Shown: positions 1 through 64,000 of the stretch, piece by piece | How the letters are laid out: every line of letters begins with the position of its first letter | Position numbering within the stretch: position 1 is the first letter of the stretch | NCBI RefSeq assembly: GCF_003841465.1 | Contig: NZ_REFZ01000010.1 | Coordinates: 1-64,000, forward strand | DNA from: Natrarchaeobius oligotrophus | GTDB lineage: Archaea; Halobacteriota; Halobacteria; Halobacteriales; Natrialbaceae | Direction of reading: 5' to 3' | Length of the DNA stretch: 64,000 bases | Translations under genes and position numbers: made by a program | The notes under the pieces: model-generated | What the model was told of the DNA's origin: nothing | The model's input: only the letters and a program-made list of their open reading frames with translations | Database searches by the model: none

Positions 1-1298
1 CTGTCGACGGTGTCCTCGGTGTCCTCCTGGATCTGGTCGACCATGCGTTCGATGGTGGTCGCCTCCTGTTGGGACTCCTCGGCCAGCGACTTGACCTCGT
101 TGGCGACGACGGCGAAGCCGTCGCCGGCCTCGCCGGCGGTGGCGGCTTCGATGGAGGCGTTGAGCGCGAGCAGGTTGGTCTGGTCGGCGATCTCGTTGAT
201 GACTTCGACGATTTCGTCGATGCGCTGGACGCCCTCGCGCAGCTCCTCGACGTCGTCGGTGACCTCGTCGGCGGCGTCCTCGACGCGTTCCATCTTGTCG
301 ATGGCCTGCTCTGCGGTGTCCGTGGTGTCGCCGGCGAGCTGTTCGGCCCGCTCGCTGGTGGCGCTGACCTCCTCGGCGTTGGAGGCGATCTCCTCGACGG
401 TCGCAGACAGCCCCGACACCTCGCTCGCGATCTCGTTCATCGACGCCGCCTGATCGGTCGAGAGTACTTCGATCTCTTCCGTACTCTCTGCGACCTCGTT
501 CGTCGACGCGGAGACGTCGTTCAGCGTCGATCGGATGTTCCGGCGAACGTCTTCGATCTCGTTTCGCTCCCGGCTTTCGTTCTCGAGTCGCCGCTCGTAC
601 TCCTCGATGCGTTCCTCGTACTCCTCGATGCGCTCCTCGTAGCGATCGATTCGCGCCTCGTGTGCGCTCGAGAGCGCCCGTATCGCGAGTTGCTCGTCGA
701 CTTTCGAGAGCCGCAGGAACGAGAGCGTCCGTTCGGCGACATCGTCGACGGCGTTCGAGATCGGTTCCCCCTCGCCCGTCGAGACGGACGCGACGCCGCC
801 GTCGGTTCGTCGTTCCTCCTCGATCGGCTCGAGGTCGGTTTCCGACTCGTACTCGGCTTTGACGTCGTCGGCGATGGCGTCGATTACGCCCTCGTAGTGG
901 AGCGCGAACGAGCCGAGGTAGACGTCCGGCCGGTCTGAGAGGAGCGTTTCTTCCCCGTTCGAGGGGAGCCGCCGTCCGAAGTACTCGCTGTCGTAGGAAC
1001 CGTCCGCGATCGACCGCAGGTACCGTCGCCGTTCGGCCTCGAGTGCGGGCTCGTCGACGCCGGCCCGCTCGAGCAGCGCCGACACGTCGCCGTGCGACCG
1101 GAGGGTCTCGACGTACGCCGCTGGAAGTTCGTCGCTGACGGCGTCGAAGACGTCCGAGATCGACTCGAGTCTCGCCTCGTCTTCCTCGCGCAACGACGCG
1201 AGCGATTTCGCTCGCGCGACGTCGTCGTCCGTCACGTCGAACGTTGCGATCGTTCGCTCGTCGTCGACGTCGGCTCCGTCACCGTCGGTTCTGGACAT
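1..1298 (-). CDS. Globin-coupled (HemAT-like) methyl-accepting transducer, 3' end cut by window
   Basis: Soluble chemotaxis transducer, predicted to signal to CheW/CheA. The visible 432 codons start at ATG 1298, which has a TATA-like TAAATAAG about 26 nt upstream (1321-1329); an in-frame ATG at 1304 is an alternative. There is no transmembrane segment. Residues ~25-175 resemble the protoglobin domain of HemAT ([18 protein letters not shown], then [12 protein letters not shown]). A coiled-coil linker follows with [17 protein letters not shown] repeats, then the MCP signalling helices with the hairpin tip [18 protein letters not shown] close to the left edge. By my alignment to remembered HemAT sequences, the heme-ligand histidine position holds Glu. 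The gene runs away from the che genes on the other side of a CheW. The family call is good; heme binding is doubtful. Confidence 0.85.
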
Positions 1299-1476
1299 AG
1301 TCATGGAAGTGGGGGTACGCTAAATAAGTGTTCTTGCAGGTCGATCGTTCGTCGTGTATGAGTGCTCGTCATGGTGGTTCGATTTCCTCACCTCGTTTTC
1401 GCGCCGGCTCGTGTCGAACTCCGCCGCGTCCGCAACGGACCGCTTCCGTGCGTCGCTTCGCGCTCTCCGTTCGTCG

Positions 1477-2538
1477 TCATTCCGTGTTTTCGATGATCGC
1501 GTCGACGTCCAGCCACGTCACGAGCGTCGTCTGTTCGTCGACGTTCTTTTTCACGATCCCGCGGACGAACTCGTGTTGGTGATCGGCGTTCGTGTCCATC
1601 ACGGTTCCCGTCTCGTCGATCTGTGACTCCCGATACGTCACCGCCTGTGAGACGTCCGTGACGCGGATGCCGAGTTTCTGTTTGTCGTCGTCGCGTTTCA
1701 ACACGACGATGTACTGGTCGTCGGACAGTTCGTTTCGCTCGACGTCGAGCATCGTCGTCGGGTCCAGGACGCCCGTGATCTCGCCGCGGAGGTCGGTCAC
1801 GCCGTCGATCGCCTCCGGCCCGCGGGGAAACCGGGTGATGTCTTTCATCTCGACGATGGCGCTGATCCGGTCGATCTCGATCGCGTACCGGGCGTCGTTC
1901 AGCGAGAACTCGAGCATCTGTACCGTGTTCTCTCTGTCCTGCGTGGAGTGCAACAGGGTGTTGCCCTGCTCGAACACCTCGCCCTCGCGTCCGATCGCGG
2001 CCCGTCCCTGGTCGTCGCTCGCCCGCTCGATCGCGGAGGCGTCGACCGTCGGTTCCGCGCCCATCATCTCGGTCGTGCTAACCATCGCCGACGTGTCGGC
2101 GATCGCCCCCTGCAACGCCGGATCGACGGTTTGTTGCCCGTCGCCGGCCGCGGGTACAGCGTCGTCGCCCGGGCTCGCCGCGGACTCGCCCTCGCCCTCG
2201 CCGCTCGAGGCGGGATCGATCCCGTCCGGGCCGTCTCCGCGCTCGGTTCGACCGTCGCCCGTCGATCCGTCGTTCACCGACTCGCCGCCTCCGTTCGCCG
2301 ATCCGTCTCCGTCGCCCGCTGACTCGTCGTCCTCGTCCGCCGTTCGGGTCGATTCGTCGGCCCGCTCGTCTCTCGCTTCGGTCGCCGACTCGCCGTCGGT
2401 TGTGGCGTCCGTGCCGTCGTCCGTGGACGATTCGTCGTCGCCTGTCCCGTCGGCGTTCGCCTCGTCGGTTCGACCGTCACGGTCGCCCGCGGTTCGGTTT
2501 CGCAGGTCTCGAAGTCGTCGTGCTCTGTCGTCGGTCAT
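1477..2538 (-). CDS. cheW: CheW coupling protein with ~200-residue disordered acidic N-terminus
   Basis: Chemotaxis coupling protein of 353 residues. Residues ~205-350 are a CheW fold (VQMLEFSLNDARYAIEID, the GVTDLRGEITGVLD core, a C-terminal VTWLDVDAII). The first ~200 residues are low-complexity Asp/Ser/Gly/Thr and predicted disordered, whereas typical CheW proteins are about 140-180 residues. The frame stays open far upstream, but the real start is ATG 2538, which overlaps the stop of the ParA gene in an ATGA arrangement. The two are therefore cotranscribed and translationally coupled. The pairing recalls the Vibrio ParC/ParP system, in which a ParA-like ATPase works with a CheW-like (AIF) protein to place chemoreceptor arrays. 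That functional parallel is inference. Confidence 0.93.
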   Translation of the reverse strand: MTDDRARRLRDLRNRTAGDRDGRTDEANADGTGDDESSTDDGTDATTDGESATEARDERADESTRTADEDDESAGDGDGSANGGGESVNDGSTGDGRTERGDGPDGIDPASSGEGEGESAASPGDDAVPAAGDGQQTVDPALQGAIADTSAMVSTTEMMGAEPTVDASAIERASDDQGRAAIGREGEVFEQGNTLLHSTQDRENTVQMLEFSLNDARYAIEIDRISAIVEMKDITRFPRGPEAIDGVTDLRGEITGVLDPTTMLDVERNELSDDQYIVVLKRDDDKQKLGIRVTDVSQAVTYRESQIDETGTVMDTNADHQHEFVRGIVKKNVDEQTTLVTWLDVDAIIENTE

Positions 2539-3323
2539 GCCGGCACCTCCTGTGTGCTGAACTGCTCGTCGAGCTCTTCGGCCATCGCGACGAACACGTC
2601 GCGCATGTCGACGTCTTCCTCGATGGCGAACAGTGACTGCCCGTCGGCGAACGCACGCTGGAGCGCAACGCGCTTGCGGACCCGGTAGATGGGGACGTCG
2701 GGTAACGCGTCCTCGAACCACGCGAGCATCTCGTCGTCCTGTCGCGTCGTCTCGATACGGTTTGCCACTAGCGCAACCGGATCGATCTCGACGTCGTGAT
2801 CCATCTCCAGCGAGCCGACGTAATCGAACAGCAGCTCGAGCGACCGCTTGCTCGTCGGCTCCGTAAGCGCGGGAATTACGAGATTCTCGGTCGCACACAG
2901 TGCGTTGTCGGTGATCACGCCCAGGTGGGGCGGACAGTCGACGATTACGTACTCGTAGTCGCGCTCGAGGCGATCGAGAAGCGAATCGAGACGCGTCTCC
3001 GACTCCGGTTGCTGGGCGAGCGACGACGCGGCCGCGTTCATGTCGATGTTGCTCGCGACGACGTCCATCTCGGCGTGTGAGTAGACGATCTCCTCGAGCG
3101 GTATCGCCGTCGGATCGACGAGCGCGTCGAGCAGCGTCGGCGGCTCGTCGTCGTACGCCTCGAGCAAGCCCAGCCCTTCGGTCGCGTTGCCCTGTGGGTC
3201 GAGATCGACGAACAGAACGTCCCGGCCGAGTTCGTTCAACGCCCCGGCCAGGTTGATCGCCACGGTCGTCTTTCCGACGCCACCTTTCTGGTTCGTTACA
3301 CACAGCCGAGCGGGTCCCGCCAT
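2535..3323 (-). CDS. parA: ParA/MinD-family ATPase coupled to CheW
   Basis: Deviant Walker ATPase of 262 residues. The N-terminal P-loop is NQKGGVGKTT; VDLDPQGNATEGLG and a YVIVDCPPHLG switch segment follow, the usual ParA/Soj order. It starts at ATG 3323; minus-strand TATA-like GTTATGTAG lies at 3349-3357, consistent with a leaderless transcript that also carries cheW. ParA-type ATPases form nucleotide-dependent gradients or patches that position DNA or protein assemblies. Because its only partner here is a chemotaxis coupling protein, array positioning is more likely than DNA partition. No ParB-like gene is adjacent. It is a different protein from the ParA encoded near 55 kb. Confidence 0.93.
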   Translation of the reverse strand: MAGPARLCVTNQKGGVGKTTVAINLAGALNELGRDVLFVDLDPQGNATEGLGLLEAYDDEPPTLLDALVDPTAIPLEEIVYSHAEMDVVASNIDMNAAASSLAQQPESETRLDSLLDRLERDYEYVIVDCPPHLGVITDNALCATENLVIPALTEPTSKRSLELLFDYVGSLEMDHDVEIDPVALVANRIETTRQDDEMLAWFEDALPDVPIYRVRKRVALQRAFADGQSLFAIEEDVDMRDVFVAMAEELDEQFSTQEVPA

Positions 3324-3443
3324 TCGTCTGGGTCGTTCCGACTCTGCCTACATAACTCGAACGGCCAAAATGTTCCTCGAACGAACCGCTCGCGCGCTCA
3401 TCCGGCCGAATTCTTTATGCGGGGCACATCACAATCCAGTCCC

Positions 3444-3803
3444 ATGGCAGTGAACGTCTTGATCGTCGATACTTCCGAGGCGACCCGCGAGGTCCTTCGG
3501 GAGGCGATCTCCGAGGAGTTTCGCGTCGTCGCGGAGGCCGCCGACGGTGCGGAGGCCATCGAGATCGCCGAGACCACCCACGTCGACGTCGTCGTCATGG
3601 ACCTCGCGATGCCTGGGGTCGACGGAATCGAAGCAACTGCCACGATCACGGAGCTACACCCGGACGTCAGCGTCGTCTTCTGTACGAATGCTACACAACG
3701 AGAAACGATGAGATCCGCAATCGAGGCCGGCGGTGATGGCTACGTTACGAAGCCGTTCGAGAACAGTACGATTCAGGACGCGATACGCGACGCGATCTCC
3801 TGA
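3444..3803 (+). CDS. cheY: Chemotaxis response regulator CheY
   Basis: Single receiver domain, 119 residues, phosphorylated by CheA and read out by CheF at the archaellum. The phospho-acceptor Asp lies in VVVMDLAMPG, the conserved Thr in FCTNATQ and the Lys in GYVTKPF. The first acidic-pocket motif reads LIVDTSE rather than the usual VDDS, so the second Mg-binding Asp is Thr (codon ACT). Start ATG 3444 is preferred over an upstream in-frame codon because TATA TCTTTATG (3411-3418) lies about 28 nt before it. Its TGA overlaps the cheB ATG (TGATG at 3801-3805), so it heads the cheY-cheB-cheA unit. Confidence 0.95.
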   Translation: MAVNVLIVDTSEATREVLREAISEEFRVVAEAADGAEAIEIAETTHVDVVVMDLAMPGVDGIEATATITELHPDVSVVFCTNATQRETMRSAIEAGGDGYVTKPFENSTIQDAIRDAIS

Positions 3804-4876
3804 TGGTCCGAGCCGTAATCGCGGACGACTCCGCAGTGATGCGCGAAACCCTCGGGAAGATTCTCGAGGACGGCGGAATCGACGTCGTCGCCCGAGCGAA
3901 AGACGGCCTCGAGGCCGTCGAGGCCATCGATCGGTACGAACCCGACGTCGCGACCATCGACATCCAGATGCCCGAACTCACCGGCCACGAGGTGATCGAA
4001 CGCGTCATGGACGAGAATCCGACGCCGATGCTGGTCATCAGTTCGCACACGACTCGCAACGCCGACGCCACGTTCGAGGCGCTCGAGGCCGGTGCGGTCG
4101 ACTTCATCGCGAAACCGTCGGGCGACAACTCGGTCGACATCTGGACCAGACAGGACGAGATCGTCGATCGCGTTCGCGCGGTCGCCGACGCGGACGTGAC
4201 GGGAATCGACGACGGTCGCGAGCGATCGACGCGGGATCGAGCGCCGACGCGGGATCGAACGCCGACGATCGACGTCGGCGACGAGTTTCCCGGCGAGCCG
4301 ACGCTCGTCATCGGCGCATCGACCGGCGGCCCGCGCGTCGTAGAGCGGGTGTTGTCCGAACTTCCCGAACGAGCGGGACTACGAATTCTGGTGGTACAAC
4401 ACATGGCTGATCACTACACGAAACGGTTTGCGAAGCGTCTCGACGAACGAACAGCGTACGACATCCGCGAGGCGACCGACGGCGATACGGTCGGCCCGGG
4501 CGAGGGCGTCCTGGCGAAGGGCGGATACCACCTCGACGTGACCGGCTTCGCCGACGGTCACCTCGCGGTGGCCAACGACGACGGCCCAAAGCGCCACAAC
4601 GTCCGACCCGCAATCGACGTCACGATGGAAGCGACAGCGGAGCGAGTCACCGGTAACCTCGTCGGCGTCATCCTCACCGGGATGGGTGCCGACGGCGCGG
4701 CCGGCCTCGAGTCGATCAAGGAGGCGGGCGGGAAGGCGATCGTTCAGGACGAAGAAACGTCGCGCGTCTACGGCATGCCGAAGGTGGCAACGGAGCGCGT
4801 CGACGTCGACATGATCCTGCCGGGCGATCGGATCGCAGAGGGGATCACCAACGCGTTCACGGGGTGGTCCGCGTGA
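3803..4876 (+). CDS. cheB: Chemotaxis protein-glutamate methylesterase CheB
   Basis: Demethylates, and probably deamidates, transducer glutamate/glutamine residues to reset adaptation. Length 357 residues. The receiver domain (1-~120) has IADDSAVMR and the phosphorylatable Asp in TIDIQMPEL, with an intact DD pair, unlike the cheY just upstream. A short charged linker follows. The C-terminal esterase domain carries the catalytic triad: Ser in GASTGG, His in VVQHM and Asp in GMGADG. The linker (residues ~135-160) has a near-perfect DNA repeat encoding RDRAPT/RDRTPT. The end overlaps the cheA start in a GTGA arrangement. Confidence 0.97.
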   Translation: MVRAVIADDSAVMRETLGKILEDGGIDVVARAKDGLEAVEAIDRYEPDVATIDIQMPELTGHEVIERVMDENPTPMLVISSHTTRNADATFEALEAGAVDFIAKPSGDNSVDIWTRQDEIVDRVRAVADADVTGIDDGRERSTRDRAPTRDRTPTIDVGDEFPGEPTLVIGASTGGPRVVERVLSELPERAGLRILVVQHMADHYTKRFAKRLDERTAYDIREATDGDTVGPGEGVLAKGGYHLDVTGFADGHLAVANDDGPKRHNVRPAIDVTMEATAERVTGNLVGVILTGMGADGAAGLESIKEAGGKAIVQDEETSRVYGMPKVATERVDVDMILPGDRIAEGITNAFTGWSA

Positions 4877-6897
4877 GCGACGTGACGAACACCTTCGTCC
4901 AGGAGAGCCAGGAGGACATCCAGCAGCTCAACAACGCGCTGTTGGACCTCGAAAACGCCGCCGACCCGGAGAACTCGGAGTCGATCGAGACGGTCTTTCG
5001 GGTCGCACACAACCTGAAAGGCAACTTCGGCGTTATGGGCTACACGGACGCGAGCAACATCGCCCACGCCGTCGAGGACCTGCTCGATTGCATCAGATCC
5101 GGCGAACTCGCCGTGACGGGCGATCGGATGGACCTGATCTTCAGCGGCGTCGACCTCCTCGATCAGATGGTCCAGGAGATCTCGGAGACGGGTGAGACGG
5201 AGACGAACCCCGAGGCGACGATCGAGGAGATTCGCGCCTCGATCGAGGGCGAGTCCGAGAGCGCCGACGACGGCGACGAGGCGGCCGACGCGGACGACGG
5301 GGCGGCTGACGTCGACGCTGCCGTTCCTCTCGCCGACGTCGCGGCCGACCTCGGCGACGACGTCGACCTCGACGAGGCGGAACTCTACCGAACGACCGTC
5401 GAGTTCGAACCGACCGGATCGGAACACGTCGACGCGATGTTCGTCATCGACGCCATCGAAGACGAGTACGACCTTCTCCGGCTCGATCCCGACGGCGACG
5501 TGATCGAGGACGGCGAGTTCGACGCGACGTTCGACGCCTACGTTCTGACCGACCCGGACGTCACCGCCGACGACGTCGCGACGTTCTACGAGAACAACCG
5601 ATACGTCGAAGACAGCGCCATCGAGCACATCACCGACGACGTCGCAGCCGAGCGCTCGCAGGCGGCGGAAGAAGCCAGCAGCTCGGACGGTTCGGCCGCC
5701 GACGCGGATGGCGATTCGCCGGCGTCGTCCGAGTCGGCGTTCGCCCACGGCAGTCAGGAGGTCGAATCGATTCGGGTCGACGTCGAGCAGGTCGACCAGC
5801 TCTACAACCAGGTCGAAGAGATGGTGACCAGTCGGATCAAACTCCGCAAGATCATCGAGGAAAACCAGCTGGTCGAAGCCGAGGACGAACTCGAGGAACA
5901 CGGCAAGATCACGGCGAGTCTGCAGGATACCGTTCTCGAGATCCGGCTGGTGCCCCTGAAGAAGATCGTCGGCAACTTCCCGCGGGTCGTCCGCGACCTC
6001 TCCCGAAAGCAAGAAAAGGAGATCGACTTCCAGATGGACGGCGTCGACATCGAGATGGATCGCTCGATTCTGAACGAGCTGGGCGATCCGCTGATGCACC
6101 TCATTCGAAACGCCGTCGACCACGGCATCGAGCCGCCCGAAGAGCGCGAACGAAAGGGGAAACCGCGCGAGGGCACGATCAAGCTCATCGGCGAGCGCGA
6201 CCGCGATCGCGTCTCGGTCACGGTCCAGGACGACGGTCGCGGACTCGAGGTCGAAGAGATCCGCGAGAAGGCGATCGACCAGGGTGTCATCACCGAAGAG
6301 GAGGGTCGCGTCCTCGACGACTCCGAGGTGTACGATCTCATCTTCCACCCCGGTTTCTCGACGACCGAGGAGGTTACGGAAGTCAGCGGTCGCGGCGTCG
6401 GGATGGACGTCGTCAATCAGGTCGTCCGCGGCGTCGACGGCTCGATCAACGTCGAGAGCGAGCCCGGAGCCGGAACCAGCGTGACGCTAATGTTACCGGT
6501 CAGCGTCGCGATCGTCCGCGTCCTGTTCGTCACGGTCGGCGACGAGACGTACGGCATCCCGATCAAGAACATCGACGAGATCTCCGAACTCGAGGATCTC
6601 ACCGTCGAGTCGGTCGAAGACCGACCGACGATCACCCACGACGAACGCATCTACCCGCTGCTCTCGCTCGGCGACCGACTCGACGTTCCGGACGTTTCCC
6701 CCGCCGAAGACGACATGGTCGTCCGCATCAAAGACACCGTTCGACAGGTGTGCATCCGCTGTTCGGACGTCGTCGGCCAGGAGGAGGTCGTGATCAAACC
6801 CTTCGAGGGCGTCCTGAGCGGTGCGCCCGGAATCAGCGGCGCGTCGGTTCTCGGCGAGGGTGAAGTCGTGATGATCCTCGACGTGGATACGCTGTGA
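4873..6897 (+). CDS. cheA: Chemotaxis histidine kinase CheA
   Basis: Central sensor kinase, 674 residues from GTG 4873 (GTGA overlap with cheB; another GTG at 4864 is in frame). P1/HPt domain: phosphorylated His46 in AHNLKG. An acidic linker leads to a P2-like domain (~155-255) and a second linker. P3 dimerisation helices follow (VEQVDQLYNQVEEM). The P4 ATPase has the N box LIRNAVDHGIEPPEER, the G1 box QDDGRGLEVEEI and the G2 box GRGVGMDVV. The C-terminal P5/CheW-like domain has LFVTVGDETYGIPIKNI and ends in MILDVDTL. It phosphorylates CheY and CheB. All landmark residues are present. Confidence 0.97.
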   Translation: MSDVTNTFVQESQEDIQQLNNALLDLENAADPENSESIETVFRVAHNLKGNFGVMGYTDASNIAHAVEDLLDCIRSGELAVTGDRMDLIFSGVDLLDQMVQEISETGETETNPEATIEEIRASIEGESESADDGDEAADADDGAADVDAAVPLADVAADLGDDVDLDEAELYRTTVEFEPTGSEHVDAMFVIDAIEDEYDLLRLDPDGDVIEDGEFDATFDAYVLTDPDVTADDVATFYENNRYVEDSAIEHITDDVAAERSQAAEEASSSDGSAADADGDSPASSESAFAHGSQEVESIRVDVEQVDQLYNQVEEMVTSRIKLRKIIEENQLVEAEDELEEHGKITASLQDTVLEIRLVPLKKIVGNFPRVVRDLSRKQEKEIDFQMDGVDIEMDRSILNELGDPLMHLIRNAVDHGIEPPEERERKGKPREGTIKLIGERDRDRVSVTVQDDGRGLEVEEIREKAIDQGVITEEEGRVLDDSEVYDLIFHPGFSTTEEVTEVSGRGVGMDVVNQVVRGVDGSINVESEPGAGTSVTLMLPVSVAIVRVLFVTVGDETYGIPIKNIDEISELEDLTVESVEDRPTITHDERIYPLLSLGDRLDVPDVSPAEDDMVVRIKDTVRQVCIRCSDVVGQEEVVIKPFEGVLSGAPGISGASVLGEGEVVMILDVDTL

Positions 6898-7069
6898 CGC
6901 TGCACGCTCGGTCGCTTCGGCGAGGGCGCGCTTCGTTCGCGTCGCGCGGTGACGAACGCGCCGATGGGACCATCGACGTAGACCGGACGGCGGTCACTGT
7001 CGGCCGATCCGACCGACGGGACGGCTCACCGATTCGATCGCTCGTGATCACGGGACGGTGGTGTACCCG

Positions 7070-7690
7070 ATGACGGATCCGGACTCGAACGATCGCCCGC
7101 GAGCGTTCGATCTGTCCGATCTCCCCATCCACGATGCGGAGGAGACGCCGGTTTCGCCGATCGACGCCGCCCGGCGACGTTCGTCGGCCGCCGCCCGCGA
7201 CCCCGACGGCAACGGGGCGGTTCCGGTCGGCATCGCGGACTACGTCGTCGTCGACGACTCGACTCCGTTGAAAACCAGCGGACTCGGCTCGTGCATCGGG
7301 GTGGTCGTCCACGACGAAGCCGCGACCGTCAGCGGGCTACTCCACTTCATGCTCCCTCGAGCGGACGAAGCACACAGCGGGAACCATCCGGACGCAAAGT
7401 TCGCCGACACCGGATTCGAGGCCATGTTCGCCGAGTTTCGCGATCTCGGCGGGAGGCCGTCTCGCTCGTGGGCGAAAGGTGCGGGCGGTGCGACGATGGT
7501 CGAGTTCGCGGAGACGAGCCGGTCGATCGGCGCGCGAAACGTCGAGGCCGTCCGCCGCGAACTCGAGTTCTACGGCGTCTCGATCGCGGGAACCGACTTC
7601 GGCGGCCACCACGGTCGATCGATCGAGTTCGATCCCGCCACCGGAACGCTCACCGTCAACGGTGCGGACGGCGTCGAACGAACGCTCTAG
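7070..7690 (+). CDS. cheD: Chemoreceptor glutamine deamidase CheD with N-terminal extension
   Basis: CheD deamidates transducer glutamines and, in bacteria and archaea studied, interacts with CheC. From ATG 7070 it has 206 residues (GTG codons at 7058 and 7061 are in-frame alternatives). The first ~50 residues are an Asp/Arg-rich extension not needed by the family. The catalytic domain follows: Cys in TSGLGSCIGV and His in LLHFMLPRADE. The C-terminal half has KGAGGATM and FGGHHGRSIEFDPATG. It lies 172 bp downstream of cheA, in the place where cheR and cheC often sit in other haloarchaea; neither is present in the window. Confidence 0.93.
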   Translation: MTDPDSNDRPRAFDLSDLPIHDAEETPVSPIDAARRRSSAAARDPDGNGAVPVGIADYVVVDDSTPLKTSGLGSCIGVVVHDEAATVSGLLHFMLPRADEAHSGNHPDAKFADTGFEAMFAEFRDLGGRPSRSWAKGAGGATMVEFAETSRSIGARNVEAVRRELEFYGVSIAGTDFGGHHGRSIEFDPATGTLTVNGADGVERTL

Positions 7691-7720
7691 ATCGATTACG
7701 TCCGCGAAAGCTCCGATTCG

Positions 7721-8503
7721 TCAGTTTTCGCTTTCGCTCGCGTTTCGACCGTCGCGCTCGTCCCGACTTTCGCGCCCGTTTCGGCTGTCGCTCGAGCGGT
7801 GGCGCCGAGAGCCGGAGTCCGGCGTCGACGAGGCGTCGCCTTCCGTTCCGCTGGCGTCGTCCGCGGCCGAACTCGGCTCGCCGGCTCGGTCGTTCGTGGT
7901 CGCACTACTCTCTCCGGACGGTTCGTCCGCTCTCGTTTCGCCCCGGGCCCCGTCGCCGCCGGAATCCCCGTCGTCCGACGGATCGTCCGTCGACCGACCG
8001 TCGCCTTTGCCCCCGCGAGTTCGGTCCATAGACCGACCGAAGACCGTTCGTCGGCCCTCTCGAGTGCGTCCCGGACTTCGATCCCTGTCCAGCAACGACG
8101 GCCGTTTGACGCGGTCGGTGCTGTCGTCGGGAAGCGTGTCGATGGCGACCCGCCTGAGCGCCTCCGGAATCGTATCGTCGCCGTCGACGTCCTCGAATTC
8201 GGCGTCCGCCGATTCGTCACGGGGGTTTTCGACGATCGTCTTCCCGTCGACGAGCGCGTCCCACACCTGCTCGTCGTCGTCGGCCTTCCGTTGGACGTCG
8301 CTCGCCTCGGTCCGCCCCTTCTGGAACGCGAGTTCGACGAAGCTCTGGTCGTAGTTCGTGTCGATCTGTTCGCCCAACCGGTCTAGCTCCCCGGGGTGCG
8401 TCTCGCCGAGTCGCGCCGCGACGCCGAGTGCGAACGCGCGTCGGACGACCTCCTCCTGGTCGTCGATCACCTCCCAGTCGGTGCCGAAGTGGCGTTCGTA
8501 CAT
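7721..8503 (-). CDS. Uncharacterised helical partner of the KaiC-like ATPase, disordered C-terminus
   Basis: Protein of 260 residues that I cannot assign. Residues 1-~125 are ordered and mostly helical (MYERHFGTDWEVIDDQEEVV, then NYDQSFVELAFQKGR). The remainder is a long Arg/Asp/Ser/Gly-rich low-complexity tail. Start ATG 8503 lies one nucleotide after the stop of the KaiC-like ATPase gene, so the two form a tight operon. It converges with cheD, whose stop is 30 bp away. Related small proteins occur in haloarchaeal che/arl regions. A structural or adaptor role for the ATPase is inference from position only. Confidence 0.75.
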   Translation of the reverse strand: MYERHFGTDWEVIDDQEEVVRRAFALGVAARLGETHPGELDRLGEQIDTNYDQSFVELAFQKGRTEASDVQRKADDDEQVWDALVDGKTIVENPRDESADAEFEDVDGDDTIPEALRRVAIDTLPDDSTDRVKRPSLLDRDRSPGRTREGRRTVFGRSMDRTRGGKGDGRSTDDPSDDGDSGGDGARGETRADEPSGESSATTNDRAGEPSSAADDASGTEGDASSTPDSGSRRHRSSDSRNGRESRDERDGRNASESEN

Positions 8504-8504
8504 C

Positions 8505-9215
8505 TCAGACCTGGATCTTCTCGTTCGGATCGACCTGGAGTCCACGATCGGTGAACTCGATCTTTCGGATGTCGCAGTCGATTTTCGTTCCCCGCATCTT
8601 GATGATCTGTATGCCCCTGGTCATCCCGCCGGACTCGAGGTAGTTGTGCATGAAGATGACTCCGTGTGCGAGGTAGTGGCCGTCGGTGTAGGATGTGGGA
8701 TCGGTCATCTCGGAGATCAGTAACACGGTGGCGTCGGCGCGCTTGAGCTTCGTCAGAAACTTGATGAGCGCGTCGAGGTCGTCCGAGAAGTAGTACTCGA
8801 GCAGCATCGTCGAGTCGATGACGAGCCGGTCGACGCCTTTCGATTCGACGAAGGCGACGAGCTGGTTGGCGAGATTCTCGACGCTCGAGGGAAACTCCCC
8901 GCTCGATCGCGACGAAGGGGCGAGAAGCCGCTGGGCTTCGCTCTCGAAGGCGTTCAGCACCTTCACGTGACCGGAGTTGACGGCCTGATCGAAGCCGAAC
9001 TCGTAGCCACCCATGTCGTCGACCAGTTCGGCTTCGGTTTCGTGTAAGGTCAGAAACAGCGTCGTCTCCCCGTCGATGGCGCCTTTCGTGACGAACTGCG
9101 AGCAGAACGTCGTCTTACCGCTTCCCGGCGGGCCGCTGATCACGTACAGCCGGTCTTTGAGGATACCGCCGTCGACCAGCGCGTCGAAGCCCGGTACACC
9201 CGTTGTGATTCGCAT
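8505..9215 (-). CDS. KaiC/RecA-superfamily ATPase of the che-arl island
   Basis: Protein of 236 residues with the KaiC/ArlH-type start TTGVPGFDALVDGG, Walker A GPPGSGKTT and Walker B RLVIDSTML. It ends with a short beta-rich domain (IKMRGTKIDCDIRKIEFTD). A family of this type in haloarchaea is often labelled HTR-like protein, although it has no transducer features. ATG 9215 is preferred over an upstream codon at 9269 because a minus-strand TATA box (9241-9249, ATATTTATC on the coding strand) lies 26-34 nt before it. It resembles ArlH in fold but is shorter and separate from the arlH gene near 26.5 kb. A regulatory ATPase acting on the motor or the arrays is a reasonable guess. Confidence 0.85.
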   Translation of the reverse strand: MRITTGVPGFDALVDGGILKDRLYVISGPPGSGKTTFCSQFVTKGAIDGETTLFLTLHETEAELVDDMGGYEFGFDQAVNSGHVKVLNAFESEAQRLLAPSSRSSGEFPSSVENLANQLVAFVESKGVDRLVIDSTMLLEYYFSDDLDALIKFLTKLKRADATVLLISEMTDPTSYTDGHYLAHGVIFMHNYLESGGMTRGIQIIKMRGTKIDCDIRKIEFTDRGLQVDPNEKIQV

Positions 9216-9296
9216 TACCCACAACCAGACCCGTCCCGGATAAATATATTCTGTATTCCTCTCTCGCAATCTAACCGTGGAAAATAGCGCCCTCGC

Positions 9297-12011
9297 TCAC
9301 CCGAGGTTCGCGATCAGAATTCCGTCAGCCCGGAGTACGACGCCGACGTCTCCGGATATCCCCTGGAAGATCTCCTCGTGAGCCGTGATGTCCTCGACGC
9401 CCGCGCCGACTTTGAACTGGCTGACGTTTGGCAACGCACCGAGCGCGCGCCGTTCGTCGGGATCGAGTTCGAGGTCTTCGAGGAGAACGGTGTCGTGGGC
9501 CGTCTGGCAGCGAACGCGCACCGTCGCCGCTCTCGGCAACTGGTTCTGGACGACCAGCGTTCCAGGCCCGATTCCGACCAGCCCCTTCAGCGCGGCGACG
9601 AGCGCGGGAACGTCGCCGTCTCTCGCGGCGACGGCGGCCGCGGTGAGATCCTGGCGTGCGGACGCTGCCGAGCGTTCCACGCCCGCTTTCACGGCCGCCG
9701 CGTCCGGCGGGAAGTTCTCCGGATCGTTACGGTACGCGAGGAGAACGAGCACGGAACCGGCGACGCCGAGGATGCCGAGGACGACCAGATACCACGGGAG
9801 GATCCCCTCCTCCTCGTCGTCGGCCGATTCCACTTCGGTCGGCTCGCCGTCCGTCGTCTCGTCGTCGGTTTCGGACGGATCGTCGTCAGTTTCGTCCGCG
9901 TCGTCCGGCTCGTCGTCCGCGTCCTCGACGCCAGCGACCGTCGTCGTCTCCGTCGCGTTGTCGGTGACGACGGCGAACTCGATGGTCTCGTCGGGGGCGT
10001 CCGCCGTCGCCGTGAGGGTTTGTGACTCCCACGGACCGAGCTCCAGCCTGTCGATGTGGACGACCTCGTCGCCGAGTAACAACTCGACGTACTGTTCGCC
10101 GGATTCGATCCCCGTGTTGTTGATCGTCGCCGAGAGATCCACCGTCGATTCCGACGATCGATCGGCGGAGAGCTCCGTGACGTCGAACCTGTCCGTGTCG
10201 TCTCGAACGGTCGCGTTCGCGACGTCCTCGTCGTCGTTGCTGATCACGGCCACTTCGACCTGGGGGACGTCCGCGGCCCAGGTTCGAAACGAGAACCGCT
10301 CGACCGTTCGCTCGCCCGGCTCGAGCGAGACGGTGCTGTTGTCCCGGACGTGCCGGTCCGTCCTGTCGGGATCGTCGACGCCCCGGTCGATCCGCAGCCG
10401 CACGTCCTGTTCGCCGGCGATGTCGCCCGTGTTCTCGATCGCCGCGGTGACGACCAGCCGGTCGGTAACGTTCACCGGCTCCACGACGTTCTGGATGTCC
10501 ACCGCGAAGCCGCTTCCGGCGACGAGCGGCCGCGCGGTGTCGCCTTCGCCGGGACTGCGCAGCTCGACGTCGACCCGCGGCGCGTCGCCCTGTTCCGTCT
10601 GGTACGTAAACTCCTCTTCGACCCACTCGTCGCCGTCCAGTTCGACGGTCTTCTCGTCCGCGAGCTCGCCGTCGACGTACAGCTGGATGGGGTGTTCCTG
10701 CGGACTGTCCGGGATGACGCCGGTGTATCCGATCTCGCCGGTGATGACGAGCTCGTCGCCTTCGTCCGGGTAGTTTCTGTCGACGATCGCCGCCGTGACG
10801 CTCTCGTTGAAGGAGGCTTCGCCGATCACGTCGACGTTCGCGCTCGCGGTATTGTCCCCGTCCTGACTGATGAGTTCGACCGAGACGCCGGGCGAGTCGT
10901 CCTCGCTCGTCTGGTAGGTGAACGTCTCGGTCGTGCGCTCGCCGGGACCCAGCGTCACCGGCTCCGTCGTGACGTACTCGCCGTCGACGCGGAACTCGAT
11001 TAGCACGTCCTGTTCACCCTGCGGATAGTTCCCTCGTCGTTCGATCTCCGCGGTGACCTCGAGTTCGTCGCCGGCTGCTGGCGCGAGCTCGTCGGCGTTG
11101 ACGATCGAGACGACCGTCTCCGACTCGTGGATCGTCACGTCCGCCGTATCGACGCCGCTTCCCGGCGGATGGTAGTTCGTATCGGCGGTTACTTCGACGG
11201 ACTCCGCGCTCCGATCGCCCTTCGACGTCTCGTACTCGAACTCGATCGTCGTCGTCTCTCCCCTCTCGAGGGCGACGTCCTCGTCGATCGTCTCGATCAC
11301 GCCGCCGGATTCGTCGAACAGCTCGAACGTAACGTCTTCCGACTCGGTCCCGTATCCGTCGTTCGTGATCTCGACGGGAACCGTGAGCGTTTCGCCCTCG
11401 CCGACGGACTCGATCTCTCCGTCCAGGATCGTGACGTTGAAGTACGCCTCGTCGTACTCCTCGAAGACGATCCGATCGCCGGTGTTCTCGACGACCGCGT
11501 CCGATCCGCCCTCGCTCGTTTCGACGTAGCCGTCGCCGTTCACCTCGAGCGTATCGTTGACGACGCCGTCGGCGGTGACGACGAGGTTCGGATCGCCGGA
11601 AATCGTCTGGATCGTGTTGTTCTCGACGACGACTGCCTGCCCGCTTTCCGTTTCGATCCGCCCGTCCTCGTTTACGACGAGCGCCTCGTCTCCGCTCGTC
11701 CCCTCGACGCTGACGTTCGGGTTCGGGGGTACCTCGTCGGCGGCGCTCTCGGTGACGACGTAATCGTCGGCGAACCGAACGACGACGTACTCGTCTTCGT
11801 GGTCGTCCCCGGCGCTCGCGACGGTCGGTGCGACGACGACCAGTGCCGAGACGAGCACCAGCGCGACGAGACACGCCACCGCGAGTCGGCGACGGCTCTT
11901 CCCGGCCGTCGTCGTGCGCTTCGTCCGCCGTCGGCTCGACGCTCGGACGCACACGGAACGTGCACTCGAGCGCTCACCGCTCGGTTCCGGATTGGCCGTC
12001 GAACTCAGCAT
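9297..12011 (-). CDS. Large surface-anchored CARDB-repeat membrane protein
   Basis: Protein of 904 residues. An Arg-rich N-terminus is followed by a hydrophobic signal sequence (LAVACLVALVLVSALVVVAPTVASA). The exported part has an N-terminal beta domain and about five CARDB/Ig-like repeats of ~110 residues, each with an N-x-G motif, a central xVxLxPGERTxExFTYxT-like strand pair and a closing VELxS. An acidic Asp/Glu/Thr stalk leads to one transmembrane helix (GILPWYLVVLGILGVAGSVL). The C-terminus is a ~140-residue cytoplasmic domain ending GVVLRADGILIANLG. The frame stays open to 13079, but the start at ATG 12011 fits the signal sequence; minus-strand TATA-like sequence at 12112-12124 implies a ~80-nt leader. 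Function is unknown; its place in the motility island suggests a cell-wall or stator-anchoring role. Confidence 0.85.
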   Translation of the reverse strand: MLSSTANPEPSGERSSARSVCVRASSRRRTKRTTTAGKSRRRLAVACLVALVLVSALVVVAPTVASAGDDHEDEYVVVRFADDYVVTESAADEVPPNPNVSVEGTSGDEALVVNEDGRIETESGQAVVVENNTIQTISGDPNLVVTADGVVNDTLEVNGDGYVETSEGGSDAVVENTGDRIVFEEYDEAYFNVTILDGEIESVGEGETLTVPVEITNDGYGTESEDVTFELFDESGGVIETIDEDVALERGETTTIEFEYETSKGDRSAESVEVTADTNYHPPGSGVDTADVTIHESETVVSIVNADELAPAAGDELEVTAEIERRGNYPQGEQDVLIEFRVDGEYVTTEPVTLGPGERTTETFTYQTSEDDSPGVSVELISQDGDNTASANVDVIGEASFNESVTAAIVDRNYPDEGDELVITGEIGYTGVIPDSPQEHPIQLYVDGELADEKTVELDGDEWVEEEFTYQTEQGDAPRVDVELRSPGEGDTARPLVAGSGFAVDIQNVVEPVNVTDRLVVTAAIENTGDIAGEQDVRLRIDRGVDDPDRTDRHVRDNSTVSLEPGERTVERFSFRTWAADVPQVEVAVISNDDEDVANATVRDDTDRFDVTELSADRSSESTVDLSATINNTGIESGEQYVELLLGDEVVHIDRLELGPWESQTLTATADAPDETIEFAVVTDNATETTTVAGVEDADDEPDDADETDDDPSETDDETTDGEPTEVESADDEEEGILPWYLVVLGILGVAGSVLVLLAYRNDPENFPPDAAAVKAGVERSAASARQDLTAAAVAARDGDVPALVAALKGLVGIGPGTLVVQNQLPRAATVRVRCQTAHDTVLLEDLELDPDERRALGALPNVSQFKVGAGVEDITAHEEIFQGISGDVGVVLRADGILIANLG

Positions 12012-12236
12012 CGCACGCTCACCAGTCGCGTCGAGTCGGGGTGCCGTGGTTGCTCCGTCATGGTCTCGTGCATTCCGCCGATCGAGTCCTGTTGTCGCCC
12101 AGTTAGTAATCCACTTATATGATATTGCCGGCCCGTACGGGAACGATCGGCACACGCGTCCCGGTTCGACGGACGGTCGACGTCGATCGAGACGGCCGAC
12201 GCGTTTTTCACCTACTGGTGCGACGCCTTCAATAAG

Positions 12237-12932
12237 ATGCCAGAGCGTTCCGAGTATTCGACCGACGACCGCCGTGCTCGAGTTCCCACAACTCGTTCTC
12301 GAGCTCCGTCGGAACCCGAGGGTACGAACCGCACGTTCGCGACGAGTCGCCGGCGAGCGCTCGCCGCCGTCGGCGGCGTCTCGCTCGGGCTGACGGCGGG
12401 CTGTCTCGATTCGGTCCAGAGCATCGGCGGCAGTCGAACCGCGATCGAGCCGGAAGATCCCGGCGACGAACGGAACGCGACGCCGAGCGAGTTCTACTTC
12501 TTCCTCGAGGAAAACGGCATCACGGTCGACGAACTCTACCACGACACCGAAGACGACGATCTGATCCTGTTCTACGAGTCCGACGCGGAAACCCGCGACG
12601 AGTCCGAAGACGAGATCGCGCTGATCTACGTGGTCTTTCGCGATGCCCTCGTCGCTCGCGGCGCGGACGTCCAGTACCTCTACACCGAAGTTCTCGATCG
12701 ATTCGAGGGACAGGTCGAAGGCTGGGCGGTTAACTCCGAGTGGGCACAACAGGAGGTCGACGGGGAGATCAGCACGCTCGACGTCTGGAACGCGATCCTT
12801 CGGACGAAAGTCTACGAGGAGGGCGAGAATCCGTATCTGCCGAACAGCAGCGACGAGACAGACGATTCGGCGGCCGAAACCGGAGCCGACGACGATCCCA
12901 TGAATGGTGACCAATCGACCGACGACGAGTGA
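12237..12932 (+). CDS. Small Tat-exported lipoprotein, function unknown
   Basis: Protein of 231 residues. After ~38 polar residues comes a twin-arginine signal (SRRRALAAVGGVSLGL) and a lipobox ending TAGC, so the mature protein is expected to be a lipid-anchored extracellular protein. The mature domain (~65-205) is acidic and mixed alpha/beta: FYFFLEENGITVDELYHD, IALIYVVFRDALVARGADVQYLY, then VDGEISTLDVWNAILRTKVY. The last ~25 residues are an acidic tail. The start ATG 12237 has no good Shine-Dalgarno. It is transcribed away from the CARDB protein gene, with 225 bp between them. I do not recognise the domain. Confidence 0.85.
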   Translation: MPERSEYSTDDRRARVPTTRSRAPSEPEGTNRTFATSRRRALAAVGGVSLGLTAGCLDSVQSIGGSRTAIEPEDPGDERNATPSEFYFFLEENGITVDELYHDTEDDDLILFYESDAETRDESEDEIALIYVVFRDALVARGADVQYLYTEVLDRFEGQVEGWAVNSEWAQQEVDGEISTLDVWNAILRTKVYEEGENPYLPNSSDETDDSAAETGADDDPMNGDQSTDDE

Positions 12933-13032
12933 CGTGAATGAGGTTTTCGAATCCAGTTCCTCGGACCGATCGCCGTCGTACCGACGGGGCCGGAACGGGA
13001 ACTTTGAATATTCGCAGGCGAAACACGTAGCC

Positions 13033-13071
13033 ATGCATTCAACGGTGTGGCTTCCCGTCCCGGATAGGTGA
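13033..13071 (+). CDS. Putative 12-codon leaderless mini-cistron ahead of the HEAT-repeat gene
   Basis: A possible ATG-to-TGA frame (MHSTVWLPVPDR) begins 30 nt after a weak TATA-like TTTGAATA (13003-13010), where a leaderless transcript would start. Its stop overlaps a Shine-Dalgarno-like GGTGAT (13067-13072) that lies 9 nt before the ATG of the HEAT-repeat gene at 13082. The arrangement could couple translation of the downstream gene to the mini-cistron. This is inferred from spacing alone; a plain 5' leader would explain the same sequence. Confidence 0.35.
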   Translation: MHSTVWLPVPDR

Positions 13072-13081
13072 TCTCCCACGG

Positions 13082-14341
13082 ATGACGCTATTTGAACTCG
13101 AGCGAAACGCCGACTTCGATCAGCTCATCACGATCCTCGAGGAGAGTTCGAACCCGGACATCCGAAAGCGATCGGCGGAGATCCTCGGAAGTCTCGAGTC
13201 GGAGACGGGCGAACGGAATACGCCGCGGGAGGAGGTGATCGACGTGCTCGTCGCCGCCGCGAAAGACGACGAGGACGAGGGTGTCCGCGCCGGCGCGATC
13301 GACGCGCTGGACCAGTACGGACAGGACGCCCTCGAGCAGTTCATCGGCGAGATTTCGGGTCACGACATCGACGACGTCGCCCAGTGGAAAAAGGCGGAGA
13401 TCCTCGCAAAGGGGCTGAACGCCGACCTGCCCGAACTCCGCATGGCGGCGGCGACCGGACTCGGTCGAATCGGCGAGGACAACGTGGTCAACGCCCTCGT
13501 CGATCGACTCTCCGATCCCGATCCGCGGGTACGGATGCGCGTTTCGCGTGCGCTCGCACGTATTGGTTCCACCGAGTGCGTCCCGGCGCTGGCTCGTCGA
13601 TTACACGAAGACCAGTACGACGTTCGAATCGAGGTCGCGTACGCGCTCGCGGACATCGGGACCGAAAACGCACTTCGGGAGCTCGTCGACGTCGCGAACG
13701 ACGACGACGAGGTGTTGCGACGCATCGCCGTCGACGCGCTCGGCAGACTGGGTAGCGTGGAGGCGGTCGAAATCCTCGCCACCGCGTTGAGCGACGATTC
13801 GGACGTCGTCCGGCGAACGGCGATGTTCTCGCTCGTCCAGTTGCTCTCGCAGGCTCCCTCCGGCGCGAGCCACCAGGTTCGCGAGAAGATCGTCGGCGAA
13901 CTCGAGGAAGCCAACGAGCGCGAGGCCGTCCAGCCGTTGATCGAGATTCTGGATCGGAGCACGGAGACGGCACAGCGTCGAAACGCGGCCTGGTTGCTGG
14001 GCCGGATCGCCGACGAGGAGTACGTTCGCGACGCCCAGGACGCGCTGATCGAGACGCTCGGCGACGACGACGAGATGACCTCGAAGTTCGCCGCCACGAG
14101 CCTCGCGTTGCTCGCGGGTGACGGACTCGAACAGCGGCTGTTGGAGCTGGTCGAAAGCGACAGAGACGAGGAGATGCGCGTCAAGGCGCTGTTCGTACTC
14201 GGCAAGATCGGCGGCGACAGGTCCCGAAAGAAGCTGTCGTCGTTCGTCGAGCGAACCGACAGCGATCGGTTGCGAAAACGCGGGTTCTCGGCGCTGTCGA
14301 AGCTTGGCGGCGTCGGAATGCCGAGTGGTGATATTCCATGA
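13082..14341 (+). CDS. HEAT-repeat protein of the che-arl island
   Basis: Protein of 419 residues made almost wholly of HEAT/PBS-lyase-type helical repeats of ~31 residues, for example DPDPRVRMRVSRALARIGS, DDDEVLRRIAVDALGRLGS and SDDSDVVRRTAMFSLVQLL. Such repeats form curved protein-binding scaffolds. Its stop overlaps the cheF start (ATGA at 14338-14341). In Halobacterium salinarum a HEAT-repeat protein is encoded beside the CheF genes and was found with Che and archaellum proteins in interaction work, so this is its likely counterpart. Role: scaffold or adaptor between Che proteins and the motor. Confidence 0.92.
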   Translation: MTLFELERNADFDQLITILEESSNPDIRKRSAEILGSLESETGERNTPREEVIDVLVAAAKDDEDEGVRAGAIDALDQYGQDALEQFIGEISGHDIDDVAQWKKAEILAKGLNADLPELRMAAATGLGRIGEDNVVNALVDRLSDPDPRVRMRVSRALARIGSTECVPALARRLHEDQYDVRIEVAYALADIGTENALRELVDVANDDDEVLRRIAVDALGRLGSVEAVEILATALSDDSDVVRRTAMFSLVQLLSQAPSGASHQVREKIVGELEEANEREAVQPLIEILDRSTETAQRRNAAWLLGRIADEEYVRDAQDALIETLGDDDEMTSKFAATSLALLAGDGLEQRLLELVESDRDEEMRVKALFVLGKIGGDRSRKKLSSFVERTDSDRLRKRGFSALSKLGGVGMPSGDIP

Positions 14342-15201
14342 GCAAGTCGGAACAGAAACTCGCGGACGTCACCGGCAAGTTCACGCAAGTCGTCCGCGAC
14401 GGACGAAAGCTGTCGGATACGAACTGGTCGAACGGCCGAATCGTCCTCTCGAACAAGCGACTGGTCATCGTCGGCAACGAGGGAAAAGAGACGATCCCCC
14501 TCTCTAAGATCCAGTCGATCCGCGGACGGTACGACGTCAACCAGACGATCGCGAAGGTCTCGAACTACATCAGCATCAACTACGGACCGAACGTCCACCT
14601 CGTGTCGATGGAGGAGGTCGACGCGTTCGAACTGCAGATGCAAAAGGCCATCCTGGACGGCGAGATCGTCCTGATCAAGCACCCGGCGGTCAAAGGCGGC
14701 GTCGTTCAGGACACGTCTTGGTGCAAGGCCCGAACTAAGATCGATACGGGCGTCGCCAACTTCGCGGTCGAGAACGGCACGTTCGTCCAGATCGAAGTCG
14801 ACGACGTCGGAACCGTCGAGAGCGACGAGCGGACGGTCCGATCGAACGAACGACCCGTCATCGAAGCCGAACACACCGAAGACGGCTCGAGCGTCCAGAC
14901 GTACATCTCGGGATCGTCCCAGAACTGTGCGATCCTGAAGTCGGTGCTCGATCGCGGCGCCGAAAAGAACGCCTCGCAGATCGACCTCTCGGGCAAGGAA
15001 GAGGAGGTGCTGATGGCGATCTACTCCGGCGTCTCACCGTTCGAGGTCCCGGAGTTTCTCGACATCGATACGGACGAAGTCGAGGAAATTTACGAGCGGC
15101 TCATCGAACTGGACGTCCTCGAGGAGGTCCGCGTTCGTCGCGAGGTCGCGTTGAAACCCCGCGGGCGAAACATCGCGAGCGAAGCGATGAACAGCAAGTG
15201 A
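14338..15201 (+). CDS. cheF: CheF, adaptor between CheY and the archaellum
   Basis: Protein of 287 residues of the archaea-specific CheF family (DUF439). In H. salinarum and Haloferax, CheF binds phosphorylated CheY and the archaellum motor and is required for switching. The N-terminal ~105 residues look like a PH-type fold (WSNGRIVLSNKRLVIVG, then IPLSKIQSIRGRYDVNQTI). The middle is beta-rich. The C-terminus has a helix-turn-helix-like segment (LSGKEEEVLMAIYSGVSPFEVPEF) and ends VRREVALKPRGRNIASEA. It is translationally coupled to the HEAT-repeat gene. Confidence 0.95.
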   Translation: MSKSEQKLADVTGKFTQVVRDGRKLSDTNWSNGRIVLSNKRLVIVGNEGKETIPLSKIQSIRGRYDVNQTIAKVSNYISINYGPNVHLVSMEEVDAFELQMQKAILDGEIVLIKHPAVKGGVVQDTSWCKARTKIDTGVANFAVENGTFVQIEVDDVGTVESDERTVRSNERPVIEAEHTEDGSSVQTYISGSSQNCAILKSVLDRGAEKNASQIDLSGKEEEVLMAIYSGVSPFEVPEFLDIDTDEVEEIYERLIELDVLEEVRVRREVALKPRGRNIASEAMNSK

Positions 15202-15249
15202 GCGCGAAGAATCGGCGGAAAACGAAACACGAGCGGGCCCGCTCGCGGA

Positions 15250-15444
15250 TCAATCGCTTTTGAGATAGCTCACGTCGCGCTCGAGTTCGTACCCCTTTGG
15301 CACCCCCACGTTCTCGAGGCAGTCGTCACAGAGTGGCTTGGCGTACGTCCGGTTGTTGCTCTTGCCCAGAATGTTCGCGTCGTCCAGAGAGATCACCTCT
15401 TCGCAGCGGCTACACTCGATCTTGTCGCCGTCGACGATGTTCAT
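15250..15444 (-). CDS. Small double-CxxC zinc-ribbon protein
   Basis: A 64-residue protein with two zinc knuckles, CSRC at residues 11-14 and CDDC at 39-42, a typical spacing for one bound zinc ion. It ends GYELERDVSYLKSD. Start ATG 15444 is the first in-frame ATG that leaves both knuckles intact; the frame remains open further upstream, but that part is antisense-like. It converges with cheF, with 48 bp between the stops. No function can be given; protein or nucleic-acid binding is possible. Confidence 0.8.
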   Translation of the reverse strand: MNIVDGDKIECSRCEEVISLDDANILGKSNNRTYAKPLCDDCLENVGVPKGYELERDVSYLKSD

Positions 15445-15530
15445 GTCGCGATTATCGACGAGAGCTCGAATAAGTGTCCCGGCCGAGGGTTCGCACGGAC
15501 CACGGTCGAGTCGGCCTCGTTCGGCGCGCG

Positions 15531-15809
15531 TCACTCCGCGTACAGGCTCAGAATCACCGCGACGAACCCAAGCGTCGTCACGAAGTAGTTGACGGTCAGG
15601 AGCTGACGCGGGTTCTGGAAGTCGTTGACGAACGCGCTGATCGTCGTCGCCGTCGCGGCCGCGACGATCAGCGTAAAGCCGACCGATAGGTAGATCATCG
15701 ACCGACGTTCCGTCTCCGCGTACGCCTGGACGGCCATCCCCGCCATCACCAGCCCGGAGGCGATCAGCGACGCGCTGAAGACGACGTACAGAATTTCGAC
15801 GAGGTACAT
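15531..15809 (-). CDS. Three-helix membrane protein paired with a winged-helix regulator
   Basis: A 92-residue membrane protein with three hydrophobic segments: LVEILYVVFSASLIASGLVMAGMAV, MIYLSVGFTLIVAAATATTI and LLTVNYFVTTLGFVAVILSLYA. Its ATG overlaps the stop of the upstream winged-helix gene by one base (TGATG on the minus strand at 15811-15807). Haloarchaea often pair such small membrane proteins with ArsR-like regulators, which suggests that the membrane protein controls or tethers the regulator. That role is inference. Confidence 0.85.
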   Translation of the reverse strand: MYLVEILYVVFSASLIASGLVMAGMAVQAYAETERRSMIYLSVGFTLIVAAATATTISAFVNDFQNPRQLLTVNYFVTTLGFVAVILSLYAE

Positions 15810-16168
15810 CAGTCGTCACCACCGATGCCGCGACCGAGGTCCTCCCAGACGCTCGTCAGGCGCTGGCTGGCGACGTCGGGTTCTTTCGATTCGATCTCGA
15901 GTTCGTCCTCCTCGAATCGGATCACGATCTCCTCGACGTTGCGCCGGTACAGCGTCTGGCTCCGTCCGGGCTCGCCGAACTCCCTGTCGTCTTCGTCGTC
16001 CTCGAGCAGGCCGAGTTCGGTGAGCACCTCGACCCGCCGGTAGCTCGTCGTGACGGGAATATCGAGCTCGTCGCTCAGCTCCTGGGCGGATTTTGGTTCG
16101 TGCGCCGACCGAAGAATGTCCGGGCTGTACTTCTTGCCCAGACTTCCCAGCACTTCGGTGGGATCCAT
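15809..16168 (-). CDS. Winged-helix (ArsR-like) transcriptional regulator upstream of the archaellins
   Basis: A 119-residue DNA-binding protein. Residues ~1-70 form a winged helix: LGSLGKKYSPDILRSA, then the recognition region SAQELSDELDIPVTTSYRRV and the wing LTELGLLEDDEDDREFG. An acidic C-terminal segment follows. ATG 16168 is chosen over an in-frame ATG at 16213 because a TATA-like element on the minus strand (about 16190-16199) is correctly placed for a leaderless transcript. It is divergent from the archaellin genes, 322 bp away, and cotranscribed with a three-helix membrane protein. Control of the archaellin promoter is plausible but not shown. Confidence 0.9.
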   Translation of the reverse strand: MDPTEVLGSLGKKYSPDILRSAHEPKSAQELSDELDIPVTTSYRRVEVLTELGLLEDDEDDREFGEPGRSQTLYRRNVEEIVIRFEEDELEIESKEPDVASQRLTSVWEDLGRGIGGDD

Positions 16169-16490
16169 GTGCGGCTGATACAGACCCCGTCCACTAAACC
16201 GTACTGACCACATGACAGGTCGCGTACGTCATTTTCATCGCTGAAAACGACACTCGAGAGCCCCTTCAAACGCGATTTTCTTCCGCTTCCGGAACCGTCT
16301 GACGCGTGGCGTTCGCTCGTCAGACGCTGCCGTCGTTCGTCCGGGATCGTTCCGGACCAGTCGACGGTAGGATTATCCACATTTCGCCGTGATGTCGTTC
16401 CCACACTTGAAAATATTGGCTCAGGTTTAATAACGGTCCATTTAGAGTATGGGGTAGCGCCCGTCTCAGGCGGGTGTTTACCCCCTACAT
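16169..16490. promoter_or_regulatory. Divergent regulatory region between the winged-helix gene and the archaellins
   Basis: Gene-free 322 bp. The left end carries the TATA-like element for the winged-helix gene. The right end carries candidate archaellin TATA boxes, TTTAATAA (16426-16433) and TTTAGAGT (16441-16448), and a hairpin in the 5' leader. The AT-rich core around 16405-16448 stands out against the GC-rich surroundings. Confidence 0.6.
16451..16484 (+). promoter_or_regulatory. Hairpin in the archaellin mRNA leader
   Basis: A 13-base-pair stem with one bulged T and a 7-nt loop. The 5' arm is GGGGTAGCGCCCG (16451-16463), the loop TCTCAGG, and the 3' arm 16471-16484, pairing back to CCCC with two G-T wobbles. 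If TATA TTTAATAA (16426-16433) is used, transcription would start close to the stem, so the mRNA would begin with a structured 5' end. The archaellin ATG follows 6 nt after the stem and no Shine-Dalgarno is visible. Confidence 0.55.
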
Positions 16491-17117
16491 ATGTTCGCAG
16501 ACGAGACAGACCAGAGTCGCGGTCAGGTGGGGATCGGCACGCTCATCGTGTTTATCGCGATGGTGCTGGTCGCCGCAATCGCAGCAGGCGTACTGATCAA
16601 CACGGCTGGCTTCCTGCAGACGCAGGCTGAAGCCACCGGCGAAGAGAGCACCGAACAGGTTTCGAACAATCTCAACATCGTGAGTACGACGGGTAACGTT
16701 TCCGTCGACGACGAAGGTCCGATCAACGAGGCCCGGATGGTCACCCAGATGTCACCCGGTGCCGACGACATCGACTTGAGTGAGATGACGATCCAGGTGA
16801 TCGGTCCGGGCGGCGTGGCGGACCTCACCTCGAACGAGAGCGGTATCGCGGACGCCAGCGACGAACACTTCGGCCTGGAGGCCATCACCGACGGCACCGA
16901 ACCCGACGTGCTCCAGGAGCGAAGCGATCGCGTCGCGGTCATCATCGACCTCGAGGAGATCGACGCGACCGAAGAGATCAACGGTGATCAGGGACTTCAC
17001 GAAGGCCAGACCGCCGACGTGACGCTGACGCTGCAGTCGGGCTCGCAGTCGGTTGCAGTCCTCAGCGTGCCGGATTCGCTGAACGGCGAAGACGCAGGTA
17101 ACGATGTCAGGCTATAG
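16491..17117 (+). CDS. arlA1: Archaellin (filament subunit) 1
   Basis: Archaellum filament protein, 208 residues. It has a short class III signal peptide ending SRG, expected to be cut before [20 protein letters not shown] by the prepilin-type peptidase ArlK/PibD (not in the window). The hydrophobic helix forms the filament core and the beta-rich remainder faces outside. N-glycosylation sequons include NVS and NES. First of three tandem archaellins with 11-12 nt gaps, so one operon. It is the most divergent of the three after residue ~60, lacking the [18 protein letters not shown] form found in the other two. Confidence 0.97.
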
Positions 17118-17129
17118 GAGTGACTTACA

Positions 17130-17828
17130 ATGTTCGACACACGTAACGACGACCGCGGTCAGGTGGGGATCGGCACGCTCATCGTGTTCATCGCGATGGT
17201 GCTGGTCGCCGCAATCGCCGCGGGCGTCCTGATCAACACGGCCGGCTTCCTGCAGACGCAGGCTGAAGCCACCGGTGAGGAAAGTACGGCACAGGTATCG
17301 GACAACGTCCAGGTGATGACGTCCGTCGGGATCACCAACGAGTCGTCAGAGTATCAGAACGACGACTGGTTCGACGAGGCTCCCGAGGGCAATAACACCA
17401 TCGTTCACGTCGAGATGACGATCCAAAAGAGCCCGGGTGCGGACGCGATCGACATGAGCGAGGCGACGATCGAGTACCTCAACAATCAGGCGATGACGCT
17501 CACCCACAACGGGACCGTCGAAGACGGCGGATTCAACTCGTCCGAATCCTTCCTGACGGAAGAGATTCGCGGTGACTCCGGACCGAGCGTGCTCATCGCC
17601 GACGACGACCGGCTGGCCATCCACGTCCCTCTCGGAACGCTCACTTCGGATGCGTTCGATGACCACCCGTACGCGCAGGACGATCCGGGTGAACTCGTCG
17701 AACAGCCCGAGTTCATCGAGGAAGGCGACGACGTCGAACTGACGATCACGACGGCTCAGGGCTCCCAGACGCCGGTGGCCCTGCGCGCGCCCGACATCAT
17801 CCGAAACGAACCGGCAGTCGCACTCTAA
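17130..17828 (+). CDS. arlA2: Archaellin 2
   Basis: Filament subunit, 232 residues. Signal ends DDRG before [17 protein letters not shown] Shine-Dalgarno GGAGTGA (17116-17122) overlaps the arlA1 stop and precedes ATG 17130. Sequons include NES, NNT, NGT and NSS, indicating a glycosylated surface domain. The body carries [20 protein letters not shown] and the C-terminus [20 protein letters not shown], both shared with archaellin 3. The region coding for the first ~55 residues is almost identical in DNA sequence to the other two genes. Confidence 0.97.
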
Positions 17829-17839
17829 TCTGAGAACCT

Positions 17840-18586
17840 ATGATTTCAACAGGCAACACTACTTCCGACGACGACCGCGGTCAGGTGGGGATCGGCACGC
17901 TCATCGTGTTCATCGCGATGGTGCTGGTCGCCGCGATCGCAGCAGGCGTACTGATCAACACGGCCGGCTTCCTGCAGACGCAGGCCGAAGCCACCGGTGA
18001 AGAGAGCACCGCACAGGTGTCCGACAACATCCAGGTGATCACCTCGGTCGGTGAGACCAACTCCTCGAGCACGTTCGACAACGCCGACGGTGACTGGTGG
18101 GCAGACGACAGTCCGGACAACGACACCATCGCGCTGGTGACGTTGGCGGTCCAGAAGAGTCCGGGCGCTGACGCCATCGACATGAGCGAGGCGACGATCG
18201 AGTACCTCAACGACGAGGCGGTGACGCTCACCCACAACGGAACCGTCGACGAAGATCTCGACTCGAGCGACTTCAGGGATCTCATGGAGGACGGAGACAG
18301 TGACGGAATCGCCCAGAACAACTCCTTCATCACGACCGAACTCCGTGGTGACTCCGGACACACCGTCTTGATGAACGACGACGACCGACTCGAGATCCAC
18401 ATCCCGCTCGGCGAACTTAACGAGAGCCACGGAATTGTGGAAGGTTCCGATCCGATCAGCCAGCCCCACTTCATCACCGAAGGCCAGCAGCTGGATCTGA
18501 CGATCACGACGGCCCAGGGCTCCCAGACGCCCGTTACGCTGACGGCACCTGACATCATCCGCGACGATCCGGCGGTCGCCCTGTAA
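17840..18586 (+). CDS. arlA3: Archaellin 3
   Basis: Filament subunit, 248 residues, the longest of the three. Signal ends DDRG before [16 protein letters not shown]. Compared with archaellin 2 it has an extra acidic loop around residues 133-160 ([18 protein letters not shown]). Sequons include NSS, NDT, NGT, NNS and NES. The gene is 11 nt downstream of archaellin 2 and is followed by a T-rich stretch that may end the archaellin transcript. Confidence 0.97.
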
Positions 18587-18621
18587 GGGCTTTCACCGAT
18601 CGCTCGTATCGCAGCCGAACG

Positions 18622-18638
18622 ATTTTTTGTGCGTTTTC
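18622..18638 (+). terminator. T-rich terminator after the archaellin operon
   Basis: Two T tracts, T6 at 18623-18628 and T4 at 18634-18637, lie 36-51 nt after the arlA3 stop. Archaeal RNA polymerase commonly terminates at such tracts. There is no hairpin. Termination here would explain a strong archaellin transcript separate from arlF onward. Confidence 0.4.
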
Positions 18639-18777
18639 ACCTCGAGCCGCGCCTCTTCGTTTCGCTTCGGGTCGATTGCCCGTCCGCCTGTCGGCTCGAC
18701 GTCCTCCGGATTCGTGCCAACGCTTCGCGCACCCTGGCCAGAGGGCTTTTGACCGATGGTTGCTTCGGTACGGCACA

Positions 18778-19272
18778 ATGGGGTTTAGTACGAGTGGCGC
18801 GATGGCCGTGATATTCATCGGTCTCCTCATCGCAGCCAGCGTCATCGTCCCCACGCTGTTTACGATCAGTAGCGAAACCGGCGAGGCCTTCTCGACGCAG
18901 TCCGAACAGATCCGCGATCAGAAGAACACGGCGATCTCCGTCCACGGCGCGGAGAACACCACCGAGAACGTCACGGTCTCCGCGACCAACGAGGGAACGC
19001 GAACGCTCGATCTCTCGAGCACCGACCTGCTCGTCGACGGCGACTACGTTCCGCTCACCGCGACCGAGACCGTCGTGATCGCCGGCGACGACCGGCGCAA
19101 CGCGACGTCGATCTGGCCGCCGTCGACCGACCTCGAGGTCTCGTTCACCAACGAGACGGTCGACGAGCACGTCCGCGGCGCGTCGAACGTGACCGAGGTC
19201 GACCGGGTCACGATCGTAACCGAGACGGCGATCAGCGACGCCAGCCGCATCGAAGCGGCGGGGGACGACTGA
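18778..19272 (+). CDS. arlF: Archaellum stator component ArlF
   Basis: Protein of 164 residues, with an N-terminal membrane anchor starting MGFSTSGAMAVIFIGLLIAASVIVPTLF and a beta-sandwich pseudoperiplasmic domain (NVTVSATNEGTRTLDLSSTD, then LLVDGDYVPL). In Sulfolobus and Pyrococcus, ArlF and ArlG form the stator that contacts the S-layer. The start is ATG 18778; the frame is open upstream, but the signal-like anchor begins here. Its stop overlaps arlG (TGATG at 19270-19274). Confidence 0.95.
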   Translation: MGFSTSGAMAVIFIGLLIAASVIVPTLFTISSETGEAFSTQSEQIRDQKNTAISVHGAENTTENVTVSATNEGTRTLDLSSTDLLVDGDYVPLTATETVVIAGDDRRNATSIWPPSTDLEVSFTNETVDEHVRGASNVTEVDRVTIVTETAISDASRIEAAGDD

Positions 19273-19742
19273 TGTCGGGCGTCTCGGCGACGCACCTGAT
19301 CCTCTTCGTCGCTAGCTTGACGATCGCCGCCGCGATCACGGGAACGCTCGTCGTCGAAACCGGCCAGCTGAGCAATGCGATCGAAACGCGCGGCTCGAAC
19401 GTCGCCGACGAGATCAAGACGGACGTCGCGGTCATCAGCGACGAGGCGACGACCGAGGCGGTGTACGACGAGAGCGAAAACGAGGTGACGGTTCTCGTCA
19501 AAAACACCGGCTCTCGCAGTTTATCGACCGATCCGTCGACGTTCGACGTTCTCGTCGACGGGACCTACGTACCGAGCGGTCAGCTGACGACAGAACGCGT
19601 CGACGCCGACAGCGACGCGTGGCGACCGGGCGGCGTCGTCGAGGTGACGGTCGATCTCGAGGAGAAGGCTCCGAACGGCGACACAGAGATCGCGATCATC
19701 GTGAACGGCAACGAAGACAGCATCGACGTCTACATCGACTGA
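19272..19742 (+). CDS. arlG: Archaellum stator component ArlG
   Basis: Protein of 156 residues beginning MSGVSATHLILFVASLTIAAAITGTLV, a membrane anchor. A single beta-sandwich follows with NEVTVLVKNTGSRSLSTDPS and DVLVDGTYVPS, parallel to the ArlF body. ArlG forms filaments capped by ArlF and couples the motor to the cell wall. It is translationally coupled to arlF and followed 20 nt later by the ArlCE/D-like gene. Confidence 0.95.
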   Translation: MSGVSATHLILFVASLTIAAAITGTLVVETGQLSNAIETRGSNVADEIKTDVAVISDEATTEAVYDESENEVTVLVKNTGSRSLSTDPSTFDVLVDGTYVPSGQLTTERVDADSDAWRPGGVVEVTVDLEEKAPNGDTEIAIIVNGNEDSIDVYID

Positions 19743-19762
19743 CCAACCAGGACAGCATACAC

Positions 19763-20962
19763 ATGAGTGGATTACTCGGCGACGACGGTGACGAATCGAA
19801 CGACGACCCGGATGCCGACGTCGAGGACGACCTGCTCGGTGGCGACGACGGGTTGATGGGCGACGACATGGGGTTCGCCGACGACGAGGGCGGCGACTCG
19901 GACGAGGAGCTGACCTACCGGCTCAACGAGATCGAAAAGGAAGTCGATTCGCTGCAGAACAAGGTCGAAACCGTCCGCGGCGAGAACGAGAAGATCAGCG
20001 ATTCGATCTCGACGGTCGAGCAAAACGTCGACAAGCTGGTCGACCTCTACGAGATCGTCACCCACGGCATCAATCCGTTCGTCGGAGATCAGGAGATCGG
20101 CAACGCGTTCGAGAACGCGACGGAAGGTGGATTCGGCGCGACCGACGATATCGGCGACGATATCGACGACGAAATCGCCGAAGCGAGCGCGGAAGATTTC
20201 CTCGACGATCCGATCGACGATGACGCCGACGAGTTCGACGATCCGATGGCGGACGAGTTCGACGAGTCGACGGCGGACGACGAGTTTTCGCTCGAGGAGG
20301 ATACCGAAGGCGCGCCGCTGGATCTGGAGGACGACGGTGACGACGAACTGGAGCCGGAGAGCGAAGACGGGGTGCTGGACGACGCCACCGCAGACGAGAA
20401 GATCGACGAGTTTCTGGCACCGACCGACGATTCAGACGCCGAAGAGACCTCCGAGTCCGCCGACGAGAACGAGACCGACGGATCCCACGCCGACGACCTC
20501 TCTGCGGCTGCCGGCGCGACGTCGACCCAGAACGACGCGGACGCCGACGACGTCGACTCTCCAGTCACTGACATCGAAGACGCCGTCAACGGCGAGATCG
20601 GTGAGCCGCCATATCTCGTCCGCCACCCGTCTCGTCCGACTGCCGAAATCGCGACGCTCGAGTGGATCGCGTTCCTCGTCGAGACGGCCGGTATCGAGGG
20701 GACCGCACGGACCATCGCGTACTACGAGTCCATCGGCTGGATCTCCGCCGGCGTCGAAACGTATCTCCAGTCGTTGCTGTACGGATTCGGAGACGGTGAG
20801 GGCGATCCCCCAGACGATCCGGATCCTCGTTCGGTGTTGAGTTCGGCCGAACACAAGCGGAGCTTGCGATACATCGCACACATCGCGACGCCGGAGAAGA
20901 CGTCGACACCGTTCGACGAGGAACCGCCACAGAGCGTCTCCGTCGATTCGTCGTGGGAGTGA
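19763..20962 (+). CDS. arlCE: ArlCE/ArlD-like archaellum switch protein, copy 1
   Basis: Cytosolic motor/switch component of 399 residues. Residues ~50-110 are the ArlC/D coiled coil ending in the family signature IVTHGINPFVG. Residues ~115-275 are an acidic disordered linker. Residues ~280-385 are the ArlD/E domain (PPYLVRHPSRPTAEIATLEW, YYESIGWISAGVETYLQSLL, EHKRSLRYIAHIA). In euryarchaea ArlC/D/E form the ring that receives the CheF/CheY signal. ATG 19763 is used because the frame upstream overlaps arlG. A second protein of the same architecture is at 24348, so assigning CE versus D between the two copies is uncertain. Confidence 0.85.
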   Translation: MSGLLGDDGDESNDDPDADVEDDLLGGDDGLMGDDMGFADDEGGDSDEELTYRLNEIEKEVDSLQNKVETVRGENEKISDSISTVEQNVDKLVDLYEIVTHGINPFVGDQEIGNAFENATEGGFGATDDIGDDIDDEIAEASAEDFLDDPIDDDADEFDDPMADEFDESTADDEFSLEEDTEGAPLDLEDDGDDELEPESEDGVLDDATADEKIDEFLAPTDDSDAEETSESADENETDGSHADDLSAAAGATSTQNDADADDVDSPVTDIEDAVNGEIGEPPYLVRHPSRPTAEIATLEWIAFLVETAGIEGTARTIAYYESIGWISAGVETYLQSLLYGFGDGEGDPPDDPDPRSVLSSAEHKRSLRYIAHIATPEKTSTPFDEEPPQSVSVDSSWE

Positions 20963-21104
20963 TGACGGCGTGGAAGTGACGAATCGAACTGCCGGGAGCA
21001 GGCCAGAAACTTTGTATGGCGAGGATACCGACGTATTCGCCACGATCCGGTTTCGTCGGTCGAAGCGAACGCGACCCGCGTAACGAGTACCGATCCGATC
21101 CATC

Positions 21105-22832
21105 ATGAGCATCGTCGATAAGACCGTCGCCGCCAACGACTTCGGAAAGTCGGTCATCCAGTCGTACGACGAGATGGAGATCCCCACGCGGATCTACATT
21201 CTCGCGATTCTGGTCCCGGCGTTTCTGATCTTTCTCGCGACGATCGCGGCGGCGGTCGTTCTCGACGCGTTTTTGCTCGTCCGACTGCTGATCCCCGTTC
21301 TCGGGCTGTTGATCTTCTTTTCGGCGGTCGGGTATCCGCGACTCGCGGTCGACCAGCGTCGCATCGAGATGGAAAACCGGTTTCACCTCTTCGTCATCCA
21401 CATGACGATCCTCTCGACGACGAACATCGACCGGATGCAGGTCCTTCGAAAACTCGCCCAGGAAGAGGAGTACGGCGAACTCGCCGACGAGATGCAACGC
21501 GTCGTCGATCTGGTCGACGTGTGGCACTTGAGCCTCGGCGACGCCTGCCAGCGACGGGCGAAGGAGGTTCCGAGCGAGTCGGTCGAGGACCTCCTCGAGC
21601 GGCTGGCGTACACGCTCGACGCCGGCCAGCAACTCGACGAGTTCCTCTTTCAGGAACAAGACGTGCTGATCGACAAGTACTCCACCGTCTATCGACAGTC
21701 CCTCGGCAACCTGGACGTTCTGAAGGACCTCTATCTCTCGCTCATCATCTCGATGACGTTCGCGCTCGTCTTTGCGATCGTGTTGCCGTTGCTTACGGGC
21801 AACGATCCGACGATCACGACCACGCTCGTGATCGTGCTGTTCGTGTTCGTCCAGATCGGCTTTTTCTTCGTGATCCGGGCGATCGTTCCGGACGATCCGA
21901 TCTGGTACCTCGAGGACGGCTACCGGACCACGACGAAAAAACGGATGTTGGGCTCGACGGTCGCCGGAATAATCCTCAGCGTATTCGTCGTCATCGGGAT
22001 GACCCTCGCGTTCTTCGAGTTGATCCCCGGCACCGAGTCGATCGAGTTCAGCGCGGTGCCGCTGTTGCTCTACATGCCGATCGCGACGCTTCCGCTGTTG
22101 ATCCCCGGCCTCACGTTCTGGTACGAGGAACGGCGAGTGTTCGATCGCGACCGGGAGTTTCCGAACTTCATCCGCGCGCTGGGCACCAGTGAGAGCGCCA
22201 AACAGAGCACCACTTCCGAGGTGCTCGCGACGCTTCGAACGAAGGACTTCGGCCCGCTCACCGAGAACGTCGACGACCTCTACCGACGGCTCAACATGCG
22301 AGTGAGCACCGAGAAGTCGTGGCGATTTTTCACGGGAGACGCCCACTCGTTTCTGATCCAGAAGTTCAGCGAGATGTACCTGGTCGGTCGCGACATGGGA
22401 GGCGGTCCGAAGCGGCTGGGAGAGCTCATCAGCAAGAACATGAGCGAGATCATCAACCTGCGCGAGGAGCGTCGCCAGCAGACGACGACGCTGATCGGCG
22501 TCATCTACGGGATCACCGCCGCCTCCTCGTTCGCGTTTTTCATCGGCCTCGAGCTCGCGTTGATGCTCTCGAGTTTCGACATCGACCTCGAGGGAGAGAT
22601 CCTCGGGGGCTCGCTCATCCACACCGAACAGTACAACGTTCCCGTGCTCCGATTCCTGATCGTTCTGGTGTTGATCTTCAACGCCTTCATCTCGTCGCTC
22701 GTGCTCCGCGTGGCCGACGGCGGCCACTTCGGTAACTCCTATTTCCACTTTACCGCGTTGCTCTGGGTCGGGGCGCTTACGGGGACGATTACGGAACGGC
22801 TGGTCGACCTGATCATCTCGGTCGACCTCTGA
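21105..22832 (+). CDS. arlJ: Archaellum membrane platform protein ArlJ
   Basis: Polytopic membrane protein of 575 residues related to type II secretion F/TadC platform proteins. Transmembrane segments are clear at ~35-80 (IYILAILVPAFLIFLATIAAAVVL), ~210-260, ~285-350, ~465-485 and near the C-terminus. Two cytoplasmic helical F domains lie at ~85-205 and ~365-460 (NFIRALGTSESAKQSTTSEV). ArlJ anchors ArlH and ArlI and is essential for assembly. It sits before the ArlD/H/I genes here, whereas in many haloarchaea arlJ follows arlI. A 142-bp leader separates it from arlCE. Confidence 0.95.
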   Translation: MSIVDKTVAANDFGKSVIQSYDEMEIPTRIYILAILVPAFLIFLATIAAAVVLDAFLLVRLLIPVLGLLIFFSAVGYPRLAVDQRRIEMENRFHLFVIHMTILSTTNIDRMQVLRKLAQEEEYGELADEMQRVVDLVDVWHLSLGDACQRRAKEVPSESVEDLLERLAYTLDAGQQLDEFLFQEQDVLIDKYSTVYRQSLGNLDVLKDLYLSLIISMTFALVFAIVLPLLTGNDPTITTTLVIVLFVFVQIGFFFVIRAIVPDDPIWYLEDGYRTTTKKRMLGSTVAGIILSVFVVIGMTLAFFELIPGTESIEFSAVPLLLYMPIATLPLLIPGLTFWYEERRVFDRDREFPNFIRALGTSESAKQSTTSEVLATLRTKDFGPLTENVDDLYRRLNMRVSTEKSWRFFTGDAHSFLIQKFSEMYLVGRDMGGGPKRLGELISKNMSEIINLREERRQQTTTLIGVIYGITAASSFAFFIGLELALMLSSFDIDLEGEILGGSLIHTEQYNVPVLRFLIVLVLIFNAFISSLVLRVADGGHFGNSYFHFTALLWVGALTGTITERLVDLIISVDL

Positions 22833-23023
22833 TCCGGTCTGGCGTCCGTCACCGCCGGCGAGGCCGCGAATCGTCTGCGATCCCGCCGGTACATCGGTAC
22901 GGTACTCCGCACGTCGGTTTCTTCTCGTTCCGGAGTTCACGTCCGTCTGTTCGCCATCGGTCGTGTCTTCGTCGGGGCCACAAACGTCTTTACTCGGCCG
23001 TCGAAAGTGACGAGTACCCGGTC

Positions 23024-23158
23024 ATGATACCCCCTACTCCCCGTTTCACGTCGTCGACCCGCGGTGTCGAATCGATACACAGCGGTCTGTTGCTGTTCGG
23101 TTTTGCGGTGATGCTGTCGCTGTATATGGCGGCGGTGATCTTCATAAACGGCTACTGA
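23024..23158 (+). CDS. 44-residue single-pass membrane peptide
   Basis: An easily overlooked frame: ATG 23024 to TGA 23158. The N-terminal ~20 residues are polar and the rest is one hydrophobic helix, GLLLFGFAVMLSLYMAAVIF, ending INGY. A TATA-like CTTTACTC (22988-22995) lies ~30 nt upstream, as expected for a leaderless haloarchaeal gene. It stands between arlJ and the divergent accessory gene at 23321. A real small membrane protein is likely from the promoter spacing and the clean hydrophobic helix; its role is unknown. Confidence 0.6.
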   Translation: MIPPTPRFTSSTRGVESIHSGLLLFGFAVMLSLYMAAVIFINGY

Positions 23159-23320
23159 CACGAACTGTTGTACGTGGTTACCGGTGCAACTGCGACCGGC
23201 CTGCGGTTGTACTGACACATCGTTACAACGGACCGGACGAATCGAATCAGCGGTTCCGGTATCGACCGGAGAGGACAGCGTCGGTGGTCGGTACGTGCGG
23301 ACGAGAACCGGGGCGTGTCG

Positions 23321-23968
23321 TCACTCGATGGCCTCGAGCAGCTCGCCGATCGTACTGGACCTGGTGAGTCCGTGTCTTCTCGCGGCCCGTCGAACCTGGG
23401 ACGGAGAGAGCGGCGGGGAGAACTCGGATTTCGCCAGCAACAACGTCGCCGTCCGCTGGGTCGGCGTCTCGGTCGCGACGTGCTGTGCGTACCAGAGAAC
23501 CAGGTTGTTGAACGTGCCGACGGGATCGTCCGACGTCGTTCGGTGACGGACAGTCGACTCGTCGAACCGGGAGACGATATCGATGGCGAACCGCGCGTCG
23601 GTTCGCTCGAGTTCGTCCGCGAGCACCGACCGCGCTACCTCGGGACTTCGGATCGGCTGGTGGTCGCCTTCGTTCCGCTCGTCGTTCGATGCAGCCGATT
23701 CGCCGCGTCGGTCGGTCGGTTGTTCCGGTTCGCGACCGGACTGGGGTGCCGGTCTGTCCCGACTGTGTTGGACGTTCGGCGGGCTGTGGTCGGCGGAGAC
23801 GACGTACCGGCCGTCGGAAACCTCGGCAACGTACGGGCTCTCGGTGAAGTCCAGATCCTCGGGCGAGAGCGCACCGCCGCCCGCACCACCCTTGGGTTGC
23901 TCGCTCGGCAGCACGGGCGGAACGTCGGCATCTTGTTTCGGGTTCGTTTCTTTGTTACTGTCCGTCAT
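23321..23968 (-). CDS. Che/arl-island accessory protein, uncharacterised
   Basis: Protein of 215 residues. An N-terminal motif LSPEDLDFTESPYVAEVSDGRYVVSADH (residues ~33-60) appears in a family of haloarchaeal proteins encoded in motility regions (I believe DUF7500, not checked). A disordered Arg/Glu-rich middle follows. The C-terminal ~110 residues are helical (SPEVARSVLADELERTDARF, then DDPVGTFNNLVLWYAQHVA) and end with LSPSQVRRAARRHGLTRSSTIGELLEAI, which resembles a short DNA- or protein-binding helix bundle. It is transcribed divergently from the second ArlCE/D gene. Confidence 0.8.
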   Translation of the reverse strand: MTDSNKETNPKQDADVPPVLPSEQPKGGAGGGALSPEDLDFTESPYVAEVSDGRYVVSADHSPPNVQHSRDRPAPQSGREPEQPTDRRGESAASNDERNEGDHQPIRSPEVARSVLADELERTDARFAIDIVSRFDESTVRHRTTSDDPVGTFNNLVLWYAQHVATETPTQRTATLLLAKSEFSPPLSPSQVRRAARRHGLTRSSTIGELLEAIE

Positions 23969-24235
23969 ACCCTGTCCCTTCTCAAGCCTTCTACCCCGAC
24001 CGAAAAGAATCCTTTGTTTGAAACGACGTCGACCAGCACGATACCGTTTCGGCGACGATCGGATACATTTTGTCGTGCGATCCTTGCACGAGAGGCGAGT
24101 CGAATTTTCCTCGGTTCGTGACCGGAACCGAGAACGCGCCCGTCACGGAAACTGCCGTCGGCGCTCGCTGGCCGTCAGACCTCCGTCGGACGCTGGTCCG
24201 ATGTGGCCGCAATCGCTTAATACGTTGATTCTCAT

Positions 24236-24255
24236 AGTAGTCACAGATGACTACT
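24236..24255. promoter_or_regulatory. Inverted repeat AGTAGTC-N6-GACTACT
   Basis: Perfect 7-bp arms, AGTAGTC (24236-24242) and GACTACT (24249-24255), separated by six bases. The element lies ~20 nt after a TATA-like sequence, where a bound dimer would block or modulate transcription of the arlD-arlH-arlI unit. It could also act as a small hairpin at the 5' end of the RNA. Confidence 0.45.
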
Positions 24256-24256
24256 C

Positions 24257-24309
24257 GTGGCCGACGCCCCGGAAGCACACCCCCGTTTCGAAACGTCGGG
24301 GTCGGCCAC
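24257..24309 (+). promoter_or_regulatory. Large hairpin in the leader of the arlD-H-I unit
   Basis: GTGGCCGA (24257-24264) pairs with TCGGCCAC (24302-24309). After a two-base bulge, CCCCG (24267-24271) pairs with CGGGG (24297-24301). The 25-nt loop contains a perfect 12-bp palindrome, CGTTTCGAAACG (24284-24295), able to form an inner stem or a kissing contact. The structure ends 38 nt before the ATG at 24348. Pairing is seen directly; RNA function is inference. Confidence 0.5.
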
Positions 24310-24347
24310 GGTGACGATCGAACGGCCGTTAACGTGATGGGTTCACC

Positions 24348-26459
24348 ATGTTATTATCCATAATCGGCAACATACTCGGCAACGAGGACGAGGACGGTGG
24401 AACGACCTCCGGAAACGGTGACGATCCGCTGATGGATGGTGAACTTGCGGGCAGCATGAGCGCCGAGGAGCTGATGCCCGGTGCGAGTTCCGACGAGGGG
24501 ATGGACGGCGGCACCGACGACTTCGGCGGGAGCGCCGACGGTCTGGGCGGTGGGGACGACCTTGGTGGTGGGGACGACCTCGATGACGGCGACGATCTGT
24601 TCGACGACGGCGGATCCGACGACTTCCTGGGCGACGGTGCCCAGATGAGCGACGGCGGCGAGATGTCGCTCGACGAGATGGAGGACGCAAACGGCGGCGT
24701 CTCGAGCGAGGTCGAGGCCCGCGTCGAGGACATGGAAAACGAGATCGGCTCGCTCGCCTCGACGGTGAACACGGTTCAAAGCGAGAACGAAAACATAAGC
24801 GACTCCCTCGAGGAGATCGAGGACAATATCCGAAAGCTCCTCGAGGTGTACGAGATGGTTACGCAGGGTGTCAACCCGTTCGTCGAGGACGACGCGCTCA
24901 ACGATACGTTCGGTAACGGCGGCGGGGCACCCGGAACGGGTGACTTCGGCGGTGCGAGCCTCTTCGACAGCGGAGAGGCCGACCAAGAGGACGACGCGGT
25001 GGAAGACGACATCGCGAACGCCGAAGCCGAGGAGTTCCTCGACGAGAGCCTGATAGACGATGACGACGGGTTCGACCTCGACGAAGGTGAAGACGACGAG
25101 TTCGGTGACGAGTTCGACGAGGGCGAAGACGACGAGTTCGGCGGCGAGTTCGACGAGAGTGACGGCGACGAGATGGACCTCGACGGCGACGGAGGTGGCG
25201 ACGGGGATCTCTCGTTCGACGAACTGAAATCGCAGTACGACTCCGGGGAGGCCGACTGGGACGACGAGGACGCCGAGGCCGAGACCGAGGAGTCGCTCGA
25301 CGACGACCCGTTCGAGGACGGCCACGATGGGGCCAACGCCGACGACGAGTTTTCCGAAGGCGATCTTGCCGGAGACGACGAGTTCGCCGACGACGATCCG
25401 TTCGAGGACGGCCACGATGGGTCCGACGTCGACGACGAGTTTTCCGAAGACGACCCGTTCGAAGACGAGACGGCGTCGACGCCGGTCGAACCGGAAGCGT
25501 CGGCGGAGGACGCAGTCGAGGCGGACGTGATTCCGTGGGACGACGGCGGCAGACCGTATCTCGAGTCGGTGCCGTCCGAGTACGACACGGAGTTCGTCGT
25601 GATGGACTGGCTCGATTACCTCGTCGAAGAAGTAGGTCTCGACGGCGCGTCTCAGACGATTCGGTTTTACGGATCGATCCACTGGGTGAGCCACTCCGTC
25701 GAGGGGTATCTGCAGACGATCCTGAACGGGTTCGACGGCGGACCTGACCTCGACGATCCCGAGCCCCGGTCCGCGCTCGGCGTCGATCACAAACGGAGCC
25801 TGTGGTGGATCAGTCGAATCGCCGATCCGTCGAAGCACCACCCCTCGTTCGAGGAGTGGCTCGAGGACGAGGACGTTCCGTTCGACGGGGAGCCGATCGG
25901 CGAATCGCCGGGCGAGCGCCTGACGTACGCAGAGTCGGATGTCGACGGCGTCGGCGAATCAGGATCCAACGCGGGTTCGAATTCGTTCGGAGTGGAGTCG
26001 ATCACCGACGACGCCGACCGGAGCGGCGAATCGGAATCGCTGAGCGCGAGTGACCAGGGAGACGAACGCAGCGCACAGAAGATCCTCATCGACGAGGCGG
26101 AGGACGAGGGTGAGTCCGGCGACGAGCGCGAACCGCTCGGACAGCCGGCGCTCGCTGAATCGGACGCGAACGTCGACGGCGGTCGAATGATCTGGGTCGA
26201 CTCCGACGTCGTCCTCTCGGAGTCCGGCGTCGAACTTCGAAACACCCGTGACGGCCACGGACGGGACGGCCGCGTCGAACTCGTTCAGTCGGTGCTCTCG
26301 CCCGAGCGTTCGGACGAGATCACCGACGTCGAGGAGTGGCGGGAGACGTACATCAAGCCGTTGGTCGTCCCGGACGACGAGTCGGATCTCGAACGGTGGC
26401 AGGTCGATCTCATCAGGTCGCTACTGGCACCCGACGAGGGAACCGACCGAGTACAGTAG
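24348..26459 (+). CDS. arlD: ArlCE/ArlD-like archaellum switch protein, copy 2 (long form)
   Basis: Protein of 703 residues with the same plan as the copy at 19763. It begins MLLSIIGNILGNEDEDGG, with the coiled coil at ~115-180 ending MVTQGVNPFVED. The linker (~190-390) is extremely acidic and repetitive, with repeated DDEFGDEFDEGE and DDPFEDGHDG units. The ArlD/E domain is at ~400-500 (RPYLESVPSEYDTEFVVMDW, SIHWVSHSVEGYLQTILNGF, DHKRSLWWISRIA). It differs by a ~200-residue C-terminal extension with a degenerate second helical segment (LVQSVLSPERSDEITDVEEW, then WQVDLIRSLLAPDEG). It is followed 9 nt later by arlH. Confidence 0.88.
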   Translation: MLLSIIGNILGNEDEDGGTTSGNGDDPLMDGELAGSMSAEELMPGASSDEGMDGGTDDFGGSADGLGGGDDLGGGDDLDDGDDLFDDGGSDDFLGDGAQMSDGGEMSLDEMEDANGGVSSEVEARVEDMENEIGSLASTVNTVQSENENISDSLEEIEDNIRKLLEVYEMVTQGVNPFVEDDALNDTFGNGGGAPGTGDFGGASLFDSGEADQEDDAVEDDIANAEAEEFLDESLIDDDDGFDLDEGEDDEFGDEFDEGEDDEFGGEFDESDGDEMDLDGDGGGDGDLSFDELKSQYDSGEADWDDEDAEAETEESLDDDPFEDGHDGANADDEFSEGDLAGDDEFADDDPFEDGHDGSDVDDEFSEDDPFEDETASTPVEPEASAEDAVEADVIPWDDGGRPYLESVPSEYDTEFVVMDWLDYLVEEVGLDGASQTIRFYGSIHWVSHSVEGYLQTILNGFDGGPDLDDPEPRSALGVDHKRSLWWISRIADPSKHHPSFEEWLEDEDVPFDGEPIGESPGERLTYAESDVDGVGESGSNAGSNSFGVESITDDADRSGESESLSASDQGDERSAQKILIDEAEDEGESGDEREPLGQPALAESDANVDGGRMIWVDSDVVLSESGVELRNTRDGHGRDGRVELVQSVLSPERSDEITDVEEWRETYIKPLVVPDDESDLERWQVDLIRSLLAPDEGTDRVQ

Positions 26460-26468
26460 TCTTTCAGT

Positions 26469-27227
26469 ATGAGCAATTTCAAAAACATCTTCTCGCTCGG
26501 ACTGGACGAGCGCGATCGCCTGAACAAGGAACTCGGCGGCGGCATTCCGACGGGGAGCATCGTATTGATGGAAGGCGATTACGGCGCGGGAAAGAGCGCG
26601 ATCTCCCAGCGCTTTACGTACGGGCTGTGCGAGACGGGCAAGTCCGTCACGTTTCTGTCGACCGAACTCGAGGTGAAGGGGTTCGTCGACCAGATGGACT
26701 CGCTCAACTACAACGTCGAGGAACACCTCCTGTTCGAGAATCTGCTGTTTCTCCACGGCGACCTCGACAGCGGCGGCGTCCTGTCGTCGTCCGACGAGGA
26801 GCAACGACGCCAGGACCTGCTGACGGACCTGATGGACGAGGAGACGATCTGGTCGGCGGACGTCATCATCATCGATACGTTCGACGCGATCCTCCGTAAC
26901 GACCCGAAGTTCGAGGCCCTGGTGCGGGATAACGAAGAGCGCCAGGCCGCACTCGAGATCATCTCCTTTCTGCGAAACGTCATCTCCCAGGGAAAAGTCG
27001 TCATCCTCACGGTCGACCCTTCGACCGTCGGCGAGGAGGCGATCGGTCCGTTTCGGTCGATCGCTGACGTCTTTATCGAACTCGAGATGATCGAGGTCGG
27101 AAACGACATCCGACGACAGTTGTTCATCAAGCGGTTCGCGGGAATGGGCGAACAGGTCGGCGACCGGATCGGGTACTCGGTCCGGTCGGGAGTTGGAATC
27201 GTCATCGAAAACCGAAGCGTCGCCTGA
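26469..27227 (+). CDS. arlH: Archaellum motor regulatory ATPase ArlH
   Basis: KaiC/RecA-fold protein of 252 residues. The start [20 protein letters not shown] leads to Walker A GDYGAGKS (from residue ~36) and Walker [12 protein letters not shown]. ArlH binds ATP, sits inside the ArlX/ArlCDE ring and stimulates ArlI. It lies between the long ArlCE/D gene and arlI with gaps of 9 and 14 nt, one operon. Confidence 0.96.
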
Positions 27228-27241
27228 CCTGTGGTGTACTC

Positions 27242-28915
27242 ATGACCGAAATGGGGACGCCGAAGCCGTCGGACGAGCTCCAAGAGCTGGCCGCTCGACG
27301 GCCGCATCTTCGCGATCACCTGAAGAAATTCAGACAGATAACCGGCGAGTTCCCGCTGTTGATCGACGAGCCGTCGGCGGAGTACGAGGCGGACCACCCG
27401 AACGTCATCTATCCCGTCGGCGGCCCGATCTACAGCCACATCTACGGCGACGTCGGCACCAAAATGCAGTACTTCGCGGTCGAGCCGACGCTGTCGGAGG
27501 AAGAACAGGGCGTCTTCTCGGCGGTCAAAGATTCGCTGTTGCGTCGGAGCGCGACGAAAAAGGCACCCGAAAAAGAAGCCGAGTACGACGACCGCATCGA
27601 GGAGCTACTGACCGAGTCGACCCACATTAAAGGTGAAGAGCCCGAGAACCTACTCGAGCGGCTGAAGATCAGATTCCACCCCGGAATCCAGGAGATTCCC
27701 CAGGAGACGTACGAGAACATCCGGTATCGATTGAACCGAGACATCGTCGGTCTCGGCCCGCTCGAACCGGTCATGCGCGATCCGGCCAACGAGGACATTC
27801 ACGTCATCGGCCCGAACGAGTGTTACGTCGACCACGGCGTCTACGGGATGGTCGAGACGACCGTCGACTTCGGAACGCAGGCCGAGTTCGACAGCTGGCT
27901 CAGTAACATGGGCGAACGCATCGGCAACCCGATGACCGACGCGGAGCCGATCGTCGACTCGACGCTGCCGGACGGCTCCCGTCTCAACGTCATCTACAGC
28001 GACGACGTGAGCGTGAAAGGACCCAGCCTCACCATTCGTCAGGGCGACGAGGTGCCGCTTTCGGTCACCCAGATCACTAACTGGGGGACCCTCTCGCCAG
28101 AACTGGCGGCGTACCTGTGGCTGTGTCTCGAGAACGAACGAACCGTGTTCGTCGTCGGCGAAACCGCATCCGGCAAGACGACGACGCTCAACAGCATCAT
28201 GTCGTTCATCCCGCGCGACTCGAAGATCTACACCGCGGAGGACACGGCCGAGGTGCTCCCGCCACACGACACGTGGCAGCAGCTGCTGACGCGGGAGAGT
28301 CGCAGCGAAGACAGCGCGGACGTCGACATGTTCAACCTGGTCGAAGCCGCGCTCCGTTCGCGTCCCGAGTACATCGTCGTGGGTGAGGTTCGTGGTGAGG
28401 AGGGTCGCATGGCGTTCCAGGCGGCACAGACCGGTCACCCGGTGATGCTGACCTTCCACGCGAGCGACATCGTCTCGATGATCCAGCGATTCACCGGCGA
28501 CCCCATCAACGTCCCCGAGACGTTCATGGACAACGCCGACGTGGCGCTCTTCCAGAACCGCGTCAAGCAGGGCGACAACGTGTTGCGACGGGTCACGAGC
28601 GTCCAGGAGATCGAGGGCTACTCCGAGCAGATGGACGGCGTCGTCACCCGACAGGTGTTCTACTGGGACCCGGTCGAAGACGAGATCATCTTCCAGGGGA
28701 TGAACAACTCCTACGTGCTCGAAGAACAGATCGCGACGCTGCTCGGTTACGCCGACACCCGCGACATCTACGACGACCTGCGCTTTCGGGCGGACATCAT
28801 CGAACGGATGATCCAGGAGAACATCCTCGAGTACCACGAGGTGAACGCGACGATCGACGCGTTCCAGCGAGACGGCGTCGAGGGCCTGCCGTTCCACGCG
28901 ACCCGGCCGGACTGA
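27242..28915 (+). CDS. arlI: Archaellum assembly and rotation ATPase ArlI
   Basis: Type II/IV secretion-family ATPase of 557 residues that powers filament assembly and rotation. The N-terminal domain (~1-270) is acidic. Walker A is GETASGKTT (from residue ~306), the Asp box region IYTAEDTAEVLPPH, Walker B YIVVGEVRGEEGRMAFQAAQTGHPV, and the His box MLTFHASD. It is the last gene of the archaellum block; no arlK/pibD peptidase follows. Confidence 0.97.
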   Translation: MTEMGTPKPSDELQELAARRPHLRDHLKKFRQITGEFPLLIDEPSAEYEADHPNVIYPVGGPIYSHIYGDVGTKMQYFAVEPTLSEEEQGVFSAVKDSLLRRSATKKAPEKEAEYDDRIEELLTESTHIKGEEPENLLERLKIRFHPGIQEIPQETYENIRYRLNRDIVGLGPLEPVMRDPANEDIHVIGPNECYVDHGVYGMVETTVDFGTQAEFDSWLSNMGERIGNPMTDAEPIVDSTLPDGSRLNVIYSDDVSVKGPSLTIRQGDEVPLSVTQITNWGTLSPELAAYLWLCLENERTVFVVGETASGKTTTLNSIMSFIPRDSKIYTAEDTAEVLPPHDTWQQLLTRESRSEDSADVDMFNLVEAALRSRPEYIVVGEVRGEEGRMAFQAAQTGHPVMLTFHASDIVSMIQRFTGDPINVPETFMDNADVALFQNRVKQGDNVLRRVTSVQEIEGYSEQMDGVVTRQVFYWDPVEDEIIFQGMNNSYVLEEQIATLLGYADTRDIYDDLRFRADIIERMIQENILEYHEVNATIDAFQRDGVEGLPFHATRPD

Positions 28916-30165
28916 TCGCGGTCGTCCGATTCGTCATCCGTTCCGGCTCGATGCGCTCGTTTTCGATCGGTCCGTCGCTCGCCCCGTCGGTTTTCGATCG
29001 GTCCGTCGCTCGAGTTCGCCGGTTCGAGCGGAGAGCTGATACTGACTGCCGTACCGATTTCCCGTGGGACTCGGACGTATTGTAGCTGTACCGGCACTGA
29101 CTTACAGCAGATCACACAATAGGTAGCTATCACCAATAGGTCCAATAGCTAAAATAGGTGAATATTCTCTGAGAAACGGCCGTCTGGAAACCGTGACAGA
29201 GTCGCTCGGTCCCGCGTATGATTTCGCACGCTCCGCTCACTCGGCGCGTCGAGCGGACGCGAACGGTTGTCGCCTCGAGCCGGTTCAATTCCGTTCCGCC
29301 GATCTCATCGGGCGATCGCAGCCAATCGCGAGAGCCGGCTCGCTCGAGTTCACCCCCTCTTCGTCGCGTCGTTCACGACGCACGGTAAAAACATATGGAT
29401 ATAGATAACTCTCAATAATTATTTGAATACTGATGGAATATTGCTACTCCAGCGGATACCGATCAGGACGCCGTCTCGGCGCGTGTGCGAGAAGCGAGCG
29501 TCCATCATGAGTAGTGCTCACGTCGCTCCCACATTCCCCGCGAAACCGTAGACGTGGCTTGTGCAGGGCGTCGAGAGAACGAGCGCGTCACGACTCCTGT
29601 TCGGAACCTCGAAAGACGCCTTCGTCCGATTTGACTACCGGTTCGGGAGATCGTTGCGACGGTTCAGTATTCACCGTTGACGCTCTCACGGCACAATCTG
29701 AAACGGTCGTCGTCGAAACGAGTCACTCCACTCGAGTCGGGCGGCAAGCGTCGGTCGTGTTGGCGGCTGTCTCTTTCCGATTCGATTCGTCCGGCCAGTT
29801 CGTCTCCTGTCTCCGAGACCACGTCGACGGGTGGAGTCGGAACCTTCGTTCCGTCTGGCGCGACAGCCCATCAACGGTCGACGCTGGTGGAAGCTGTCCG
29901 GACGTCACTATACCGGCGAATGGCTGAAGCGAGCGCTCGATAGCCGAGCACCTGTTGAGATAGTGTATACTCAGATCGAGTCTACCGAAACATATAACTT
30001 TCAAATTATAACTGTAAAAATGATATATTCGCGGGCTACATCGTTCGTCGGCGGTGCCGCCGTACACCCCCTTCGTTCAATTTACGAACGTCACCGTTCG
30101 TGGGTCGGTGATCCACGCGCGTACCACGACGCCAGAGGACCGGGGATTCGACGGCGACCGTCCCG
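28916..30165. other. Gene-poor 1.25-kb AT-rich stretch at the end of the motility island
   Basis: No frame here looks like a haloarchaeal protein: candidate frames are short, basic and Ser/Arg-rich. AT-rich patches lie at 29090-29165, 29380-29455 and 29975-30035. The first holds a cluster of AATAGGT heptamers. No tRNA, transposase remnant or terminal inverted repeat is visible to me. It marks the junction between the motility genes and the catabolic genes. Confidence 0.7.
29118..29159 (+). repeat. Cluster of AATAGGT heptamers
   Basis: AATAGGT occurs at 29118-29124, 29135-29141 and 29153-29159, with AATAGCT at 29144-29150. The last three are spaced exactly 9 bp. The same heptamer recurs beside the ParA gene near 55.8 kb. 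It may be a protein-binding array. Confidence 0.6.
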
Positions 30166-31635
30166 TCACAGTACGATGCTTTTCGTCCGCAAAAACGCGT
30201 GAATCGACGAGTCGAGTCCTTCCCGCCCGATTCCGGAGTCTTTGTTGCCGCCGAACGGTATGTCTCCCAAGCCGTGACTCGGTGCGCCGTTGATGCGAAC
30301 GGCTCCGGCGTCGATTCTGTCGGCCAGTTCGATCGCGCGCTCGTAGTCGCTCGTGAACACGGCCGCGTCGAGCGCCAGGTCGGATCCGTTGACGATCTCG
30401 AGCGCGTCGCTTTCGTCGCCGAACGTCGTCACCGCTGCGACCGGTCCGAACTGCTCTTCGTCGATAATGCGAGCCTCCCGAGGAACGTTCGCGAGCAGGG
30501 TCGGCTCGACGTAGTGAGTTCGTAGCTCGTCCGGAACGTCCGTCGGCGCGCCGCGCTCGCCACCCCGCACGAGATCCGCTCCGCGTTCGAGGGCGTCGGT
30601 GATCAGCGTTTCGACCCAGTCGGCCTGTCCCTCGCTGATCAGCGGACCCAGCGTGGTTTCCGAATCGAACAGGGGACCGGCCTGCCAGTCGGCCATCGCC
30701 GCGTCCATTCGATCGATTACGTCGTCGTGAATCGACTCGTGGACCAGTATCCGCGAGATTGCCGAACACCGCTGGCCCGCGTACTTCAACGCGCCCTTCG
30801 TGCAGCTGTCGACGACTGTTCCGAGGTCGGCGTCGTCGAAGACGACGGCGGGAACGTTGCCCCCGAGTTCCATGTGGAGGTTGACCATCCCGCTTTCTCG
30901 CGCCACGCGGTTGCCGGCTCCCGAGGAACCGGTCATCGCGATCGCGTCGATTCGGTCGTCGCCGGCGAGTACGTCACCGATTTTGCTCGACGCGCCCGGA
31001 ACGAAGTTGAACGTTCCGTCCGGAATTCGATCGACGCCGTCGATCACGTCGGCGAGAATCGCGGCGGAGATCGGCGTCTTGCTCGCGGGCTTGAGCAGGA
31101 CGCTGTTTCCGCAGGCCAGCGCCGGCGCAACCTGTAGCGCGGTCGTCGCCAGCGGATAGTTGTACGGCGTAATGCACAGGACCGCTCCCACGGGTTCGTG
31201 CTTGACGATCGCGGTCCAGCCTTCGTGGCTCGACGTCGACCCTTCGCGGAATTCTCCGTTGCTGACGAGCAGTCGCGCCTCTTCGGCCGCGCGATCGAAC
31301 CGCTCGGCGGCGCTTCGAACTTCACTCCGCGCCGACGAAATCGGTTTTCCTGCCTCCCGAACGATGGTCTCGCCGAGTTCTGCGGACTGCTCTCGTATTC
31401 CCTCCGCGATCGCTTCACACCACGTCGCGCGTTCGACGACCGACGTCCGTCGCAGCTCCGGCTTGACGGCGTCAGCGGCGGCGAGCGCAGCACGCGCTTC
31501 GGCCGGTCCCGCACCGGTCACTCGTGCGAACGTTCCGCCGGCCGCGAGATCAGTAACGGGCAGGTTTTCGTCGGTTTCGAGCCAGGATCCATCGACGTAT
31601 ACGCCTCGCTTCGTCCGTTTGCTCTTCGTACCCAT
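30166..31635 (-). CDS. NAD(P)-dependent aldehyde dehydrogenase
   Basis: Aldehyde dehydrogenase of 489 residues. The catalytic Cys is in KYAGQRCSAISRILVH and the general-base Glu in HMELGGNVP. The coenzyme-binding Asn is in CITPYNYPL, and the C-terminal signature is GDIPFGGNKDSGIGREG. The GQRCxAI context is that of non-phosphorylating glyceraldehyde-3-phosphate and lactaldehyde/glycolaldehyde dehydrogenases rather than betaine aldehyde dehydrogenases. A promoter-like GTAAAATATTTAC (31657-31669) lies 22-34 nt upstream of ATG 31635. In this cluster the likely job is oxidation of a short hydroxyaldehyde made by an aldolase or by the TPP enzyme; the substrate is inferred. Confidence 0.93.
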   Translation of the reverse strand: MGTKSKRTKRGVYVDGSWLETDENLPVTDLAAGGTFARVTGAGPAEARAALAAADAVKPELRRTSVVERATWCEAIAEGIREQSAELGETIVREAGKPISSARSEVRSAAERFDRAAEEARLLVSNGEFREGSTSSHEGWTAIVKHEPVGAVLCITPYNYPLATTALQVAPALACGNSVLLKPASKTPISAAILADVIDGVDRIPDGTFNFVPGASSKIGDVLAGDDRIDAIAMTGSSGAGNRVARESGMVNLHMELGGNVPAVVFDDADLGTVVDSCTKGALKYAGQRCSAISRILVHESIHDDVIDRMDAAMADWQAGPLFDSETTLGPLISEGQADWVETLITDALERGADLVRGGERGAPTDVPDELRTHYVEPTLLANVPREARIIDEEQFGPVAAVTTFGDESDALEIVNGSDLALDAAVFTSDYERAIELADRIDAGAVRINGAPSHGLGDIPFGGNKDSGIGREGLDSSIHAFLRTKSIVL

Positions 31636-31741
31636 ACTCTCCCTTTTCGGCGCTAGGTAAAATATTTACTCAAATCTGCAAAACGATTCGAGGACGTCGA
31701 AACGCGCGTTCGCGATCGACCACCGTCGGCGCAAGTCCGCG

Positions 31742-32764
31742 TTACGTCGACTCGAGCCGATCGTTCCCGTCGTCGAGATACCGACTTCGTCCCGCGCTTC
31801 CGGAGACCTCGGCCAGTTCGGCGTGTACGTCCGCGATTCGTTCGCGAATCAGCCGGCCGCTGACTCGCGGGTCGAAGTGATCTTTGTTCGGCGTCCACTC
31901 GGTCTCGTTGAAGAAGCTCTCTCGACCGTTCAGGTGTTCGTTCGGCGGGACGATCGCATCCCGGTTCGTCTCGTAGTGGTCGAGCGCCGTTCGCGTGTAT
32001 TCGTACTGATAGCGCGTGTCCTTGTTCACCTTACAGATTCCGTGTGACAACATCGTTCGTAGCTGGTCAGGCTGGACGCCGGACGAGCCGTGGAGAACCA
32101 GCGGGATATCCAGTCCGTGGTCCCGTAACGCTTCGCGGATCTCACCCGCGAGATCCGGCCGGAGCTCCAGATCTTTCCCCTTGGCCACGCCGTGTTGTGT
32201 CCCCACGGAGATCGCGAGCAAGTCGCACCCGGTCCGGTCGACGAACTCGACGGCCTGTTCGGGATCCGTGTAGAACGCGTCGTCGACCTCGATGCCGTCT
32301 TCGGCGCCTTTGATCTGTCCGAGCTCTGCTTCGATGAGGACGTCAGCGTCTTTCGCTTCGGCCATGGACGTCACTTCTCGAGTTATCCTGACGTTCTCTT
32401 CGAACGGTTCGCTCGAGGCGTCGATCATGATCGACGACGGAATTTCACGATCCAGCTGGTACTCGATAAACTCCACGTTCGTCTGGTGGTCCATGTTGAG
32501 AAACACGCCGATGTCGTATCGATCGGCGACCGCTTCGATGTACCCACTGAGAGCCGTTAGCCCCGCTCTAGCGTCACCGTTTCCTGCGAATCGGCAGGCT
32601 CCTTCCGAGAGCTGGAGAAGCAGATCCGATTTCGCCCGTGACGCTCCCTCCAGCAGTCCGATCAACACGTTCGGCTCGGCGACGTTCGATGCGATCAGTC
32701 CGAACTCGTTCGACAGGGCCTCGTCGTATACGGCATCGAGTTCACTCCCACGATAGAACGACAT
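31742..32764 (-). CDS. Class II (metal-dependent) fructose/tagatose-bisphosphate-type aldolase
   Basis: Aldolase of 340 residues. The zinc ligands and active-site residues are His in [12 protein letters not shown], Glu in [11 protein letters not shown], His in [10 protein letters not shown] and His in LVLHGSSGV; the phosphate-binding end is [14 protein letters not shown]. The start is ATG 32764, with minus-strand TATA-like ACTATACAT at 32791-32800. The family splits ketose 1-phosphates or bisphosphates into dihydroxyacetone phosphate and an aldehyde. With kinases and an aldehyde dehydrogenase nearby it probably cleaves a phosphorylated sugar whose aldehyde is oxidised. It may also serve as ordinary fructose-bisphosphate aldolase. 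Confidence 0.92.
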
Positions 32765-33152
32765 GATGATTCGGTTCGATCGTTGCCCTCCGCATGTATA
32801 GTCCATTCGAAACGACGATCGGTCCGTCACCGTGCTCGCTTTCGGCCTGTGATCGGAACCCGGTCGAAAGCGATCTTGCGTCGCCGTCGGAACTATCGTC
32901 GTACGCGCAGCTGTTCTCCTCCTCATAACAATAATTCTGACCCGGTGGCTCCTCGGCCACGGAGGTCTCATCCGTCGAACGCGGCCGCAGTATTCCGAGT
33001 TGCCACCGGATGGTATACGCCAGTACAACTGTAAAAAATTTGTACGCTCGTTCCGGACGTGATCTGCGACCGATCGTCCAGTTCCCGCGGATCGATACCG
33101 GGACGACGCGACCGTCGTCCGATTGTCGGTATTTTACGTCGAATATCTCGGC
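32765..33152. promoter_or_regulatory. 388-bp region upstream of the aldolase gene
   Basis: It contains the aldolase TATA-like element (32791-32800) and, 260 bp upstream of the gene, an inverted repeat GTACAA (33023-33028) and TTGTAC (33040-33045) around an A-rich core. No convincing gene. The inverted repeat may be a regulator site, possibly for the adjacent IclR protein. Confidence 0.45.
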
Positions 33153-33923
33153 TCAGGGGGCGTTTTGATTGATGTTTAGCTCGATCACGTTGAGCGTACT
33201 GTTGACGATCGACGGAAACTCGTCGTAAAATCGATCGTCGGTCATGCGGCTTGCGGGCCCTGAGACGCTTACGGCCCCGAGGATGTCGCCGTCGTCGTCG
33301 TGGATGGGCGCACCGACACAGCGGAGTCCGTCGATGTGTTCGCCGTCGTCGAACGCGATTCCGCGATCACGCACCTCGGCGAGACACTCTGTCAGTTCGT
33401 CTCGCGTAGTGATGCTGTTGGACGTTTTTGCCGGCAGACCGTGCCGGTCGATGATCTCGTCGATCCGTTCCGCCGGGAGACTAGCGAGAATCGCCTTTCC
33501 GGCGGCGGTCACCTGAAGCGGTCGACGAAGACCGGGATACACCTCGATGTTGACGGCCTGGGCTCCGGCTTCACAGGCCAGGTAGACGGCGTGGCCGTGC
33601 TCTTCGACGACGAGATTCGCGATCTCCCCAGTCTGATCGGCCAGTCGTTCGATCTCGGGAAGCGCCTGCTGATACAGCGTGTGCTGATTCCGGGCGTATC
33701 CTCCGAGTTCGAGCAATCGAAGTCCGAGTCGGTACTCGGCGCCGTCACGCACGACCAGTTCCTCGTCGACTAGCGTGCTGAGGTGATTGTGCGTCGTGCT
33801 CTTGTTCATCCCGAGTTCCGATGCGAGCTCCGTTAGCGTGCCGCCGTTCTTCCGAAAGATCGTCTCCAGAATTCGGATCGTTTTCTGGCTCGTCGTTACG
33901 GGGTGGTTTGCGGTTTCGGTCAT
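33153..33923 (-). CDS. IclR-family transcriptional regulator
   Basis: Regulator of 256 residues. The winged-helix N-terminus is TIRILETIFRKNGGTLTELASELGMNKSTTHNHLSTLVDEELV. The C-terminal effector domain has VYPGLRRPLQVTAAGKAILASLP, the family RGIAFDDGEHIDGLRCVGAPI segment and ILGAVSVSGPASRM. IclR proteins in haloarchaea control sugar and organic-acid catabolism. Minus-strand AT-rich TATA-like sequence around 33945-33951 suits a leaderless start at 33923. It is divergent from a HAD phosphatase and upstream of the aldolase and aldehyde dehydrogenase genes, which are its likely targets. Confidence 0.95.
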   Translation of the reverse strand: MTETANHPVTTSQKTIRILETIFRKNGGTLTELASELGMNKSTTHNHLSTLVDEELVVRDGAEYRLGLRLLELGGYARNQHTLYQQALPEIERLADQTGEIANLVVEEHGHAVYLACEAGAQAVNIEVYPGLRRPLQVTAAGKAILASLPAERIDEIIDRHGLPAKTSNSITTRDELTECLAEVRDRGIAFDDGEHIDGLRCVGAPIHDDDGDILGAVSVSGPASRMTDDRFYDEFPSIVNSTLNVIELNINQNAP

Positions 33924-34074
33924 GTCTCCCAGTCTTCTCTACACCCAAATAAACATTCTGACTTGCGTAACACCCGTTCCATTCGGCAAAACGATCTTCG
34001 TTGCGGTCACTCGCCGTTCGACCGTTCGATGCAGGGTAGATACTTATCGACGAAGGCCGTGGTCTCGGTCACTG

Positions 34075-34740
34075 ATGGGACGAACGGTCCTTTTCGACAT
34101 GGACGGGGTACTGGTCGACTCGGAACCACACTGGCAGCGATACTGGCAGACGGAAGTGTTTCCCGAGACGGTGACCGGCCAACCCACGCTCGAGGACGTC
34201 ACCGGCCGAAACTTCCGCGAGAGCCTCATCGTTCTCGACGAGACGTACGGACTGCCCGGCGGCCCGGATCGCTTCGAGGCCGAACTGGAGTCGTTCGCCG
34301 AGACGATGTATCGAGACCACGTGTCCGTCGTCGACGGAATGCCGGCGCTCGTCTCGGCGATCGATCGACGAGCGTCCGGAATCGGGATCGTCTCGTCGTC
34401 TCCCCGTCGATGGATTTCCATGGTCGTCGACCGATCGCCGATGACCGAACCCGACGTGATCGTCAGTACGGAGGACATCGAGGCACCTGGCAAACCGCAT
34501 CCCGCGGTCTACGAACACGCCATGGAACGACTCGGTGTCGATCCGACGGACTGTCTCGTCGTCGAGGATTCGGTGAACGGGGCGCGTGCGGCAGACCGCG
34601 CCGGCGCGACCGTGATCCGGTACCGACACGGCCACGACGTCGAACCGATTCCCGAGGCCGCCTACGTCGCGGACGACTGTTCTCACCTGCGATCGCTGCT
34701 TCTCGCGCGACTGGACGGACGCGGACCCGACTCGCGGTAG
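34075..34740 (+). CDS. HAD-superfamily sugar phosphatase/phosphomutase-like hydrolase
   Basis: Protein of 221 residues of the beta-phosphoglucomutase-like HAD group. Motif I is FDMDGVLVDSEPHW, motif II GIVSSSPRRW, motif III Lys in EAPGKPHPAVY, and motif IV VVEDSVNGARAA. ATG 34075 has TATA-like ATACTTATC (34039-34047) about 30 nt upstream. Such enzymes remove phosphate from small sugar phosphates or isomerise them. The substrate cannot be read from sequence; the setting points to a sugar phosphate of the cluster. Confidence 0.92.
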   Translation: MGRTVLFDMDGVLVDSEPHWQRYWQTEVFPETVTGQPTLEDVTGRNFRESLIVLDETYGLPGGPDRFEAELESFAETMYRDHVSVVDGMPALVSAIDRRASGIGIVSSSPRRWISMVVDRSPMTEPDVIVSTEDIEAPGKPHPAVYEHAMERLGVDPTDCLVVEDSVNGARAADRAGATVIRYRHGHDVEPIPEAAYVADDCSHLRSLLLARLDGRGPDSR

Positions 34741-34861
34741 CTGGTGTTCGTCGACGGCTCAGTCGTCGGTACCGCTTTCGAACCGTTCGATCCGCTCGAA
34801 CGGATCGTCCGGCGCCTCCGTTGTCCGCTCGAGCGAGGCGATTACCGTCCGACGGCTCCCG

Positions 34862-36322
34862 CTACTCCCGATCGTACAGCTCGGCGACCTGGTGCCATCG
34901 GTCGAGGTACTCGTCCCGGCGCTCGTCGTAGCTTTCGTTTTGCTCGCGGTCGGGTTCGATTTCGGATCGCCGTCTCAGGAGACAGTCGATGGCTTCGCTG
35001 CTGTCGGCGTACTCGGACGTGATTAGTGCCGCCGGGATGAGCAATCCGGCCGTCATGCGGGGTTGCATCTCGCTGATCGATCGGTTCCAGATCTGCGACC
35101 TGAGCTCGTTCCACCAGCTGTAGTCGTCGCGTAGGCTCGGCGCGCCGTCGTTTACGAGCTGAACCCGATCGATGGTCGTCTCGAAGTGTTCCTGAATCCG
35201 GTAGATGTACGTCCACTCCGCGAGCACGATACCGGTCATCAATCCGCGCACGATCCGTCCTCGCACTTCCTCGGTCGAGAGCGCCGCGTCACACTCGACG
35301 CCGAGTAGCGACGTTCCCACCGCCGGATTGTACAGGGGGCTGCGGTGGCCCTGCAGGAAGACCTCGTACTCGTCGCCCGGCGTGGTCGATTTCGCGAGTT
35401 CGAACCCGTGTTCCGGGGCGACGTCGAGCACGTGATCGAAGTACCACCGGAGTACCGATCCGCTGTCGAAGGACGCACCGAGAATGTACCCGTCGAGCGG
35501 ATGTCGGTGGTAGTAGAGCGCCTCGTGGGGCGTGATCTCGTCGAGGACGTACTTTATCACGCTCGTCGCGCCGAACGTGACGCTGAAGTCGCCCGGCTCG
35601 AGACACCCGTTCGCGAGCACCGACGCGCTCCCGTCGGTCATGCCCTGGTACAGGTTACAACCGCCGAACCCGATTCGCGTCGCGACTTCGCTCTCAGCGG
35701 GTCCGATGTACGATCCGGGGGGACGGATGGCCGGAAACAGCGACGCCGACAGTCCGCACGCCTCGAACAGCGTTTCGTCCCATTCGGGCATCGACACCGT
35801 GATATCGGCGCCGAACTTCATCGCGTTCGTCCAGTCGGTTTCGACCGTTTGCCAGCGCCTCGAGCGGCCGTACCGGAGTCGGTACAACAACCACGTCGTC
35901 GGGCTCAGAATCCACTCGACGTCCTCGAACCGACGTGGGTGATCCCGGCGAAGACGGAGGACCTTGGCGAGGGGGCCTGTCGACGAGGAGACCACGTCCC
36001 AGTTCGTCAGATCGGACCCGTTTCCGGACTCGCGAAGCTGTTCGGCCTGTTCCGGTGCCGACTCGTAGTACATCTGGGGTGGAAACACCGGCTCTCCGTA
36101 CTCGTCGACCAACAGGACGGTGCCGGACGTGCTGGCGATCGAACAGGTCCCAGAGGGTGGAAGATCCGGCGTCGCGCTCCGGAGTGCACGCTCCCAGGCG
36201 ATCGTCGTCTGCTCTTCGATCGGTGCCTCGCCCGCGGAGAGCAGCGTTCCGTCGGGATCGTAAACCGCGATTCGTACGCTCGAAGTGCCGAGATGGACGC
36301 CAACGAGGCGCGTTTCGCTCAT
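34862..36322 (-). CDS. FGGY-family carbohydrate kinase (divergent)
   Basis: Protein of 486 residues with the FGGY nucleotide-binding fold: N-terminal VGVHLGTSSVRIAVYD, central PEWDETLFEACGLSASLFPAI, and the second domain with LYQGMTDGSASVLANGC and FSVTFGATSVIKYVL. It ends with an unusual Glu/Arg-rich helix. The Asp in GMTDGSAS is at the usual catalytic-base position. The sequence is more divergent than the second FGGY kinase at 50-51.7 kb. It phosphorylates a pentulose, hexulose or polyol; specificity unknown. The start ATG 36322 has a minus-strand TATA-like CTTTATTC at 36343-36350. Confidence 0.9.
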   Translation of the reverse strand: MSETRLVGVHLGTSSVRIAVYDPDGTLLSAGEAPIEEQTTIAWERALRSATPDLPPSGTCSIASTSGTVLLVDEYGEPVFPPQMYYESAPEQAEQLRESGNGSDLTNWDVVSSSTGPLAKVLRLRRDHPRRFEDVEWILSPTTWLLYRLRYGRSRRWQTVETDWTNAMKFGADITVSMPEWDETLFEACGLSASLFPAIRPPGSYIGPAESEVATRIGFGGCNLYQGMTDGSASVLANGCLEPGDFSVTFGATSVIKYVLDEITPHEALYYHRHPLDGYILGASFDSGSVLRWYFDHVLDVAPEHGFELAKSTTPGDEYEVFLQGHRSPLYNPAVGTSLLGVECDAALSTEEVRGRIVRGLMTGIVLAEWTYIYRIQEHFETTIDRVQLVNDGAPSLRDDYSWWNELRSQIWNRSISEMQPRMTAGLLIPAALITSEYADSSEAIDCLLRRRSEIEPDREQNESYDERRDEYLDRWHQVAELYDRE

Positions 36323-36469
36323 GCGTGAGCGTAGAAAGAGGGAGAATAAAGTCGTTCCGTCCGTTCCGACGTTCCGGACTCGAGTGCGGGGTGAGATCCC
36401 TCGAGATCGCGATCGGTTCGGCCAGGAACCATACACTTTTATAACCCGCTCGAATATCTCGACCATAGT

Positions 36470-38272
36470 ATGGGTTATATCGTTCGCATGCCACAGATGG
36501 GCATGGAGATGGATCAGGGTGAAGTCGTCTCCTGGGAGTACGAAGAGGGCGACGCGGTCGAAGCCGACGACGTGATCGTCGTCGTCGAGTCCGAAAAGGC
36601 GACAAACGAAGTGAACGCCCGCGAGGACGGCGTGATCCGGCGGATCATCGTCGAGGAGACCGAGAAAGTCGAACCGGGAACGCCGATCGGCATTCTCGCC
36701 GGACCCGAGGAGGATCTCGCGCAGTACGAAACGCAGATCGACGCGTCGCTCACCGAATCGGCGGACGACGGAGACGGCGAACGACGCTCCTCGAGCGGTC
36801 AGTCCGCGGCCGCCACCGCTTCTGCGACCCGGTCAGAAACGACGGACCGAGCCGCCGACGTCCGCGCCTCCCCCGGAGCGAAGCGACTCGCTGGCGAGGA
36901 AGGCGTCGATCTGACCGCGGTCGATGGATCCGGACCGGGCGGCGCCATTACCGAAGACGACGTCGAGGCTCACCTCGAGAACGCCGACGACGCGACCGAT
37001 GAGACGACCACCAGCGCGGCGTCGTCCGACGAACCGGTTCGAGCGTCGCCCGGCGCCCGACAGCGTGCGACGGCGGAAGGAGTGTCCCTCGCCGCGGTCG
37101 ACGGGACCGGCCCCGGCGGTGCGATCACCGAACGCGACGTCGAGGCCCACGTCGAATCCGGCGGCGAGACCGCGACCGGCGCCTCGCGAACGATCCGCGA
37201 GACGCGCGAACTCTCGACCGTCCAGCAGACGATCAGCGACCGCCTGGGCGAAAGCTATCGGGAGGCCGTTCACGTGACGCTGAACCGCTCGTTCCCGACC
37301 GGAACGCTCCGCGAAGTCAAAACGGCGGCCGACAGACGGGACCTGGACGTCTCGCTGACCGATCTTCTGCTTCGAGCCGTCGGCACCCAGCTCGAGGCAC
37401 AGCCGGAGTTCAACGCTCTCTTCGAGGACGGCCAACACAAACTCGTCGAGGAGGTAAACGTCGGCGTCGCCGTCGACGCCGACGGCGGACTGCTCACGCC
37501 CGTCGTTCCTGCGGTGTCCGAAAAGAGCGTCGAGGACGTCGCGGCCGCGCGGCGGACGCTCACCCGACGCGCCCTCGATGGCGAGGCGTCGATCGACGAC
37601 CTCTCCGGCGGAACGTTCACGGTTTCGAACCTCGGAATGTTCGGTATCGACGACTTCGATCCGATCATCAATCCGCCGGAGATCGCGATCCTCGGCGTGG
37701 GTCGGATCCGCGACGACGGGACGATGACGCTGAGCCTGTCGTTCGACCACCGGGTGGTCAACGGAGCCGACGCCGCGCGGTTCCTGGACGGTCTCGTCGA
37801 CGTCTTGACCGCGCCGGACGCGCTGTGTGAGTACTTCGACGCCGACGTGTCGCCGGCACCGGACCTCGACGACCGCGAGTTGCGAATCGAAACCACCGGC
37901 GAACTCGCCGGTCGGGTCGCGTCGGCGTACGGCACCGTCGAGTTCGACGAACCCGAAGCCGTCGGCGGCTCGGGATCGGCTCCGTCACCGGTCGACCACT
38001 TTCTCGGCGCGCTCGGCTCCTGTCTCTCGCTGACGGTTCGTCAGCTGGCGTCCCGGGACGACGTCGGCGTCCGCTCGGTTTCGGCCGACGTCGTCGGAAG
38101 TCCCGATCGGGGACCACTCGAGACGGTCGACGTCCGCCTGCGAATCGAAACGGAAGCCGACGTCGAAACCGTAAACGCGCTCGTCGACGAGGCCGAACGG
38201 ACGTGTTACGTCGCGCGCGTCGTCAGCGACGAGGTGCCCGTGCGTCTCGACGTCGACGTCGAGTCGCCGTAA
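36470..38272 (+). CDS. 2-oxoacid/acetoin-type dehydrogenase E2 fused to an OsmC domain
   Basis: Protein of 600 residues. A lipoyl domain (1-~80) carries the lipoylated Lys43 in VVESEKATNEV. Two peripheral-subunit-binding domains follow (~122-160 and ~185-222), both with VRASPGA and GPGGAITExDVEAH. The acyltransferase domain (~240-460) has His427 in FDHRVVNGADAARF, where the usual HxxxDG Asp is Asn431. The C-terminal ~130 residues (from ~467) are an OsmC/Ohr fold with the paired cysteines Cys518 (ALGSCLSLTV) and Cys579 (ERTCYVARV). TATA TTTTATA (36437-36443) supports the leaderless start. It heads the E2-E1alpha-E1beta set. The fusion is unusual and suggests a peroxide-linked function. Confidence 0.92.
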   Translation: MGYIVRMPQMGMEMDQGEVVSWEYEEGDAVEADDVIVVVESEKATNEVNAREDGVIRRIIVEETEKVEPGTPIGILAGPEEDLAQYETQIDASLTESADDGDGERRSSSGQSAAATASATRSETTDRAADVRASPGAKRLAGEEGVDLTAVDGSGPGGAITEDDVEAHLENADDATDETTTSAASSDEPVRASPGARQRATAEGVSLAAVDGTGPGGAITERDVEAHVESGGETATGASRTIRETRELSTVQQTISDRLGESYREAVHVTLNRSFPTGTLREVKTAADRRDLDVSLTDLLLRAVGTQLEAQPEFNALFEDGQHKLVEEVNVGVAVDADGGLLTPVVPAVSEKSVEDVAAARRTLTRRALDGEASIDDLSGGTFTVSNLGMFGIDDFDPIINPPEIAILGVGRIRDDGTMTLSLSFDHRVVNGADAARFLDGLVDVLTAPDALCEYFDADVSPAPDLDDRELRIETTGELAGRVASAYGTVEFDEPEAVGGSGSAPSPVDHFLGALGSCLSLTVRQLASRDDVGVRSVSADVVGSPDRGPLETVDVRLRIETEADVETVNALVDEAERTCYVARVVSDEVPVRLDVDVESP

Positions 38273-38338
38273 CCGTTCGTTCGTCGCTTCCCTGCTCGTT
38301 CATCAAAGTTTATATGGATGGGTTGGGTTTACCTCGAT

Positions 38339-39349
38339 ATGAGTTCGCAAGGAGAGCGATCCGCAGCGATCGCAGACCAGGAGCGAATCGAGATGCTCCG
38401 GACGATGGTTCGGATCCGCAAGTTCGAATCGGTCATCCAGAACAAGTTCGCAGACGCCGAAGTTCCCGGCTTCCTTCACCTGTATATCGGCCAGGAAGCT
38501 ATCGCAACTGGCGTTTGCCAGGCGCTCGAGGAGCGTGACTACCTGACGAGCACCCACCGCGGCCACGGCCACTGTATCGCCAGGGGGCTCGAGACAGACC
38601 GCATGGCCGCCGAACTGTACGGCAAAGAGACCGGCTACTGTAAGGGCAAGGGTGGCTCGATGCACATCGCTGACGTCAATGCGGGGATGCTCGGTGCGAA
38701 CGGAATCGTCGCCGGCGGCATTCCGATCGCGACCGGCGCGGCGCTGTCGGCGAAGATGCGCGACACCGACGAGGTCGCCGTCTCGTTCTTTGGCGACGGT
38801 GCGCTCTCCGAGGGCGCGTTTCACGAGTCGTTCAACCAGGCCGGCATCTGGGACCTTCCGCTGCTCGGGATCGTCGAGAACAACCAGTACGGCGAAATGA
38901 CCGGACTCGAGGAGCAACACCCGCCGTCCGCGCTCGACGATCTGACGATCTACGGCGAGCCATACGGCGTCACTCGGATGCGAGTCGACGGGATGGACGT
39001 CGAGGCCGTTTACGAGGCGACCCTCGAGGCCGTCGAGCAGGCGAGAAACGGCGACGGTCCGGCGCTCATCGAGTGCGTCGGTTACCGCTTCGAAGGCCAC
39101 CACGAGGGTGACAGCCAGTTCTACCGGCCCGACGGGGAACTCGAGGAGTGGAAGCAACGCGATCCCCTTCTCACGTACCCACGGAAGCTCATCGACGATG
39201 GCGTTCTCACCGAGGAGGAACACCAGGAGATCGAAGCCGAGATCGAAGCCGAGATCGAGGACGCGATCGAGTTCGCCCGAAACAGCGACTACCCCGATCC
39301 CCAGCAAGCCTACGAAGGGGTTTACAGCGACGGAGGTGAGCAGGCGTGA
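38339..39349 (+). CDS. TPP-dependent dehydrogenase E1 alpha (acetoin/pyruvate type)
   Basis: Protein of 336 residues. The thiamine-diphosphate motif is GDGALSEGAFHESFNQAGIW...ENN. KGKGGSMHIADVNAGMLGANGIVAGG is the form typical of acetoin dehydrogenase AcoA and related E1 alpha subunits. The C-terminus has an EIEAEIEAEIED helix. ATG 38339 is supported by TATA GTTTATATG (38308-38316). With E1 beta it decarboxylates a 2-oxoacid or cleaves an acyloin, passing the acyl group to lipoyl-E2. Its stop overlaps the E1 beta GTG (GTGA). Confidence 0.95.
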   Translation: MSSQGERSAAIADQERIEMLRTMVRIRKFESVIQNKFADAEVPGFLHLYIGQEAIATGVCQALEERDYLTSTHRGHGHCIARGLETDRMAAELYGKETGYCKGKGGSMHIADVNAGMLGANGIVAGGIPIATGAALSAKMRDTDEVAVSFFGDGALSEGAFHESFNQAGIWDLPLLGIVENNQYGEMTGLEEQHPPSALDDLTIYGEPYGVTRMRVDGMDVEAVYEATLEAVEQARNGDGPALIECVGYRFEGHHEGDSQFYRPDGELEEWKQRDPLLTYPRKLIDDGVLTEEEHQEIEAEIEAEIEDAIEFARNSDYPDPQQAYEGVYSDGGEQA

Positions 39350-40338
39350 GCACGGCCGCCGGCGACGTCGAAGAGATGGCCGTCCGCGACGTGATCAACC
39401 AGACGCTCGGCGAGGAGATGGAGCGCGACGATCGAGTTTACATTCAGGGGATCGACGTCTCCGGCCGTGGCGGCACCTCCAACATCCTCAAAGGATTGGA
39501 CGACCGCTTCGGTACCGACCGCGTGCGAAACACGCCGATCAGCGAAGTCTCGATGGTCGGAAGTGGCCTCGGAGCCGCTGCGACCGGCATGCGCCCCGTC
39601 GTCGAGGTCATGTACTGTGGGTTCCTGGGTGTCGCCGGCGACCAGTTGCTCAACCAGGTCGCCAAGATGCGCTACATGTTCGGCGGGGAACTCGACCTCC
39701 CGATGGTGATCCGAACGAAGAACGTGATGGGTGCCAACGCGGCCGCTCAGCACTCCCAGGCACTGCACCACTGGCTGGCTGCGATTCCCGGGCTGAAGGT
39801 CGTCTGCACGTCGACCCCCGCCGACACCAAAGGGCTACTGAAAGCCGCGGTGAGAAGCGACGATCCCGTCATCGTGTTCGAACACGGGGGCGTCTACAAC
39901 AGAAAAGCCGAGGTGCCGACCGAGGACTACGTGTACGAGATCGGCGAGGCGGCGATCGAGCGCCCCGGCGACGACGTCACCGTCGTCGCGACGCAGAACC
40001 AGCTCTGGAACGCGCTCGAGGCCGCCGATCGATTGTCCGCGGAGGGAATCAGCGTCGAAGTCGTCAACCCGAGAACGATCTCGCCGCTCGACACGGAGAC
40101 GATCGTCGAGAGCGCACGAAAGACCGGCCGCTGCGTCGTCGTCGACGACACGCCGCTGAGTTACGGGACTCAGTCACAGCTGTCGGCGACGATCTCCGAG
40201 GGCGCGTTCTGGGATCTCGATCTGCCGGTCAAGCGCCTCGGCGTGGACAACGTGCCGATCCCGTTTAGCCCGACGCTCGAGGACGAAGTCATTCCCGGAA
40301 CCGACGACGTCGTCGACGCGATTCTCGACCTCGCCTGA
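39346..40338 (+). CDS. TPP-dependent dehydrogenase E1 beta (acetoin/pyruvate type)
   Basis: Protein of 330 residues starting at GTG 39346 with a 4-nt overlap with E1 alpha. Landmarks are VRDVINQTLGEEMERD, RVRNTPISEVSMVGSGLGAAATGMRPVVE, NAAAQHSQALHHWLAAIPGLKV and the C-terminal domain VNPRTISPLDTETIVESARKTGRCVVVDD. It completes the E1 heterotetramer. Fit to AcoB-type and PdhB-type proteins is similar, so the substrate (pyruvate, branched-chain oxoacid or acyloin) is left open. Confidence 0.95.
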   Translation: MSTAAGDVEEMAVRDVINQTLGEEMERDDRVYIQGIDVSGRGGTSNILKGLDDRFGTDRVRNTPISEVSMVGSGLGAAATGMRPVVEVMYCGFLGVAGDQLLNQVAKMRYMFGGELDLPMVIRTKNVMGANAAAQHSQALHHWLAAIPGLKVVCTSTPADTKGLLKAAVRSDDPVIVFEHGGVYNRKAEVPTEDYVYEIGEAAIERPGDDVTVVATQNQLWNALEAADRLSAEGISVEVVNPRTISPLDTETIVESARKTGRCVVVDDTPLSYGTQSQLSATISEGAFWDLDLPVKRLGVDNVPIPFSPTLEDEVIPGTDDVVDAILDLA

Positions 40339-40419
40339 GCGATCCGCGTCGTCGCCCGTTCGATCTCACGGTCGAACGAGACGAGCTGGACCTCGCGCCT
40401 GCAACTAACCCACTCGCCG

Positions 40420-40441
40420 TTTTTTCGTCGCACGAGCGACG
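40420..40441 (+). terminator. Probable terminator between convergent E1 beta and E3 genes
   Basis: A T6 tract (40420-40425) is followed by a perfect 6-bp hairpin, CGTCGC-ACGA-GCGACG (40426-40441), in the 190-bp gap between the two convergent stops. The T tract would serve the plus-strand dehydrogenase transcript. Confidence 0.4.
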
Positions 40442-40528
40442 CCTTCAACCATCGGTGAATACTCACGGCTCGTACTGGGCCCGGAGACCGGCGGAAGTGG
40501 ATAATTTCGGAAGAACGAGCGCCGTCAG

Positions 40529-41944
40529 TTACCCGTTGAGCGTGTGGATCGCCTCGCCGCGAGCGTGGGCCGCAGCTTCCATCACGGCCTCGCTCAGCGT
40601 CGGATGCGTGTGGACGGTCGTGGCGAGGTCCTCGAGGGTCGCGTCGAGGTCGATCGCGAGCGCCAGTTCGGCGACGAGCTCGGACGCCTCGGGACCGACG
40701 ATCTGTGCACCGAGAACGCGTTCGGTGTCGGCGTCGGCGATCACTTTGACGAACCCGTCCGTCTCGTTCAACGTGAGCGCGCGACCGGACGCCTCGAGCG
40801 GCATTCGACCGACGACCGTCTCGCGTCCGTTTTCGGTCGCTTCGTCGACCGACATCCCGACCGAGCCGACCTCCGGATCGGTGAAGACGGCGGCGGGAAT
40901 CGCAAAGTCGTCGAGCGTCGTCGACTCTCCGGCGATCGCGTCGGCGGCGACGTGGCCTTCCTTGCTCGCGGCGTGAGCCAGCATCGGCCCGCCGGCGACG
41001 TCCCCGATGGCGAAGACGTGCTCCGTCTCGGTGCGCGCCTGCTCGTCGGTTCGGACGAACCCGCGATCGGTCGTCTCGACGCCGGCCGCCTCGAGATTGA
41101 GCGAGTCCGTCACTGGTTCCCTACCGACGGCGACGATCACGTGGTCGGCGTCGTACTCGAACGTCTCGCCGCTGGACGATTCGGTTCCTACGCGCACGCC
41201 GTCGGCGGTGGCGGTGGCTTCCGTCGCACCCTCCCCGAAGCGGAACGTTATTCCGAGCGCTTCGGCCCGCGAACGGACGATTTCGGAGACGTCGTCGTCG
41301 TATCCCGGTAGCACGTCGTCGAGCATCTCGACGACCGTGACGTCCGTCCCCAGTTTGGCGAACACCGTCGACAGCTCCATGCCGATGTAGCCCGCGCCGA
41401 CGACGACCAGCCGTCGCGGAACTCGCTCGAGCGAGAGCGCGTGCGTCGACGACAGTACCCGCTCACCGTCGAACGCGAGCCCCGGTAGCTCGATCGGTCG
41501 CGATCCGGTCGCGACGACGGCGTGGTCGAACGAGAGGCGCTCGGTCGATCCGTCGGTTTCGACCTCGAGCGTTCGCTCGTCGGCGAACGACGCGACGCCG
41601 TCGACCAGCGTCACGCCGCGGGCCGTCGAAAGCGTCTCGACGCCGCCGGTCAGCCGGTCGACGATCCCGTCTTTCCACTCGACCATCTCCCGCAGATCGA
41701 CCGCCGCTTCGGCGTACACGCCCATCTCCTCGCTCGTTCCGGCCTCGTACGCGACGTCCGTGGCCGTGATGAGCGCTTTCGAGGGGATACAGCCCACGTT
41801 GAGACAGGTCCCTCCGCAGGCGTTTTTCTCGACGAGTACGACGTCGCGTCCGTGCTGTGCCGCTCTGATCGCGGCGACGTATCCGCCGGGTCCGGCGCCG
41901 ACGACGACGACGTCCGCTTCACTCGGGACTGCTCCGGTAGTCAT
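40529..41944 (-). CDS. lpdA: Dihydrolipoamide dehydrogenase (E3)
   Basis: Flavoprotein of 471 residues that reoxidises dihydrolipoyl-E2 with NAD. The FAD-binding start is VVVVGAGPGGYVAAIRAAQ, the redox disulfide CGGTCLNVGCIPSK, the NAD site VVVGAGYIGMELSTVFAKLG, and the C-terminal His-Glu pair in VHTHPTLSEAV. Its promoter holds CAGTAT-AAAA-TTACTG (41969-41984), nearly the same as the element before the phosphoesterase gene at 48.5 kb. It is convergent with the E1/E2 genes, completing the complex. Confidence 0.96.
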   Translation of the reverse strand: MTTGAVPSEADVVVVGAGPGGYVAAIRAAQHGRDVVLVEKNACGGTCLNVGCIPSKALITATDVAYEAGTSEEMGVYAEAAVDLREMVEWKDGIVDRLTGGVETLSTARGVTLVDGVASFADERTLEVETDGSTERLSFDHAVVATGSRPIELPGLAFDGERVLSSTHALSLERVPRRLVVVGAGYIGMELSTVFAKLGTDVTVVEMLDDVLPGYDDDVSEIVRSRAEALGITFRFGEGATEATATADGVRVGTESSSGETFEYDADHVIVAVGREPVTDSLNLEAAGVETTDRGFVRTDEQARTETEHVFAIGDVAGGPMLAHAASKEGHVAADAIAGESTTLDDFAIPAAVFTDPEVGSVGMSVDEATENGRETVVGRMPLEASGRALTLNETDGFVKVIADADTERVLGAQIVGPEASELVAELALAIDLDATLEDLATTVHTHPTLSEAVMEAAAHARGEAIHTLNG

Positions 41945-41968
41945 ACTGAACTCGAGTATTCACGGGAG

Positions 41969-41984
41969 CAGTATAAAATTACTG
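41969..41984 (-). promoter_or_regulatory. Shared operator/TATA element, lpdA promoter
   Basis: CAGTAT-AAAA-TTACTG overlaps the minus-strand TATA region 25-40 nt upstream of the lpdA ATG. It matches 14 of 16 positions of the element at 48530-48545 and shares its left half with the transporter promoter at 46460. Confidence 0.5.
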
Positions 41985-42135
41985 AGTTAGTGTCGCTTCG
42001 ACGGTGGGCGTGAGGACGAACGTCGGTTTGGCTCCGAACGTGCTCTCGAAAGTCGGGAACGGTTACGCGTCGCTCACGGTGAAATAGTCCGGACAGAATA
42101 GCGATCGTTCCACCGCGTTCCCGAGCGCGATGGAA

Positions 42136-43284
42136 CTAGGTAGATTCGATACTGATGTCGTCCGAACGTTCGTCGCGCTCGACAGTATCGTCGGAGTGAT
42201 AGAGATTTTCTCCGGTGGCGTCGTCGAACAGGTGTAATCGTTCCTCGTCGACGGATACCGTAAGTGTGTCTCGACTCGTTATGTTCTGTCGGGGATTGTC
42301 GACCCAGACCCGAAGATCGTGTGTTCCGACGCTGCAATAGACCAGAAGCGCGTCGCCGAGCGGTTCGACGACGTTCACGTCGACCTGCATCGTCTGATCG
42401 TCGCCGTCGTCGCTCAGCGAGAAGTCCTCGGGCCGAATGCCCAGCTTCGCCGTCCCTTCGCCGAACGAGGTGAGCGAATCGGTTTTCGGTAACGTCAGTT
42501 CGAACTGTTCGTGGCGGGCGACGAAGTCGCTATCTTGTTCGTCGACCTCGACCGGAAGGACGTTCATCGACGGGTTTCCGATGAACTCGGCCACGAACTG
42601 ATTGGTGGGGTAATCGTACACCGTTTGCGGGTCTCCGATCTGCTGAATTTCGCCGTTGTTCATCACGGCGATTCGGTCGCCGAGGCTCATCGCCTCGGTC
42701 TGATCGTGCGTCACGTAGATCGTCGTCGCCTCGATGTCGTCGTGAACGGTCGCGAGTTCGGCTCGCATCTGCGTTTTGAGCTTCGCGTCGAGGTTCGACA
42801 GCGGCTCGTCGAGCAGAAACACGTCCGGGTCTCGAACGATCGCTCGACCGATCGCGACGCGCTGTTTTTCCCCGCCCGATAGCTCACCCGGTTTGCGATC
42901 CAGCAGATCCTCGATACCGAGTAACTCCGCCGCTTCCCGAACGCGCTCGTCGATCTCCTCGTCGTCGAACGAACCTCTGGACTTCATGCCGAAGGTCATG
43001 TTGCGACGGGCGCTCATGTGTGGGAACAGCGCGTAGTTCTGGAACACCATGGAGACGTTCCTGTCCTTCGGAGAGACGTCGTTGACCAGTTTGCCATCCA
43101 TGCGAAGCTCGCCGTCGGTGATGTCTTCCAGCCCCGCGAGCAAGCGAAGCGTCGAACTCTTCCCGCAGCCGCTGGGTCCGACGAGGACCAGCAGCTCCTT
43201 GTCCCGTATTTCGAAGTCGATTCCGTCTACGGCAACCACGTCGTTGTACTGCTTCGTGAGATCTGTAGCTTGTATCAATACCAT
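42136..43284 (-). CDS. ABC transporter ATP-binding protein (CUT1 sugar type, MsmX/UgpC-like)
   Basis: Protein of 382 residues. Walker A GPSGCGKSS, Q-loop FQNYALFPHM, signature LSGGEKQRVAIGRAI, Walker B VFLLDEPLSNLDA and H-loop YVTHDQTEA are intact. The C-terminal ~140 residues form the OB-type regulatory domain of the MalK/UgpC group (LGIRPEDFSL). ATG 43284 is used; the frame is open upstream but overlaps the permease. Last gene of the four-gene transporter operon. Confidence 0.96.
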   Translation of the reverse strand: MVLIQATDLTKQYNDVVAVDGIDFEIRDKELLVLVGPSGCGKSSTLRLLAGLEDITDGELRMDGKLVNDVSPKDRNVSMVFQNYALFPHMSARRNMTFGMKSRGSFDDEEIDERVREAAELLGIEDLLDRKPGELSGGEKQRVAIGRAIVRDPDVFLLDEPLSNLDAKLKTQMRAELATVHDDIEATTIYVTHDQTEAMSLGDRIAVMNNGEIQQIGDPQTVYDYPTNQFVAEFIGNPSMNVLPVEVDEQDSDFVARHEQFELTLPKTDSLTSFGEGTAKLGIRPEDFSLSDDGDDQTMQVDVNVVEPLGDALLVYCSVGTHDLRVWVDNPRQNITSRDTLTVSVDEERLHLFDDATGENLYHSDDTVERDERSDDISIEST

Positions 43285-43289
43285 GGCTA

Positions 43290-44183
43290 TCACTTCTGTT
43301 GAACTCCAAAGGCTTGAAGTAGCGGTTTTCGCAGCAGGATCAACACGACCAGCGGCGGGAGCACCGCGAGGATCGATCCTGCCATGATGACTCCCCATTC
43401 GACCTGTCCGGACCACTGTGACCCTTCGAGCAACTTGATACCGACGACGACGACCTGATTCGCGTCGTCCTCGATGATGACGAGCGGCCAGAGGTACTGA
43501 TGCCAGGTGTAGATGAACGTGATAACCGACACGCCGGCGATCATCCCGCTCGACATGGGTATTACGACTTCCCTCAGGAATTTCAGGGGCCCAACGCCGT
43601 CCAGTCGTGCTGCTTCGGTCAGCGAATCGGGAATCGACAGGAAGTGCTGACGGAAGATAAACAACGCTGTCGCGCTCGCGAAGTACGGAATCGTCAACGC
43701 GAGCATGGAGTTCGTCCATCCTACCGAGACCATCATGTCGAACAGCGGGACGATCCGCACCGGAACCGGGAACGTAAGAGTCAACAGGATGAAAATAAAG
43801 ATTCCGTTTTTGTACGGAATCCGGTAATAGACGAGCGCGAGCGCCGCGATCAGCGCGAGACCCACTTTCCCGATGACGACGATGATCGACATGATCAGCG
43901 AGTTCAACAGGTACAGCCCGAACTGGAAGTCGAACAGCGCACGCTGGTAGTTCTCCAATCCGGCGCTTCCCGGCAGGAGATACCCTGGTTGATAGATTTC
44001 CGCCCGCGTCTGCGTACTCATCAGGAGCGCGAGCAACAGCGGCGATACCACGAGTAACGTCAGCGTCCCCAGGAGGACGTGTCGTCCGACGACGCCGACG
44101 GTGACCGATCCAGCGGGAGTCGAGACTGAACCGTCTCCGATCCGCCCGACGCGATCCACGGCTGAACTAATCTTTTCGATCAT
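43290..44183 (-). CDS. ABC transporter permease (MalG/UgpE-like)
   Basis: Membrane protein of 297 residues with six predicted helices, starting near VGRHVLLGTLTLLVVSPLLLALL. The cytoplasmic EAA loop that contacts the ATPase is EAARLDGVGPLKFLREVVIP. It pairs with the UgpA-like permease encoded just upstream (one base between stop and start) to form the sugar channel. Confidence 0.95.
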   Translation of the reverse strand: MIEKISSAVDRVGRIGDGSVSTPAGSVTVGVVGRHVLLGTLTLLVVSPLLLALLMSTQTRAEIYQPGYLLPGSAGLENYQRALFDFQFGLYLLNSLIMSIIVVIGKVGLALIAALALVYYRIPYKNGIFIFILLTLTFPVPVRIVPLFDMMVSVGWTNSMLALTIPYFASATALFIFRQHFLSIPDSLTEAARLDGVGPLKFLREVVIPMSSGMIAGVSVITFIYTWHQYLWPLVIIEDDANQVVVVGIKLLEGSQWSGQVEWGVIMAGSILAVLPPLVVLILLRKPLLQAFGVQQK

Positions 44184-44184
44184 G

Positions 44185-45072
44185 TTATGACCCGTAGTGA
44201 ATTCGTTTGTCGCTCCACGCGAACTGGATGTACATCGCCAGCGCGACGATGACGAACAGGATGACTGACTCCGCCGCAGCGAGTCCCATACTTCCGAACT
44301 CGAATGCGTCCCGATAGATCTTGTAGATCAGGATGTTCGTCGCTCCGCCGGGTGCTCCCTGCGTCATCAGGTCGATGAGGGGAAACGTGAGGTAGAACGA
44401 ATACATCGTGTTCATCACGACCAGGAACAACAGCGTGGGAGCGATCAACGGGGCGTACACCTTGGCGATGAGCGAGTGCGTCCCGACGCCGTCGAGACGC
44501 GTCGTCTCGGTCAACGTCTCGGGGACGTTGTTCAACGCGGCGACGATGAATATCACGTTGTATCCGATCTGCTTCCAGATCGCCGCCGTCGCGACCACGA
44601 GCATCCCCTGCCAGCCGACGCTGAGCCAGCTGAGATTGATACCGAACAGTCCGAGGAAGTGGGTAATGACGCCGGTACTCGGGTGAGCGAGAAACAGCAG
44701 GATGCTCCCCGCAACGGCGGGCGGGAGCGCGTACGGCCACACGACCGCAATGAGATACGCTCCCTTCCCGAACGACGTGATGTATATCAGATACGAGATC
44801 GCGAAACTCACGACGATCGTCCCGAATATCACCAGCGCCGCGAACAGGAAACTCACCATAAGGCTGTTTCTGAACGTCGAGGACGACGCGAGGTACGCGA
44901 AGTTGTCCAGCCCGACGAACGTCTCCCCACCCCCGATCGTCGAAACGCGATAGAGGCTCAAGCGAAACAGCTCGAGCCCTGGATAGTATACCAGAAACGT
45001 TATAACGGCGAGCAGCGGCGCTAGGAGCGCCGCCGCCTGCCATCGGCTGGCGAATGGTTCCTTTGCGGCCAT
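44185..45072 (-). CDS. ABC transporter permease (MalF/UgpA-like)
   Basis: Membrane protein of 295 residues, six helices, starting AALLAPLLAVITFLVYYPGLELF. The EAA-like loop is ETTRLDGVGTHSLIAKVYAP. An open frame of about the same span in another phase is a shadow: it is Arg-rich and has no hydrophobic helices. ATG 45072 lies 3 nt after the substrate-binding protein stop. Second gene of the transporter operon. Confidence 0.95.
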   Translation of the reverse strand: MAAKEPFASRWQAAALLAPLLAVITFLVYYPGLELFRLSLYRVSTIGGGETFVGLDNFAYLASSSTFRNSLMVSFLFAALVIFGTIVVSFAISYLIYITSFGKGAYLIAVVWPYALPPAVAGSILLFLAHPSTGVITHFLGLFGINLSWLSVGWQGMLVVATAAIWKQIGYNVIFIVAALNNVPETLTETTRLDGVGTHSLIAKVYAPLIAPTLLFLVVMNTMYSFYLTFPLIDLMTQGAPGGATNILIYKIYRDAFEFGSMGLAAAESVILFVIVALAMYIQFAWSDKRIHYGS

Positions 45073-45075
45073 CGA

Positions 45076-46437
45076 TCACTCACCAGCGTGGCGCTGCAGC
45101 AACTCGTCGATGCCGGATTTCATCGTGTCGATTCCCTCGTCGACCGCCGTCCCCTGGGAGATGTCGTTGTAGCCTTCGGCGATTCTCGTTCGAACCTCCA
45201 GGAACGGTCCCATCACGGCCCCCTGTGTCGCGATCGTCGACTCTGTCTCCTCGAACTGGTCGAAGATCGTTCGGAACACGGGGTTCTCGTCGAAGAACCC
45301 TTCCGAGGACAGCACGTCTCGCGCCTCGCTGTGTGGCGGCTGATATCCCGTATCCCTGTGCCACTGCGCACCCTGCTCGGCTTGCAAGAGCCAGTGGATG
45401 AACTCGCCGGTCGCCGCGCTCAGTTCGCTTTCGTCGGAGAGTCCGCGTCGCGTCCAGAGTGCGCCACCGCCGACGGTCAGTCCGGTGCGATCGACGTCGT
45501 CCGGCATCGGCATGAACGCGCTGCCGATCTCGAAGCTGGCGTCCTGTTGGAGCGCGCCGAGTGCCGACGTCGAGCCCATCATGATCCCGACGTTCCCGTT
45601 GACGAACGACTGGGTGGCCGATCCCCACGCCTCGATGCCCTGGGTCTCGTACAGACCGTCGTCGTCCATCTGGGCCCACCACTCGAACGCGTTCTGTCCC
45701 GCGTCGGTATCCAGCATGATCTCCGTCGGATCGTCGGCGCGACCGTTTTCGTTGTTGACGAGAACCTGATTCTGCAGAGCGAACCAGTTCTCCACGAAGT
45801 ACGATGCGTTCGGCCACGTCGCGCCGTAATCCGAAAATCCTCCGTCGACGAGCTGATTCGCCAGGTCGGTAATGTCGGAGAATCGCGCGTCCGTCGGCGG
45901 TTCGGATGCCCCGACCTCGTCGAGGGCGTCTCTATTGTAATAAAGGACTCCGCCAGCGACGTTAAACGGCACCGCCTGGAGCGCACCGTCTAACGTGTAG
46001 TAGTCCATCATGAACGGTTCGTAGTTGTCGCGGGAGAACTCGTCCGGGAGGTTGTTTTCGATCGGTTCGAACTCCCCGCTTCCCATCACGCCGCCGGTCG
46101 CAACCTCGTTGACGTTTAGAATCTCGGGAGCGTTCCCCGACTGGGCGGCCGAGAGCGCGGCGTTGAACGCTTCCCGGTATCCGCCCTGGAACTCCTCTCT
46201 GACGGTTATCCCGTTGTCCATCGAGTTGAACTCCTCGACGAGACTGGTCACGGCTTCCCCGTGTGCACCGCCCATGGCGTGCCAGAACCGGACTTCGATG
46301 TCGCCGTCGTCCGTGGTAGGCGTTTCGTCGCTGCTTCCGTTTCCGTTTCCGTCGTCACCGCCGGTACAGCCGGCGAGACCCGTCGTGGTCGCTGCACTGA
46401 CACCGATCAGGAACTTGCGTCTGCTGGAAGTAGACAT
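45076..46437 (-). CDS. ABC transporter substrate-binding lipoprotein (family 1, UgpB/MalE-like)
   Basis: Extracellular sugar-binding protein of 453 residues. The twin-arginine signal SRRKFLIGVSAA and lipobox LAGC are followed by a Gly/Asn/Asp linker. The mature domain begins IEVRFWHAMGGAHGEAVTSLVEEFN, a form common to glycerol-3-phosphate and oligosaccharide binding proteins. ATG 46437 is chosen because it sets the Tat motif near the N-terminus; minus-strand TATA (about 46463-46471) fits. First gene of the operon. The substrate may be a sugar, polyol or phosphodiester; the phosphoesterase and HAD genes nearby make a phosphorylated substrate possible. Confidence 0.95.
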   Translation of the reverse strand: MSTSSRRKFLIGVSAATTTGLAGCTGGDDGNGNGSSDETPTTDDGDIEVRFWHAMGGAHGEAVTSLVEEFNSMDNGITVREEFQGGYREAFNAALSAAQSGNAPEILNVNEVATGGVMGSGEFEPIENNLPDEFSRDNYEPFMMDYYTLDGALQAVPFNVAGGVLYYNRDALDEVGASEPPTDARFSDITDLANQLVDGGFSDYGATWPNASYFVENWFALQNQVLVNNENGRADDPTEIMLDTDAGQNAFEWWAQMDDDGLYETQGIEAWGSATQSFVNGNVGIMMGSTSALGALQQDASFEIGSAFMPMPDDVDRTGLTVGGGALWTRRGLSDESELSAATGEFIHWLLQAEQGAQWHRDTGYQPPHSEARDVLSSEGFFDENPVFRTIFDQFEETESTIATQGAVMGPFLEVRTRIAEGYNDISQGTAVDEGIDTMKSGIDELLQRHAGE

Positions 46438-46459
46438 TACGTCCTCATACAGACAATAC

Positions 46460-46477
46460 CAGTATAAATAATTTACT
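46460..46477 (-). promoter_or_regulatory. Shared operator-like element, transporter promoter
   Basis: CAGTATAAA at 46460-46468 followed by TTACT at 46473-46477, the same half-sites as the lpdA and phosphoesterase elements with wider spacing. It overlaps the TATA region 23-40 nt upstream of the binding-protein gene. Confidence 0.4.
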
Positions 46478-46693
46478 TTCAACTCCTCGGAGCGCTCACG
46501 ACGAGGCGTCGGTTCGCTGGCGGTGTGAGGTAACCGGCGGCATCTCGGCGGCTCTGGCCGAGGAGACGACTTCCACCCCAACCTGTTGTGTCGCGTCTCC
46601 AACCCTTGAACCGCGGGCTGTGGACGTACGGTCGATTTTCCGATCACTATCCTGATCGCAATAGATTAATAGCTGTACTCGACAGAACTCTCC

Positions 46694-47470
46694 ATGAAGG
46701 CAGCATTGATCGACCTCGATGGAACGGTCTGGCGAGGAGAACGGCTCATCGACGGCGCAGCCAGCGGGTTAGGAGCGTTGCGCGATGCCGGTTTGCCGAT
46801 CGTCTTTTTCACCAACGCGGATAACCTCCGACCGGAGCAGTTCGTCGAGCGACTCGAGTCGCTGGGACTGGACGGCGATCTTGGCTCGCTCGTCACCGCC
46901 GGTTCCGCGACGGCGTCGTACGTCGTTTCGAAACATCCGGACGCGAAGACGTTCGTCCTCGGGCCGGAGGAACTCCACCAGGACTGTCGCGACGCGGGCG
47001 TCCAGCTCGTCGAGTCGGGTGAGGCGGACGTCGTCGTGGCCGGCCGAACGCTCGAGTTCGATATGGATCTCCTCGCGCGGACGCTCGACGTGTTCACGGA
47101 GGAGACGGTTCTGCTGGCACCGAGCGTGGATCGGACTCACCCCGTCGAGGACGGGGAACGACCGGGGGCGGGCGCGATAGTCAGTGCGGTCACGGGAATG
47201 ACCGGAACTGAGCCCACGGTCGTCGGAAAACCGTCGCCGTGGATGGCGGACATCGCGGCCGATTCGATCGGCGTCGATCCGTCCGACTGCCTGATCGTCG
47301 GCGACCGGCTGGAGTCGGACATCCAGATGGGTGCCGACGTCGGGATGACGACCGCCCTCGTCCTCACCGGAGCGACCGATCGGTCGGATCTTCGATCGAC
47401 CGAATCGGAGGGTATCACTCCGGATCACGTCCTCGAGTCGCTCGGCGACGTCGAGGACGTGCTGTCGTAG
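46694..47470 (+). CDS. NagD-type HAD phosphatase
   Basis: Protein of 258 residues of the NagD/4-nitrophenylphosphatase HAD-IIA group. Motif I is IDLDGTVWRG, motif II FFTNADNLRP, the motif III Lys is in VVGKPSPWM, and motif IV IVGDRLESDIQMGADVGM; a large alpha/beta cap lies between motifs II and III. These enzymes dephosphorylate glycolate, glycerol, nucleotides or sugar phosphates. ATG 46694 has TATA-like GATTAATAG (46665-46673) upstream. It is divergent from the transporter operon. Glycerol- or polyol-phosphate is a possible substrate. Confidence 0.93.
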   Translation: MKAALIDLDGTVWRGERLIDGAASGLGALRDAGLPIVFFTNADNLRPEQFVERLESLGLDGDLGSLVTAGSATASYVVSKHPDAKTFVLGPEELHQDCRDAGVQLVESGEADVVVAGRTLEFDMDLLARTLDVFTEETVLLAPSVDRTHPVEDGERPGAGAIVSAVTGMTGTEPTVVGKPSPWMADIAADSIGVDPSDCLIVGDRLESDIQMGADVGMTTALVLTGATDRSDLRSTESEGITPDHVLESLGDVEDVLS

Positions 47471-47531
47471 CCGACCGCCACTCCTCTGCTCGAGGACGAA
47501 TCGACGGTTATCCCTCGTCCAGGCCGACGCG

Positions 47532-48500
47532 TCAGCCGCGACGGTCGTCGAACCCGCGATCGACTAACGGAAGCGATCGAAGTCGCTCGGACGCCAGCTC
47601 GACGATCGCCTTCCCGTCGGGGTCGCCGTTCATTCCGCTCATCCACGCTTCGGCCATCCCCGACCGATCGGCAAGCGGTACGAGCCGAATCGTCGTGCCG
47701 GTCGACGTGATTTGTAACAGGAGATACGATTGTGGGAACGAACAGACGGCCGGTGCCACCACTTCCGGCACCGCCGATTCGGTGACCGAGGGGAGGTGAT
47801 GGTGGCCGGATAGCACGAGCGAGACGTCTCCCGACTCCAGGACGTCCACGATCTCCTCGCGATTGTCCACCGAAAACCAGCTCCACGGATACGCGTCGAC
47901 GTGTTCTGGCTGCGGCCAGAGCGTGTGGTGGAGTACGACCACGGGCGCTGAGAGGCCGGGAAGCCGCTCGGCGAGCCACCGAAGTTGTTCCTCGGAAACT
48001 GCTCCGCCCCATTCGTCCGCGAGAGAGCCGTCGGGCATGGACGCGCTGTTGAGACCAACGACGTCGACGTCGCCGACCGAGCGGACGAACGGATACTCCC
48101 CTGCGCCGAACCGCTGAGCGAACTGCGATAGCGAGAGCGGATTGTGATCGGTCGACGCTTTCTGCACGTCGTGGTTTCCCGGAATAGCCGCCGACGGTGG
48201 TTCGAGTTCGTCCGTAATGCGTTCGAACGCGTCGAATTCGGCCGGATACCCGTCTCGCCCGAGGTCCCCGCCGAACACGACGAAATCGACGTCGCGGTCG
48301 TTGACGTCGTCGACGGCCGTTCGGAGTCGCTCCTCCGTTCGATGAAAGAGCTTCCACGTTCCCGTCTCGGTCGGTGTGAGGTGGATGTCCGTCACGAACG
48401 CGAGCCGGGCCGGCGTTTCGCTTCGTGGTCGTTCGAATCTCGCCAGTACGGGCCCCGCACTCGAGAACCCGTCGCCGTTCTGTTCATCGTTTTCACCCAT
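47532..48500 (-). CDS. Calcineurin-like metallophosphoesterase
   Basis: Protein of 322 residues with the full two-metal motif set: DIHLTPTE (D-x-H), VFGGDLGRDG (GD), IPGNHDVQ (GNHD), VVLHHTLW and LSGHHHLP (GHxH). The order and length match the Icc/GpdQ group (cyclic-nucleotide or glycerophosphodiester phosphodiesterases). It has no signal peptide, so it acts in the cytoplasm. With a Ugp-like transporter it might hydrolyse imported phosphodiesters. Its promoter contains a perfect inverted repeat (48530-48545) related to the lpdA element. Confidence 0.93.
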   Translation of the reverse strand: MGENDEQNGDGFSSAGPVLARFERPRSETPARLAFVTDIHLTPTETGTWKLFHRTEERLRTAVDDVNDRDVDFVVFGGDLGRDGYPAEFDAFERITDELEPPSAAIPGNHDVQKASTDHNPLSLSQFAQRFGAGEYPFVRSVGDVDVVGLNSASMPDGSLADEWGGAVSEEQLRWLAERLPGLSAPVVVLHHTLWPQPEHVDAYPWSWFSVDNREEIVDVLESGDVSLVLSGHHHLPSVTESAVPEVVAPAVCSFPQSYLLLQITSTGTTIRLVPLADRSGMAEAWMSGMNGDPDGKAIVELASERLRSLPLVDRGFDDRRG

Positions 48501-48529
48501 GTTTCGATTGCTGAACGCTTGCCGTTTCT

Positions 48530-48545
48530 CAGTATAAAGATACTG
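48530..48545 (-). promoter_or_regulatory. Perfect inverted repeat CAGTAT-AAAG-ATACTG
   Basis: A 16-bp element with perfect 6-bp arms 30-45 nt upstream of the phosphoesterase ATG, overlapping its TATA. It matches 14 of 16 bases with the lpdA promoter element (41969-41984), suggesting one regulator for both. Confidence 0.55.
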
Positions 48546-48623
48546 ATCGCGTCCCCGGTGTCCGTTCGCGTTCTGCTGGGCGCGATCACGCTCGGGTCGT
48601 CGACACTCGGCTGCAGCGGCCGA

Positions 48624-49919
48624 TCAAAAGTGCGAGTCCTGTAATTTTCTGAGGTGGTACAGATCCGAGTCTTGCACTTCGACGTCTTCGTACCGGATCG
48701 GTTCGTCTTTCGACACGGACTGCTGGACAGTTGCCCCCTCGACGAGGCTAATCGGAACCATGTTTTCGTCCGCGACGACGTCCGCACGTTCGGTCAATCC
48801 GTACACCGTGTGGCCGCCGATCCCGTCGATCTCGTCTCCCGCGGAGAGGTCGCATTTTGCAACGGCAACCGTGTCGACCACCGGTTTCTGGGGGACGAGG
48901 CTCGCGTCTCCGCCGAGTCCGGCCCGAGCCGCGCTGAGAAGCGGTTCGATCGTCGGAATGTGATAGGAACGGTAGAACACGTAGTTCGGTCCGCTTCCGA
49001 GTTTGAGATACTCGAGGTCCTCCTGAATCGTATCGCTTTCGGTGGTTACGACGACGAACACGCCGGGTGCGACGTCGCCGCCCAGCGCGTAATCGACCAC
49101 CCCCGACTGCGACAGTATCCCGCTCTCGCCGCCAGTGCTGAACACGTCGGCCAACGCTTCCACGCTCGACACCTCGGGACCGTGCATCCCGCGGGTATCG
49201 ACGGTGAGTCCAGTCGCGTTCGCGACCATCGTCATCTCCAGCATCGAATTCGTTCCGTCCACGAACGCCGTGTAGATCTCCGGATTGAGGTCTTTCTCCC
49301 GTGCCTGCTCTGCGACCGAACTGGGGGTTGCGGTTCGGTCGAGCGGATTGTTTTTCCCTTTCCCCGCCGCCACGACGTCGAACCCGCAGCTTTTCACGAA
49401 GTTGTACAGTTCCATGATGGCGCCGGGTTCGTCTCCAGCTGCGCCGCAGTAGGTGACGCCCGCCTCCTTGGCGAGCAGACTCAGGTACGGTCCGACGACG
49501 GCGTCCGTTTCGTCGGTCAACATCACGACGTGCTTTCCGTTGGTAATCGAACGCAGGGCAGCTTTCGCACCGACCTGTGGAATCCCCGTCGCGCAGATGA
49601 TGACGTCCAGCTTCTCGAGTTGCGGAAGCACGAATCCGTCGGTCGTCAACACCCGGTGACCGTCGGACAGCATTGCGTCGGCCTCGGGAACCGTCTCTGC
49701 GACTCCGACGTTGGTTTCGTCGTAGCCCATCGCCTGGACGGTTTCCCAGCTTCGATCCAGATCCACGTCGGCGATCGCGACGACTTCGATTCCGGTAAGA
49801 CGTTCGGAGGTAATCGCGATCGATCGTCCCATCCGTCCGACGCCGATGATCCCGAGAGAGACAGAGTCGTCAGTCGATTCGAGTAACTCTAGTTCGCGAT
49901 ACAAGCTAGTTGTCGACAT
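48624..49919 (-). CDS. NAD(P)-binding oxidoreductase with C-terminal SAF domain (COG4091-like)
   Basis: Protein of 431 residues. The Rossmann start is LGIIGVGRMGRSIAITSERLTG, followed by VVAIADVDLDRSWE and VIICATGIPQVGAKAALRSI, as in homoserine-dehydrogenase-like enzymes. The middle has GAAGDEPGAIMELYNFVKSCGFDVVAAGKGKNNPLD. The C-terminal ~80 residues are an SAF domain (CDLSAGDEIDGIGGHTVYG). Members of this group occur in sugar-acid and polyol catabolic clusters, not in amino-acid synthesis. The reaction is unknown to me. ATG 49919 has a perfect palindrome directly upstream. Confidence 0.88.
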   Translation of the reverse strand: MSTTSLYRELELLESTDDSVSLGIIGVGRMGRSIAITSERLTGIEVVAIADVDLDRSWETVQAMGYDETNVGVAETVPEADAMLSDGHRVLTTDGFVLPQLEKLDVIICATGIPQVGAKAALRSITNGKHVVMLTDETDAVVGPYLSLLAKEAGVTYCGAAGDEPGAIMELYNFVKSCGFDVVAAGKGKNNPLDRTATPSSVAEQAREKDLNPEIYTAFVDGTNSMLEMTMVANATGLTVDTRGMHGPEVSSVEALADVFSTGGESGILSQSGVVDYALGGDVAPGVFVVVTTESDTIQEDLEYLKLGSGPNYVFYRSYHIPTIEPLLSAARAGLGGDASLVPQKPVVDTVAVAKCDLSAGDEIDGIGGHTVYGLTERADVVADENMVPISLVEGATVQQSVSKDEPIRYEDVEVQDSDLYHLRKLQDSHF

Positions 49920-49926
49920 GCCCGGA

Positions 49927-49941
49927 CCTATAGCGTATAGG
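49927..49941. promoter_or_regulatory. Palindrome CCTATAGCGTATAGG before the SAF oxidoreductase gene
   Basis: Perfect 6-bp arms with a 3-bp centre, located 8-22 nt upstream of the ATG, between the start codon and a minus-strand TATA-like stretch (49942-49950). This is where a repressor would act. Confidence 0.5.
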
Positions 49942-50139
49942 TAATTAGCTTTTTCGTCTCCGTGAGAACGTCGCCGAGTCCGTTCCGGGTCCGATTTTGG
50001 CGTGGAGATTGGTTCTCACGCGGTTCACGGAGCACGATTTCTCTCATTCGTGATCTCCTATATCCGGCGATATATCCAGTGATGAATCACTTTCTCGTCT
50101 TCGATTCGATCGGCGTCTCTCCTGACGGTGCGTTGAGCA

Positions 50140-51672
50140 TCACCTGCTACCGAGTTCGCTCAACCGGTGCATACTGTCTTTGAGTTGCGGATAGAGATCG
50201 CGGTAAACGTCGTAGTACTCGTCGTACAGCGCGGTCGACTCCGGATCGGGCTCGGTTCGCTCGTTTACCGTGATCGACTCGCGCAGCGGCTCCAAGTCGT
50301 CGAAGACGTCTGTACCGAGGCCCGCGAGGTACGCACCGCCGAGCGGAGAGCCGAGGGGGTCCGCCACGTACTCCTGTGTCACCCCCGTGATGTCGCTGAC
50401 GATATCGCGCCAGAGTTCGCTCCGTGCACCACCGCCGATCGCGCGGACCCGATCGACCGGGACCCCCTCATCGCGCATCGCTTCCAGGTGATGTCTGAAG
50501 CCGTATCCGACGCCCTCGAGCGTCGCTCGATAGACGTGTTCTTTCGTGTGCGAAAGCGTTAACCCCGTGATCGTCCCCCGAGCGGAGTCGTCGGTGATCG
50601 GCGTTCGCTCCCCGCTGAAATACGGTAACAACACCAGTCCGTCGGAGCCAGGATCGATTTCCGCTGCTCGATCGTCGAGTAGCTCGTAGGCCGTGGCGCC
50701 GTTCGCACGCTGTTGCTCTTCGAACGCGAACTCGTCTCTGAACCACTTGAGAATGGCTCCGGACGTAGCCATTCCTCCTGCTGCCGTGTATTTTCCCTCG
50801 AGACAGTGCGGAAACGACCACAACCCTTCGGGTCGGCGCTCGTTTTCGAGCGTCGTGAAGATGACGCCGGTCGTCCCGTACATGAATATCGAGTCGCCGT
50901 CGTCGACGGCGCCGACGCTGACCAGCGAGGCGATCGCGTCCCCGGTTCCGACGACGACGGGCGTTCCCTCTGCAAGGCCGGTGGCAGACGCCGCTGATTC
51001 CGTCACGTGACCGGCGATCTCGGTCGACCACTGGGTCTCCGGTAACAGATCGTGCGGGATGCCGACCGCGTCGATCATCTCGTCGTCCCAGTCGAGCGCC
51101 GTCGGATCGTACAGCGGATGAAAGTAGCCCGCGATGGCGTTGTCCATCGTGTAGTTACCCGTCAGCCGAGACACCACGTATCCCGTGGCATCGAGGATCT
51201 TGTCCGTCCGTTCGAACAGCTCCGGTTCGTTTCGTTTGTACCAAAGGATCTTGGGACCGACCGACTGAAACGTCAGCTTGTTCCCGCAGACGTCGTATAT
51301 TCGCTCCGCCCCGATCCGGTCGTTGAGGATCTCGATCTCTTCGGACGTCCTCGTATCGACGCCGTAGAGGATCGCCGGTCGCAGTGGCTCTCCTCGTCGA
51401 TCGACGGGAAGCATCGCCGCGTGCAGCGCGCTGATCCCGATCCCCGCGATTTTTTCGGGCGGAACCCCGCTTCGATCGAGCAGTTCGGTAGCGAGTTCGA
51501 CGACGTCGTCCCACCACATCTCGTCGGCGTCGTGTTCCACCCATCCCGGCTTCGGAACGAGCACGTCGTGTTCCGTCGAGGCGGACACCACCGTATTCAC
51601 CTCCGAATCGACGATGACGCCGCTCGACCCGGACGTTCCGACGTCGATCCCCAGAAGATATTCCTCGTCCAT
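50140..51672 (-). CDS. FGGY-family pentulose/xylulose-type kinase
   Basis: Protein of 510 residues, a canonical FGGY kinase: LLGIDVGTSGSSGVIVDSE, GWVEHDADEMWWDDV, GIGISALHAAMLPVD, the catalytic Asp in VVVGTGDAIASLVSVGA, then FPHCLEGKYTAAGGMATSGAILKWF and IGGGARSELWRDIVSDITG. ATG 51672 is preferred to ATG 51684 because minus-strand TATA-like TAGTTATTAC (51701-51710) would start the RNA near 51678. It resembles xylulokinases, and ribulose is also a possible substrate. It lies between the SAF oxidoreductase and RibB-like genes. Confidence 0.93.
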   Translation of the reverse strand: MDEEYLLGIDVGTSGSSGVIVDSEVNTVVSASTEHDVLVPKPGWVEHDADEMWWDDVVELATELLDRSGVPPEKIAGIGISALHAAMLPVDRRGEPLRPAILYGVDTRTSEEIEILNDRIGAERIYDVCGNKLTFQSVGPKILWYKRNEPELFERTDKILDATGYVVSRLTGNYTMDNAIAGYFHPLYDPTALDWDDEMIDAVGIPHDLLPETQWSTEIAGHVTESAASATGLAEGTPVVVGTGDAIASLVSVGAVDDGDSIFMYGTTGVIFTTLENERRPEGLWSFPHCLEGKYTAAGGMATSGAILKWFRDEFAFEEQQRANGATAYELLDDRAAEIDPGSDGLVLLPYFSGERTPITDDSARGTITGLTLSHTKEHVYRATLEGVGYGFRHHLEAMRDEGVPVDRVRAIGGGARSELWRDIVSDITGVTQEYVADPLGSPLGGAYLAGLGTDVFDDLEPLRESITVNERTEPDPESTALYDEYYDVYRDLYPQLKDSMHRLSELGSR

Positions 51673-52457
51673 CGTTGATTCCATCCGTTTCGATCCGCTC
51701 GTAATAACTATTTCGGAGCGTTCGATCCCGGTTAGTTCGAAAAATCGAACGCACACCCGGGAAAGTCATCGACGGAGTGAGACGGCTCGTTGCATCGCCG
51801 AACTGTCCACTCTTTCGTTCACACCGCTTTCACGTCCGCAACTTACGCCGCAACGCAGACCCGACCGTTCGACGTCTACGGTCACCTTCCCGGGTAGTAC
51901 GTGATCTCCGACACTCGATTCGTTCGCCTTGACACTACTATTGTTATGTATGGATGAACGAGAATCTTGTAAGCTGTAAAATGGACCCTGCGAACCATCG
52001 ACTCCTCGAGAGACGACGCTCACGCGACGGCCGAACCGGGACGATTCGTCGATCGGACCGAGATCGGGGACTCAAATCGGGTCACCGGTGCGGAATCGAT
52101 GGATCTTCCGCCTTCGATCGGCGACTCGTTGCAGACGCACGACAGATCATTACAACCGTACTCTCGTAATACGTTACGAAACGAGTTCTGTCGTAGTGAA
52201 CGACTAGTCTGTATGATGAAAGGCCGGCGAGACGGACGGGTTCGACGGTGAGAGCTGTCGGTGGGGACCTGCCGCTCGAACCGTACGGAGCGGCCGACCG
52301 CGTCGGAAAACGTCCTACGGCCACTGGATCACGTGCGTCCTGGCGTTCCTCGAGCCGAAGACGCCCGCGACTACGGGTCGTCGGATTCGACCGCTTCCGT
52401 CGATACGCCGGTGGTCCCGTCCCACTCGGTCCCGCATCGGCCATCGCGATAGCGCGG
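51673..52457. other. 785-bp gene-free region between kinase and RibB-like genes
   Basis: It holds the kinase promoter near 51701-51710. Otherwise I see no convincing gene: the candidate frames are Arg/Ser-rich and unlike haloarchaeal proteins. No tRNA, repeat or riboswitch fold is obvious. Confidence 0.55.
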
Positions 52458-53117
52458 CTATAGATCGCTCATGTCCACGTACACCAGTCCTTCAGACTCG
52501 GCGTACCGTTTCGCGTCGTCCGGGTCGAGCGCCGTTCCCGTCTCGTCGTCCAGCATCTCGCAGACGACTGCGGCCGGCGGTCTGTTTGCGTTCTGCGCGA
52601 GTGCGACTGCAAACTCCGTGTGTCCCCTTCGGTCCGCCAGGAGCTCCGGTGCGGCCCGGAGAAGTTGGACGTGGCCGGGCGATCGGAACTGCTCGACGAA
52701 GGTTCCCAGGCACGGTTCGGCGGCGAGTGCACCGAGTTCGGATATCGTTACCGCCCGATCTCGATCGGTGATACCGGTGAACGTGTCCCGGTGGTTGACC
52801 GTCAGCGACGACGCCGACCGCGCGTCGTACTCCAGGGAGTCACTGGCGGCGACCGGATGGTCGATCGCCTCCCGCGCGAACGGCAACTCGAGCGTCGCGG
52901 TCACGGCATCGGACAACGCGACGCAGATCAGTCCGCCGGCGTCGTTTCGCATCCGCGCGACGTCCGCCGGTTGCACGACACAGGCGGGATACACCATGTC
53001 CACCTCGTTCTCTCGGTCGGCGCTGTCGTAGGCGAGAATCGGATCTCCGGCTTTGAACGCCGCGATGGCATCCGTGACACGGTCCGTTTCGATCCCGACT
53101 CGGTCAGCGTTCGTCAT
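52458..53117 (-). CDS. ribB: 3,4-dihydroxy-2-butanone 4-phosphate synthase (RibB-type)
   Basis: Protein of 219 residues. Family motifs are LAYDSADRENEVDMVYPA (metal-binding acidic loop, usually DREGEGD), RNDAGGLICVAL, SLTVNHRDTFTGITDRDRAVTI and FRSPGHVQLLRA, then GHTEFAVALA. RibB converts ribulose 5-phosphate to 3,4-dihydroxy-2-butanone 4-phosphate and formate. The usual role is riboflavin synthesis, but it sits alone, away from other rib genes, next to a pentulose-type kinase and a lipoate ligase. A catabolic role is conceivable and is raised as a hypothesis. Confidence 0.92.
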   Translation of the reverse strand: MTNADRVGIETDRVTDAIAAFKAGDPILAYDSADRENEVDMVYPACVVQPADVARMRNDAGGLICVALSDAVTATLELPFAREAIDHPVAASDSLEYDARSASSLTVNHRDTFTGITDRDRAVTISELGALAAEPCLGTFVEQFRSPGHVQLLRAAPELLADRRGHTEFAVALAQNANRPPAAVVCEMLDDETGTALDPDDAKRYAESEGLVYVDMSDL

Positions 53118-53318
53118 CGTGCCTCCTGTGGAAACGGCAGTCGTACGCTTCGCCCGATCGAATACCCACCGGGAACCGTCGGTTCGGCCAGTTGCTGATC
53201 ACTCCGATATCTCCGGTCGATCGTCAGATAAGCATATCGAAACTGTTTCGCGTTCCACTATTGGGGGGGGTGGCGTAGAGCCGTTCGAACGACCTCCTCG
53301 AAATGACCCCCATCGATC

Positions 53319-54008
53319 TCAGCGTCGGAGCTGTGTCACGGTCACGGTCGATCTGGTTTGTCCCGCCGTGAGTGCGCTTTCCAAAGCGTCGATCACGGCC
53401 GCCGGATCGCTGTTTCCACCGGAACGCGCGAGGCTTCCGACCGACTGGCGATCGAAGGGAACCCCGAGTGCGTCGTAGATCTGGGAAAGCACGCGCGATA
53501 TCTCGTCGTGATCGCTGACGACGACGATCCCCGAAACGAGCGCTGCACCGTCTCTCACACGCTGTGCGATCCCGACGAGCTTTCCGTTCGCGCGCAACGA
53601 GTGCGTACCCGGACAGAAAGAGTCGTTCGGCTCGCCCCGTCGCGTATCGACGCCGAGTTCGGTAAGTGCAACGCGCACGTCCGCGCGGACCGCCTCGTAC
53701 CGCTCGCTGAGACCCGCTCGCGGATCACGGATCGGAACGCAGTGTGCGAACGCGACCGTCGTCCCGGTGTAGGCGACGGCTCGACCGCCGACCAGGCGTT
53801 CGACGGGCTCGTATCCGTTTTCTCTGGCTATCCGCCGAGCGTCCTCATAGCGGACCGCGTTCGAATCGCGCCGTCCGAACGCGACCTGGCGGTGCGGTTG
53901 CCAGACGCGGACGATCGTCTCCCGGGACTGTGCGGTGCGCTCGAGTAACCGTGTAGCCACGTCGGTATCCTCGTGAGGGGTCGCCGCGTGGCCGCGAACG
54001 ACGTGCAT
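53319..54008 (-). CDS. lplA: Lipoate-protein ligase A family protein
   Basis: Protein of 229 residues of the biotin/lipoate ligase fold. Landmarks are PHRQVAFGRRDSNAVRYEDA, the lipoate/ATP-binding loop ERLVGGRAVAYTGTTVAFAH (family RRxxGGGAVYH), and GTHSLRANGKLVGIAQRV with the catalytic Lys. It attaches lipoate, or a precursor, to the E2 lipoyl domain. In the same window the only lipoyl acceptor seen is E2 at 36470, so the ligase likely serves that complex. It lies 201 bp upstream of the RibB-like gene. Confidence 0.9.
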   Translation of the reverse strand: MHVVRGHAATPHEDTDVATRLLERTAQSRETIVRVWQPHRQVAFGRRDSNAVRYEDARRIARENGYEPVERLVGGRAVAYTGTTVAFAHCVPIRDPRAGLSERYEAVRADVRVALTELGVDTRRGEPNDSFCPGTHSLRANGKLVGIAQRVRDGAALVSGIVVVSDHDEISRVLSQIYDALGVPFDRQSVGSLARSGGNSDPAAVIDALESALTAGQTRSTVTVTQLRR

Positions 54009-54430
54009 GTTCCCGATTTACGGATCGCCTCCTCTTAGCGTTTCTCCGACGCGAGCGTCGTCGCCGCCGACGGTCACCTCGTCGTCCGCTCCGGCCGCGA
54101 AGAAATTCGATATCGCGATATAGAATATACAAATCGGAAGGCGGCTCGAGACTGCTCGAGCCGGTGGAAATCTGCACTATCGTCGTATGTGGATTCACAC
54201 ACGTAAAGAACCCTTTAACCAAGTGGATGCTCCGTCGCCGCCGCCGTCTCGCGACGGCGTGATCGACCGCTCGCGCGCCGACGGTTACGCCCGTCGCGAT
54301 GGCGTCGTGTATCCGATACTGCTATATCGAATCGTCGCTCGAGAAGGGAACGGTGTTCCGTCAGTTTCGATCCGCTCAGGCCCTCCAGCTGGGAGTCGAA
54401 TACCGTGTCGGCGGTCGTCGAACGAGCGGT
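54009..54430. other. 422-bp gene-free region with a palindrome
   Basis: It contains the perfect 12-bp palindrome ATATCGCGATAT (54110-54121), an adjacent AT-rich ATAGAATATACAAAT stretch, and a GC-rich part. No gene is evident on either strand. Confidence 0.5.
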
Positions 54431-54814
54431 TTACCGCGTCCGCGTTTCGCGAACCCGTTCGGGTACTTCGTCGATGTGGTCGATCGCGACCTTCAAAATC
54501 GCGTCGTGGAGCTCGCGCGTTTCCTCGTCGCGAATCCCCAACCGACGAAGGGACGGAACCACCCGAATACCCAGTTCGTCCTCGAGTTCGTCCCACGTCT
54601 CCCCGCGGGCGTACAGCGGCCGCTGGCGAACCTCGCTGTACTCGAATCCGGGACCGGCGTCCGCCGGCGAATCGGGCTCGGCCGAGGCCGGTTCGACCGA
54701 TTGCGGCTGGTCGGGCTCCGTGTCGACACGCTCGCTCGCGGTCGCCTCGCCGTCGGTCGTCGATTCCGCGACCGTCTCGTCGCCCTCGAGGTCGTCGAAC
54801 GGATTGTCGCTCAT
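54431..54814 (-). CDS. Small acidic partner of the ParA ATPase
   Basis: Protein of 127 residues. Residues 1-~75 are acidic and disordered (Asp/Glu/Ser/Thr/Pro). Residues ~80-127 are helical: QRPLYARGETWDELEDELGI, then RRLGIRDEETRELHDAILKVAIDHIDEVP. Its ATG overlaps the ParA stop (ATGA at 54814-54811). By position it should be the ParA partner (ParB/ParG-like role), but I see no recognisable DNA-binding motif. The similar layout of the CheW-ParA pair, ATPase first and a protein with a disordered acidic N-terminus second, is noteworthy. Confidence 0.8.
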   Translation of the reverse strand: MSDNPFDDLEGDETVAESTTDGEATASERVDTEPDQPQSVEPASAEPDSPADAGPGFEYSEVRQRPLYARGETWDELEDELGIRVVPSLRRLGIRDEETRELHDAILKVAIDHIDEVPERVRETRTR

Positions 54815-55698
54815 CGATCGATTCCTCCGTTTGCGACGATCCCTGCGAGCTCTCGATAGCAGGCGATCTGGTCGTTGTCGGGTGCGTAGTCCTGTAGCGG
54901 CTGGTCGTGTTGCAGCGATCGCGAGAGCGCCGACCGGTGTCGAATTCCCGGCTTCGGGGGGTCGATTTCTCCCGCGTCGATCGCGTCGAACTCGTTCGCG
55001 GTAATGCGAGCGAAGTCGGGGACGACCTCCTGAAGCGCCTGGCCGTCGTTGACCTCGTAGGTCGCCGTGTTGAGATTCTCGAGCAGCTCCCGGTCTTCGG
55101 TCTGCTGGTCGATCCGGTCCGACAGTTTGTTCGGGACGACCGAGAGAACGTCGACGTCGATGTACTCGCGCGCGGGCTCGATCAGGCGCTCCATCGTTCG
55201 CTTGTAGCCGCCGATCGCACTCGAGCCGGGCTCGAGCGGGATCAGCACGTTCCCCGTCGCGACCAGCGCGTTGTTGTTGAGCATCCCCGGATACGCCGGA
55301 CAGTCGAAGACGATGTACCGGTACCGATCACCGAGCAGGGGGTCGACGATCTTCGATTTCACTCGCGCGGATCCCTGCATCGCTCCGGCTAGATCGTTCT
55401 CGACGTCCTCGAGCGTATCCGACGACGGAAGGAGGTCGAAGCCGTACTCGGTCGTCCGGATGAGATCCGTCGGCGTCGCGTCTCCATCAAGGATGACGTT
55501 TCGCAGATTGACGTCCCCCTGGTAGGCGTCCTCGAATCCGAGGCCGTTCGTCGCGTGTCCGTTCGGGTCGAGGTCGGCAAACAACGTTTCTCCCCGCTCG
55601 GCGAGCTGGCGCGCGAGGTTCATCGACGTCGTCGACTTTCCGACGCCGCCTTTCAGTATGACGACGCTTACGGCGCGTGGTTCGTTCGTGTCGGTCAT
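54811..55698 (-). CDS. parA: ParA-family partition ATPase
   Basis: Protein of 295 residues. Deviant Walker A ILKGGVGKSTTSMNLARQLA, then FADLDPNGHATNGLG and YIVFDCPAYPGMLNNNAL. It is closer to plasmid and chromosome partition ATPases of haloarchaea than to the CheW-linked copy at 2.5-3.3 kb. The upstream region (55699-55925) has several copies of ACCTATT/AATAGGT, one overlapping its own promoter (55729-55735). Together with the small acidic partner this forms a possible partition cassette. Confidence 0.93.
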   Translation of the reverse strand: MTDTNEPRAVSVVILKGGVGKSTTSMNLARQLAERGETLFADLDPNGHATNGLGFEDAYQGDVNLRNVILDGDATPTDLIRTTEYGFDLLPSSDTLEDVENDLAGAMQGSARVKSKIVDPLLGDRYRYIVFDCPAYPGMLNNNALVATGNVLIPLEPGSSAIGGYKRTMERLIEPAREYIDVDVLSVVPNKLSDRIDQQTEDRELLENLNTATYEVNDGQALQEVVPDFARITANEFDAIDAGEIDPPKPGIRHRSALSRSLQHDQPLQDYAPDNDQIACYRELAGIVANGGIDR

Positions 55699-56228
55699 GG
55701 TCGATTTCTTCGCCCACGTGCGATAGGGACCTATTATCGCTAGTAGGTCAGTTTCGGTGGACAGTCTCTACACGTGTCGTCCGTTACTTAACTGTACCGT
55801 AGCTCCGATGGGTATCTACTAAAGGTGCTCGAGCTACAGCCTGTGGTTCAGGTCACTTGCCTATAATAGGTGGCTCACCTACCTAAGGTAATCTACCTAT
55901 TGAACTTGAACTACCTATTTCACCTGGTTTGTGGACCATGTTTACCCGAACAGCCGTCGATCAAACGAGCCAGACATATTTTTATGCGTTATTATCTCTC
56001 GGGATTACAATTTCTAGATTAAACGATATAGTAACGTTGCATTCCATTACCCTATTCTAGCTATTCCACTCTTTTTCGAATGATATTTGAACATTCAACG
56101 AGGTAAAGCGAGTTAAACTGTGGAAATGCGATTTCATTACAGCCAAGCTATATTCCACTATCCGAATACATGTTTAACATAGTGTTCCCGCGTCGAAACG
56201 GCCTATCCCGGATATGTAACAGCGAGAG
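55699..56228. other. AT-rich control/partition-like region upstream of ParA
   Basis: 530 bp without genes. The left part (55725-55925) holds the ACCTATT/AATAGGT copies and the ParA promoter. The right part (55970-56215) is strongly AT-rich for this genome, with runs such as ATATTTTTATGCGTTATTAT, and could be easily melted DNA. There is no Orc1/Cdc6 or Rep gene in the window, so calling it a replication origin is not justified. Confidence 0.6.
55729..55919. repeat. ACCTATT/AATAGGT array upstream of ParA
   Basis: Copies at 55729-55735 (ACCTATT), 55865-55871 (AATAGGT), 55895-55901 and 55913-55919 (both ACCTATT, 18 bp apart), plus partial CACCTACCT and TAGTAGGT copies between. The 55865 and 55895 copies are inverted relative to each other. 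This resembles a centromere-like binding array for a partition protein. Confidence 0.6.
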
Positions 56229-56750
56229 TCAACTCGGGTCACACTGCGGTACCCACGTCCAGTGGCCGCCGTTCGTCCCGTTTGCCGACTCGGCGGACGC
56301 ATCGTCGGATTCGGTCGATCGAAGACGGTACTCTAGCCCCGCTTCTTTCATCAGTCGACGACAGCTTGGAATGGAGTACTCCACGTCGTAGGCTTCCTCG
56401 AGATACGTCTGGACGAGCGACGGCGTCCACGACGCGGCGTCGTATCCGACTGCCGCCGGTCGTTCGCACAGCGTGTCCGCCAGCCGATCTCGCTGACGGT
56501 CGTCGAGTTTCCGGGGCCGTCCGGATCGTCGAGCGTCGGCCACCGCCTGCTCGAGTGACGTCGACTCGAGTCGCTTGAGCCAGCTGTAGATGGTTCGTCG
56601 TTCGACGCCGAACCAGTCGGCGAGTTCCGTCTGCGTCACGCCGTTTTTGTACGCGATCGCCGCCAGCAACCGTTGTGTCGGTTTTTTCCCGTCGACCTCC
56701 TCGAGTGTCCGTTGTAGTTCCTCGACGGAGATCTCGTCGAGATGGTCCAT
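56229..56750 (-). CDS. Stand-alone IS630-type helix-turn-helix protein
   Basis: Protein of 173 residues matching only the N-terminal DNA-binding half of IS630/Tc1-like transposases: LLAAIAYKNGVTQTELADWFGVERRTIYSWLKRLE, the SGRPRKLDDRQRDRLADTL linker, then a second winged helix (DAASWTPSLVQTYLEEAYDVEYSIPSCRRLMKEAGL). No DDE catalytic domain follows in any frame. It has its own promoter: minus-strand TTTTTAT (56775-56782) ~29 nt upstream and a palindrome ACGTATACGT between TATA and ATG. This argues for a maintained regulator rather than decay; transposase ancestry is inferred. Confidence 0.8.
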   Translation of the reverse strand: MDHLDEISVEELQRTLEEVDGKKPTQRLLAAIAYKNGVTQTELADWFGVERRTIYSWLKRLESTSLEQAVADARRSGRPRKLDDRQRDRLADTLCERPAAVGYDAASWTPSLVQTYLEEAYDVEYSIPSCRRLMKEAGLEYRLRSTESDDASAESANGTNGGHWTWVPQCDPS

Positions 56751-57333
56751 CGGAGACGTATACGTACAAAAAATAAAAAGAGTTACCGAATGCGACGGGC
56801 CACCGCGTAGTGAAATCGGTTGACCGTCGCGAATTCGCTTCACTGTCGTTTCTCCGCCTCGATTTCGTCCGTCTCGGTCCGGATTACTCCGTTTCGCCAC
56901 TCGAACGAGCTCGCCGGTCGAACGTTCCGCTATCCGTTCAGCACCGTTGTCGGAGTGTTTCGACCTTCGAAAAAATACGAGCCAATGTCGAGAAAACAAG
57001 GTGTTTCTTGCGTACTTACTGCCGTGTATTACACTCGTACGGGTGTAATGGTTTGTGGTTCAGTAACAAAGTTTCGCCAGGAGAAACACCCGCAAACGGC
57101 TCCGTCGCACGGCACCGTTCCCGAGGACTACTCGAGGGAGTGCACTCCCTCCCCGGAATCGCTTGAATTCTTCGGTGAGCGCGAAAAACGAGTTTCGTCG
57201 CGACGTCCGATAGCAGTCGACGGTTTCCTCGTCGGCGTCCGTCTCGAACCGAATTGTTTCCCACACCGAAACACACGGGAGATTGCGATCAACCGAACGT
57301 ATATGTAGTGTCCTGAATTTGTATTGTATCAAA
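56751..57333. promoter_or_regulatory. 583-bp intergenic region rich in palindromes
   Basis: No gene is seen. From left to right: ACGTATACGT (56756-56765) before the HTH gene; a near-perfect 22-bp palindrome with arms ATTACAC (57028-57034) and GTGTAAT (57043-57049); a short GTTTC/GAAAC hairpin near 57070-57090; the perfect 18-bp palindrome GAGGGAGTGCACTCCCTC (57134-57151); and a TATA-like ACGTATATG (57297-57305) for the SelA-like gene. Confidence 0.55.
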
Positions 57334-58545
57334 ATGGGAGACCGCACTGTGTACGACGAGCTAGGAGTTCCGCACGTCGTCAATGCGACTGGCACGAAAA
57401 CCCGCATCGGCGGTAGTCGGATTCGCCCGGAGGCACTCGAGGCGATGGAACGCGCCGCGAACGAGTTCGTCAAACTCTCCGATCTGCAGGCGAGAGCCAG
57501 CCAACTCATCGCCGAGGTGGCCGGTTCGGAAGCGGGATACGTGACGAGCGGTGCCGACGCGGGATTGCTTCTCTCTGGTGCTGCTGCGATCGCTGGCGAC
57601 GATCTCGAGACGATGGCTCAGCTGCCGGACACCGACGGCGTTCCCCACGAGATCGTCATGCCCCGGACCCACCGAACCGGCTACGACCACGCGTTCCGGG
57701 CCGCCGGCGCGACGATCGTCGACGTCGGCACCAACGACAGACACCTCGGCACCGGCGCAACGAACGTCGAACCCTGGGAGATCGACCGCGCGATCACCGA
57801 CGAGACGGCCGCGGTCGGCTACGTCCAGAAACCCTACACCGAACCCCCCCTCGAGGTGGTCGCGGAGATCGCCCACGACCACGACGTCCCCGTCATCGTC
57901 GACGCCGCGGCGGAACTGCCGCCGGCGGAGAACCTCACTCGGTTCGTCGAGGAGGGGGCGGATCTGGTGGTCTTCAGCGGCGGAAAGGCGATCCGGGGGC
58001 CCCAGACGACGGGCGTCGTCGCCGGTCGCCGGGATCTCGTTCGATCCATCGCACTACAGAATCTCGATATGCACGCCGCACACGACGTCTGGCGGCTACC
58101 GGAGGAGCTGGTCGACCCCGACGAGATCGACGGCGTCCCGCGTCAGGGGATCGGCCGCTCGCTCAAGGTCGGAAAAGAGGAACTCGCCGGCATCATCGTC
58201 GCCCTCGAGTCCTTCCTCGAGGAGGATTACGACGCGATCCGAGAGGAGTGGCGACGCGACGCCGAGCACATCGTGGAGGCGATCGACCCCATCCAGGGCG
58301 TCGACGCGACCCTCGACGGGAGCGACGTCTCGGTCGCCTCTGAGATCGTCGTTCGCGTCGACCCGAACGTCGCAGCCCGTTCGGCGACGGAACTGGTCGG
58401 CGCGCTCCGATCGGAGATCCCGCGGGTGTTCGTCGGCGCGGATCGACTCGACGACGACGTCGTCACGATCAACCCGATGTGTCTCGAGGACGGCGATCGA
58501 GAGTACGTCGTCGACCGGATCGAGTCGTATCTGACCCAGCGGTGA
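57334..58545 (+). CDS. SelA-like PLP-dependent enzyme (aminotransferase class V fold)
   Basis: Protein of 403 residues. It begins YDELGVPHVVNATGTKTRIGGSRI and has the PLP-binding Lys218 in VVFSGGKAIRGPQTTGVVAG, as in the SelA/D-glucosaminate-6-phosphate ammonia-lyase (DgaE) group. TSGADAGLLLSGAAAIAG and PVIVDAAAELPPAENL form the cofactor pocket. No selenocysteine genes are nearby, so true SelA activity is unlikely; lyase or aldolase-type chemistry on an amino sugar acid is one option. ATG 57334 is supported by TATA ACGTATATG (57297-57305). Confidence 0.9.
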   Translation: MGDRTVYDELGVPHVVNATGTKTRIGGSRIRPEALEAMERAANEFVKLSDLQARASQLIAEVAGSEAGYVTSGADAGLLLSGAAAIAGDDLETMAQLPDTDGVPHEIVMPRTHRTGYDHAFRAAGATIVDVGTNDRHLGTGATNVEPWEIDRAITDETAAVGYVQKPYTEPPLEVVAEIAHDHDVPVIVDAAAELPPAENLTRFVEEGADLVVFSGGKAIRGPQTTGVVAGRRDLVRSIALQNLDMHAAHDVWRLPEELVDPDEIDGVPRQGIGRSLKVGKEELAGIIVALESFLEEDYDAIREEWRRDAEHIVEAIDPIQGVDATLDGSDVSVASEIVVRVDPNVAARSATELVGALRSEIPRVFVGADRLDDDVVTINPMCLEDGDREYVVDRIESYLTQR

Positions 58546-58623
58546 TCGCGGGCCGGCTTCCGGTGAGTACAGCGATACCGTCGGGCCTCCCAGCGGTTCC
58601 AACCGTGAAAACGAGGTGATTGC

Positions 58624-61095
58624 CTACTTTTCGCCGAACTCGAACGACTGTTCTTGGCTTTCGTCATCCCGACCCGCGTCGGTCGCGTCGTCTTCGTCGT
58701 GGGTCGTCGAGCCGGCTCGTTCGCCGTCCGCGTCCGCTGTCCGCTCGCCGTCCGTCTCGTCGCCGTCCGTCTCGGATTCGGCGTCGGAGCCAGCCGTCGT
58801 CTCGGACGCGCTTCCGTCGTCGAACGTAATCGCGCCGGTGTCGGCGTTCGCAGTCGGACCGACGCCGTCCACCTCGCCGGCGTCGGCGTCGGTGTCGAAC
58901 CGGTCGAGCGCCTCTGAGAGGTGAACCGCCTGCGTCGAGAGGTCTGACGCCGACTGAGACACCTCGTTCATCGCTGACGTCTGCTCTTCGGCGGCGGCGG
59001 CGACGGACTCCGCCTCCGCGGTCGTCTCTTCGCTGATCGTCGCGGCCTCGTCGACGATCGAGACGACCTCCTGTGTGGTCGCGGCCTGCTGTTCGGTCGC
59101 GGCCGAAATCTCCTGGACGCCGTCGTTCGTCTCGCGAGCGAACTCCGCGATAGCCTCGAGGGCGTCGACGGCTTCCTGGACGCGAGCGCCCGCTTGATCG
59201 ACCGCCTCGCTGGTTTGCTCGACCTCGGCGGCCGAGCGCTCGGTCTGTTCGCGGATGGCCTCGAGTCGGAGCTCGACTTCCTGTGCCGCGCGCTTGGCGT
59301 CGTCGGAGAGTTCCTTGAACTCCTCGGCGACGGCGCCGAAGCCGCCGTCTTCCTCGTTGGTGACCGAGCGGGACGCTTCGATGTTGGCGTTGAGCGCCAG
59401 CATGTTCGTCTGCTTGGAGACCTCCTTGATCCGGTCGATCAACTCGTCGATTTGCTGGACTTCGTCCTCGAGCTGGCGGATCTCGGCGACGGTGTCGGCG
59501 ACGTCGGCTTCAATCTCGTCCATCCCCTCGATCGCGTCGGTCGCGGCCTCCTGACCGTCTCGGCCGGTGTCGGCAGTCCGCGCCGCGACGTCCGCGACCT
59601 GATTCGAGGAGGCGGCGATCTGTTGGGTCGTCGTCGAGAGCTGTTCGATCTCCCGATTCGCCGTCTGCAGGGAGTCGTGTTGCTGTTCAGCTCCGGTCGA
59701 AATCTCCTGAGTCGCCTCCGCGACCTGCTCCGACGCCGATCGGACCTCCTCGCTCGAGGCGGTCACCTGTTCGGACGCGGTCGCGACGTCGCTCGCGAAC
59801 GCGTTGAGCCGGTCGACGGTCGCTTCGATCTCCGCGATCATCTCGTTGAACGCCTCGGCGATCGAGATCATCGCCTCGTTGTCGGTCGTCGGCTCCATCC
59901 GACTCGTCAGATCGCCGTCGGCGGTCGACTGCATCACCGCGCTGTACTGGGTCGCCGTCTCCTCGAGCTCCTCGTTCATTCGCGCGACGCGTTCGCGCTC
60001 GCGTTCGGCCTCGTCTCGAGCGGACTCCGTCTCGCGCATCTGCTCGCGCAGGGAAGTACGCATGTCGTCGAAGGCGTCGTAGAACCGGCCGATCTCGTCG
60101 GTTCGAGAGGCCGTCAGATCGACGCCGAGGTCGCCCTCGCCCATCCTGGTCGCTTTGGTCTGAAGTCGCTCGAGCGGCGTCACCGTCTGTCGCCCGAGAA
60201 CGACGCCGATGAACGCGAGCGCGACGAGCGCCGAAACGACGATCGACAGCACGTTCCAGCCGACGGTTTCCTGGACGGCGAACGCCTGCGACTCCGGAAC
60301 GCTCGTCACGGCGACCCAGTCGGTGCGATCGACGCGCTGGTACGCACGAACGGGATCGCCCTCGACGAACTGCCCGTCGCCGCTTTCGGCGACCGCCGCG
60401 ACCACGTCCCGATCGAAATCGCCGGTCTCGTCCGCGTCGGCCAGCAACACGGGGTCGCCCTCCTCGTTGACGAACGACGTCCACTGGACACCGTCGTCGA
60501 TCCGCTGGCTGCGGAGTTCGAGCGAGGCGTCGAGGACGACGATCCGGTCGGAGCCCGACACGTCGGCGGCGAACCCGACGACGTGGGTCTGTCCGCCGCC
60601 GGGGTCTTGGTAGGACTGATCCGACACCCAGACGTCGTCCCGTCCGCCGAACTCTTCGTCGATGTCCGCGCGCGCCCACGGATACTCGAGTTCGTCGAAC
60701 GGCGTCTCGCTCTCGAGGGTCGTGCTGGCGACGACGACCTCCGATTCGGGATCGATAACGTGGATGCCGCTTCTGTCCAGCGACGTCCGTCTCGGCTCGA
60801 TCGCGTTTTCGATCGTCGACTGCTCTTCGGCTCGGACGCCCTCGTACTCGCTGACCATCCGCGCTTCGAACGCGCGGACCTGTACCCACTCGTTCATCGC
60901 GTCCGCCTGCTGGTCGGCCGAAGATTCGAGCGACTCGCGGGTGTCTTCCTCGAGCGTTTCGTTTACCTGTACGTATCCGATCGCTCCGGCCGTCCCGATC
61001 GCGAGAAGGACGATCAGGACGGAGACGGCGAACTTCGCCGCGAGCCGACGTCTGACGAACGACGGAATCAGGCGAGATAACGCGTTCCCTATCAT
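58624..61095 (-). CDS. Membrane chemoreceptor (Htr-type transducer) with Cache-like sensor
   Basis: Protein of 823 residues. TM1 is ~23-43 (AVSVLIVLLAIGTAGAIGYV). The extracellular sensor is ~44-278, with Cache-type features (IHVIDPESEVVVAST, YQRVDRTDWVAVTSVP). TM2 is ~281-301. HAMP regions follow at ~302-355 and ~385-440, then the long signalling coiled coil with the tip KEVSKQTNMLALNANIEASR at ~557-576. Past the tip there are extra residues (SVTNEEDGGFGAVAEE) compared with the usual AGEAGRGFAVVA. An acidic tail ends SFEFGEK. It should signal through the CheW/CheA encoded at the left of the window. Ligand unknown. Confidence 0.94.
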   Translation of the reverse strand: MIGNALSRLIPSFVRRRLAAKFAVSVLIVLLAIGTAGAIGYVQVNETLEEDTRESLESSADQQADAMNEWVQVRAFEARMVSEYEGVRAEEQSTIENAIEPRRTSLDRSGIHVIDPESEVVVASTTLESETPFDELEYPWARADIDEEFGGRDDVWVSDQSYQDPGGGQTHVVGFAADVSGSDRIVVLDASLELRSQRIDDGVQWTSFVNEEGDPVLLADADETGDFDRDVVAAVAESGDGQFVEGDPVRAYQRVDRTDWVAVTSVPESQAFAVQETVGWNVLSIVVSALVALAFIGVVLGRQTVTPLERLQTKATRMGEGDLGVDLTASRTDEIGRFYDAFDDMRTSLREQMRETESARDEAERERERVARMNEELEETATQYSAVMQSTADGDLTSRMEPTTDNEAMISIAEAFNEMIAEIEATVDRLNAFASDVATASEQVTASSEEVRSASEQVAEATQEISTGAEQQHDSLQTANREIEQLSTTTQQIAASSNQVADVAARTADTGRDGQEAATDAIEGMDEIEADVADTVAEIRQLEDEVQQIDELIDRIKEVSKQTNMLALNANIEASRSVTNEEDGGFGAVAEEFKELSDDAKRAAQEVELRLEAIREQTERSAAEVEQTSEAVDQAGARVQEAVDALEAIAEFARETNDGVQEISAATEQQAATTQEVVSIVDEAATISEETTAEAESVAAAAEEQTSAMNEVSQSASDLSTQAVHLSEALDRFDTDADAGEVDGVGPTANADTGAITFDDGSASETTAGSDAESETDGDETDGERTADADGERAGSTTHDEDDATDAGRDDESQEQSFEFGEK

Positions 61096-61274
61096 ATCTT
61101 ATTTTTGGTAGCTGTCCTCTGGAACGTACAAGGAAGGTAACGGTATATATGTGTGTTGGCCGAACTGGACCCGAACGCCTGTGCCGTCCCGAACGCTCGT
61201 CTTCGGCCCGCGATCGTCCCGGGCGGCCGTGCGTCGACGCGTACCTTTATACAGGCGGGGTGGCATCTCCCGGT

Positions 61275-61322
61275 ATGAACCGGTCATCGAGCGCGGGCGA
61301 ACGAGGTGATCGAGGGCGATGA
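61275..61322 (+). CDS. Putative leaderless 15-codon mini-cistron
   Basis: ATG 61275 lies ~26 nt after the TATA centre TTTATACA (61246-61253), exactly where a leaderless haloarchaeal RNA would begin. The frame (MNRSSSAGERGDRGR) ends in a TGA overlapping the ATG of the membrane-protein gene (ATGA at 61319-61322). Inside it lies GAGGTGAT (61303-61310), a strong Shine-Dalgarno for the downstream gene. The peptide itself may have no role; termination-reinitiation coupling is the likely function. Confidence 0.5.
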   Translation: MNRSSSAGERGDRGR

Positions 61323-61546
61323 GTTACCGGGACCGCTTCTGGAACGTCGTCTGTACGTACCGTTCGGTGCTCGTGATGGTTCTCGCCGTTCTCTTCGTTC
61401 TCGCCCTGTTGAACCTTTTCGCGTTCGTCCAGCTCGACCGGTCGGCGGAAACGTTTCCGATCGTCCTGCTCAATTTCGCAATCCTGGGTTCGCTGCTTGC
61501 ACTGACGGGGATCACGCTGTGGGGCTGTAAGCGACATCTGGCGTGA
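61319..61546 (+). CDS. Two-helix small membrane protein
   Basis: Protein of 75 residues with hydrophobic segments RSVLVMVLAVLFVLALLNLFAF and FPIVLLNFAILGSLLALTGITLW and a short polar loop. GAGGTGAT (61303-61310) precedes the ATG by 8 nt, and a 15-codon mini-cistron overlaps its start. It is divergent from the chemoreceptor gene, 223 bp apart. Function unknown. Confidence 0.8.
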   Translation: MSYRDRFWNVVCTYRSVLVMVLAVLFVLALLNLFAFVQLDRSAETFPIVLLNFAILGSLLALTGITLWGCKRHLA

Positions 61547-61771
61547 GACGAATCGCCGTGCTGACTCACCGGTGGGCCGGGATACGTCTTCAGAGGGTGT
61601 CTCGTGGGAGTGCAGAGGTTCCCAGTAGCGAACCGAGACGCGGTGTCGAGGGACGGACTTCGAACCCTCCAACCGGCTACGATACTCACTATCAGTTGCA
61701 TCGGTCCTGACGAACGACAGTCCACACGAGACGAACAAAGTATATGGGGGTTCCGTCGATGGTGACACGTA

Positions 61772-62689
61772 ATGAGCACCGATCTCGAGTCCAGATCGCG
61801 CGAACTCCTCGAACGAGCGCGCACCGAGCCGGATCGCGTCGACGTCTCGGCGATCGAACCGCTGCTCGAGGCCGACGACGGTCACGTTCGCCACGACGCG
61901 TTGCGAGCGGCGACGCTGATCGCCGACGACGAACCCGATCGACTGCGGCCGATCGCCGGTGTGATCCGTGCACGGGTCGACGACCCGTATCCCGTGGCTT
62001 CGAGTACCGCGATGATGGCCCTCTCGCTGCTCGGCGAGTCCCATCCGGACGCGGTTCGACCGGTCGCCCCGACGATCGTCGATCACCTCGACGATCCGTC
62101 ACCAGGCTACCGATTCAGGGCAGCGTCCGCGCTCGTTCCGCTCGCGGAGCCGTATCCCGAGTTCTTCGTCGAGCGCGCGGACGTACTCGTCGACCGCCTC
62201 GTTGCGGAACCGGTCGTCACGCCGATTCGAACCGAGGCGGTTCGCGAAGAGAACCTTTCCCCGGACCGGATCAAAACGAGAGAGAAGGCGCGCGAAGCGG
62301 ACAGGGGCCGATCGATCGCGTGCCGCGAGATCCTCGCGCACCTCCTCGTTCACGTCGCGAACGTTCGGCCCGACGCGCTCGCCGACCGACTCGAGGAGAT
62401 CGCTGACGAACTCGAGGCGGCCGAGCCGTCGGTTCGGGAGGCGCTCGTCGACGTGTTCGGACACGTCGCGGAGGCCGACCTCTCGACCGTCGAGTTGCCG
62501 ATCGATCGGACCGTCGCGCTGCTCGAGGACGACGACCCCACGGTTCGCGCTCGAGCGATCCGGACGCTCGGGTTCGCCGGAGCGGCCGACGCAGTCGATT
62601 CGCTGCGAGCGGTGGCCGAGAGCGACGACGACGAGGCCGTCGCGGAGTTCGCACGTGAAACTGCCGACTGGCTCGCGGAGACCGAGTGA
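61772..62689 (+). CDS. HEAT-repeat protein
   Basis: Protein of 305 residues of helical HEAT repeats: EADDGHVRHDALRAATLIAD, DDPSPGYRFRAASALVPLAE and EDDDPTVRARAIRTLGFAGA. A charged insertion at ~155-190 breaks the pattern (SPDRIKTREKAREADRGR). ATG 61772 has TATA-like AAAGTATATG (61737-61746) upstream. It is smaller than and distinct from the cheF-linked HEAT protein. A scaffold role is likely; the partner is unknown. Confidence 0.9.
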   Translation: MSTDLESRSRELLERARTEPDRVDVSAIEPLLEADDGHVRHDALRAATLIADDEPDRLRPIAGVIRARVDDPYPVASSTAMMALSLLGESHPDAVRPVAPTIVDHLDDPSPGYRFRAASALVPLAEPYPEFFVERADVLVDRLVAEPVVTPIRTEAVREENLSPDRIKTREKAREADRGRSIACREILAHLLVHVANVRPDALADRLEEIADELEAAEPSVREALVDVFGHVAEADLSTVELPIDRTVALLEDDDPTVRARAIRTLGFAGAADAVDSLRAVAESDDDEAVAEFARETADWLAETE

Positions 62690-62797
62690 CTCGGATCGCG
62701 ACGGGTTCGCCGGTCTCGCTGTCTGAACCGCTACGTCTCGTCCTGTCGAATAACAAATGGGAAATTTTATATAATGACAAATCAACCAGGGAGGTGT

Positions 62798-64000
62798 ATG
62801 GTTGACAGCCAATCGCATGGAGGCTACAGTGAGATAGTCTCCCGACGGAAGTTCGTCGAACTTACCGGAATCGCGGGAGCTGCGGCTCTCGCGGGGTGTT
62901 CCGGTGGGGAGACGGACGACAACGGAAACGGTGCTGGGAACGGGAACGGAAACGGGATGGGGTCGCGGGAAGACGCGCCGGACTTCTCCGAGGCTCGTCT
63001 CAGGACCGCGAACTCGTTTTTCGATCCGGAAGACATTCAGTACAACAACCACCTGTGGGACGGGACGACCCACATCAACAACTCGCTGTTTCCGGAGCTT
63101 GCGAAGTGGAACTACATTACACAGGAGTGGACGCCGCATGCGGCCGTCGACTGGGATGCGGGCCCCGAGACGTTCACCGTCGAGCTCCGGGACGATCTCG
63201 TCTGGAGCGACGGCGAACCGATCACGGCCGACGACCTCGAGGATCGTCTCCGTATCGGCGAGGAGATGGGCGAGGAGCTACACGATTTCATCGACGACTA
63301 CGAGGCGGTCGACGATACGACCCTCGAAGTGCGGTACTCCGAGGGAACGAACCCGTTCATCGTCGAACAGTCGCTGTTGCACCACCACATCGACACTCCC
63401 CGGCAGATGTGGGGGGAGTTCGTCGACATGGACGATCCCGACATCGGGAACATCCAGTCGTTCACTCCCAGGGGTCTGGGCGGGGACGACGACGTCGACG
63501 ACGTGATCGCCGGCGGGACGGTCGTCCAGGACGAACGCGGGGCTCAGAACATCTCCTACCGCGTGCGCCACTCCGGCGTCGAGATCGACGGACGGGAGAT
63601 CGAGCCCCACCCCGACGCCGACGAGAACATCAACTTCGCCGGCTACGAGATGGGATACCGCTCGGGCAACACCGAGTATCACCAGAGCATGATGTCGGGG
63701 GAACTCGACGCGATGCACAGCGTCTTCGTCCCACCGGAGACCGTCGACCAGTTCGAACACTGGCACATGATCCCGACGCCGATGGGATTCGGACCGGGGC
63801 TCATCTTCAACCACGACGACCCACACTGGGGCCAGCGCGAGGTTCGCCAGGCCGTCGCCCACGTCGTCGATCGACAGCGAGCCGTCGACGCCGTCGGGGA
63901 CACGACGCAGGCTCACATCGAAACCCCGTCGGGAATCTCGACGTCGCTCGTCGACGAGTGGATCGACGCGAACGAACTCGACACCTACACCGGCGGCGAG
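62798..64000 (+). CDS. ABC substrate-binding lipoprotein, family 5 (peptide/nickel type), 3' end cut by window
   Basis: The first 401 codons of an extracellular solute-binding protein. Twin-arginine signal SRRKFVELTGIAGAAA and lipobox LAGC, then a Gly/Asn linker. The family 5 core is FTVELRDDLVWSDGEPITADDL, and later VRQAVAHVVDRQRAVDAVGD. It resembles dipeptide/oligopeptide-binding proteins. ATG 62798 is preferred over in-frame ATG 62774 because TATA TTTTATATA (62764-62772) would place the RNA start near 62798. Permease and ATPase genes would be expected to the right of the window. Confidence 0.93.
   Translation, partial: MVDSQSHGGYSEIVSRRKFVELTGIAGAAALAGCSGGETDDNGNGAGNGNGNGMGSREDAPDFSEARLRTANSFFDPEDIQYNNHLWDGTTHINNSLFPELAKWNYITQEWTPHAAVDWDAGPETFTVELRDDLVWSDGEPITADDLEDRLRIGEEMGEELHDFIDDYEAVDDTTLEVRYSEGTNPFIVEQSLLHHHIDTPRQMWGEFVDMDDPDIGNIQSFTPRGLGGDDDVDDVIAGGTVVQDERGAQNISYRVRHSGVEIDGREIEPHPDADENINFAGYEMGYRSGNTEYHQSMMSGELDAMHSVFVPPETVDQFEHWHMIPTPMGFGPGLIFNHDDPHWGQREVRQAVAHVVDRQRAVDAVGDTTQAHIETPSGISTSLVDEWIDANELDTYTGGE

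Follow-up and report, generated by a model that had tools for sequence, protein, structure and literature searches.

The DNA analyzed here is a window of 64,000 nucleotides from the haloarchaeon Natrarchaeobius oligotrophus (family Natrialbaceae; contig NZ_REFZ01000010.1, positions 1 to 64,000). The locus under study encodes a ParA-type ATPase followed by a CheW protein with a long N-terminal arm, and its features are as follows, with positions in the window:

2535..3323, reverse strand: parA, a ParA/Soj-type deviant Walker A ATPase of 262 aa with an ATG start
3264..3293, reverse strand: deviant Walker A motif NQKGGVGKTT, ParA residues 11-20, invariant in 14 relatives
2649..2681, reverse strand: basic block VRKRVALQRAF, ParA residues 215-225, conserved and common to plasmid ParAs
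2535..2538, reverse strand: ATGA overlap of the parA stop and cheW start, indicative of translational coupling
1477..2538, reverse strand: cheW with a long N-terminal arm, 353 aa
2491..2538, reverse strand: basic N-terminal peptide MTDDRARRLRDLRNRT, CheW residues 1-16, the proposed ParA ATPase-activating peptide
1924..2490, reverse strand: acidic low-complexity linker, CheW residues 17-205, fast evolving
2029..2109, reverse strand: semi-conserved stretch GAIADTS..EPTVDASA within the linker, CheW residues 144-170
1483..1923, reverse strand: CheW domain, class I, CheW residues 206-352, assigned from Pfam CheW and the CheW tree
3444..6897, forward strand: cheY-cheB-cheA, the core of the main che cluster, divergent to parA-cheW

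The parA product matches Pfam AAA_31 at 4e-42, and its KGGVGKTT, DLDPQGN, and VDCPP motifs are invariant or nearly so among 14 relatives, which fits the ParA/Soj branch of the ParA/MinD ATPases. Among solved structures, ParA and Soj proteins, not MinD, are its best relatives, and an amphipathic C-terminal helix of the MinD type is not visible in the sequence. The VRKRVALQRAF block is a candidate surface for non-specific DNA binding, an activity proposed for this ParA from the conserved basic block only. A second ATPase of the ParA/MinD family, with 98.7 bits to AAA_31 and no link to CheW, lies at 54811-55698 (reverse strand) of the window.

The parA gene ends in GCATGA, which contains the cheW start, giving an overlap of four bases and bearing out the ATGA overlap reported in the first-pass annotation of this DNA. 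The match to Pfam CheW spans residues 207-351 and is complete (positions 1-136 of 138, 83 bits, 2e-23), and the frame of the arm is coding, with a GC3 of 0.85 against 0.88 in the CheW domain. The arm had been described as acidic and of low complexity, which holds for ~190 residues (residues 21-196 contain 27% D/E and 5% K/R) but not for residues 1-16, which are net basic with six Arg and three Asp. These 16 residues and a short stretch ahead of the domain are the only conserved parts of the arm. The linker has a median length of 197 residues in 61 proteins, and 89% of its differing codon pairs are non-synonymous in 22 Natrialbaceae-type genes. Acidic linkers are usual in halophiles. With acidity general among the linkers of haloarchaea and the present linker free to diverge, the acidity of the arm was rejected as evidence and the earlier emphasis on it appears misplaced, the informative part being the basic N-terminal peptide. 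AlphaFold gave poor models of ParA and CheW (pLDDT 47 and 37, from shallow alignments), with an N-terminal helix at residues 3-17 the sole part scoring 61-71.

The CheW arm opens with the conserved basic peptide MTDDRARRLRDLRNR, for which the consensus is given as MTDDRAxR(I/L)RxxRNR; the Natrialbaceae form is MTDDRARR(I/L)RxxRNR and the Haloarculaceae form RMxRAxRIRxxREGxR. The motif R[AS].[RK][ILMV][RKS]..R, sought within the first 40 residues, was found in 61 of 61 parA-linked (armed) CheWs, and the strict motif in 16 of 26 partner proteins encoded beside plasmid parA genes. Two of 1622 background ORFs contained it; one of these is a repeat copy of an armed CheW, and with such repeat copies of the partners set aside a single match is left. 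CheWs not adjoining parA (n = 17) have neither peptide nor arm, and in the genome of the window the start-anchored peptide pattern has one match, the cheW at 1477-2538. At R5, A6, R8, R13, and R15, the differing codon pairs comprise zero non-synonymous and 120-167 synonymous (231 pairs from the 22 Natrialbaceae-type genes), which shows that the peptide is under selection. A short conserved basic N-terminal peptide that precedes an interaction domain is the layout of ParA activators of the ParB/ParG/PomX/TlpT type, as defined previously (PMC7993993). The arms at two loci with family code f4 (L119 and L121, genomes G174 and G124) carry three copies of RAxR(I/L)xxxR, which may confer a higher avidity for ParA.

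The parA-cheW pair is present in 54 of the 242 genomes of the class, 18 from Natrialbaceae and 36 from Haloarculaceae/f4, and takes two forms, one in Natrialbaceae and the other in Haloarculaceae together with one genus of the Haloferacaceae group. ParA of the Natrialbaceae type was found in 18 of the 242 genomes and is coupled to CheW in all of them. The 18 Natrialbaceae loci of the named-genome scan have ParA identities of 65-79%, and the armed CheW stands at -4 in all 17 that are sufficiently long, the contig of the eighteenth (L019) stopping 36 residues into CheW. When 295 genomes of the phylum were searched for the Natrialbaceae type, a single match, at 226 bits, fell outside the order. 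The second ParA type, of ~300 aa with an insertion of ~40 aa, occurs in 37 genomes (family codes f3, which is Haloarculaceae, f4, represented by one genus, and f8) and is CheW-coupled in 36. Across 60 non-redundant typed ParA-CheW loci, the spacing is exactly -4 in 57, -8 in two, and +10 in one; the overlap is far beyond chance. The first-pass annotation had made its proposal depend on ParA-CheW adjacency being kept beyond close relatives, and with coupled pairs in Natrialbaceae and in f3, f4, and f8, the adjacency is not confined to these.

The nearest other ParAs are found on haloarchaeal plasmids, with 121 PLSDB records at identities of up to 63%, including Halobacterium pHS4 and pNRC100/200 and Haloarcula pNG300, whilst bacterial matches reach at most 43% identity and cover part of the protein. 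Directly downstream of the plasmid parA, and in most cases overlapping it by the same four bases, lies a gene for a "hypothetical protein" of 110-220 aa. This protein is laid out as a peptide (MSDDRADRLRRRR-like or MTDDRAERMRQRR, for example), an acidic linker, and a C-terminal domain with the pattern VGTYMYLP...EKNRHFYPLLV..GLE. This end domain corresponds to the PHROG families phrog_29165/26668, to which no function is assigned there, and Pfam and PDB searches with it returned no match. A putative centromere-binding role for the partner is assumed from its position after parA, its end domain having no Pfam or PDB relative. Members of this widespread family, annotated as hypothetical, include those at L214 3563-4048, L111 2292-2666, and L110 2289-2744, among others, and at L253 (G195:C37) the ParA partner differs from the usual linker arrangement in having extra, apparently folded segments between its N- and C-terminus. 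The parA-cheW locus has the same arrangement as the plasmid operons, namely a ParA of the plasmid group and then an overlapping partner with an N-terminal peptide, and the two differ in that the plasmid partner ends in an uncharacterized, presumed centromere-binding domain rather than CheW and that the operons sit on plasmids or secondary replicons. The phrog_29165/26668 domain is absent from the CheW at 1477-2538, with CheW in its place. Given that the peptide and the ATGA overlap are common to the plasmid partners, the armed CheW would be a plasmid-partition partner whose C-terminal domain has been replaced by CheW. A further 19 ParA loci yielded no third type of cargo.

In the ParA tree, the CheW-linked ParAs of Natrialbaceae form one clade (100/100), and those of the Haloarculaceae type form another together with the plasmid-type loci L214 and L217 (100/95). 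Constraining all CheW-linked ParAs together was rejected (p 2e-8) but was not rejected when L214 was included (p 0.15), and the ParA tree alone, which therefore leaves the number of origins unsettled, is compatible with one capture of CheW followed by reversion in L214. At this locus the ParA is of the Haloarculaceae type, the genome has no CheW match, and the plasmid-type partner carries a Haloarculaceae-type peptide, with a mean score of 51 against Haloarculaceae-type CheWs and no score above 35 against the other plasmid partners. The CheW domains are more informative on the number of origins, since the arm in Natrialbaceae is joined to a class I CheW, of one lineage with the che-cluster CheWs in families f2 and f6, and that in Haloarculaceae to a class II CheW, of one lineage with those in f3 and f4. 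A single clade of armed CheWs was rejected (AU p 0.007), and with domains from different lineages, the fusion of peptide to CheW apparently took place on at least two occasions. The best explanation from these sequences is that the module arose when, in a haloarchaeal plasmid operon of parA and its partner, cheW took the place of the 3' domain, at least two times independently; the direction from plasmid to chromosome is based on the spread of the plasmid types and the CheW phylogeny, the ParA tree not being well rooted.

The main che cluster that diverges from parA-cheW comprises cheY-cheB-cheA-...-cheD and cheF, and CheA is present in every surveyed genome that has a parA-linked CheW. Most Natrialbaceae without the pair are left with just a second che system, whose CheA is long; the published account of this system in Natrialba magadii makes no mention of ParA (PMC3403918). 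Two additional CheWs accompany a long CheA frame in a second che system observed at G000:C8:122635-129195. In Haloarculaceae, 16 of the f3 loci examined have the pair and a gene for an ArlD/E-domain protein arranged back to back, and about half also lie near salactin; examples of the ArlD/E-domain gene divergent to parA-cheW, often followed by salactin, are L117 3019-4751 and L125 2938-4715. Salactin is an actin homolog that forms filaments extending from the poles (PMC10746226), and the pair may in these genomes possibly lie in a cell-pole or motility neighborhood. Near-identical MCP genes are found at both ends of the contig (window 1-400 and G000:C10:151808-154370), with a second, unarmed CheW just past them, as in L211. 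The ends share an exact overlap of 278 bases, which does not show contig C10 to be circular, because the overlap falls in near-identical receptor genes.

We consider it likely that parA-cheW is a plasmid-type partition module that has been retargeted to chemoreceptor arrays, in which the peptide would stimulate ParA whilst CheW docks. CheW would serve as the cargo adaptor, its C-terminal domain docking into the receptor/CheA array and its long disordered linker extending from the array to display the peptide, possibly spanning the distance from array to nucleoid. ParA-ATP would coat the nucleoid non-specifically, and the basic peptide would contact the ParA-ATP dimer and stimulate ATP hydrolysis, as the N-termini of ParB, ParG, and PomX do. 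Array-bound peptides may then release ParA locally, so that the arrays travel, spread, or are sorted to daughter cells; were the peptide to trigger hydrolysis by nucleoid-bound ParA in this way, arrays would be moved and shared out as plasmids are. Modularity is a known trait of ParA/MinD ATPase activators, for which a short basic N-terminal stretch attached to an interaction domain is sufficient (PMC7993993), and the armed CheW has exactly this layout.

The first-pass annotation had likened the pair to ParC/ParP of Vibrio, and the coupling of a ParA-type ATPase to a CheW adaptor with a long linker does hold across families; its logic, however, appears nearer to PpfA/TlpT and plasmid partition, with derivation from haloarchaeal plasmids. 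True homology to ParC/ParP, in which ParA would occupy a polar landmark and the array would be tethered to the pole by the CheW arm, is unlikely, although the layout is the same, with a ParA-like ATPase and a protein with a CheW-like domain, a long linker, and an N-terminal ATPase-binding part (PMC5706961), and the arrays of Haloferax are polar (PMC6509185). ParP differs in having an AIF domain nearer to CheA-P5, a proline-rich linker, and an N-terminal interaction domain (PMC5706961), and the Vibrio system has the polar anchor HubP, whereas no polar landmark was identified here. Tethering to the pole is nonetheless conceivable as an outcome. Homology is also not favored by the plasmid-borne nature of the nearest ParAs, nor by the CheW domain, which groups with haloarchaeal CheWs in a tree built without ParP or CheA-P5 rows; these findings point to a separate origin for the haloarchaeal pair, with ParC/ParP being known by description.

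The resemblance to PpfA/TlpT of Rhodobacter sphaeroides lies in a ParA-like ATPase that positions chemoreceptor clusters and in the basic N-terminus of TlpT, thought to stimulate the ATPase, as proposed for the armed CheW (PMC5706961, PMC7993993). TlpT, however, is a chemoreceptor of the cytoplasmic cluster rather than a CheW, and is bacterial. The haloarchaeal pair was assigned to neither system, its ParA being of haloarchaeal plasmid origin and its adaptor a CheW of haloarchaea, the separation from the Vibrio and Rhodobacter systems being drawn from published descriptions rather than direct sequence comparison. It is best read as an independent haloarchaeal invention that would work like ParC/ParP, and more like PpfA/TlpT. 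MinD4 and MinD2 of Haloferax are also ATPases of the ParA/MinD superfamily that affect the position of arrays and the archaellum in archaea (PMC11588486), but they belong to the MinD family, are not coupled to CheW, and have another genomic setting.

The chief mechanistic rival to the proposed role of the peptide is that the basic CheW tail itself binds DNA and parks arrays on the nucleoid, with ParA only regulatory, as for FrzCD of Myxococcus, whose basic N-terminal tail attaches it to the nucleoid (PMC5716589). This is disfavored, and highly improbable in our estimate, given the strict link of the tail to parA; the tail is found only beside parA, is common to the partners of plasmid ParAs, and has the form of a short peptide conserved in sequence, not that of a loose basic run. 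That the operon is fortuitous, with a parA for chromosome or plasmid maintenance merely co-transcribed with cheW, would suit a ParA of the plasmid-partition family, but deserves very little credence when the pairing arose with two CheW lineages and the peptide is fused to CheW in all cases. Equally slight is the chance that ParA acts on the arm to switch CheW in or out of the array and so regulates CheA signaling rather than position, as we know of no ParA system that does so. Halobacterium CheW does bind arrays dynamically (PMC3579733), but a layout with an activating peptide belongs to positioning systems (PMC7993993).

Retargeting of a partition module remains the preferred reading. A chemotaxis scaffold of haloarchaea has apparently gained the short activating tail of a plasmid-partition system and its ATPase at least two times, which suggests that these cells may move or distribute their sensory arrays as plasmids are distributed. 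We lean, with somewhat less assurance, toward a plasmid-partition operon having been turned into an array-partition system on at least two occasions, by exchange of the DNA-binding end for CheW and retention of the ATPase and peptide, which would make the positioning ParA- rather than MinD-based and the peptide a transferable "ParA handle." No description of the haloarchaeal ParA-CheW pair was found in the open-access literature, subscription papers lying outside the search. The placement of archaeal arrays has so far been linked only to MinD proteins, with cargo adaptors not known, and the peptide of ~15 residues offers a directly testable molecular handle on the placement and inheritance of these arrays. 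A partner is also identified for a widespread, unannotated plasmid-partition system of haloarchaea, and the pair would provide a sequence-level case of an activating peptide that has moved between cargo domains in evolution, something argued earlier from unrelated bacterial proteins.
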